DNA of 44,599 nucleotides, taken from Fragilariopsis cylindrus CCMP1102 (Eukaryota; Bacillariophyta; Bacillariophyceae; Bacillariales; Bacillariaceae). Shown here in pieces: positions 1 through 44,599 of the stretch. Within the stretch, counting starts at the first letter, position 1. The number at the start of each line of letters is the position of its first letter. The translations under genes were made by a program, and so were the position numbers. A model generated the notes under the pieces. It did no database searches and was not told the origin of the DNA. It worked only from the letters and a program-made list of their open reading frames with translations. The stretch lies in contig FMBT01000582.1 of assembly GCA_900095095.1 (NCBI GenBank), forward strand, positions 1 to 44,599, given 5' to 3'.

Positions 1-1131
1 CTGCTATAATATCAAAAAATGATTTAATGGAATTAATAAAAGCTGTGAAAATTTGCTAATCCAGACTATTCCCAACGTGATGTCTATAAAGAAATTGTCA
101 ATGAAATACCGATCAAATTTCCACAATATTCCTCCAGTGTCAATGACACAACTATCACATTAAATGATATCAAGAAAGTATGGAAGAAGGCTGTATTACT
201 TCCACAACAACAACAAAATCAAAGTGATAATAATAATAATGATTTAGCAGAACGATTACGTAAAATGAATACAACACCAGAAGTATATTCAATCGGTGTT
301 AGTAGTGGAAGTGGAACGGGTAGTAGTAGTAGTAGTAGTAGTACTGAAACAACAACCTCTGCAGCAAAAGACTATATTGAATTATACTTGAAACAACTTA
401 TCAATGAGGAAAAAGAAAAGACAAGATTGATTTTACAAGATTATGTACATGTATTTTTAGATGTACCAGCAGATTCCTCAGGATCAAAACCACATCAAGC
501 ATTAATTAATTTCCAAAATAATAAATCATCATCGTCTACTAGTAATGATAATAAGAAAAAAACAACTGGTGGAGGAGGTAAGGGAAACAAAAAGAAGGGT
601 GGTAATCGTAGTAAAAAGATGACTGCGACGACGACTGCTAATGCTGTTGTTGCAGTAGAATCATCATCTACTCCTGCTCCTTTCGATGATGCTATTATCA
701 TTAAGATACAAATGGCTGCACCATTGAGCAATGATGAAAATGAAATATCAATCAAACATCCAATGTTATTATATGATCAAGAACGTAAATATAAAACATT
801 CATTCATCCAAATTCAACATTAACATCCACATCCACATCCGCATCAGATCATAATTCAGAAGAGAGTGCTAATAATAACGACAATAATAATAATAATGAT
901 GATGGATATACAAAAATATCAAATTGGATAAATACAAATGGTATTGGTGGTGTATTAGGATCATCGGGTGGTACAAAAGCATATTTTTATAGCCGATTAA
1001 CAGAAATAGAATCTAGTAGTAAAGGTAATGGTTCTGGTACTAGTACTAGTGGTACTAGTGCTAGTAGTGGTCATCAGCGTATATTAAGTATTTATGTAAA
1101 AGAATTAGCACCATCCAAACAAGAATGGTAA
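1..1131 (+). CDS. 3' part of an unrecognised low-complexity protein
   Basis: The coding frame enters from the left edge and ends at TAA 1129-1131. Bases 3-47 read as coding in frame 3 (ending LMELIKAVK). From about base 52 the coding frame is frame 1 (FANPDYSQRD), open through to the stop, so the ATG at 265 is internal. The switch falls on AAAA at 48-51, and removing one A joins the frames, which suggests a consensus error. The protein alternates conserved-looking blocks (KDYIELYLKQLINEEKEK; HPMLLYDQERKYKTFIHP; ILSIYVKELAP at the C-terminus) with Ser, Asn/Asp and Gly/Lys-rich linkers. No signal peptide or membrane segment is seen in the visible part. I recognise no family. The 5' end is missing. 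Confidence 0.7.
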
Positions 1132-1867
1132 AATTTAGACGAAAAAAAACAAGAACTAATAGAAATAAAAGTCGAAGAATAACGATATATTACTATTACA
1201 GCAAGTAAGTAAGTAAGAAAGTATAGTCCTACACCATCCACTGACGCCATCGTCTCAACAGTAGAAGTAGCAGTAGCAGTAGTAGCATCATTATTAGCCA
1301 GAAATAGACGTTCTCAGCAATAGCAATTGCAGATGCAGATGCTATATCATAATTAGCTAGAAATAGCATTAAAAAAAATCAGCACAAATAAAGTAGTATT
1401 AAAATAATACTGGCTTAAGTTGAACATGACAAATAATATGCAGCACTAACAAGTTTGATGAGTACCTTCTCTGTCCATTAAAATTTTTAGTTTGTGCGTG
1501 TGTGCTTGCGTGCGTGCTTGCGTGCGTGCAGTTTTTGAGATAAATGAAAGTGACAAATTAGATTTCACACCCCCCTCTTCCCTCAGTCATCGATTTTTCT
1601 CGTAACTTTCCCACTCCTTCTCCCTGTCGTCATCTGAAGGGCAACTCACATGATCACTGCCAGTCCTCTTCCACACAGAGTCTTGCTAGATAACCCAGTA
1701 GACAATGCATAAATAGTACTAGTATGTACGCGTAAAATTTCGCATAGTAAAGCGTGGAGGTTGAGTGAATTCAGCGAATGCGATTTGTTTCTTCTTTCTT
1801 TTCTTCTTCAAAAACCGTGCTACAGTATCGCGCAAAATCCTTGGATTATTTATTTTAAGTGCTTATC
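1132..1867. other. Intergenic, no gene seen
   Basis: AT-rich 3'-flanking DNA with short GTAA, GTGC/GTGTGCTT and CAGTAG repeats. There are no ORFs with coding character on either strand. Confidence 0.6.
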
Positions 1868-2300
1868 CGAGTTTGGAGTCAAGTGATTTGCCGAGCTTGG
1901 ACGGCTCACAGCTCTCTTCCGAATGTAGTTCTCCAACAGTGGTGTTCCTAGTTCTGATACAAGTATGTTTTCAAGCAGTCGTCTTAGTTCTGAACCGAGT
2001 GGTGTTCCCAGTTCTATTCCAAGGGCTATTATTCCGAGTGCAGAGAGCCCAGTTTGTTTCCAAGCAGTGCTCCAAGTTCAGAGCTGAGCTAGTTACCCAG
2101 TAGCTTAGCTTGCCCAGTTTGGAACCAAGTTTATAGACGAGTGAGTGCTGCACTCAGCTCCATCACCAAGTCTTGATCCGTGCGCTGTCCCTAGCCTTGC
2201 TCCCAGTGAGTTTCCTAGTGCGGATCGATTCCAAGCGCAGCACCCGAGTGTTGATCCGAGTATTCCTGCTTCAAGTTCCAGACCGAGCTTCAATGCCATT
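1868..2300 (+). pseudogene. Decayed copy of the PSxx (Pro-Ser) repeat array
   Basis: The 12-bp CCxAGTnnn pattern that encodes PSxx repeats is visible across all three + frames (e.g. PSLESSDLPSLD; SAPSPSLDPCAVPSLAPSEF), interrupted by frame changes and stops. The segment from about 2103 follows the sequence at 43926-44160 closely, sharing AGCTTGCCCAGTTTGGAACC, then CTTGCTCCCAGTGAG, then the CCAAGCGCA region. It is a displaced and more decayed relative of the array at the right end of the window. There is no intact reading frame, and codons and spacing are more eroded than in the right-hand array. Confidence 0.75.
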
Positions 2301-2312
2301 TTCTCTCACTAT

Positions 2313-2366
2313 CTTCCTCCGTGCAACGCTATAGCGCGGGTGACAATAAGCGTTGCACGGAGGAAG
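2313..2366. repeat. 54-bp hairpin made of MITE terminal repeats
   Basis: Arms CTTCCTCCGTGCAACGCT (2313-2330) and its exact reverse complement (2349-2366) enclose an 18-nt loop. The arm is identical to the left terminal repeat of the MITE at 25258-25478. TA follows the right arm directly; on the left TA is one base away. It is best read as an extreme internal-deletion derivative of that element. Confidence 0.75.
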
Positions 2367-2825
2367 TACATCAGAACAAATATGATACCGGTATGTAAAT
2401 AATAAAATGCGAAAGATATTCTTTTTGGGTCACGAGTTCGAGGGAGAGCAGGGAAACGACAATATTTTTGATAAAATTCGAAATCCAAGGACTTCGGTTG
2501 AGTCCCATGTATTTTAGTCATTAGTTAGTTAAAACTCAACGTGTAAGATGCACAGTAAAGCTTTCAAACAAACAAAAAATCTTTACAAAATAATATTTTA
2601 AAATTGATGATTGTTGATACCGATTGCTAATAGCTGATGACAAAATAATTGCAGCTGATGTGCAAAGTACTAGATATAAAGTCTTCCCTGTCGACCTTTA
2701 TAGTATCGACCTACCGTATCAACCTACAGTACTTGAACAATTGACTGTGGTATCGTTCGTTCTATTTTTGACTCATAGTAAAGTTCTTTGAGTTCAGCAG
2801 CGTTAGAAAGAAAGAATACATTGTT
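2367..2825. other. Intergenic upstream of CPOX
   Basis: AT-rich sequence with no convincing ORF on either strand. It probably holds the promoter of the downstream gene, but I can assign no clear core element. Confidence 0.5.
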
Positions 2826-2865
2826 CAGTCCAGTCCAGTACAGTACAGTACAGTACAGTACAGTC
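2826..2865 (+). repeat. (CAGTA/CAGTC)8 pentanucleotide repeat in the CPOX leader
   Basis: Eight consecutive 5-bp units end 2 bp before the ATG at 2868, so the repeat forms the end of the 5' leader. Confidence 0.85.
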
Positions 2866-2867
2866 TT

Positions 2868-4301
2868 ATGACGTTTATGACACTTGCAATCGTAATGCAA
2901 TTCGCTTTATGCTCACTGGTATTGGTAACCGGTTTCGTACAACAACATCCGTCAGCAAGTAGTTGTTTAGGAGGATCATTATTATCGTCGTCGTCATCAT
3001 CAACGACGTTATCGACGACGACTATTCACAATGCCGCCACTAAGTTGGAGGACGACGCAATAGAAGCAGCAGCCGTAGAAGTAGAAGGTAGTGATGATGA
3101 CGCATCAAATAATTCATCATTAAAATTATTTAATGAATTTGCATTATTTCTACAAAAAAAACAATTAGATATAATAAATGATATTGAAGAATTAGAAAAA
3201 GAATCTGGTAATATAGAAAATGAATTTTCGAATGATTGTTGGGGTGTATTCGCTGCTGAAGAAGAGAATGAAAATGATACGAATAGCGAAGGTGGAAGTG
3301 GTGGTAAAACAAGAGTAATTCAAAAAGGTAATATTGTTGAAAAGGGTGCATGTTCATTTACATTAATCAAAGGTGGTAAATTAACAAAAGAACGTGCTGA
3401 ATCAATTCGTGGTCGTAATGATAATGACAGTAGTAACGACAGTATTAATATTAAAGAAGGTGATACATATTATGCTGCAGCATTATCAATGGTATTACAT
3501 ACAAGATCACCAATGGTACCAACATTTAGAAGTGATGTACGTATATTTTTAGTTGAATCAACAGAATCAACAACAGGTGGTGAAGGTGAAGGTGATGGTG
3601 AAACAAAAACAACATTAGCATGGTTTGGTGGTGGTTCTGATTTAACACCATATTATTTATTTGATGATGACATCATGTTTTTTCATCATCAATTATATCA
3701 TTTATGTACTAAACATTCAGATGCAAATGATATGATAAATTATAAAAAAATGAAAGTTGCATGTGATGATTATTTCTTTTTACCAGCAAGGAATGAACAG
3801 TTAAGTACAGTGCAGTAATCATTACTATCTTTTGCTCTGTCTGTTTCCGCTCATACATTTTCTCACACACACATTATATCGGTTTTTTTTCTTTTTCTCT
3901 ATTTTTGTTTCCTTTCCCTCTTACCATACTTGTGTAGTCGTGGTGTCGGGGGTATGTTCTTTGATGATTTACCAGCAACATATAAAACAATGAATTTTGT
4001 ACAAGATGTCACAAAAAATTGGATGTCATCCTGGTTTCCAATCATACAAAAAAGACAATCATTAACATATACTGATCAACAAAAAGAATGGCAATTATTA
4101 CGTCGAGGTCGGTATTTAGAATTTAATTTATTATATGATCGTGGTGTGAAATTTGGTTTATCGAATCTAAATCCAAGAGTGGAAGGTGTGATGGTATCAG
4201 CACCACCATTAATTGCATGGGAATATAATCATATAATTGAACCCAATAGTGAAGAAGAACGATTAATGAAAATATTAAAATCACCAATTGAATGGGTATA
4301 A
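2868..4301 (+). CDS. CPOX: Coproporphyrinogen III oxidase (oxygen-dependent), plastid-targeted
   Basis: The enzyme decarboxylates coproporphyrinogen III to protoporphyrinogen IX with O2, in heme and chlorophyll synthesis. Exons are 2868-3799 and 3938-4301. The 138-bp intron has donor GTTAAG and acceptor TGTGTAG. Splicing rebuilds the family signature ARNEHRGVGGMFFDDL, with CA|T giving His, for a 431-aa protein. Other family blocks are WFGGGSDLTPYYLFDDD, CDDYFFLP, RRGRYLEFNLLYDRG and the standard C-terminal PPLIAWEYN...EWV. The N-terminus (ALCSLVLVTGFVQQ) is a hydrophobic signal followed by a Phe-led transit region, as in complex plastids (inference). A Ser/Thr and acidic linker precedes the catalytic part. 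The frame is intact. The ORF visible in the intron-retained exon 1 ends falsely at a TAA in the intron. Confidence 0.95.
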
Positions 4302-4697
4302 ATAAATAAATAATGAATCATATTCTGTAATTTAAAACAAACCGTAATCAAAACTATATTAGTATAAATATTTACTGTCCTATCGTATGTATTCTGCTGC
4401 TTGTATTGCAGCCGAAGTTCTATGCGAATCAATCATTATGTGCTGCGATTGCTGCTGATGCGACGGCTTATAGTGCTGATGCTACTTTTTTATTGTGCAC
4501 ATTATTGACCATACTTTGCACTGGAGGGGGGGGGGGGGGGGAGAGAAAGCATGTAACATCAGCAAACTGGATCTTCGCCATCTCAACAAAGAACTAGTAA
4601 ATGTATGTTGTGTTCCTCAGTTTAATATGAACTGTGTCAAATTGTCTGTATTTGAAACTAGATTGAAGTTATACTTATATCAACCAACTGTAGATGC
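4302..4697. other. 3' flank with a 16-G tract
   Basis: AT-rich sequence with an uninterrupted G tract at 4526-4541. Small ORFs crossing the G tract encode poly-Gly and look spurious. Confidence 0.55.
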
Positions 4698-5318
4698 CTA
4701 TTCGTCAACCCTCTGGATATGTAACGGTATTTGAACAGTTGGTCCCTCTTCGGGAAGAGTCTTGAATGTCAGTAGTATCGGAGCCGGGAAATAACCAAGT
4801 GCTGGATTTCCCCAATATTGGACCTGGAAATTATTTCGGATCTCCAATCGTTGGAAATCGGTCATTCTCTTTAGAACACCTTCGAACTCGTCGAAGCCCA
4901 TGGGTCCATCGCAGACGGGATAGCCTTCTTCGACGAGAAAATGAACCCCGTCCATCACGAGACTCTTTAGTTGCGGCGTCATGGGTCTCAGCAAGTACTC
5001 AGTACAATCTACCAACTCAACGCAATGCCACCGTTCGGGGCCGCTATAAACGATATGTGAAGTGTTGTGATAATGAGTCAAATTACAGATTACACATCAC
5101 ATTTGTGGTTAATTTGTCGTTGTTCTTGCGCTGTAGGACCCAACATCATGCACAGAACAGACACCTGTCATGGCATGGGAAGGGAGAATAATAACTTTTT
5201 CTCCACCTGCGGAATGGAACTTACCACATACAACATCATTATAATGGCAGTATGGCATGGGTGCTATGGTTGTGGGAGTGCGTAATTCGTGGTTTGGCCT
5301 AAGTTGGCGTACAACAGT
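4698..5318 (-). pseudogene. Unrecognised protein gene, split or broken by in-frame stops
   Basis: One minus-strand frame stays protein-like from about 5318 down to the stop at 4698. It reads VRQLRPNHELRTPTTIAP, then CHYNDVVCGKFHSAGGEK, then, after a TAA and a TGA 9 bp apart (about 5097-5111), HCVELVDCTEYLLRP and DGPMGFDEFEGVLKR, ending IPLHIQRVDE. Composition is ordinary globular, unlike the low-complexity neighbours. Either a short intron spans the two stops or the gene is decayed. A good donor (GTAAGT at 5224-5219) and a possible acceptor (TATAG at 5048-5044) do not restore the frame when paired. The true start is unknown, and the downstream part has no ATG near its 5' end. I recognise no family. 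Confidence 0.45.
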
Positions 5319-5496
5319 CTAGTCTAGTCTAGCTAGGAATAAGGATGATTGATAGAATATGCCTCACGGTCATATGGGGATTGGTATATAACCTTTTTGC
5401 AAGTGTGAGGAAAGTTCTTCAGTGAAATTCTCTAGGAGGTTGGCATGACAGCAGCATAATAGGAACATTATACCATCAGATCTGTATGAATGGATG

Positions 5497-5529
<33 letters not shown>

Positions 5530-6117
5530 TGTGTGTGTACACGTACTTCTACTACTAGCAAAGAAGAAGAAACAAGCAACAACACACAACAACTGATAAC
5601 CAGATACCATTCACTCACTAACTGTACTTTGTGATTGCCTCTCATCTAAAAAACTATTTGGTAAATGATATTTTGATAGGCATACATACTGAATCAAATT
5701 TATGGACAATGTTGTTACCAATGATTTTGATAGACATATCATGATGATGGTTGGGAAAGTAACAAACAAATATTTTTTCAACATATATGCAGGATGTTTG
5801 AAACAATATTAATTGCCTAGTTCTATTCTACTCTTTTCTGTTGTATTTTTTTGATGATATAGCTAAAGCTACCGTAATAGAAGGGAATGCATATACATTT
5901 TTAACTACTTTTACTACTTCAATTTTAGTTAATTTAAAATTGATGACGATGATGATGATTGTTATTACCTCCGAACGCAACCTCGTCGGGGTGCTGTGCT
6001 TTTTTTTGTTTGTGTACAAACTTTATATATATAGGAAATGAAGCGTAACGTAACGTAACGTAGCTACTACCGTATACTTACCATACAGAAAACGTCCCGT
6101 AAAGTAAATACGTTATT
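5319..6117. other. Intergenic with simple repeats
   Basis: Contains a short CTAGT pentamer run (about 5319-5333), a (GT)n microsatellite (5498-5538) and (CGTAA)3 (6044-6062). ORFs across the GT run encode His-Thr repeats and are rejected. No gene seen. Confidence 0.6.
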
Positions 6118-7086
6118 TTAAACGGATTGTAAGAAAGGTTGACCTGGTGTAATACCTAAGACAGAATGTACATCCTCTAATGAATCCATATCCGAATCAG
6201 TACGTGATTCACGAACTAACATTAATGGTGGTGGTTGTTCCTTTTTTGGAGGAGGTGATATCATTGTTGATGATACCGGTGTCTTCCGGAAAGCAACACC
6301 AGATAAACGACGTTGTTGTTCTTGTTTTTGTTCATGTTTGGATATTTCTTCACCATCTTTAATATATTCCGCTAAGTCATGTACCGTATGATCATTACTG
6401 GGTAACATCGATGCCACACATCGTACCAATAATGTTACACCTTTCGAGGTATAAGATTGTGTCCGTGAACTGGCAGTTAATGTGGATTCTTGTCTGGACA
6501 TGGAATTATTTAAATTATTTAAATCAGATCGTGCATTCCCTAATTCATTATGTAAATCTAATACAGATTCATGTGTGGTATCTAATTTATCGGATAAATC
6601 ATCTTGTTTCTTTGATACAATACCAATTTGTTTTTCTAATACATCTTTAACTTGTTCAATAGTGGATACAAGAAATTTAGATGTCTTTGCAAAAAATTTA
6701 CGTGTGACAGGAAAATATTCTTGTACCCATTCTGGTAATGCATTGGTTAATGCAAAATAACCTAACCAACATGCTGTACCACCAATTGCAACTTTAATTG
6801 CTAAACTGACGTATTGATTTTTATCACTTGATGAACCATTATGATGATGAATAATAATCGGTTGTGGTGGTGCTACAGCTGCTACAGCTTTTGCTCCGTC
6901 TTGTAATGTGGGTACATTAAATCCACTTAGTTGTTTTACTAAACTAGACCAATTCCCTAAATCACCTAATATCATTTTAGCTTGATCAGGGAAAGCATAG
7001 ATAGCACCAAGACTTATTGTCATCCATTGTCCTGCTTGATTTTGTAACAAGAAGGCTAACGGACCACGTGCTATTGGAGCTGACAT
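6118..7086 (-). CDS. DUF1664-family membrane/coiled-coil protein
   Basis: 322 aa, intact, with ATG at 7086. The N-terminal region (GPLAFLLQNQAGQW) is followed by a Pro/His linker. A hydrophobic segment, VAIGGTACWLGYFALTNALP (about residues 98-117), is followed by a long amphipathic region, FLVSTIEQVKDVLEKQIG...KLDTTHESVLDLHNELGNAR (about 140-200), predicted to be coiled coil. A single membrane or organelle-targeting segment followed by this coiled coil is the layout of DUF1664 proteins known from plants and algae, whose biochemical role is unsettled. The C-terminal third is polar and Pro-rich (PPPKKEQPPP), with Ser-Asp repeats. Family assignment is from motif layout and is moderately sure. 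Confidence 0.7.
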   Translation of the reverse strand: MSAPIARGPLAFLLQNQAGQWMTISLGAIYAFPDQAKMILGDLGNWSSLVKQLSGFNVPTLQDGAKAVAAVAPPQPIIIHHHNGSSSDKNQYVSLAIKVAIGGTACWLGYFALTNALPEWVQEYFPVTRKFFAKTSKFLVSTIEQVKDVLEKQIGIVSKKQDDLSDKLDTTHESVLDLHNELGNARSDLNNLNNSMSRQESTLTASSRTQSYTSKGVTLLVRCVASMLPSNDHTVHDLAEYIKDGEEISKHEQKQEQQRRLSGVAFRKTPVSSTMISPPPKKEQPPPLMLVRESRTDSDMDSLEDVHSVLGITPGQPFLQSV

Positions 7087-7784
7087 TGATGTTGTATGAA
7101 TTAAAGAATTGAAAATTAAATAATGTACTTTCTCTTCCGATTCCAGTTCCGTTCCGTCACTGACTCTATACTCAAGCGATAATTTCTCTTCTCTACTCGT
7201 TAGCTACTCTCTATCTTGCTACGTCCTGCGATTATATGTACAAGACAACAAGTCCAACTTGCTATTTCTTGATTGAAACTAACTTGGTTGACGTTGACGC
7301 TTTTATTGAGTTGATGTTTCTTGGTTGCTTTGTTGCTCCTCATTTCATTCGCCGAACGCGGTTGAAAATACAATATTTACAGCAAAGAGGAAGAGAGATG
7401 CGCGTTGTCGCTAGAAAATAGAAACGATCGAAAGCAAGCCGAGCCCGAAAATTTTATTCGTGACTGTTTTCCAGGACTGACTCAATGAAAAGTGCGTGTC
7501 TGTCCGAATGTAGGAGATTTCCATTTGAATGGAATGACTAAAAATAAAAATCCATCTTGAAATGACTTAAAATAGCAAATCTAAAATGTCACAAAACTAA
7601 GTAGTTTCACAAAACGGAATGCTGTTCGCTCTGCTCATACTAGTACCAGGATCGATATCATCATAGCATCGAGATCATAATAAGAAAAGACAAGAGACAA
7701 GAAACACAACCAAAGAAGTAAAGACTTAATAACAAATAACTCACTCATATAAAACGATACCAACAACAAAGAAAGAAAGAAAAG
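7087..7784. other. Divergent intergenic region, promoters
   Basis: Lies between two divergent genes (DUF1664 protein and EF-hand protein) and so must hold both promoters. The leader before 7785 is A/AAAG-rich. I see no protein-like ORF longer than about 60 codons. Confidence 0.55.
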
Positions 7785-8015
7785 ATGGGAGGTGCCGCAG
7801 ACGAAGATGAAATTATTAATTGTTTCAAGGTATTCGATACCGATAAAAATGGTAAATGTGATTCAGATGAACTAATGAATGCATTAACAACATTAGGTGA
7901 AATGTCAAAAAGTGATGCCGAAGATCTTGTGGAGGATGCCTGTGGTGGTAAAAGTTCCTTTGATTATAGTAAATTTGTGAAAAAGATGAATAAAAAAGTA
8001 AAAGATGCAAGATAG
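7785..8015 (+). CDS. Small EF-hand calcium-binding protein
   Basis: 76 aa, single exon. One canonical EF-hand loop, DTDKNGKCDSDE (residues 19-30), has Asp/Asn/Glu at the chelating positions and flanking helices (EIINCFKVF; LMNALTTLG). The second half (AEDLVEDACGGKSSFDYSKFVKKM) has the shape of a second EF-hand whose loop is shortened and has lost the acidic ligands, so probably only one Ca2+ site works. It is half the length of calmodulin. The basic C-terminus is KKMNKKVKDAR. It probably acts as a Ca2+ sensor or buffer; the partner is unknown. Confidence 0.85.
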   Translation: MGGAADEDEIINCFKVFDTDKNGKCDSDELMNALTTLGEMSKSDAEDLVEDACGGKSSFDYSKFVKKMNKKVKDAR

Positions 8016-8017
8016 AG

Positions 8018-8025
<8 letters not shown>

Positions 8026-8049
<24 letters not shown>
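8026..8049. repeat. (GA)n microsatellite
   Basis: About 12 GA units directly downstream of the EF-hand stop codon, in the 3' UTR. Confidence 0.85.
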
Positions 8050-8370
8050 CGCGTCCGGCAGAGCTTCCTCTTTTGAATCCCTCTCCATGAATACTAACGA
8101 AATGAATTGAAACGAAATGACTGGCGTAAAGAAAAGGAAAAACTTTTCATGCACAATCAAGATATATTATATATAAGATGAATGTAATGATGTACTATTA
8201 ATAGAAACTCTATCTTACGTTTTAAAAGAAAGTTCTTCTTTATTGTATCATTTATATAGCGTCAATGATATCCTAGCTGTGTACTGTCATGCTATGATAA
8301 TCGCGATCAATCTTTTTCAATTCTTTATTTCGTTGATATATTCTGTTCTTTTATTCGTTGCTTTACTTAT

Positions 8371-10152
8371 TTACATTTCTTTTCTTCTTCTGTCCCATTT
8401 CCAATAGGGTATTATACGTGTTGCTAATTGATTTAAACATAAACTGTTAATCACAATACATTCTGGTTCTAATGAATATTGAATTGATTTTAGCAATGAT
8501 ATTGTATCTAATAATCCATTAGTACTACTTAATCCACCAACATCAATATATATTGCATCAAAACCAATCTTTCTGTTTCTGTTTTCTTTACTGTTATTGT
8601 TTTCATAATATTCTTGTTGCAATCGTAATAATTGTGCTGTCTTCCATGCATCACCTACCTTGAAGTATATATCCGGATATTTTTTATTTGCTTCCTTAAT
8701 AATTTTATTACCAACATCAATTCCCATCGTATGTTGAAATACATTATCTAATAATACAGTGGTTGTACCAAAATGACACCCAACCTCAATTACAAAAAAA
8801 TCATTGTTCTTATTCTTATGATCATCTTTGTTGTTGTTGTTGTTGTTGTTGGAATTATTGGCACTGTCATTGTCATTATCCTCAGTTGTTATTGATGATG
8901 TCGCCGACGACGACGACGACGACGACGACGACGATCGTTGTTCTAGTAAGTTATGCACACCAGGTATTGTTTGTCTATATTCATTAACACCAACTGTAGC
9001 AATAATACGACATAATTGATTTTGAACAGCATTATTATTACTACTACTGTGAATCATAGTATCAATCCATGGTTTTGTATATGTTAATTGATGACTAAAG
9101 GTATTCAATCCGGTTGATTTTACGATTACATATTGTAATTGTGGTCTTTGCTGTTGTTGCATTTTACACATTTGTTCAAATTCTAATATTATATCAAGTG
9201 CTGTAAATTCCAAATCATTACCAACAATTGCATTAACATCTAATACCAATACATCATAATAATTGGAATTGGAATTGGAATTGGAATTTTCATTATCGTT
9301 AGGAATAGTAGCAGTAGCAGTAGCAGTAGCAGTAGAACCTGTTGTTGTTGTTGCTGCTGATGATGATGATGAATGAAAAAATGCATTCCTCCAATCAGAT
9401 AATTTATCAATTTCACGAAATTGTTGTGGATTATTATTATCAGATACTCTCATTGCACTTATTCTTGGTTCTTCTTTTTGTCCTTGTTCTGTATTACTAG
9501 CTGTTGGATTTTTTGGATTTGGATTCGTTGTTTTTGGATAACTTCGTTTTATATCCACTAAAACAGATTTGGAGGATGAATGTTCTAAGATACACTTTGA
9601 TACATCACGTAATTGGGATCCTAATTCTGCAACAATATATGGTGTTGCTTCTTCTTGCTGCTTTCTTTGTTGTTGTCTTTGATTCTGTGTAGTAAGGATA
9701 GAATTAACAGCACGAAGAAGTTCTTTTGTGGAAGCACATGTAATTATAGTTGGTGGACGACTTTGTCTTTGTTTACTATTACTACGACGAGGTTGTTGCT
9801 GCTGCTGCTGCTGTTGCTGTCGTTGTTTTGAGGAGGACGTCGTCAACAGTTCGTCTGTTGTTCTTTCATCGACTTCTACTTCTACTTCTCCTTCTTCTTG
9901 TATTTTCCCAGATGATGACGATAATATTGTTGACGTTGACGTTGTTAGTATCGATGATGGAGGGAGAGAAGAAATGCACATGGCTCCTGGTCTACTTCTA
10001 TCACTATATCTACTGCTGCTGCTGCTGCTGACCATCACCCAACCATATACCGATATCGATGACGATGACGAAAATGACAAAGCTAAAGTCAACGTCAACG
10101 TCAACGTCACCGTCAATATCAACATAATCGATGCCATCGTAATCGTCGTCAT
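8371..10152 (-). CDS. Secretory-pathway or plastid SAM-dependent methyltransferase-like protein
   Basis: 593 aa, intact, ATG at 10152. A strongly hydrophobic start (MLILTVTLTLTLTLALSF, residues 9-26) is a signal peptide or anchor. Next come Ser, Gln (CAG/CTG run near 9795-9820) and Arg-rich linkers. A first folded block reads YDVLVLDVNAIVGNDLEFTA. The last ~150 residues carry a class I methyltransferase fold: motif I VIEVGCHFGTTTVLLDN, the acidic strand-2 region MGIDVGNKIIKEANKKYP, then FDAIYIDVGGLSS and SLEPECIVINSL. The substrate cannot be told. Ser and Asn tracts from GAC/AAC microsatellites interrupt the domain boundary (around 8900). The FAIYIDVGG-type motif and the extra N-terminal domain suggest a stramenopile-specific form. 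Confidence 0.75.
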   Translation of the reverse strand: MTTITMASIMLILTVTLTLTLTLALSFSSSSSISVYGWVMVSSSSSSRYSDRSRPGAMCISSLPPSSILTTSTSTILSSSSGKIQEEGEVEVEVDERTTDELLTTSSSKQRQQQQQQQQQPRRSNSKQRQSRPPTIITCASTKELLRAVNSILTTQNQRQQQRKQQEEATPYIVAELGSQLRDVSKCILEHSSSKSVLVDIKRSYPKTTNPNPKNPTASNTEQGQKEEPRISAMRVSDNNNPQQFREIDKLSDWRNAFFHSSSSSAATTTTGSTATATATATIPNDNENSNSNSNSNYYDVLVLDVNAIVGNDLEFTALDIILEFEQMCKMQQQQRPQLQYVIVKSTGLNTFSHQLTYTKPWIDTMIHSSSNNNAVQNQLCRIIATVGVNEYRQTIPGVHNLLEQRSSSSSSSSSSATSSITTEDNDNDSANNSNNNNNNNKDDHKNKNNDFFVIEVGCHFGTTTVLLDNVFQHTMGIDVGNKIIKEANKKYPDIYFKVGDAWKTAQLLRLQQEYYENNNSKENRNRKIGFDAIYIDVGGLSSTNGLLDTISLLKSIQYSLEPECIVINSLCLNQLATRIIPYWKWDRRRKEM

Positions 10153-10642
10153 CGTGGTTGAGTCCCTAAAGATGATAACTTAACTATCAGTTACTCTTCC
10201 AATTCATTCAGCAACATGGGCAACCGATCTGCATCTATATCTGTACTTGTAGTATCTTTTGGCAGGCAACAACGCAACAACACACAACGATGGATGTATA
10301 TGCATGCATAGAGTAGATATCATTCCATCCATTTTATTGATTGGCACGCAAAACAAAAATGATGTTGAAACGGGACTGGAAGATAGGGACGACTCACCAA
10401 CTCGATACGTACAGTACTTTGACGTCTTGCCTCGCCCGCCTCAAAAAGAAAACATCACAATTAATTATTCACACGATGAAACAACAACAACAACAGAACA
10501 GAACAACAACAACAACACATCAACATAAAAGCACCATAGACCATACCGCAGAAAAGCATCCGTCAGGTGAATAATCAAGGACTAATATTTTGAACGACGC
10601 AACAACAACAACAGCAAATCAAAAAAGAAAAGAAAAGAAAAG
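10153..10642. other. Divergent intergenic region
   Basis: About 490 bp between the divergent methyltransferase-like gene and the next gene. CAA/AAC repeats and an AAAAG run lie just before the ATG at 10643. ORFs here are repeat-driven (TTTTEQNNNNN) and not supported. Confidence 0.55.
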
Positions 10643-11229
10643 ATGTCGACGACTATGATGATGATGAAAAAATCAATTGTTGCTGTTATTGTTGGACTTC
10701 AATTATTAGCAGCGATGATGACAATAACGACAACAACGAACGTCTTTGTTTCTTCCTTCAGTCCACCATCTCAGCAACGTGTTGTTCGCCAACAATTATC
10801 ACAAGAATCTCGACAGTCAGAATCACGTTCATGGAGGAATATTAAGCTTAGTGCATCAGAAAATGATGATGAACCTGAACCAGAATCACAAGGTTTAATA
10901 TTTGGTGATGCGATTGAAAGTGAAATGAATGCAGTAAAGGGAGCAAATGAATATGATTTTGGTCAAATTGATTATTTAGCATTAGCAAAACAAAGAGCGG
11001 CAAATAAACCCGAATCAAATAATAATGTTGCTGGTGATGATGAATGGATGGACTTAGCAAAGAAAAAGAAGAACAATTTGGTAAAATTGATGATTGGGAA
11101 AATTCACAAAAGGAGGCAGGGAATGCTGATAGTCAAAGTTTATTAATGTTTAATACTGAGCAACCGACTGATGTGGATGGTGGTAGTGAAGATAGTGACG
11201 ATGACGAACCAAAATTATTACTACTGTAA
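10643..11229 (+). CDS. Conserved-looking, probably plastid-targeted protein of unknown function
   Basis: ATG at 10643. The N-terminus is a hydrophobic signal (SIVAVIVGLQLLAAMMTI) followed by NVFVSSFSPP, resembling the signal/transit junction of diatom plastid proteins. The mature part reads YDFGQIDYLALAKQRA and DDEWMDLAK. The frame then changes at AAA 11059-11061, and adding one A continues as EKEEQFGKIDDWENSQKE...DSQSLLMFN to the stop at 11229 (195 aa). The junction lies inside a repetitive A-rich lysine/glutamate stretch, so it is probably a homopolymer miscall. As written, the upstream frame stops at 11146. The C-terminus is acidic (GGSEDSDDDEP). Function not recognised. Confidence 0.7.
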
Positions 11230-11757
11230 AAGATAAAATGAAAATAATTCTATACAATTGCTAACATGCATTATGATAATGCATTACAAAGAAAGACAAA
11301 TCAAGAGTAACGACGACGATGATAGATCATACGGACATGGTATTCTAAGCTTACCAGCAGCCAATATAGCAATAATAAATAATGGATACACATTTTGTTC
11401 AGTTCATGATTTTTCTCCCATATTAAATATAGAAGAAACAAGAAAACCTGCCCTGTTCGTTCGTCTGTATTTTCTGTAAGTTATGCTTTATATTCTACAC
11501 TATCAATGAATGGATCAACCAACGTAAGCTACTGACCATGTTCATATGTTTGCCGCGCCCAAAGAACAGTACTACTGAAATAGAATTCTAGCTAGTCGAA
11601 TCGAATGGAATCGACGCACGCCTTCCTTTCCGATACTACCCATCAAAAAGCAGAAATCATACACACGCAATAGAAGTTGACTATTGCAAAGGCGAGTGAG
11701 TCAGTCGGGTGATAACGAAAACAACATATCATATGTATGCCAGTAATAAGTTTTTAT
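11230..11757. other. Intergenic between convergent genes
   Basis: 3' flanks of two converging genes. Small ORFs without coding character; nothing else seen. Confidence 0.55.
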
Positions 11758-12957
11758 TTATAATCCTTTATTATATTTAAATGATTGTATTACAGTACCA
11801 CTTTCTTCATCTTTGAAATGATGAAATTTGGATTCTAATTCTTCTGACGATATAGTACCAATTTGTGGAAATAATGCTATTGTTGCTGGTAAACCAAAAC
11901 TAAATCCTAATAAGATAAATATTGTATTCAATATAAGTGTTGTATGTTTCTTAAGAAGCAAACGTTTCAAATGTATAGAATGGACTGATAAATTATCTAT
12001 TATAGATAAACCAATAGGTGGTAATAAAAATATTGGTAATGGTAATATCATTCTTGATATTACCATATCTGTTAATGCTTTTTTTGCTGCAATTTGTGAT
12101 GAACCAGCAATCACAACCCTCACTTCTTTTTGTTCGTGTGCCTGTTCGTTATTATTGTTTTGTTGTGGTTGTTGTTCATGATATATATTTATACCAGTGG
12201 TTAATTCATTTCGTCTCATTAATATAACATTAATTGCCGAAGCTGTTATAATTGCAGGTAAGGCAATAAATTTTTGTAATTTAATTTTTTTTATAGTCGA
12301 TATCGATGTTGATCGATCGATCATAGTTTTTAATCCGATTGATACACCACATGCACCAGATACAGCACCAATATATCCTTGTCCTAATGTAATATAGTTT
12401 GTTGGTTGTGTCTTATTACCATTATAATAATTAATTAATGCATTATGTGTTTGATTGAACCATTGGGAACATATTATTGTTATTGGTGTTGTTGCCATTA
12501 ATGCACCTAAACATAATGGTGTATTAAATGGTAAATAACCTGACATACGGAATGGACGTGGGATTACTTCACCAGTATCTGGATGTATAGCACTTTCAAC
12601 GATACGACGTGATTCCCATAGTAACTGAGTTTGTTCCGTGGTTAATTTTTCTGCATTTGTTTTTGCAATATCATAATCTATTAAAATTTGTTTGGAATTT
12701 TGAATTTGTAATTCTGTATAAAATAATGTACGTGGATCAACTAAATCTAACATTTTTTGGAATCGACCATAATATGTCTTCTGATTATATTTATCACCAT
12801 TCAATGAGAACTGTGGTATTTCAATTTCATCGTGTTGTAGAGACGACGACGATGACGACGATGATGACGACGAGTATGAACCTGTAGAAGTAGTAGTACT
12901 AGATTCTTGAGGATATGTACTTCTTGGTGTAGTAGTAGTAGTTGATGACGACGACAT
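11758..12957 (-). CDS. Sideroflexin (mitochondrial inner-membrane amino-acid carrier family)
   Basis: 399 aa, intact, ATG at 12957. Family marks are TYYGRFQKMLDLVDPRTLFY near residue 62, the hallmark HPDTGEVIPRPFRMSGYLPFN (split by family convention into HPDTGE and RMSGYLPFN), SQWFNQTHNALINYYN, several membrane segments (LGALMATTPITIIC; YIGAVSGACGVSIGL; FIALPAIITASAINVILM; MILPLPIFLLPPIGLSII; LILNTIFILLGFSFGLPATIALFPQ) and the C-terminal Phe/Pro-rich end. Animal sideroflexin 1 moves serine into mitochondria; the substrate here is not known. A Ser/Thr-rich N-terminal extension (about 45 aa) and a Gln/Asn insert (QQPQQNNNN) are lineage features. The leader has a (TACGA)n repeat. Confidence 0.93.
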   Translation of the reverse strand: MSSSSTTTTTPRSTYPQESSTTTSTGSYSSSSSSSSSSSLQHDEIEIPQFSLNGDKYNQKTYYGRFQKMLDLVDPRTLFYTELQIQNSKQILIDYDIAKTNAEKLTTEQTQLLWESRRIVESAIHPDTGEVIPRPFRMSGYLPFNTPLCLGALMATTPITIICSQWFNQTHNALINYYNGNKTQPTNYITLGQGYIGAVSGACGVSIGLKTMIDRSTSISTIKKIKLQKFIALPAIITASAINVILMRRNELTTGINIYHEQQPQQNNNNEQAHEQKEVRVVIAGSSQIAAKKALTDMVISRMILPLPIFLLPPIGLSIIDNLSVHSIHLKRLLLKKHTTLILNTIFILLGFSFGLPATIALFPQIGTISSEELESKFHHFKDEESGTVIQSFKYNKGL

Positions 12958-12990
12958 TATTTTTAATGTTGATTTTGAATATCGATAAGA

Positions 12991-13017
12991 TACGATACGA
13001 TACGATACGATACGATA
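12991..13017. repeat. (TACGA)n pentanucleotide repeat
   Basis: About five 5-bp units lie 33 bp upstream of the sideroflexin ATG, in its probable 5' leader. Confidence 0.85.
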
Positions 13018-14021
13018 CTAAGTACCGTGTGACAAAGTTATTTGACTTGACAGACGACTCAAGATTTCTGTATCGTCACGCTTCCTTCTAATTAACTATA
13101 GCTAGTAGTTAAACATTAGAATGATATCGTCGTCTCTTCTTCTCCGTTCAACCTTTTTCTTCTACCTACTGTACGACGAGGATACCAGGTACAGTAACGT
13201 TAGATGGCAACCACGGAATAGCAGAATTTAGTTTAAGAAGAAAATAAAATGGAGAAATTCGCCCTCCTCGAGGACAGTTCGAAATGGAAAATCACGTCGT
13301 CACAGCGCCCATAACAACCATACATGACGTGTCAACCAACTCGCGCGGCACCGCACGTGCACGATGCGCACGTTGTATTACTACCAGTACTTTGTATCAC
13401 TATAATTTGTGTACAAGAAGCCCCACACACCTAGCTACTACACACACCACCCCTTTGATACAACAATGTACTGTAGTATGGAAGTTATGTTCATTACAGG
13501 AGGGTACTGGTATGCTGCAAGTAAGTAGGACTAAACAAAATCAGTAGTAGGTAGGTAGGTAGGTAGGTTACACACACACACACACACAATGAACTAGGAA
13601 GGTTATTTAAAAAAGAGATGTTTGACAAGTAGTAGTACCGATACCCACTCACTCCATGCTATGCCTCTATTTAACTAGCAGACGAGGCATGCAGCTAAAT
13701 AGTAGTATGTCAGGACTTATTTCATAAATAATATTGTTAATATTACTCTATAGTAGAGGTTTTGTGCTTACTATTCTTTATATAATAATGTTTTTAACTT
13801 GGGGGTGTGGTGAAAATGTAAATATGTATACTGTACACATGTGTGGAGGGGGGGGGGGGGGGGGGGGTTCACAAATAGATATTGAATGATAATGTTGTTT
13901 CGTTTGTTGTTCTCTCAATTCATCAAAGATTGAGAAAAGAGTTTGAGTATTTAACGTAATAAAATACCCCGGACGAGTGCGTGACAAAGTTTTGGAGACG
14001 TTTCATGATATTCTACATCCA
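13018..14021. other. Intergenic with microsatellites and a 20-G tract
   Basis: Contains (GTAG)n at 13548-13569, directly followed by (CA)n at about 13570-13588, and an uninterrupted 20-G tract at 13848-13867. ORFs here cross the repeats and look spurious (PPPPPPP on the minus strand). No gene supported. Confidence 0.55.
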
Positions 14022-15908
14022 CTAGTCAACACGATGAACTCGTAGCCTTCTTCTTCTTCGACCTGTTTCGCCTTTACCAGATTTCGGTTCCTTCTCCTTA
14101 CTGAAAAACTTTTCTACCTTCGATTCTTTATCTCCCTTACTTTCTTTAGTAACCTTGGAACTCTTCATTTCTTTTTCGTCTCCCTTTGATGACTTCGTTT
14201 TTGCCGATTTCAATCCTTTCGATGCTTTACCTTCCTTTTCCGACTTTGATGCCTTCGTTTTTGCCGACTTCAATCCTTTAGATGATTTATCTCCCTTTTC
14301 CGACTTTGTTTTTGCCGACTTTAATCCTTTAGATGATTTATCTCCCTTTTCGGACTTTGATGACTTCGTTTTCGCCGACTTCAATCCCTTAGATGATTTG
14401 TCTGCTTTACGTAAAAATCCACGTGCTGTCAATGGCATCGACATTGATATTGACATTGGCATCCAGTCATAGTCGTCATCACCCAGCCAATCCATATCGT
14501 ACATCATACCCATTGACATAGACATATCCATAGACATAGTCAATTCTGGTGTTGGTGCTTCGGTTTCATCACCAACAGCAGGTGTTGGAAGAAGTGATGG
14601 TGCGACGGTCGGTGGAAGAGGTACAACAGGTGATGTAGATGGTTCCATAGTAGTTGGGGCCATTGTATCATTAAATAAAGGAGTTGGTTCATCAGTACCC
14701 AATACAACAGGTGCTGCAGTTGGTTCAACAGTATCAGCTACAACAGGTGCCGCAGATGGTTCCATAGTAGTCGGTGCCATTGTATCATTAAATGAAGGAG
14801 TCGGTTCGTCCGTTGGATCAACCGGAACAGCTGGTGCCGCAGATGGTTCCATAGTAGTGGGTGCCATTGTATCATTAAATGAAGGAGTTGGTGCATCCGT
14901 AACCGGCGTAACCGGATCAATAGCGGTTGGTGCATCCGTAGCCGGCGTAACCGGATCAACAGCGATTGGTGCCATCGTTGGCTCGTCACCACCAGCCGTT
15001 GTTGGTGCATTGGTGTTCAGCTCACTAGCTGGACACGATCCTGCAACAGGTGGTTCCAATTGCGTCTAAAATTTCGCAGAGAACAAAACGTTAAGACAAG
15101 AGAGAAATATATAGTAAAATGAAAGACAGAGGACGGTTAGGTATGGAGCAATACGTGAATATAGCGGGCAGGCAGGCAGGCAGGCAGGTGGGGATGAAGC
15201 GAAATAAACGCAGAAAGTTGAACACATGATGCAATTACAAAAGTAAACATATATTAATGTAATGAAACTTACAAATTGGACCCATCCAGCACTTTCACCT
15301 TCAATTAATGTTGGATATTCATCACAATTATTTGAAAATGCTATAGCAAAGAAATTAACAATTGGTTCTCCTGCAGCATTGAATGCAAACATATTTAATT
15401 GAATAACTTTAGGAACTTCAGGGTCACTACTACTATCAGAAGCAGCGATGGATGTATAATTAATAATATCACCATTTACAAAGGTACCAGTTATGTTGAC
15501 TTGTGTTAATACCTCAAATGTTTGACCTAATTCTAATACGTCAACATATCCAACACTCACAGGAACTAAATCAGTGATATTGGATTGTGCATCACCAAAT
15601 GGACTAATTTGACAAAATGTTGCAGCAATACCACCATTCCTTGTAACGTTCATTGGTGGGCATGTTAGTGAAAAATCTAATGTTAATTGATATGTGGATG
15701 GTGAACATGCACATAATGCTTGTCCAGCATCCACTGGTGGACTCTCTGCTTCAATACTACTATCAAGATCAGCAGTTAAATCGGATGCAGTTGTTGTGGC
15801 TTCTTGTGCATATGTGATTGTATTTACGGAAAGATGACCCAAAAATGAAATGATTACAAGTACGTATAAAAATGAAGAGCACATGCTTATAGTTCTCGGT
15901 CTCGCCAT
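14022..15908 (-). CDS. Secreted silaffin-like Lys/Ser-rich protein with PT-rich repeats
   Basis: Exons are 15908-15273 and 15065-14022, with a 207-bp intron (donor GTAAGT, acceptor TTTTAG) that joins in phase (GWVQF|TQLEPP), giving 559 aa. ATG at 15908 starts a clear signal peptide (FLYVLVIISFLGHLSVNTI). Residues about 60-215 are a Cys-containing globular domain (CACSPSTYQLTLDF, TFCQISPFG, NNCDEYPTLIEGESAGW). A PT-rich spacer follows, with repeats of DEPTPSFNDTMAPTTMEPSAAP type, then a Met/Ser/Asp stretch, then about four repeats SSKGLKSAKTKSSKSEKGD and a basic tail ending GRRRRRLRVHRVD. The KxxK and KSS spacing in a secreted protein is typical of silaffins and other diatom biosilica proteins (family knowledge), so a role in the silica wall or its organic matrix is inferred. 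The lysine repeats would be substrates for polyamine and phosphate modification. The intron holds a (GGCA)n repeat. Confidence 0.85.
15166..15188. repeat. (GGCA)n repeat inside the intron
   Basis: Five to six GGCA units in the single intron of the silaffin-like gene. Confidence 0.8.
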
Positions 15909-16808
15909 GGTTTGTGTTGTATATTGTGTATTATTATCGGTAAATGTACTATTTCGACTACTATTTCTCTATCTCTCTCACTCAAAAGACACTCTGCGGT
16001 ATTACGAAATGTGTGATTGATTGTATAAGGCGAGGAAGAACGTAAATCAAACAGTTCGGAGAGAAGATCTAACCAATAGAAGTATAGCAGGAGTAGAAAT
16101 GTGAACAGTCCATCGTAACCAGTAATTATTGTCGAATTGAGCCTACAACAGCAAAAACTTGACAAAAATTTGGAATCAAATTTTTCGTCGATTAATGAGA
16201 GTGTGACCTAAGTAACCATAAACGGTATTTTGCAATCTTTAAATGAACATGTGGGGGCATATACAATCTGTCAATTAAAAATAAATATAAGAGCATGATG
16301 ACCTCATAATAATCTTGAACGGATCACACATTGTTGAAATTTTTGTCGAATGAGCGCGCCAAACGTAAAATTTATGACTTTCATATATACATATCTTTAC
16401 GTTGAGAAACACTTTAATATTCTAACCGTTACTGAAGTCATTATTACGGGACAGATAAGATAGAAGAAGCGAAGGGTTCGTTCTTGCTTCGATACAAAGC
16501 AAGATAAAACATACAACATTATTGTTCTTTCTACTATTTGGGGACTAGGACAACGTTCAATTGTAATCCCATGTTATTGTTAAGTGTTAGTCTTAATTGA
16601 GCGCCTGCCTCGTACAAGTGTATCGTGCTTCAATAGTCAATCTCCGTTGCCTTCCAGCTGATACAGAGATGAGTGAGTCGATTCACTCTTAAAAGCGCCG
16701 GTGATACCTCTGTTTATCTAGAGTACGTACAGAAAAAAAGTGATTCATACAGTACTCACTCAACGACTGTCCGTTATAAAGAACCGTTACGTACTATAAT
16801 ATAATGCA
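15909..16808. other. Divergent intergenic region
   Basis: 900 bp between divergent genes. It holds the motif CTTAAAAGCGCCGGTGAT (16688-16705), repeated almost exactly at 25168-25185. No supported ORF. Confidence 0.55.
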
Positions 16809-17850
16809 ATGATAACAACAGCAACATCACCGTCGTTAGATGAATATAAATCATTCCATGGTATGTTATGTAAACCAAAAACAGCAAAACGATGTATTAG
16901 AAAGTTTTGATAATGGTGTTGCATTATTTGCTGATCAAAAGGAATATTATGAAGATGATGATGATGATGATGGTATCAATCATCTAAATCATCTTTCAAA
17001 ATTTGATTTCAATAATAATACAGCAGAATTAGGATCAGGATTACCATTTAATATATGGACGTATTATTTATTAGTTGTTTTAAGTTTAACAGGTCTAAGT
17101 AGTATATTACGTATCACACAATGTTTAAAAGCTGTGGAATATAATTTGATTTTTGATGATAATAATCAACAGGCAGCATTACGATTAGTATTCCGTAAGG
17201 GTGGTGATGATAGATATATAGAATCAACAGAAATAAAGAATGAGAAGAACAAACTTCGTATACCACAAAATGCAATTGATTATGTAATAAATCGATCTAT
17301 ATCACTTGGTCCTCTTATTGATACGACAACGACGAAAAAATCATCGCCATTCTCATCCTCATCATTATCGGAACAGCATAAACAAAAACAATCAACGAGC
17401 GACAACGGCAATGGCAATGGCAATGGCAATGGCAAAGACAACGAGGATGAACAAACAAGTATTCAATTAATAAGATGTTTTGAATATGATTTTGGGTGGG
17501 GTGCACTTTCTGTTATGAGTAAGTTACGTTACGTTACGTTACGTTACGTTTCGATCATATAGGTCTAATTCTTACTCTTCCCCCCCCCCCCCTTTTTCCC
17601 CTTGACAACTGCATACCCATGTCTTGTCTTGTCTCACTACTACTACTGTGCGCTACTTTCATCTCGATAACGATACAATACGTGCACAGTGTTACATTTT
17701 AAATGTCAACCAAATGGTAGAATGCATTTAGTTGAAGTATTTAAAACTGATACATTATTAGGTTATATTTTGGAAAGAATTCCTTTAAAGCTATTATATT
17801 ATGTAAAAGCAATATTACAAAATCAAAAACAGAAACAGAAACAACAGTAG
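16809..17850 (+). CDS. Single-pass membrane protein of unknown function
   Basis: ATG at 16809 opens MITTATSPSLDEYKSFHG...RCIRKF. The frame stops unless one T of TTTT (16905-16908) is removed, after which it continues DNGVALFADQKEYYED without a break. Exon 1 ends at 17518 and exon 2 is 17690-17850; the 171-bp intron (GTAAGT...GCACAG) joins as LSVM|MLHFKCQPNGRMHLVEVFKT, giving 289 aa. One membrane segment, WTYYLLVVLSLTGLSSIL, lies near residue 85 after an acidic Asp run. The C-terminal half has a folded look (IQLIRCFEYDFGWGALS; RIPLKLLYYVKAIL). No family recognised. An internal ATG at 16840 would avoid the frame break but loses the natural-looking N-terminus. The intron starts with (TTACG)n. 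Confidence 0.7.
17524..17550. repeat. (TTACG)n at the 5' end of the intron; poly-C follows
   Basis: Five TTACG units begin four bases after the donor site. A 13-C tract lies further on in the intron (17580-17592). Confidence 0.85.
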
Positions 17851-18724
17851 GCTAGAATGCGGTACAATAACAGTGCTATGCATATAGCCCACAAGCAAAA
17901 AAAGCAGCAAAAAGCAGAGGTATTGCTTGCTACATCTTTATTACCTGGTTGGCTGGTTGGTTGCAGAGAAATTGCAATGGTGAAAATTGTAACTACAGCC
18001 TCGGTCTCTGGTATGAACCGCGAATCGAACCACGATCATCTCTTCGATCTCGTCTTGCTGTTACTACACCAATGCTGCTACTGGTGGCGCTGATTGTGAT
18101 GACAACGACGCTGATGACGAATGCTATTGTAGTAGTAGCTGCTGATGCTCTTGCTGTACCTGCTCTTATATTACTGTGTTTACTGGCGGACTTATTGTTG
18201 TTGAAGGATATCATCATCTTGGTTGCGTTTGGGTTTTTTCGCTTTTTAATTGGTGATAGAGAGAGAGAGAGAAAGGAGAGAGGATCTTGGTTCTGTTTGT
18301 TGCTAGATCTGATAACATACCGATGACTTTCCATACGTAGGCAAATAGGCATCGAACGAGTCAAAGGAAGAAGTCGTTGAAGGAAGATCCAAATCGACAT
18401 AAAAATAATGGAAAGATGGATGAAAGCGTTATTGATTGTATTTATATAAATAATTGGACTACTATTATTGTCTATGGGTCGTATCATATACATATAGGTA
18501 TTTCTTTATCCATATATTTGTATCGTATCGTATCGTATCACATCATCCCACGAAGCATCGTTTCACAAACGCGAGTATATCTTATATCGAAAGCTACCAA
18601 TACGTCACATACTCACATTGATCATACCATTTAGATCTCTTCCATCATTCTTATCATTATCATCTTATGATATAGTTTCAAATTGTTGTTATTATCATTG
18701 GACGAGCTCTCTTCATGTCGAAAT
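17851..18724. other. Intergenic between convergent genes, no supported gene
   Basis: Overlapping ORFs on both strands (17993-18493 -, 17949-18326 +) look repeat-driven and hydrophobic or Arg-rich by chance. A (CGTAT)n repeat sits at 18521-18538 and a GA run near 18258. A small secreted peptide on the minus strand cannot be fully excluded. Confidence 0.4.
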
Positions 18725-19030
18725 TTATTCCTTGTCAACTACTTTCTTACTCATGATCATAACCACAGGGTAACTATCTTCTTCATGACCAATCTTCATC
18801 GATTTCATTAAGTGTGAGGATCTCTCTGTGTTTACTTCCTGGTATCCGTTCTCAGCCAAATAATTGTAAGCATCTTCGAACATACTGAACATTTTTCCTC
18901 TTGGAGAATGAATCGAATATGCACTGTTCACGCCGCTAACATAACGAATAACAGAAATTACTTCAGGGATTTCGCTCCATTCCATTTTACGGGCAGCAAG
19001 GACAATCGAATCTGCGAGTTCTTCAGACAT
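18725..19030 (-). CDS. Small intact protein of unknown function
   Basis: 101 aa from ATG 19030. Composition is normal globular and free of repeats (MSEELADSIVLAARKMEW; FEDAYNYLAENGYQEV; SYPVVMIMSKKVVDKE). There is no signal peptide or membrane segment, so it is probably cytosolic. I do not recognise the family. The gene is a clean single exon, which makes it a good candidate for a genuine conserved small protein. Confidence 0.65.
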   Translation of the reverse strand: MSEELADSIVLAARKMEWSEIPEVISVIRYVSGVNSAYSIHSPRGKMFSMFEDAYNYLAENGYQEVNTERSSHLMKSMKIGHEEDSYPVVMIMSKKVVDKE

Positions 19031-19871
19031 GATTATTATGTTGTGTTTTTTTAAGGTAAAGTAAAAGGATGGTTGTTATATTAGGTTCGGTAGAACTATT
19101 TTTTATTTGCGAAAAATTAAATTATGATAGTTTGTAGTTATTCCCCCTTGGATTCTTTCCCACACATTTTTCCCAGCGTCGTGTTTCGTAACAGTAGCGA
19201 CAATGTAGGCGCGGGAGTTAAATGCAAACGGACATTATGAATCCATCACGTACATTGACTCTTGTCTTGTCGGACAGTACGATTTTCACTGCGCGTTTCA
19301 AGGGTGTGGGGTCAAATCCACAATTTTTTAAATACCAAATCCACTAATTTCAGTAGTAGAATTTAAAAGAATACTTCCTTTTCCTCCTTCCCCCTCGTTC
19401 GTACTACTATCTATTCTGTATCATCGTCAATTGGTGCCGCGCAACCAACTCGAACTACAGACCTCACACTATTACTGTATAATTTGTAACTAAACTATAG
19501 TTTTACGAGATAGTCAAGTAAATAACACGTAAATAACACATAATGTACAATACAATCATCATCGCCTTACGGCTTCCATGTCTCACTGCGTTCAGTTTTT
19601 CTATACACAAGTTCAGTTTGCAGTGTAACAAGTGATCGACGCACAGTAATGCTTGTTGTTGGGTGTTGGGTGTTGCGCGAGTGTAGAAAATACGGGTGCG
19701 CGAAATGGTGGATTTGGTCGAAAATAGTGGTGGATTTGTCCTAGGACCGCGTTTCAAGGAAGGGAAGAACGCTTTCTCAAATTCACACAGCAAATAGAAA
19801 TTTGTAGCTGGTGGTTATTACATAACTAATGGAAGAAGAATTATCCAGAAATGATTGTAAGGAAAGCATAG
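19031..19871. other. Intergenic, possible further repeat remnants
   Basis: Short protein-like stretches on the + strand (MVDLVENSGGFVLGPRFKEG at about 19708; KFVAGGYYITNGRR at about 19798) lie in one frame, separated by a TAG. They may belong to the decayed ORF downstream. Otherwise nothing is seen. Confidence 0.4.
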
Positions 19872-19948
19872 AGTGATGTTTGTGGCACATGCTATAAATT
19901 TCACATGTGGCAAAAGGGCGGTGGAATTTTTTGTCATGGTGTGGAAGG

Positions 19949-19980
<32 letters not shown>

Positions 19981-20366
19981 CTGACAGTGATTTAGATTCC
20001 GACTACGAAGACGACTATGATCATGGAGACAACTAGGACCCGGAAGAGCTGCTAGTCGACTCAGATGATGATGAAGAAGAAGTAGGCAGCAACGATGGAC
20101 AGGAAGATGATGAGGGGTACACTGCAAGCAAACGTGCCTACCTCAATCGTATTGATAACTTTAAAGCTGCTTCAGATGACGACAATGAAGACGATGACAA
20201 TAAGAACGAGAATGATGAAGGTGAAGAAGAAAAGGATGTAATTGCGAAATTACGAAAAGACATAGAAGAGGCACAATCAATGCGACATCTTGTAAGGACA
20301 GCAGTAGTAGAAGCGCAAGAAGACACTCGAAACAAAGTCTCAACGAAATTTAGAGATGGATCATAG
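19872..20366 (+). pseudogene. Decayed acidic ORF with a CxxC motif, possibly transposon-derived
   Basis: One + frame reads SDVCGTCYKFHMWQKGG, a poly-Glu run, then SDLDSDYEDDYDHGDN, TAG (20034), DPEELLVDSDDDEEE, GYTASKRAYLNRIDNFKAA, and a helical end IAKLRKDIEEAQSMRHLVRT...STKFRDGS before TAG 20364. No ATG opens it. Just upstream another frame gives MEEELSRNDCKESIE, suggesting one more frame break near 19869. A CxxC near the C-terminus followed by an acidic tail is seen in some transposase-derived proteins, but this is a guess. It lies just downstream of the sulfotransferase gene on the opposite strand. Confidence 0.5.
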
Positions 20367-20587
20367 TATGATGGATGGATAGAATCAATAATCTGGATAA
20401 TGAATTGTAACATGTGATGTGCGACGATGGTGACGAAGATGATATTAAATATATAGTCACCATTATTGTAATTAAAGGCCTGTTATTGATATAGATACGC
20501 CTATACGAAGTCTTGTATTTCAACCACAATCTTATCCAAGGTTTGATTTTTGTATTGTTATAAAAATATAGACTAACTTCTTTCACT

Positions 20588-21867
20588 TCAAGTCTCCTTC
20601 ACCTTTTTCGTTGGTGCGGTATCACCAACTGAGCTACGACGTCCACCAGCAATGAGCATCGTACATTTGAGTGGGATGTAGAACAAAATCAACGTCCACA
20701 AATATCCAAAAATATTGATACAAACGAGAAAACTTTTATACTTCTTTTTGTCGTTGACGTGGGGGTACGGCGCACCAGCCTCAGGGCACCTTAGTTGTTT
20801 GTTATTGTTGTTGTCGTCTTTGCCTTTGTTACCTACTGCACCCAAAAAATTGCACAAAGGTTCCCAACCTTCTTGCACTTGGAATTCTAAAAACACTTCA
20901 TCTAGATCTAAGTTGTTTTCGTTTGCGTACGATTGCATTGTTGTGCGAACATAACTGTTCCAATTATCGTGATACTGCGACAAAAGTTGTTCCAGCTTTT
21001 TATTGTTATAATCCTGTAGGTTCACAGGGAATAATCGACTGAATGTGCTACCCATAAGTTCATCGGCATTCCAAAATAACGGAAACGTATAAATTGTCAA
21101 AGTCATCCCAAACTGTCGAATGGATGGAATCCAATTAAGTATGCTATCACGTACGCTTCCGGCCCACTTGTTTCCTGTTGATCGGGTCGTCAATACAACC
21201 TTTACCTCCCTTGGGTCTGTTACTACTTGTTTGTAAACTTCTATAATGTCTCTAAAGTAAATACAGGTGGGAAAATCCATACTGCTTCTCGCAAGAAATG
21301 TACTACTATCAATACTTCTGAATTCTCCGTTATTATTGGCACCCAACAAAATTTCCGAGAGGATCTCTACGCGACGCTTATTCGGTGTCATCAACGATTC
21401 ATTATTCCACCAAATTGGTTCGTGTGAGTCGTTCAACTCCAAAGGCGATAAAGATTCTAGTTCTTGCCAAAGTGGAATAAATTCGGGATGTTTAAAAGCA
21501 TCTTCCATATGAAACGCTGGACCAAGACCAAGCTGAACGATGGATTCTTTAAATGACATTGTTCCTTATAATCAAATTGTTTGATTATTATTCATTCGAA
21601 GGGGGGGGGGGGGGGGGGGGAGAGAGAGAGAAGAAAATATTGAGATTTGTGCATTCACGTACTGACATAGCATAAATGTCTAATAAACACGCCGCCTGTT
21701 TTTATGTTTTGTCATTTCTCACCTGTTCGACCCAATCCAGCCCCAACAACGTGTTTGGCCTGGATTGTGGATGCTGAAGCTGCTACATTGGTAGGAATAG
21801 AAGCAAAGAAGGCTGCCAGTACTGTCACGAAAAGTAATAGCGATCTTGAAATCATCAGGGTTGCCAT
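20588..21867 (-). CDS. Membrane-anchored sulfotransferase-family protein
   Basis: Exon 1 (21867-21723) has ATG 21867, a signal/anchor (SRSLLLFVTVLAAFFASIP) and the start of the family P-loop region (HVVGAGLGRTG). The 158-bp intron (GTGAGA...ATAAG) joins exon 2 (21564-20588) as GRTG|TMSFKESIVQLGLGPAFHMED. That is the canonical N-terminus of the Sulfotransfer_4 family (GxGRTGTxSxKxAL...GxGPCYHM). Further blocks are DFPTCIYFRDIIEVYK, VKVVLTTRSTGNKWAGSV (the PAPS 3'-phosphate region with R and S) and GWEPLCNFLG near the end. A C-terminal hydrophobic segment (INIFGYLWTLILFYIPL) follows the catalytic domain. The protein is 373 aa. It would transfer sulfate from PAPS in the endomembrane system; the acceptor is unknown. 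The intron contains a 20-G tract. Confidence 0.88.
21601..21630. repeat. (G)20(AG)n tract in the sulfotransferase intron
   Basis: Twenty Gs followed by AG dinucleotides, inside the intron. Confidence 0.85.
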
Positions 21868-21878
21868 CTTCGCTCCGT

Positions 21879-22135
21879 AATCACTTAATATCGTCAATTA
21901 AGATTTGTGAGATTGTCATTCTCACAGTTAGTTAGTCTACAAATCACGACTCACTCAACAATAGATTTGGAAGATCCAAGGAACATCGCCGAAAACAATT
22001 GGTGATCGTGCAGTACACGCTCTATAATCACTTAATAATAATATCGTCGATAAAGATATGAAAATTTGTCATTATTTGACATTATCACAGATCCATGGAA
22101 CATGACTACACTGTAGAACCGGTGATCGTGCAGTT
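21879..22135. repeat. Tandem duplication upstream of the sulfotransferase
   Basis: Two diverged copies (about 21879-22018 and 22026-22135, offset 147 bp) share ATCACTTAATA...ATCGTC, TTGTCATT, GGAACAT and GGTGATCGTGCAGT. They cover the promoter side of the gene. Confidence 0.6.
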
Positions 22136-22340
22136 TACGGCGCGCGCGCCAAAATACTGCATGCTGATTGAAAGTCTGTTCTTCGCTCGCTCCTTCGAAA
22201 TAATGCACGACTAAATAAAATCATGCTAAGGTTTTTTTACATTTGACATTAGATGAATCTTCAAGAAGGATGGTGAAAGATGACTTCGTTCGAGATAGGA
22301 ATGGTAGCCGCAAGTTATTGCAATTAACGATGGCTAGAAC

Positions 22341-22700
22341 AAAGATGGTTCTGCAAAGATATCAAAGTCATGGTTGGCATTTGTTGAAAGAGATGCAAAG
22401 AGTCTTACCCTGTTCAAGAATCCGGATTTGCTGTTGCATGCTTGGGGAATCGCCCCAGATGCTTGCGTTTTTGTATGGTGAATTAGTAATACTCTAAGAA
22501 AGAAAGACATTATTACTGCTTCAACTGGGCAACAAATTGCAAAAGCTAGCAACAAGTAAGGTATCCAAGTTCCTACTGACGGGAAACGGGAAACACGCCC
22601 AAACAAGCAATTGACAAGAAGAATGGAAATAGATTCTGGGGTGACACTTTTCATCATCACTCATGATATTTTGTTAATTTTATCATTACATATAGTATGA
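22341..22700 (+). pseudogene. Decayed protein-like ORF with two in-frame stops
   Basis: A single frame reads KDGSAKISKSWLAFVERDAK, SLTLFKNPDLLLHAWGIAPD, ACVFVW, TGA (22479), then ISNTLRKKDIITASTGQQIA, KASNK, TAA (22557), then GIQVPTDGKRETRPNKQ and onwards to TGA 22698. The composition is clearly protein-like. ATG-initiated ORFs in the other frames here are shadows. It ends 6 bp before the stop of the convergent Tudor-like gene. The family is unknown. The breaks are substitutions to stops, unlike the homopolymer frameshifts elsewhere, so this looks like true decay or, less likely, an unspliced gene. Confidence 0.5.
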
Positions 22701-22705
22701 TGTAC

Positions 22706-23288
22706 TTATTTTGAATTACTATTACTAGTAGAGGAGGATGATAATGATGACGCGGACGCTGATGCTGATTCTGAGGACCACCAATTTTCAAATATAATTC
22801 GATGAAATGGTTTCATCCATAACCAATTTTGTATATGTATTGCTTTTAATACACCACTATACAGTATCATTTCTTTCGAATGTAATCCTAATTCAATTAA
22901 TTTTTTGGCATATAATTCCATTTCATATTGATTTGGATGATGTCCAATTGCATCCTTTGATAATAATTGGACCAGATTTTTCTTTTGTTGTAGATATTGA
23001 GAATTATTATCATGAGTATTATTATCATGATCGTTTTCAACTACTTTGATTTCATTATGTTCATTATCTTCTTTTTCTTCCTGTTTTAATTTTACGTCGT
23101 CGTCATCATCTTGAGATAGATCGATGACAGGTTGTTGTTGAACTGGTTGTTGATGTTTGATGCCGTTTCCTTTTTCTACTTCTTCTTTTTCTTCTCCAAC
23201 ACTATTCTTATTGCTTTTGAATACCTCGACGACGTTTTCGTTTTCACTTCCAATGGTAGTGGTATTGGTATCATCGTTTTGTTGCTGT

Positions 23289-23320
<32 letters not shown>

Positions 23321-24996
23321 AACCAGTGCTTGTTTATTGTTGTTGTTGTTTCTTTCTTTACCATCATCTTCATCTTCACTCATTAATCGATCAGTTAATG
23401 CTGTTGATAGAATCGATTTCACTCCACCACGGCGTTTTTTGTTGCGATTATCATCGAAATTTAGAGCTTCATCGTCTTCATCAGCAACATAATCCTCCTC
23501 GCTATCCTCACTATCGTCATCCTTATCATCGTTATTGTAAGAATAGGATGCAAGTTCGTCTTCATGTAACCATTCTATTTGATCATCATCATCATATTGC
23601 ACCATCCGACATAACACATTACATCGTTTCTGGCCATCATAAAATTGGTCCGGTTTGACGCTGGTAATAACACGTCCAGTATAAAATTTTCCATCATCAA
23701 ATTTACGTCGGATTGTATAGTTCATATAGTTGCGATTTTCTTCCAAAATTTGTGCTGCTTTTTGTTTTTGTGTTAATTCAGCTGTTGATGCGGTAGTTGT
23801 TGTTGTTTGATTGTGTGATGATCTTTGTTTTTGGTTTCGTTTATCTTTATACAACGGGTTGTTGCTGCTTCTGCTGGTATCGCTGGGTGTTGTTGTTGTT
23901 GTTGCTGCTGCTGATGATGTCGCAGCTGCTACTACTGCTGACTTCTTCTTTTTAATATGTTTCTTCTTCTTCTTCTTCCTAGTGTTTGAGTTGTTATCAG
24001 TTGTGGCAATAACAACCCCTGTATCAACAGAAACGTCAACGTCATCACTATTCCTATTATTGTTAGTAGTAGTAGTAGTAGCATTATTATTATAAGGAAA
24101 AGAAGAAGAATCAGAATCAGAAGGAGGATGCGCGGAAATTTTTCGTTGGTCCTGTTGTCTTTGACGTTTTTTTTTAAATCTTGTTGTAGACGTTTTCTAT
24201 CAGCTATCTTTCTTGTTGCTGTTTCGTTCTCCTTTCGTTTCCTTTTATTATGGAATTGTTGAAGTCCATGATTGATATCAAGACGACGACGATATGCTTT
24301 CTTTTCATATTCATTTTCTAAATGATCAACGTCAGGTAGTAATAATGTTCTACTACGTGTAGTAGCAGCAGCAGCAGTAGTAGCAGTAGTAGCTGGTGTT
24401 GTTGTTCCAATTGTTGTTCGTGCAAGATGCTGATTACCACTTTCTCTGATTCGACGACTACTTCTACTACTACCACTGTTACTACTACTACTACCTAATG
24501 CTGTAGCAGAATTAGGATTCTTATTTTGTATCAAGGCTGCTTTTATACGATTATTACGACTTTTCGATTTTTCATATATTTTACCATCCACTCTGGATAC
24601 ATTCAATTGTTTTGTGGAATCACGATGAAGACTAGTACTAGCAGTAGTAGGAATTGATGTTGATTGACTACTACCACCTCCCTTTCTAGCACTCTTTGTT
24701 ACTGGTGTTGTGCTTTTTCGCCGTTGTTGTGTTCTTGTCGTATTTGATTTTGATTTTGCTTTTGCTATTGCTATTATTTCTTGTCGCTGCTGCTGCTGCT
24801 GCTGCTCCTGCTCCTGCTGCTCCTGCTGCGGACTACGAGCCAAAGCACTTCTTCTATTATTATATGTAAGACCAGAACCAGCACGATCATCGTGCTGAGA
24901 ATCAAAACGATATTTTGGTGCACTTCTCTTTTTGTTGTTTTGTTTTGACGTCATAATTCCTTCCAATCGGTCACGGCATGATAATGATTTTGTCAT
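22706..24996 (-). CDS. Large basic nuclear protein with Tudor-like domain
   Basis: Two minus-strand ORFs (24996 to 23932, and the frame ending at 22706) are one gene. The upstream frame goes wrong at a 9-T tract (24167-24175; A9 in the mRNA sense), and adding one A continues DLKKKRQRQQDQRKISAHPP into the downstream frame, which is open well above its first start-like codon. The corrected length is 763 aa. The N-terminal half is basic and low-complexity (poly-Q, KKKKKKHIKKKK nuclear-localisation signals). A Tudor/chromo-like barrel follows: IRRKFDDGKFYTGRVITS...RMVQYDDDDQIEWLHEDEL. Acidic and poly-Q linkers lead to a conserved-looking C-terminal block (DAIGHHPNQYEMELYAKKLI, WLWMKPFHRIIFENWW). 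Such domains read methylated histones, so a chromatin role is inferred. ATG at 24996. Confidence 0.75.
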
Positions 24997-25257
24997 GATT
25001 CTTTGTTTTGTTTGTTTCTTTATTTGTTTTTCTTTTTCTTTAATGATAGGAGGGTAGTGTTGTGTTGCGTTGTGTTGATTATATAGTTTGACTTATGTTC
25101 CTTTTCTTTTCACTTCTTGCCTTACTACAGAGTGTATTAGCGGTAACGTACTGTGAGTGAATGTCAACTTAAAAGAACCGGTGATGTGATTTTTGTTTGA
25201 AATACGGTACTAGTACATGCAGCAACGGTATTTTCATATGGCTAGATACACAATGTA

Positions 25258-25478
25258 CTTCCTCCGTGCAACGCTTGTTTCGTACAAGCTATCGATTGGA
25301 AATTTTGCTTGTAATTAAGAGGTTCAACGACGAAATTTGCAAGGAGGATGAGGGAAACTTGTGACTTTAATCCTCTATTTTGTGAGTAGATCTAAATATT
25401 TTTAGGTTTTAGCTTCCTTTTACACGCTTGTTAATTTTCAACGATAGCGCGTACGAAGAAAACGTTGCACGGAGGAAG
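25258..25478. mobile_element. 221-bp Stowaway-like MITE (Tc1/mariner type)
   Basis: Terminal inverted repeats of 28 bp (25258-25285 and 25451-25478, 25/28 matching) start CTTCCTCCGTGCAACG. They are flanked by TA on both sides (25256-25257 and 25479-25480), the expected mariner target duplication. The ends resemble the plant Stowaway consensus CTCCCTCCGT. No coding capacity. A hairpin relic with the same ends lies at 2313-2366. Confidence 0.85.
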
Positions 25479-26363
25479 TACTGTACCGTATGTGCTCCTA
25501 CGATTGATTGATCAATTTTCATTCCCATAAATAAATTGAATCGAATCAATCTATCTACTTAGCATGCATCAGTCGAAAAGGCAAGATTTACAGTATGAAG
25601 ACTATATTAGCTCTTATCATTCACTAATCAAATCCGCTTAATCAATCATCGTCGGGATACCTACCGGTACCGGTTAATCAAGATCTTCATTTTCATTCGA
25701 TTGATTGGCACGATTCTTTGTGATGGCTTCATGGAAAATGAAATGAAGCTAAAGTAAACAGGAACAGGAACAGGAACAGGATCGATGCGATGCGATACGA
25801 CGCAGATATTTCATTTATAAGCGACGACACCAATATGTTTGGACATTCGATTTGCTGGGGCCTCCCCCTACTACCCCTGGATTCGAACCAAAACCTTTTG
25901 TTGCTATGTTTTGTGTGCACAACTTATTGGAAAGATGCAGAACAAAGATTGAATGAATTGGCCTACAATGAAAGATACTCAGACTTTATATACTAGAGTG
26001 GTATGTGAAGAGAATGGACTGAGGATAAATAATATAGGTATGCCATAGTAGTGCAAGAACTGTTCCACAAATTACGAAATGTTGTTCGGATGAGAACAGG
26101 GAGAATACGGGGAAAGGAGATGATGGGTATGTACTATCGATAAAAGGGGTAAAAAGGTTGTGATGAAATCGAATTGGCTACAGTACAGTACTTTGCATTA
26201 CACAAAAATAGGAAGAAATCAATACCCCCCAAACACGAGAGACTAAAATTTTATCATATTTGTTTTTGAAATATATCAGAGGAAAATATAATTTTTTTTA
26301 CGTGCACTTTATATGAAGTTTCTATAGACATGCATCTCTCTCTCTCTCTCTCTCTCTTTATTT
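25479..26363. other. Intergenic, no gene supported
   Basis: Contains (GGAACA)4 near 25757-25781 and (TC)n at 26334-26356. A short TTCGAACC stretch at 25882 resembles a tRNA T-arm, but no cloverleaf can be built. Confidence 0.5.
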
Positions 26364-29325
26364 CTAATACACTAACGAATCAGAATCTTCACCTTTATCT
26401 AGATTTGCATTGTCATCATCATCGTCAACGTCATCGTCGTCGTTAATAGCGCCGTTTATTTTCTTCAGCGTACATTTCCATTTCATCAATAGAAGTAGCA
26501 TCATCGTCATCATCATCATCGTTTGTTCCCATGTTGATATCTGCATCCGTGGTATCCTTGATGTTGCGACTAGTCAATAATGTTGCGTCGTTCTCATCAT
26601 CTTCTACTTCTTCGTCATCATCAGCATCATCAGCATCATCAGCATTATCAGCATCATCAGCATCATCAGCATCATCAGCATCATCAGCATCATCAGCATC
26701 ATCAGCATCATCAGCATCATCATCAGCAACATCAGCAACATCAGCATCATCATCGTCGTTAATGCCTTGCTCACTGTTGTTATCCAATTTCTTCCCACTC
26801 GATGACGTTGTTAGTTTTTTCACTTCGTCGAGATCATCGTTTTCGTCATCACTTTCGTCATCACCATCATCGTTGACTCCTTCCTCCTCCGAAGTACCGA
26901 CGGAATCGGCATCATCGACATTTTTTGTAGTGCCTGTGATTGTTGTTGTTGGCGCAGCCGCAGCCTTCGTAGTCTTTGGAGTCGTTACAGCCGTTTTCAT
27001 TTTATAATCATAACTTACTTTTTTTGTAGTAGAACTTGCTACTAAATCCTTTCGCATCGAGATGTCACTTGGTAATTGCCACTTACTATCAAGATCAAGA
27101 GCGGTATATATAGAAAAAGAAAAATATTAGAAACAACCCCCTCAAGTGAGAAAACAGAAAGTGTGGAGCTTTCAATACAGTCGACAAATACACATGCTGT
27201 ACAATAATTGTACACAAACAAAACATTTTATTTTTGCAAAAACCAAATTTGAAACAATTTGATACAAGTTGACATCAGTGACATCTTTTATTGACACTAT
27301 ATGTACATGTACATGGTACAGAGTACTTACATGTATCGTCCTGCACCAGATGTTCTTGAAAATCCTGCTTTTAATAATGACTTTGTGATAGATGCTTGAT
27401 AAGATCGTGGTTCCATATTAGATAACATTTGTTGGACCCATCTTTTATATTGTTTTGAATGTTCAATCCATTCCATAATAGTTGTTCGTGATACACCTGG
27501 TCCTTTATCTTTACTAGTAGTAGCAGTAGTATTGTTACTGTTACTGTTGTCTAATATTTCTTGTTGTATTTCTTTTGAGGAACCCGCCGATCGTACAGCA
27601 TGATAACATAGAGTGGAACCAATAATTTGATGTTTCCTTTCCATAATCCTTTGGATACCGCATCATTCATTATTTCTAGTAGACTTTTTACAGGTAATGC
27701 TTCCATTTCTTTTGCTAATGAATTATTTTTTTCTTTTAATGTATTACTACCGTTAGCAGTAGTAGCATAAGATGTTGGTTCAGTAGCAGTAGTAATGGTG
27801 CTATCGGTGGTGGCAGTCATAGACTTCTTCTTCTTTGATTTTTTACTTGGCATAGCCGATGATGCAATTCTTGGTACCGGTACAGGACGTTTTTTACCAC
27901 TACTACTACTATTTCCGGTAGTAGTGGCGGTGCCGCTAGCAGTAGCAGCAGCAGCAGTAGTCTTCGTCTTCTTCTTCGTTGGGGTTGCTGTAGGTCTACC
28001 AGATGTTTTCTTGTTCTTCTTGTTCGCGACCATAGATTTGATATTTTCTTCGTCATCACCACTACTACTGCTATCGCCATTATCATTATCATTATCATTA
28101 TCATCCGAATCTAATAATGGAATTTCATGTGGTATGTATTCCGCATCAGTCGGTAGTAAAAAGTACATGAGAAATGTTGAAATTCTGATGGAAGAAAAAA
28201 GAAAAGGAAAAGGAAAAGAAGATGGATGAGATAGGCAAGGCAGGTAGGGGGATAGGTAGATACAGAGACAATCCTCTTATAAAGTTATATCACGTACCGA
28301 ATAGCTGATCCACTCCGTAAGACAATCGAATCACCTTGTTCAATTCTTTCTAAATCCACTAATATTCTATTTTTACCTAAATTTTCAATCACATAAAATC
28401 CATTCGTTGGTAAATTTGTGGTGGTATCAAAATTCGTGGTTGGTGGACATCGTAGATGATCTGGATTTGGTTTTGGTAGTCGGAGTAATTTATTATACAA
28501 AGTTGATGCTGATGTTGCTAATGCTGCTAACGCTGATGTTGCTGATGTTGCTGATGCTATTAATGGTGATGGTGGTGGTTTCATATAAATACATTTAGAT
28601 TGTTTCCTATCATAGACCATCCGTCCACCTTGTATATCACGATAATAGATGGTACAATGTTTTCTACTTAATGCTTTAATTTTACCTAATCCAAAAAAGT
28701 TGGGATTGTTGGTATCACCATCATGAGATCGTCCAAATACTGCTGGTAATGCGGTAATATCAATGGTGATTCGTTCTTGACTACCAGTTTTGGTATCCTC
28801 ACGGAGACCATCTAATAATGCAAATGAGGATGAATTTGAATTTGATTTTGATTTTGATTTAGTGGTGATGGATGATGATGATGATTTTCTTTCACCACCT
28901 AATACTATAATATCCTCATCATCTGCATCTTCTTCTTCATCATCTTCTTCTTTCTTCTTCTGCTGCTTTGGTGGTGGTAATGATGATGACGATGGCGATG
29001 GTGAGGGTGGTGCTGTACTAACCGGATCATCGGTATCGTTATCGTCAGCGTTATTGTCGTTATCGTTATTATCGTTATTATCGTTAGCAGCAGCAGCAGC
29101 AGCAGTCTTCTCGTCAGCATCGTTATCATCCTCATCATTCTCCCCGCCAGCATCTGTATCACCTTCACCTTCGCCACCAGCAACACTACTATTCACCGAA
29201 GGAGGTGATGTAGCGAGTGATGTAGCGAGTGATGTAGATGGTGATAATGATTGTTGGATTTGCATGACAACATCGCCGTCATTAGCTTTAGCATTATCAT
29301 TATCATCTTCGTCGCTTACATTCAT
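26364..29325 (-). CDS. FHA-domain nuclear protein with possible winged-helix (H1/H5-like) region
   Basis: Three exons: 29325-28298, 28184-27331, 27085-26364. Introns are 113 bp (GTACGT...CATCAG) and 245 bp (GTAAGT...GATAG), both joining in phase (SAIR|ISTFLMYFLLP; AGRY|IKWQLPSD). ATG 29325; the upstream TTG is not needed. After an acidic N-terminus comes an FHA domain with FGRSHDG, the phosphothreonine-binding ALSRKHCTIYY, and FYVIENLGKNRILVD...GDSIVLRSG, split by an Ala/Ser/Pro insert. NLS-like Lys stretches follow. Then a folded block (SKGLWKGKHQIIGSTLCYHA; VSRTTIMEWIEHSKQYKRWV; SITKSLLKAGFSRTSGAGRY) has the rhythm of a linker-histone winged helix. The C-terminus is an acidic DDA repeat. 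Two homopolymer frameshifts interrupt it (27633-27635, one T lost; 26459-26462, one T gained); corrected length is 867 aa. It is likely a chromatin or transcription regulator. Confidence 0.75.
26617..26755. repeat. (ATCATCAGC)n minisatellite coding DDA repeats
   Basis: A 9-bp unit repeated about 14 times inside the last FHA-gene exon encodes (ADD)n on the minus strand. Three more repeat-related units vary in spacing. Confidence 0.9.
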
Positions 29326-29911
29326 TATTATGGCTTTTTGTTTTTTCCTTCCAAATTCAAAATTCAAATACTGTAATTCCGTTATAGTACCTAACAGATT
29401 GTATGTACAGTATGCTGTATGTGATTAATTCGATTTGACTTCGCTTATCTTTCTTCGATAGAGCTAAGGTTGCTACGGGGCTGGAAGAACTTGAACTGTC
29501 AGTAGCTAGTAATGCAATGAATTGAACTGAAATGAAATAATGATCATTGCTTGACTCTGTTGTTGTTGCTTGTTTGTTGCGGTAACAACAGCCAAGCTGG
29601 TGCTGCGTCGTCCGATCTTTCACTTGCTTCGTTGCTTGCATGAGAGAGATTTGAAACCCCTTCCTTCCTTCCTTCCATTCCTTCCTTGCGATAAGTTAGT
29701 TTCGTGCGTGCGAAAAAAAAATTAAAAATTGAACATTTACCGCGCGAACGCGATTTGAAAAAAAAAATTTGAGGGGTGCGCAACGAACAAAAATTCTCGC
29801 GGCGCATGTTTTTGATTTTTACAGTGAATTTAGTTTTTGAGTCCCACGAATTTAAGTCACGATTTGCACACATTTTAGGAATTTATAAAATAATGTATGT
29901 GTACACACAAC
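29326..29911. other. Intergenic; 5' flank of the FHA gene
   Basis: No credible ORF. (CCTT)n-like runs near 29660-29690. Confidence 0.5.
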
Positions 29912-30990
29912 AAAATATCTCATTTGAAAGGGTTGCAAAGGACAGCACCTTCTGGGTCCGGTGCACTAGCATCCACACAGTGTACTAGAACATTGTGTTT
30001 GCCTCCTACAAGTTTTTTGTTCATGGGGTTGTAGAAAAAAAATCTTTTTGCTAATGTGGTAGGCACACAAATAACTAGATTTTTGACCAAAATGAACCAC
30101 AAAATATCTCATATAAAAGTGTTGCAACAAACAACACCTTCTGGGTCCGGTGCACTAGCATCCGCATAGTGTATTAAAACATTGTTTTTGCCTCCTACAA
30201 CTTTTTTGTTCATGTGGTTGCAGAATACAATTTGTTTTGCTAATGTGGTAGGCACACAAAAAACAACATGTTTGATCAAAATGAACCACAAAATATCTCA
30301 TTTGAAGGGTTGCAAAGAACAATACTTTTTGGGTCAGGTGCACTAGCATCCACATAGTGTATTAGAACATTGTGTTTGCCTCTAACACCATTTCTGTTCC
30401 TGTGGTTGAGGAATATAATTCATTTTGCTAATGTGGTAGGCACACAAATAATAATATCAAGATTTTCGATCAAAATGAACCACAAAATATCTCATTTAAA
30501 GGATTGCAAAAAACAATACTTTTTGGGTCAGGTGCACTAGCATCTACATAGTGTATTAGAACATTGTGTTTGCCTCCTACAAGTTTTCTATTCCTATGGT
30601 TGAGGAATATAATTCATTTTGCTAATGTGGTAGGCACACAAATAATATCAAGATTTTCGATCAGAGATTAACCACAAAATATCTCATTTGAAAGGGTTGC
30701 AAAGAACAATATTTGTTGGGTCAGGTGCACTAGCATCCATTTAGTGTATTAAAACATTGTGTTTGCCTCTTACAACTTTTCTGTTCCTGTGGTTGAGGAA
30801 TAGAATTCATTTTGCTTATGTGGTAGGCACACAAATAATAATATCAAGATTTTCGATCAGAGATGAACAACAAAATATCTCATTTGAAAGGGTTGCAGAC
30901 AACAATACCTGATGGGTCAGGTGCACAAACATCTGCTTAGTGTACTAGAACATTGTGTTTCCCTCCTACCATTCCTGGTGGTTCATCATC
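29912..30990. repeat. About six tandem copies of a ~190-bp satellite-like repeat
   Basis: Units start with AAAATATCTCAT at 29912, 30101, 30290, 30484, 30676 and 30872 (spacing 189, 189, 194, 192, 196). Each unit contains GGTGCACTAGCAT, GAACATTGTGTTTGCCTC, TGCTAATGTGGTAGGCACAC and AAAATGAACCACAAAATATC or close variants. Copies diverge by point changes. ORFs crossing units (about 60 aa, minus) repeat because the DNA repeats and lack coding character. Confidence 0.9.
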
Positions 30991-33355
30991 ACCTGACTAA
31001 AGTAATTCTGATTGGTATCATTTTTACCTCACAAATTCTCATAGTGACGTTAAAATAATAGAATGAATAACTTCTCCTTAGATTCTACAACCAGCAGGGT
31101 GCACCAAAATACCACCCAGTCATCCACCCCATACCCATAGGGGACGAACCAAGGGTCATGATCCCTCATACTTACCTTATTCTTGCCTCCAGAACACAAA
31201 CATTGCATTTTAGCCAACATGTCAACAAACTTCCATGCCCAAAAGTACCATTCATAAATAGGCTGCCACCACAACATCAAAAAAAGGGACTGGACCATGG
31301 TTTCAACACCCAGATACCTTCCATATACGTATATGGTCAAAATAAACCAACAATACTTGGAACAATTGACAGATTGGTGGTGTGGTGGGGCAGGGAACAA
31401 TAAAATAGACATAAAATGGCCCAAAATTCACATGTTGCAAAAACATTTGGGAACTTACCGCGCCCATACCAGGTATGCTGAGTCCCAAACAAAATAGCTA
31501 GGCATCAACCTAATTCATAAAGATTTTGGATTATATCATTGTCTTAGGTAACGATACATATATTTGGGATGGCACGGGTCAAAACCCACTGCTATTAACT
31601 ACAAGTGGAGTCATAATGATTCATGTACATTCATAAATATTTTGAGTTCGTACAGTAAAGATTATTGCGCAGCTAACATTTTGAACCGCAAATATTACCC
31701 CAGCAACCGGGACTTCTTTTATCTTAATAAGAAAGCAAGTCCCATTTTTGAAAGAGAAACTCTCCTTGGTGCCATAACAGGAAAGCTGTTAAAATGCAAT
31801 GTAAATAGATCTGTATCCACATAATATGTAGAGATGTTTGTCTCTGATGGATGGAAAAGTACCAAGGGTATCAAGACCAGAGTAAGAGATGCAGTGCTGA
31901 GGCAGTCACATATCTATATTTAATTTACTGTGACTTATATCATTGACACACATAGTCTCTAATATGTGCCACCTATTTTGTTTTCTACTCTTTTCTTTAA
32001 TGATGATAAATAATGTATGGACTAGTTACTGGGCACCATATTTGATTCATGGAACTAGACAAAAATGCTGGGAACAACTCATGACTATATCTCCCCAGTT
32101 TATGAAATTCTATATGACATCGCACTAGCTATATCTTCTACCACACATCCGTATCAGGTATGATACTCCTGAATTGAACCAGCATATATTGATGGGGCGC
32201 CATGGATGTACGGTTGATGGCATTCCCATTGTCATATAGATTGAATAATTCTTGTCATTGCATGTAAATAATTCTGCAAGGTATTGGCTCAGTAACTAAT
32301 TGCCCCCTAGCCCATGTCCTTGTCCATGTTTACTAGTAGTAGTGTACGTGCTTGTAGGAATGATATTGTCTGTTATGGGTAACATCATAGCCTTTCTACT
32401 TGTTTGCTAATACCAATACTGATGGTGGGATCATACCCAACGTGATGCACAACAGGAAGGAGAGGGACATAGCTAGATGCCCATTCTATTCGTTTGTTTG
32501 TGTGTGTGTTTCCCGTTGTCTATCACCAATTATTGCACCCAAGGTCATTGTGTTTTAATCTTGGACAGAATGGAAACATTTGCTATTACTAGTGGTCTGT
32601 CTACTGTTCATGGAACTAGAACCTGCCTGACACATGGATGGCAGGAGATAAATATTGATGGTAATGCAGAAATATTCCTGGGGTCCACCAACAACTGCAT
32701 CCATGGGCATTATAGTTTGATTTTCCACACGAAATACACATATTTACCAGTAGTTAGTGCAGGAGGTATCATAATGAATCTATTGGGTGGTACCAGGACT
32801 AGACTAACACAAAGCTTTCTATGACCATTAACATTAGAGATTATTCTACCCATTGAACTAACACAGTCCAGTGACAGGCAGGTGTAATAATGTTGGTGGT
32901 ACCCAGATCAAACCTGACACGCAGCAGTAGGAGAGGTAAATGTTGAGATATGTTTAGCATGATATACTAACTAACTGCATCTGATACCAAATTACTTTAC
33001 AAGAACATCCAACTGCAAAAATATTCACAGTTTATTCTACATGCGCTATGCATATTTCCGTTTTTATTTGTTTGATATTGACTAGTATACAACCAACTAC
33101 TACTTGTAGTACTGATACTGCTTGTGGGACCATTTAGCCAAGCTGTCAGCAGGCAGGGAGAGAAAAATAGTTTGATTCCCACATTTCATTGATTTGTTTC
33201 TTATTCTTTTTGTCTACTAGCGTTATGGTCAGTCCTACATCCATACTACTACCATTTGACCATTTCTGGTGATTGATCATCATCACTTGACCAAAGTTAA
33301 ATAGTCCTGTAATTATCTTCACAACAATTCTCAGAACAAGTTTTTACTTTTCCAA
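30991..33355. repeat. Old non-coding repeat DNA (left part of the transposon's host)
   Basis: No gene seen. The segment 30967-31150 (GGTTCATCATCACCTGAC, AACTTCTCCTTAG, GGGTGCACCAAAATACCACC) has a paralogue in 33254-33355 continued at 39314-39400, which the transposon has split. Sub-repeats such as CATGGAACTAGA (32049, 32610) and GGTGGTACC occur. Trinucleotide repeats common elsewhere are absent, so this DNA has a different history. Confidence 0.6.
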
Positions 33356-33433
33356 TTAAGGCGCGTTCCGGCTCAAGGTGATATTTTGTGGGACACTCGC
33401 GACTCAAAATTTTGCCTCCGCGTGGAGGTATTT

Positions 33434-33563
33434 TTTGTTTGCTTTCTACAGAATTTTGTTTCGTGTCCTTCTTCTCAACAACGTCGAAGTAACAAAGTAC
33501 CTGTGTTCGTCGACGTTGTTGTCAAGAAGGACACGAAACAAAATTCTCTAGAAAGCAAACAAA
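33434..33563. repeat. 54-bp-arm hairpin near the transposon left end
   Basis: Arms 33434-33487 and 33510-33563 are complementary at 51 of 54 positions, with a 22-nt loop. The arms include GAATTTTGTTTCGTGTCC and its complement. No matching structure is seen at the right end, where only short hairpins such as ATTGGTC...GACCAAT (39155-39177) occur. Confidence 0.85.
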
Positions 33564-33896
33564 TAATCAACCAACCAACCAACCAACCACATAGCTACCA
33601 ACCAACCACATACAAGGTTGGGGTAGCATAAGAGACAAGCCAATTTGAATTCGTTCTAAGTACAGTACAGTGCACATACAAGTCGACACACACAAGACGA
33701 CGGAGTGACACATCGGAGTACACTTACGAGGTGCAAGATACAAGCTCAACGCGTTTCTTCTATTACGCTCTGTTTAAGACAACAGCCAAGTGACTAAGAC
33801 AAGAGGGGGGGTATCATAAGAGACCATCCATTTCGCAGCGCTTCTAAGTACAGTAGATATCACATACTACAAGTAAGATTTCCAATTACCAATTCG

Positions 33897-34345
33897 TACG
33901 GAGTAAGTGTTGTTCTGTTGATTCAAATTCGCGATATTCATCACCACTAACAAACTACTGGTTATTTTTTGTGTTTAATGCGACTTTGACGAAACAGAGC
34001 TTCATATCTTGTGTTCGAATAGGTTGACGTCGATTCGAAAGATAGGGTATTTACAAGTACGGTATTTATAGTACGAGACGCGAGTAAGTGTTGCTCGTTT
34101 GATTGACAGCATTCAATTATATTTTCACTAACAAAGTACTAGTTATTTCAAGTCGATTTTGATAACTGCTACGAAATCGAGCGTCATTTCCTGATCAATC
34201 AGTACGAGACGCGAGTACAACGCGAGTAAGTGTTGCTCGTTTGATTGACAGCATTCAATTATGTTTGTACTAGCCAAACAGTAGTGCTTTTGCGACATTT
34301 TTGATAACTACTTAAAAATCGAGCATCATTTCTCGATCCGTACGA
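33897..34345. repeat. Left subterminal array, three units
   Basis: Units of 140-180 bp contain GAGTAAGTGTTG, TTGACAGCATTCAATTAT and AAATCGAGC (GAGC at 33997, 34179, 34321), plus GTACGAGACGCGAGTA between them. They are the reverse complement of the right array. Confidence 0.85.
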
Positions 34346-34352
34346 GACGCGA

Positions 34353-34403
34353 GTACGGATCGAACGTTCGTACGGATCGAACGTTCGTACGGATCGAACG
34401 TTC
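34353..34403. repeat. Three exact 17-bp palindromic units
   Basis: GTACGGATCGAACGTTC is repeated three times head to tail and holds the palindromes GAACGTTC and, across unit borders, CGTACG. It sits between the left array and the transposase gene, at the probable promoter. Confidence 0.9.
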
Positions 34404-34513
34404 GTACGGTCTACTGCAACTGTCAATAGAAGACCTTATTCTGCTTCGTCTTCTAACTCTGCTTCATCTTCCTCTTCCTCCTCTTCTGCTCTGATAGGAT
34501 ACGATTGTTCACA

Positions 34514-37500
34514 ATGAGTGGAAATATAACAAAAAGAAAAGGGCGCAGGAAAGCAGCAAAGGTGCCGGTGACTGCAGTTTCACAGAGTGAAACTAAGAAA
34601 AGAGGACGTCCAGCTAGAGATAACAGAAAGCCTCCACCGGCAACTGCTGCGCCACCTCCAGGTGCTTCACGACAATTATTATTATCACCACCATCATTAC
34701 TATCACCGGCCTGTGCAGTGTCTGTATCTTCTTCTTTGACTTCCAGTTCTACTCCAAGGAGGAAGGTTAGTCCTCCTACTCATACTGTTACAGGTAATGA
34801 TCATGAAAGTTCTCCAAGTAAGTTTCTATGTTTAGAACAAGAAGAATTGAAGGTTGACTTAGCCTCTGCTCTAGAAGTTTCGGCAGAGAATTTAGTAGAG
34901 ACTCTGACGTCTCTCTTGATTAAATTAAATAATAATACAGCTCCATCTTCACCGGCGGTGGCATCAGTGACTGCGGCATCACCAGCAACAGTCGAGACAG
35001 CGTTAGCTCCATCTGCAGCTTCACCTGTAATATACTCCAATTATACAAGACCGTCGCCACCAATTGAATTTGATATAGATGCTTTCAAGGTTGCCGATCG
35101 ATCCGATTCTGCGGCAAGGAAGGGTAAGAGTAGAGCTGTAAATAATTTAGTACAAACTATATTAGGAGAGTATTGTTCTAACCACTATTCACAACAACAA
35201 CTAGTATTAGCATTGCACACTGCGTCCAAGGATCCGCGTGTTAGACCTTTTTTTAAAAGTGCAGGACTAGCAGACGTTGAAGATTTAGCAGCCATGCGTT
35301 TTCACCATGAACAATCAATCGTATTTTGATAACAACAAATGATTCTAAAAGAAGGGTAGTGCAAATGATGATGTACGGTCTTACGAACAGTCCCTATACT
35401 CAGCAATGGCCGAATCCCCAATATCTTCTAATCGCACAACAACAGTGCCTTCCATTGCTTCCCGTACCAGATTGTTTTCAGGTATTCCATACATTACTTT
35501 GACAAGATGTATGAGCAGGGCCAAAGCACATCGGAAGAACATGCGTGACAATAACGGTACTGTTTTTGGCCGTGTACTGAAACGTCTGGGGCGTACGAAG
35601 GTGACACCTGAGTTGCACGCGGAGTTTTTACGCTGGTTGGACAATCACCATATGGTCATACAGAGTCCGTTAGCTTCAGACACACTACTGGTACCCGACG
35701 GTACCACTAGTGGGGTCAAGAAACGTGTAAACAAGATCTTACTTCAAATACCTGTCAGGGAGCTGCACAACGACTTAATAGATGCCGATCCTCTGGTTGG
35801 TCTAGCTGGAGCACGTGATTGCAATGGTAAAATATTGATATCTGATACAAAATTGAGGGAATTGTTACCGCCACATTTACGAATGATGAGTGATCGGTAT
35901 AAAATAATGTGTGGGTGCGAACCGTGTATTCAAATGATCAACCTTCAACAGAGCTATAACCGGTTTATTTGTTACCGAATCAAGGATTTCAAGGAGATAC
36001 GCGATGGTTTCAATCCAAGAACAAGGAGATATATGGCGGCAGACGAACCCTCAAGAAATACCAGGACAAGGTGCAGCCACAGGGAGAGGCTAGGTTTAAG
36101 ACCGCCAAACTAGCGATGGTTTGTTGCTTGTGTGCTCCGCCTGATGACAGGTTCCAATCTCTTCATCAATTGGACTGTGTTACGGGCGAGTGCACAGCTT
36201 GTCCTGGGTTCGACCGGCCTCCTGAAGAATTGACTATGAACAATGATATTTCTTTCCATTTGTACGATGTCCTCCCGTCCTGTAGCATACACAACATGTT
36301 GCCAAAATTTCCGCCGGTGATTGATGGGGTTAGGCTAGTCCAAACGAAATCCTGCGTTCAATGCGATTTGCTTTGGAGGCGGACCCAAACTACGTACGGG
36401 GTGGCTTTTACAAAAGGAAATATTTAACCCAAAAGAAATGTGGGTTTCAAGAGTTCTTCACTGATTATTACCTTCCTCATTTGGAAAAATACACTTATCA
36501 TCGCTTCCTGAAGATTATACTCAGCAAATCGAACATCGAAGACGTCCGTTTTAGTCGACTACAACCGGGCGAGGTGGCTGGTTCACGAGATTACGCGGAA
36601 CGCTTACTAATGAAATTCCACATGGAAATCCAGAGTGAACACTTCGGTCAGGGAAGAGATCTATCAATTGAGGGTAACGACATCAAATTTTATCCTGTCG
36701 GAGAAACAGAAACAACCTCGCATTTCTATTCCTTCCTGAAAGATTCGAAAATACAAAATGCTGCCACGACGGATAAACACATGGATCGCTTAATTAAAAT
36801 CTTAAAAGAAAAAAAAGTCTTGAGTGAACGCTTATACGAAACAACCGATGGTTGTGGCGCTCAGTATCGATCAGCAACAGCGCTATGGTTCTTATCAGGA
36901 TTATCAATCAAACATAACATTGTAATTGATCGTTCGTTCGGTGCTCCCGGTCATGGTACGTTATTCTAAACTATTGTATCTAAAATATGCTTTGCTTTGT
37001 TTTGTCGTATCTAACTTTTATTTATTTTATTTCATTTGGTATTACAGGGAAAAGGTATCGTGGACGGAGTCAACGGTACTGATAAAAACTTATTGATACG
37101 TTATTCTGCGAGGGAGCTGAAGCAAGCGATGGATAGCATTGCCGAAGAAGATGCTGTCGATGACAAAAAACGTTTTGCAGCACATAGCGTAAACGAAATC
37201 GGTAAAGAATTCTCATTAGCTGAAGAATGTGCACGACTGTTGCGTATCGGGAGATCCGGGGGTCAAATCGGGAGGAAAATCAGCCAAGAGAGAAAATTCG
37301 CGGGCCATCAAACACCACGAGTGGTTAGTGTGGAAAAAAGAAGATACAGTTTCGGAACTGAAATACAAAACTGTTGAGTTTTCAAAGGAAGCAAAACAAG
37401 CTGGTGGAACGTCAAACAAAAGATACCATGTATATTGCTGTCCTGAGTTGGGTACCGGTCGTGTTGCTTTAAGAAGAATTCCCTGCGCTTGCGTACCGTG

Positions 37501-38170
37501 TGATACTACTATTCGATTACCATGGCAAGTCGGTGTGAAGGCACCAAAACAACCAAGATTTGCCACCGTGAAGGATTGCCGATATCGAAAAATACTTGGA
37601 CTAAGGAACGAATGGGATGTGGTTCGCCTAGAAGTCGACCATGTCAAGGCCAACATAGACGACGTAGACACTGCGAGAGAAGAAATTCTTGTTTCGTTAA
37701 GTTCCAATATAGCAGCCACAATTGAGATTGGTGGATACGGTGCTATTGTAACTAATGATGAAGCCGCGAGGGATGGATACTGGATGGTGGAGTGGACTAG
37801 TGAATCATATACGTGTCAAGAAACTGGTAGATTAGTATGTGATGGATTTTATTTGAATGAAGTTCCAGGAGGACCACAATGGTGGACCCCGAGTGGACTG
37901 CCAGTAACAACCCCACTAGTGAACATTGTCATGGGGGATGTTAAAATGGATCCAATTGAGGAAGGAAGAAATGTCCCATCGTCATCTCATGTTAGTAGAA
38001 GGCAATGCCTAGAAAAAGAAGCCCTGCGTGTTAAACGTGACAGCCATGACTATATATTTGATGAGATTTTTAGAAGAGAAACTTTAGAATATGAAACAAG
38101 AGCAGAAGAAGAGGAAGAGGATGAAGATGAAGAAGAGTTAGAGGAAGAGTCAGAAGCAGAAGCAGAATAA
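34514..38170 (+). CDS. DDD/E-type transposase with AT-hook N-terminus, frame-broken
   Basis: ATG 34514 (the track's TTG at 34505 is not needed). The N-terminus is basic and Pro/Ala-rich with an AT-hook (KKRGRPARDN). Frames then change near 35326-35365, 36015, 36410 and 37250. All but the first cluster can be healed by one base in a short homopolymer: TTT at about 36015, AAAA at about 36412, GGG at about 37249. One intron (36956-37047, GTACG...TTACAG) joins GAPGHG|KGIVDGVNGTDK. Cys pairs (CGCEPC; CCLCAPP...CTACPGF; CVQCDLL) suggest a zinc-binding part. The catalytic candidates are D in SRDYAER (36589), D in TTDGCGAQYRS (36847) and D in GIVDGVNG (37063), matching transposases with a SDGCxxQY...SHGKxxxDGxxG core. 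The C-terminus is acidic (Glu-rich). Intact or decayed is undecided. Confidence 0.72.
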
Positions 38171-38239
38171 GGTCTTTATTATCACTTGCAGTAGACCGTA
38201 CCACTGCAGTAGACCGTACCATGATCCGGACCTAACAGT

Positions 38240-39010
38240 ACTGTACGTCGTACTCGCGTCTCGTACAGAAATGACGCTCGATTTTGAAGTAGTTATCAAA
38301 AATGTCGCAAAAGAACTGGTAATTTGCTAGTACAAACATAATTGAATGCTGTCAATCAAACGAGCAACACTTACTCGCGTCTCGTACCGTACTGTGTGTC
38401 GTACTCAGTCTCGTACTGTTCGATTGCCAGAATAGACGCTCGATTTCGAAGCAGTTGTCAACAATGTCGCGAAACAACTAGTAGTTTGCTAGTACCAACA
38501 TAATTGAATGCTGTTTATTAACGTAGCATCGCTTACTCGCGTCTCGTACCGTACTGTACGTCGTACTCGTACTCGTACTGATCGATCGCAAGAATTGAAG
38601 CTCGATTTCGAAGCAGTTGCCAACATCGACTGGAAATAACTAGTAGTTTGCTAGTAGAAATATAATTGAATGCTGTCAATTAACGTAGCATCACTTACTC
38701 GCGTCTCGTACTGTGTGTCGTACTGTGTGTCGTACTCGTACTGATCGATCGCAAGAATTGATGCTCGATTTCGAAGCAGTTGCCAACATCGTCGCGAAAT
38801 AACTAGTAGTTTGCTAGTAGAAATATAATTGAATGCTGTCAATTAACGTAGCAAAAAATTACTTCGACTTAATCATGTAAATACCGTTTGAACGCAAGAA
38901 AACAAGCTCGATTTCGAAGCATTATCAACAATGTCGCAAAACAACTAGTAGTTTGCTAGTACCAACATAATTGAATGCTGTCAATTAACAGAGCAAAATT
39001 TACCGCGTAA
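38240..39010. repeat. Right subterminal array, five units
   Basis: GCTCGATTT starts units at 38276, 38438, 38600, 38763 and 38906 (spacing 162, 162, 163, 143). Each carries GTTTGCTAGTA or close variants, ATAATTGAATGCTGTCAATT and usually TTACTCGCGTCTCGTAC. The orientation is opposite to the left array, as expected for transposase-binding sites. Confidence 0.88.
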
Positions 39011-39313
39011 GGAATTTTTTGATCAATCCCGCGATGCGCTGTTTTCAGCTTCGACAAGTACCCCATATGGGGCAAATTCTACGCAGATCACTCGCAGGGC
39101 GTTGCCGACACCACCTACACCTGGCGATGCGTCTTGATTCAATGCATGGTAAATGATTGGTCAGTTATACGACCAATGAGCTTCTGTAGAAGCTAAAAAT
39201 GCCCCCAATTGATAGTACTTCACTGCATAGCGCGTGTTGTAGTAGAAGCGTCTGTCCGCAGATTGTCACACAGTAGCGAAAAACGAATCACATCCGCGCG
39301 GAACACGCCTTAA

Positions 39314-40069
39314 TTCTTCTAAACAAGTTTGAAAGATAAGAAAATAACTAACTTCTCTTAGGTAAGGTGCACCAACCTACCGCCCAAGTCATCTACAATA
39401 CCCCCCCCCCCTTCAACATTATACCCATATAGAGGGACTATCTTTTTGAGTGTATAGAGGGACTATCTTTCTGAGTGGACTGTTGGTCAATAATGAGCAG
39501 AATGGGCCATTTGATTTGGGGTATGTTTTGGTGCATGCTGTGTTTGAGCTTATGAGCTGCCAGGAGGCTGAATTAAATTGATTAGTCATCTAAAGAAGGC
39601 TTTTTCAAATGGTGATGGAAAGAGATGTGGAGGGTGCCCACATACATGCAATACCCCCCCCCCCCCCCCCGAATTGTGATAGTAGGTGCAATTCCATCAA
39701 TTCTGACCAATTTCTGAAAAGGTTCATGTGTGGTTATGTGTGGCTGGTTGCAAGGATTCTTTCCCCCCCCCCCCCTCCTCTCTAGATTGTTAATGATAAT
39801 AAGTGTTGAGTTATTGGGGTCCAACAAGATTATCAACAGTCACTTTCTATTGCCAAGAGGCATTACATACCATTTTTCGGTTAAGCTTTTTTCCCGCTAA
39901 CCAATTTTATTGTTATTGTGTATGAATAACACTTATTGGACTCGGCTAAATATTGCTTTCGTCAGTCCGGCTGCGCGTAGACATAAACTAATATATAGGC
40001 AGTTATATTTTTTGTCAGTAGAAATCCTAAACCAATTCTATTAAATAAATAATAATGATTTCGGGTCAA
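39314..40069. repeat. Right part of the split host repeat, with poly-C tracts
   Basis: Starts with the continuation of the repeat (ACTTCTCTTAGG, AAGGTGCACCAA) beyond the transposon. Poly-C runs are at 39401-39411, 39654-39670 and 39763-39775. No gene. Confidence 0.6.
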
Positions 40070-40640
40070 GACACAAAATAAAATTTGGTAGCGTAAAAAT
40101 GATGAGCGAATAATGACACTCACAACTTCTTCTCACGTTTTGATAGTCCGTTCTTCGAGTATCTATAAATAATCGCAATCCAGTTTGAATACCACCACCA
40201 AAAGGAACGGGCATCTTCTCACGTTTTGATAGTCCGTTCTTCGAGTATCTATAAATAATCGCAATCCAGTTTAAATACCACCACCACCAAAAGGAACGGG
40301 CATCTTTTCACGTTTGATAGTCCGTTCTTCGAGTATCTCTAAATAATCGCAATCCAGTTTAAATACCACCACCACCAAAAGGAAGGGGCACATCACAATC
40401 ACAATCAAAATCGCAATCAGAAATAATAATTACTTCTGTCACAACACACACACAAAATAAAATTTGGTAGCGTAAAAATGATGGGCGATAAAGGCACTTA
40501 CAACTTCTATTCACGTTTTGATAGTCCGTTCTTCGAGTATCTCTAAATAATCGCAATCCAGTTGAATACACCACCATCACCAAAAGGAAGGGGTACATCA
40601 CAATCACAATCAAAATCGCAATCAGAATAAAAATCACAAT
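40070..40640. repeat. Tandem repeats of ~90 bp upstream of the cell-wall gene
   Basis: The unit TCACGTTTTGATAGTCCGTT, then CGAGTATCT, AATAATCGCAATCCAGTTT and ACCACCACCAAAAGGAA occurs at about 40134, 40216, 40308 and 40510. A longer frame with AAAATTTGGTAGCGTAAAAA appears at about 40080 and 40459. Confidence 0.85.
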
Positions 40641-40711
40641 CATTCTTACCACTCATAAATGTCGAATTATTTCGTTGTGAATTATTATTCTCTCAGTAAT
40701 TTTACCTGCCA

Positions 40712-42196
40712 ATGATTACAATAACAACATTAGCAACAGCAATAACAACAGCAGTCATGAATTTCATCTCAGTCTTTCCGAGTCGGGAAGAAGAAGTAGA
40801 AGAATTAGTAGTAGTAGTAGTAGTAGTAGTAGAAGAAGATGATGATGATAATCACATTGGTGTTGTTGAGGCTAGGGCTAATATCGATAGTAGAGAGAAT
40901 CAAAATCATAATCATTATTATGATAAGTTACGTGCACTACTTATGATGATGTTAGTTGTTGGAACATTGACACTCTTTACTACTAAATTCCTTCGTAACT
41001 TGCACAATGATTCTATTCATAATTCGGCATATGAATATTCGAAAGAAGCAATATCAATTGGAGATGACAATGACAAAGGCAACAGCAGCAGCAGTAGCAG
41101 CAACAATCACACCGCATCCACAACCATAACCACATCCACAACCACCAGTACCAGTACCACCACTAACGACGATACAACGAAGACCTCGAAAGAGAACGGT
41201 ACGAAGACTTCGAAGGAGGATCTGGAAAAGAAAAAGGTACTACTGTTGTTGTTGGTATCGAGTCATTGAAGAACGTTTCAGGAAAAAAGCACTAAAACTG
41301 GAAAGAGCATCACAGAAAGCAAAGGGAGGAAAAGATTACCAATGATTACGACGGTGTCTACGCTGACGGAAACTATAGGAACGAAAACTCCGACAAAGGC
41401 GAAGTATTAGAACGCGAGCTAGAAGACAAAGGAGGAAAAGTATCCAAGGGTGATGACTCTTGGGGTGGCTACTACAAAGACAAAACAAGCAAAGGAGGAA
41501 AAGGATCCAAGGGTGATGACTCTTGGGGTGGCTACTACGAAGACAAAGGAAGCAAAGGAGGAAAAGATCCAAGGGTAACAACTCATGGGCTGGCTACTAC
41601 GAAGACAAAGGAAGCAAAGAAGGAAAAGGATCCAAGGGTAACAACTCATGGGCTGGCTACTACGAAGAAGGAAAAGGAGGAAAAGGCAAAGGAGGCGAAA
41701 AGAGTAAAGGAAAAGGCAAAGGAGGCGGAAAGAGTAATGGAAAGGCAAGCCTATATCAAGTCCAACTGATTCTCCAACGTTTGCACCAACCGGGAGCCCA
41801 ACTAATCTAACGTTTGCACCAACTGGAAGTCCATTTGAAGAAACATCACTCGCACCAACACCACCAACAACACTACGACCAACAGATGAACCAACATCAG
41901 AACCAACATCAGCACCAACACGAACTCCATGTAGGGGCGATGACCGTAGACGTTGTGAAGACTGTGATACTTTCTTACAAAAACAATAGAAAGAAGACTT
42001 GTGCTAAATGGGTTAAGAGAAAACCCAAGAAGCGATGCAAAAAAAGAAAGATCAAATTTTTCTGTCCTTCTATTGCAAACCGAAATGTCAACCAACCGAT
42101 TCTCCAACGTTTGCACCAACCGGGAGTCCAACTAATTCTCCAACGTTTGCACCAACTGGGAGTCCAAGTAGAGCAGAGTCAACAGATCCACCACAC
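40712..42196 (+). CDS. Cingulin-like secreted/membrane Lys-Gly-Trp-Tyr repeat protein, frame-broken
   Basis: ATG 40712. Early Glu/Val and Asp stretches precede a hydrophobic anchor (ALLMMMLVVGTLTLFTTKFL) and a Thr/Ser/Asn-rich region. Frames then change repeatedly. The coding path continues EKGTTVVVGIESLKNVSG, DYDGVYADGNYRNENSDKGE, then four 63-bp (21-aa) repeats with the core SKGGKGSKGDDSWGGYY (third interval 62 bp: a G missing near 41566). Next come a GKGKGGGKSNGK stretch, a PT-rich spacer (PTDSPTFAPTGSPTN), a basic Cys-rich domain (PCRGDDRRRCEDC; KKTCAKWVKRKPKKRC; CKPKC) and more PTFAPTGSPS. Alternating Lys-rich and Trp/Tyr-rich repeats are the mark of cingulins, diatom girdle-band biosilica proteins. 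The PSxx array may be part of the same protein. Confidence 0.65.
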
Positions 42197-44599
42197 TAGA
42201 ACCAACACGGAGAAGAACAACACTACCAACACCAGAACGATCTGTGTCCCCAAGTAAAGATCCAAGTTCTAATCCTAGTACTAATCCTACGGTGGTCTAA
42301 GTGCTTGCCTAGCTCTGTTCCTAGTTCTCTTCCAAGTGATGATCCGAGTGGTTCTCCTAGTTCTGAACCGAGTGCTTTACCTAGCTCTGTTCCAAGCACA
42401 ATTCCCAGTATCAAACCAACTGGTGATCCGAGTGATTCTCCTAGCTCTGTTCCTAGTTTTGATCCGAGTGGCGCACCAAGTTCTATTCCAAGTCACTTAC
42501 CTAGTTTGCTCCAAGTGGTGCACCAAGTTCTGTCCTAGTTCGGAACCTAGCTCCATGCCGAGTGCTAATCCCACTGGTGGTCCAAGTGCTTTCCCTAGCT
42601 CTGTTTCCTAGTGGTGATCCAAGTGATCTTCCAAGTGGTACTCCTAGTTTCTGATCCGAGTGCTTTTACCTAGCTCTGTTCCAAGCGCTATTCCAAGTCT
42701 TGAACCGACTGGCGATCCAAGTGATTCTCCTAGCTCTGTTCCTAGTTTTGATCCGAGTGGCGCACCAAGCTCTATTCCAAGTCACTTCCCCAGTTTTGAT
42801 CCAAGTGGTTCACCAAGTTCTGTCCCTAGTTCGGAACCTAGCCTTATGCCAAGTACCAGTCCTACTGGTGATCCAAGTGCTTTGCCAAAGCTTTGTTCCT
42901 AGTGGTCTTCCAAGTGGTACTCCTAGTTCTGATCCGAGTGCTTTACCTAGCTCTGTTCCAAGCGCCATTCCAAGTCTCGAACCGACTGGTGATCCAAGTG
43001 ATTCTCCGACTCTGTCCGAGTTTTGATCCAAGTGGCGCACCAAGCGCTATTCCAAGTCACTTACCTAGTTTTGATCCAAGTGGTTCACCAAGTTCTGTCC
43101 TAGTTCGGAACCAAGCCTTATGCCAAGTACCAGTCCTACTGGTGATCCAAGTGCTTTGCCAGCTTTGTTCCTAGTGGTCTTCCAAGTGGTACTCCTAGTT
43201 CTGATCCGAGTGCTTTACTAGCTCTGTTCCAAGCGCCATTCTAAGTCTCGAACCGACTGGTGATCCGAGTGATTCTCCGAGCTCTGTTCCGAGTTTTGAT
43301 CCAAGTGGCGCACCAAGCACTATTCCAAGTCTCGAACCGACTGGTGATCCGAGTGGTGCACCAAGTTCTGTCCCTAGTATGGAACCCAGCTCTATTCCAA
43401 GTGCGAATCCGAGTGCTTCTCCTAGCTCTGTTCCTAGTCTGGATTCGAGCAGCGCACCGAGTTCTGGCCCAAGTGTTGTCTCAAGTACTGCTCCTACTTC
43501 CAGACCAGCTTGGTACCCAGTCTTTCACTAAGTTCTCTTCCGAGTTCTGTTCCGAGTCTTGACCCAAGCGCAGGTCCCAGTCTTTCACCAAGTTCTGTTC
43601 CTAGTCTCTCACTAGCTCTGATCCGAGTGGTTCACTGAGTTCTGTCCCTAGTTTGGAACCCAGCTCCATTCCAAGTTCCATTCCGAGTTACATTCCGAGT
43701 GCTAATCCGAGCGGGGAGCCAAGTAAATTGCCCAGCTCTCTTCCAAGTGTAGTTCCAAGTGGTGGTCCTAGTTTGATCCGAGCGGCGCTTCCAAGTGCAG
43801 TTCCAAGTTGTGGTCCTAGTTCTGATCCGAGCGGTCTTCTAAGTGGTGGTCCTAGTTCTGCTCCAAGTCTTGACCCAGTTTTGTTCCAAGTCTTGACCCA
43901 AGCGCATTCCCAGTCTTTTACCAAGTAGCTTGCCCAGTTTGGAACCAAGTTTATCGCCGAGTGCTGCACCCAGCCTGCCCTTAGCCTTGCTCCCAGTGAG
44001 GTTTCCTAGTTCGGATCCTAGTGCGGATCCAAGCGCAACACCGAGTGTTGAACCGAGTGATTCTCCTAGCTTGCTCCTAGTCTGGATCCGAGCGGCGCAC
44101 CGAGTTCTGTCCCAAGTGCTGTCCCAAGTACTGCTCCTAGTTCAAGACCAAGCTTCGGACCCAGTCTTTCACTAAGTTCTCTTCCGAGTTCTATTCCAAG
44201 TCTTGAACCCAAGTGCAGGTCCCAGTCTTTCACCAAGTTTTGTTCCTAGTCTTTGAACCTAGCTCTGATCCGAGTGGTGCACCAAGTGCTGTCCCTAGTT
44301 TGGAACCCAGCTCCATTCCAAGTGCTAATCCGAGTGCTTCTCCTAGCTCTGTTCCTAGTCTGGATCCGAGTGGCGAACCAAGTTCAGCACCAAGTTCAAT
44401 CCGAGTGATGTGCCTAGTTTTTGTGCCTAGTTCTATACCAAGTGCTGGTCCAAGTTTCATTCCAAGTCTTACACCAAGTCGTGCACCCAGCTCTACTCCT
44501 AGTTTTGGATCCGAGTGGCGCACCAAGCTCTATTCCAAGTTCAATCCCGAGTGATGTGTCTAGTTCTACACCAAGTGCTGGTCCAAGTTCCATTCAAGT
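42197..44599 (+). repeat. Long PSxx (12-bp) protein-coding repeat array, runs off the window
   Basis: Hundreds of CCx-AGT-nnn-nnn units encode PSSVPS, PSGAPS, PSFDPS and the like. Larger blocks recur every ~270-290 bp, marked by EPTGDPSDSP at about 42420, 42711, 42990 and 43258. The reading frame moves between three frames at short homopolymer changes. Such Pro/Ser repeats occur in secreted diatom and other stramenopile proteins, probably cell-wall or adhesive. It lacks a start of its own. I cannot tell whether it is the C-terminal half of the upstream gene or a separate one. Confidence 0.8.

Follow-up and report, generated by a model that had tools for sequence, protein, structure and literature searches.

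Results

Anatomy of the element

The DNA analyzed here (henceforth the window) is a stretch of 44,599 nucleotides from the diatom Fragilariopsis cylindrus CCMP1102, and forms part of contig C768 in the genome that was searched, which comprises 67.9 Mb in 818 contigs. Ordinary host genes were recognized in the window by Pfam, namely a coproporphyrinogen III oxidase (2772-3818, forward strand), a sideroflexin (11758-13017, reverse strand) and a sulfotransferase (20588-21565, reverse strand); the same genome also contains 27 silicon-transporter matches, the best with an E-value of 1e-226, which mark the host as a diatom. The element under study occupies positions 33360-39309 (5950 bp) and is bordered by TTAA on the left (33356-33359) and again on the right (39310-39313), which comparison of the flanks and of an empty site on contig C171, where a single TTAA is found, marks as the two copies of a 4-bp target duplication. 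The inverted ends of the window copy, GGCGCGTTCCG and GGCGTGTTCCG, pair at 10 of 11 bases, whereas family-wide a terminal inverted repeat of about 17 bp is common to both ends; by the end pattern, it lies at 33360-33376 on the forward strand (family form GGCGYGTTCCRGCTCAA) and at 39293-39309 on the reverse strand. The original prediction of TTAA on both sides, a 10/11 match between the inverted ends and a 5.95-kb body at 33356-39313 was thus accurate in all these features, and its view of the element as a transposon is supported.

Between these borders, self-comparison revealed several repeats in addition to the transposase gene. Near the left end is an inverted repeat and potential hairpin (33430-33567), with arms of 58 nt that are 93% complementary and a spacer of 22 nt; self-complementary matches recur at the equivalent position in other copies. 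It is followed by two left subterminal repeat units (34078-34338, forward) at a spacing of 142 nt. A right subterminal array of units of about 162 nt (38243-39003, reverse) was found by self-comparison and by TRF, the latter counting 3.6 copies over 38267-38853, with one more unit beyond. The subterminal repeats, about 142-162 nt in size, are so arranged that the left units are inverted relative to the right array, the three longest pairings between them being 86-93% complementary.

Transposase gene and its intron

The transposase gene of the window copy is broken. Exon 1 lies at 34514-36955 and exon 2 at 37048-38170, both on the forward strand, and tblastn with the protein of an intact copy as query revealed five frame changes; between the exons is a phase-1 GT..AG intron of 92 nt (36956-37047), inside the HGKG of the motif HGKGIVDGVNG. 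The intact gene resides at L011 on contig C189, where exon 1, the 92-nt phase-1 GT..AG intron and exon 2 together encode a protein of 1189 amino acids. Its layout consists of an AT-hook near the N-terminus (RGRP at residue 39), a Cys-rich middle (CGCEPC at 475, CCLCAPP at 546 and CNACPGF at 569), and then a core with conserved Asp residues at 702, 788 and 829, i.e., with the spacing D-85-D-40-D. In the window, the first two Asp codons fall in exon 1 (36589-36591 and 36847-36849) and the third in exon 2 (37063-37065). The RGRP core of the AT-hook, the Cys groups and the SRDYAER, TTDGCGAQYRS and HGKGIVDGVNG motifs that had been reported for the window copy are indeed there, spread over several frames.

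All three Asp residues are invariant in the three cores that were aligned, one of which comes from a distant relative that is 45% identical in the aligned part of the core (tblastn gives 37% for 328 columns). This invariance upholds the predicted core with three conserved Asp; these residues are presumably the catalytic ones, and the order of the motifs suggests a putative DDD transposase core of RNase-H-like fold, for which a crude Chou-Fasman prediction offers no evidence. The relative, a diverged and intronless core amid unrelated ORFs, was found once, at L025 (3687-5058) and L026 on contigs C158 and C458, which are 99.5% alike, and may be an old fossil or a domestication.

The intron within the core had been predicted as well, and its conservation among copies supports it as real. 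It occurs as a GT..AG intron in the same place and with the same length of 92 nt in 8 of the 11 copies scanned, and with 98 nt in a ninth; the scan pattern was unmatched in the other two, L017 and L023, and in L017 the intron is read through in frame. The splice reading is further supported by the relative at L025, which has no intron at the HGKG point and continues across it as HGKGFADGING.

Searches for known domains and relatives

No Pfam model matched either the 1189-residue protein or the L017 read-through at E-values up to 10, no NCBIfam model matched the L017 read-through or the distant relative within the same limit, and the best match in a profile search of the PDB was an unrelated enzyme at E 0.11. 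Six ORF pieces of the window gave three Pfam matches (E 0.043-0.72) and the distant relative gave one (E 0.052), all falling short of the cut-offs, those of the window pieces being unrelated to transposition; even the best of them (E 0.043) look like chance. As controls, Pfam identified RVT_2 in a Copia-like ORF and several ordinary domains in ORFs of the window. That Copia-like ORF (L010, 1186-4242) adjoins a partial copy of the element, and its polyprotein also matches a PTM/DIR17-like Tudor domain at E 9e-7, barely above the cut-off. Beyond this genome, viral contigs were scanned by protein and by alignment, and prokaryotic contigs by alignment; the scans gave 1, 166 and 78 stretches with a short-pattern match, among which no relative was confirmed. 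DNA patterns of the core (three on viral and one on prokaryotic contigs) returned 34, 0, 1 and 4 stretches, none of which contained the core when read in frame; viral and prokaryotic collections such as these say little about relatives in eukaryotes. The original assignment to a poorly classified group of transposases therefore stands in part, namely with respect to the Pfam, NCBIfam and PDB libraries, none of which gave a significant match.

These searches bear on the superfamily of the element, for which we hold a Sola-like assignment about as likely as not (Discussion). The absence of a Pfam or NCBIfam model at E-values up to 10 and of a related PDB structure would also agree with a lineage that belongs to none of the named superfamilies, or that is the algal part of an undescribed group present in animals too, and whose 4-bp duplications are of nearly free sequence. 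Animal proteins with a closely similar SDGCxxQY / SHGKxxxDGxxG core and a CxxGxCxxCPG block point the same way and are taken as a lead only. However, Pfam need not contain every Sola group, and the anatomy fits Sola. We give this alternative, which concerns the superfamily alone, somewhat under an even chance. Its fullest form, in which the DGCxxQY ... HGKGxxDGxxG core following a CxxGxCxxCP block would define an undescribed DDD superfamily common to algae and animals, with 4-bp duplications of nearly free sequence and mobile until recently in this diatom, is rather unlikely.

Target site

Ends were examined at 47 loci, i.e., the window, L009-L024, L027-L036 and L039-L058. The last 20 are short copies for which the two ends were the sole basis of selection, out of 24 facing-end pairs about 1 kb apart among the matches listed; three others of these 24 already lay within L019, L033 and L034. 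Altogether, 52 facing-end pairings were found, of which 44 were kept and 8 that were nested or crossing were dropped (four in L017, one in L033 and three in L034), while L010, L021, L023, L024 and L029 had no facing pair. The pairings were dropped with the flanks in view; among the 8, none matched at 4 bp and one matched at 3 bp.

An exact 4-bp duplication was present in 41 of the 44 kept pairs, as compared with 20 of 1892 mispaired flanks in the control. One pair also matched at 2 bp, and none did at 3 bp or at 5-8 bp, by which a duplication longer than 4 bp was rejected. When one site seen twice was merged, 40 distinct sites remained with 38 different 4-mers, which had 30% G+C and included AGGG, TACC, GCCA and CCTA. 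The flanks showed two weak preferences, one for a pyrimidine just outside the duplication (59 of 80 flanks, p = 2.5e-5) and the other for a purine one base further out (56 of 80, p = 4.5e-4).

The three pairs that lacked an exact duplication were those of L013, L015 and L048. The right flanks of L013 and L015 are 98% identical to that of the window over about 2.0 and 1.9 kb, to the end of the sequence compared, and their left parts differ from the window's; together with the window from 39310 onward, they go back to a segment that was duplicated and whose left side was rearranged. Because they share the right flank of the window, they are not independent insertions, and we rejected them as a contradiction of the 4-bp rule.

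Empty sites were sought for two copies, and a clean insertion was evident in both. For the window element, the joined flanks align through the junction to contig C171, where TTAA stands once (90% for bases 1-208 of a 220-base query; with longer flanks, 738 of 847 columns agree), and those of L011 match contig C68 with a single CCTA (92% over bases 1-178 of 180).

Target-site choice decides against the original prediction that the element targets TTAA, which would have made it a piggyBac, Kolobok or Sola3 transposon. TTAA flanks the window copy and, among the 40 distinct sites, only one other, the short copy L057; the remaining 38 are other 4-mers, so that the refuting outcome named with the original prediction, genomic copies lacking TTAA, did occur. 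Since insertions of the family duplicate nearly any 4-mer, the TTAA of the window is a coincidence of one insertion, and with TTAA targeting gone the placement in these three superfamilies loses its support. There are further points in favor of Kolobok, which has been reported from this same diatom and whose termini are described as 5'-RR...YY-3' (PMC9587614), as the GG...CC ends here would allow. Nonetheless, inspection of the aligned cores revealed, in the interval from the second to the third Asp, no C/DxxH motif, which this source places in the corresponding interval of the catalytic triad for Kolobok and four other superfamilies, and no Pfam model, that of piggyBac included, matched the 1189-residue protein at E-values up to 10. 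Overall, a TTAA-specific transposon is refuted by the target duplications and must be considered very improbable.

Copy number and short copies

A 22-base end pattern, allowing up to two mismatches, occurred 223 times in the genome, and its reversed control did not occur at all. Transposase sequence was found at no fewer than 12 element loci, in addition to the distant relative on its two near-identical contigs. At 9 of the 12 transposase loci listed, the ends are paired and flanked by an exact 4-bp duplication, the exceptions being L013, L015 and L023, the last of which had no facing pair. A domesticated or host gene that is flanked by repeats by chance could be imagined for a sequence such as the 45%-identical relative, a single find amid unrelated ORFs; for the window element, however, these nine loci and the existence of empty sites refute it, leaving this explanation scarcely credible.

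Short copies, about 1 kb in length, are frequent; the 24 listed pairs of this size overlap none of the listed transposase matches. At L017, one such copy of 995 bp, with its own AGCT duplication, is nested in an autonomous copy. Two others, L052 and L053 (C442, 33244-35768), are identical in 974 of 974 aligned columns, one exceeding the other by 26 bases. They are oppositely oriented, are separated by about 0.55 kb and differ in their duplications (TATC and TGGT). Their identity is most naturally read as recent movement in trans, possibly by a local hop, with gene conversion as another possible cause. Among the remaining short copies, no two at distinct sites exceed 92% similarity, and pairwise comparison of all 32 short copies gives a median of 80%; this divergence indicates that much of the family is old.

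In a comparison of the 32 short copies with the window element, matches were printed for ten. In nine of the ten, the match was confined to roughly the first 55 bp and to portions of the final 270 bp, and the tenth, a 418-bp copy (L027), matched subterminal repeat units also. A requirement of the subterminal arrays for movement is therefore not supported, as nine of the ten matched short copies align at the ends only.

Discussion

The element in the window is, in all probability, a degenerate member of a multi-copy family of cut-and-paste DNA transposons of the diatom with terminal inverted repeats, for which the borders, the 4-bp duplication, two empty sites, the invariant Asp residues and the short copies sharing the ends are direct observations. 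In the mechanism that we propose, the transposase would bind the GGCGYGTTCC ends and excise the element, which would then reinsert with a 4-bp stagger, mildly favoring targets whose four bases are immediately preceded by a pyrimidine and followed by a purine; repair of the gaps would generate the 4-bp duplication, and the short copies, about 1 kb long, would be mobilized in trans. The family thus appears to have been recently mobile and to be otherwise ordinary, apart from the question of its superfamily.

With respect to that question, we consider it roughly an even call that the family is Sola-like, on the side of Sola1 and Sola2 rather than Sola3; otherwise, it would belong to another or an unnamed lineage. 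If it proved to fall outside the named superfamilies, it would add one to them, and if not, it is an ordinary Sola-like family. In either event, TTAA around a single insertion is no evidence of TTAA targeting, and the present results correct a superfamily call that was made from one copy. Moreover, the unbroken gene, the empty sites and the identical pair of short copies make this diatom family a usable case for a group of transposases that is poorly profiled.

Comparison with known systems places the family as follows. Kolobok, piggyBac and Sola3 have 4-bp duplications in common with it, the TTAA of the window being coincidental, but all three are excluded because of the target. Sola3 targets TTAA, which here is found at only 2 of 40 distinct sites. 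Likewise, piggyBac and Kolobok are described as duplicating TTAA (PMC9587614), a specificity that is absent here. Ginger1 also generates 4-bp duplications; according to its description, however, it targets CCGG or CCGT/ACGG and has TGTNR termini (PMC2836005), whereas the present family has GGCG ends, nearly free targets and no Pfam integrase match.

The Sola superfamily, introduced by Bao et al. in 2009 (as cited in PMC10741241 and PMC3627910), is described as having a DDD transposase, a 4-bp duplication, a length of mostly 2-9 kb and terminal inverted repeats of 11-1124 bp (PMC10741241). Sola has been listed for another diatom, Cyclotella cryptica (PMC7466962), Sola-1 and Sola-2 for the brown alga Ectocarpus (PMC12477816), and curated Sola1 elements of bivalves are given a mean length of 5445 bp (PMC10294476). 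The family described here agrees in its 4-bp duplication (41 of 44 end pairs), in its length of 5950 bp, which falls within 2-9 kb, and in its terminal inverted repeat of about 17 bp (with 10 of 11 bases pairing in the window copy), which is at least 11 bp long; the DDD triad may have its counterpart in the three Asp residues that are invariant in the three aligned cores, with a presumed catalytic role. It differs from the Sola2 elements of two amoebozoa, for which AT-rich 4-mer duplications such as AWWT are described (PMC3627910), in that its duplications have 30% G+C and most are not AWWT-like. By its anatomy, set beside published descriptions, the family fits Sola; membership in Sola is decided by transposase homology, and the anatomical fit makes the family possibly Sola-like.
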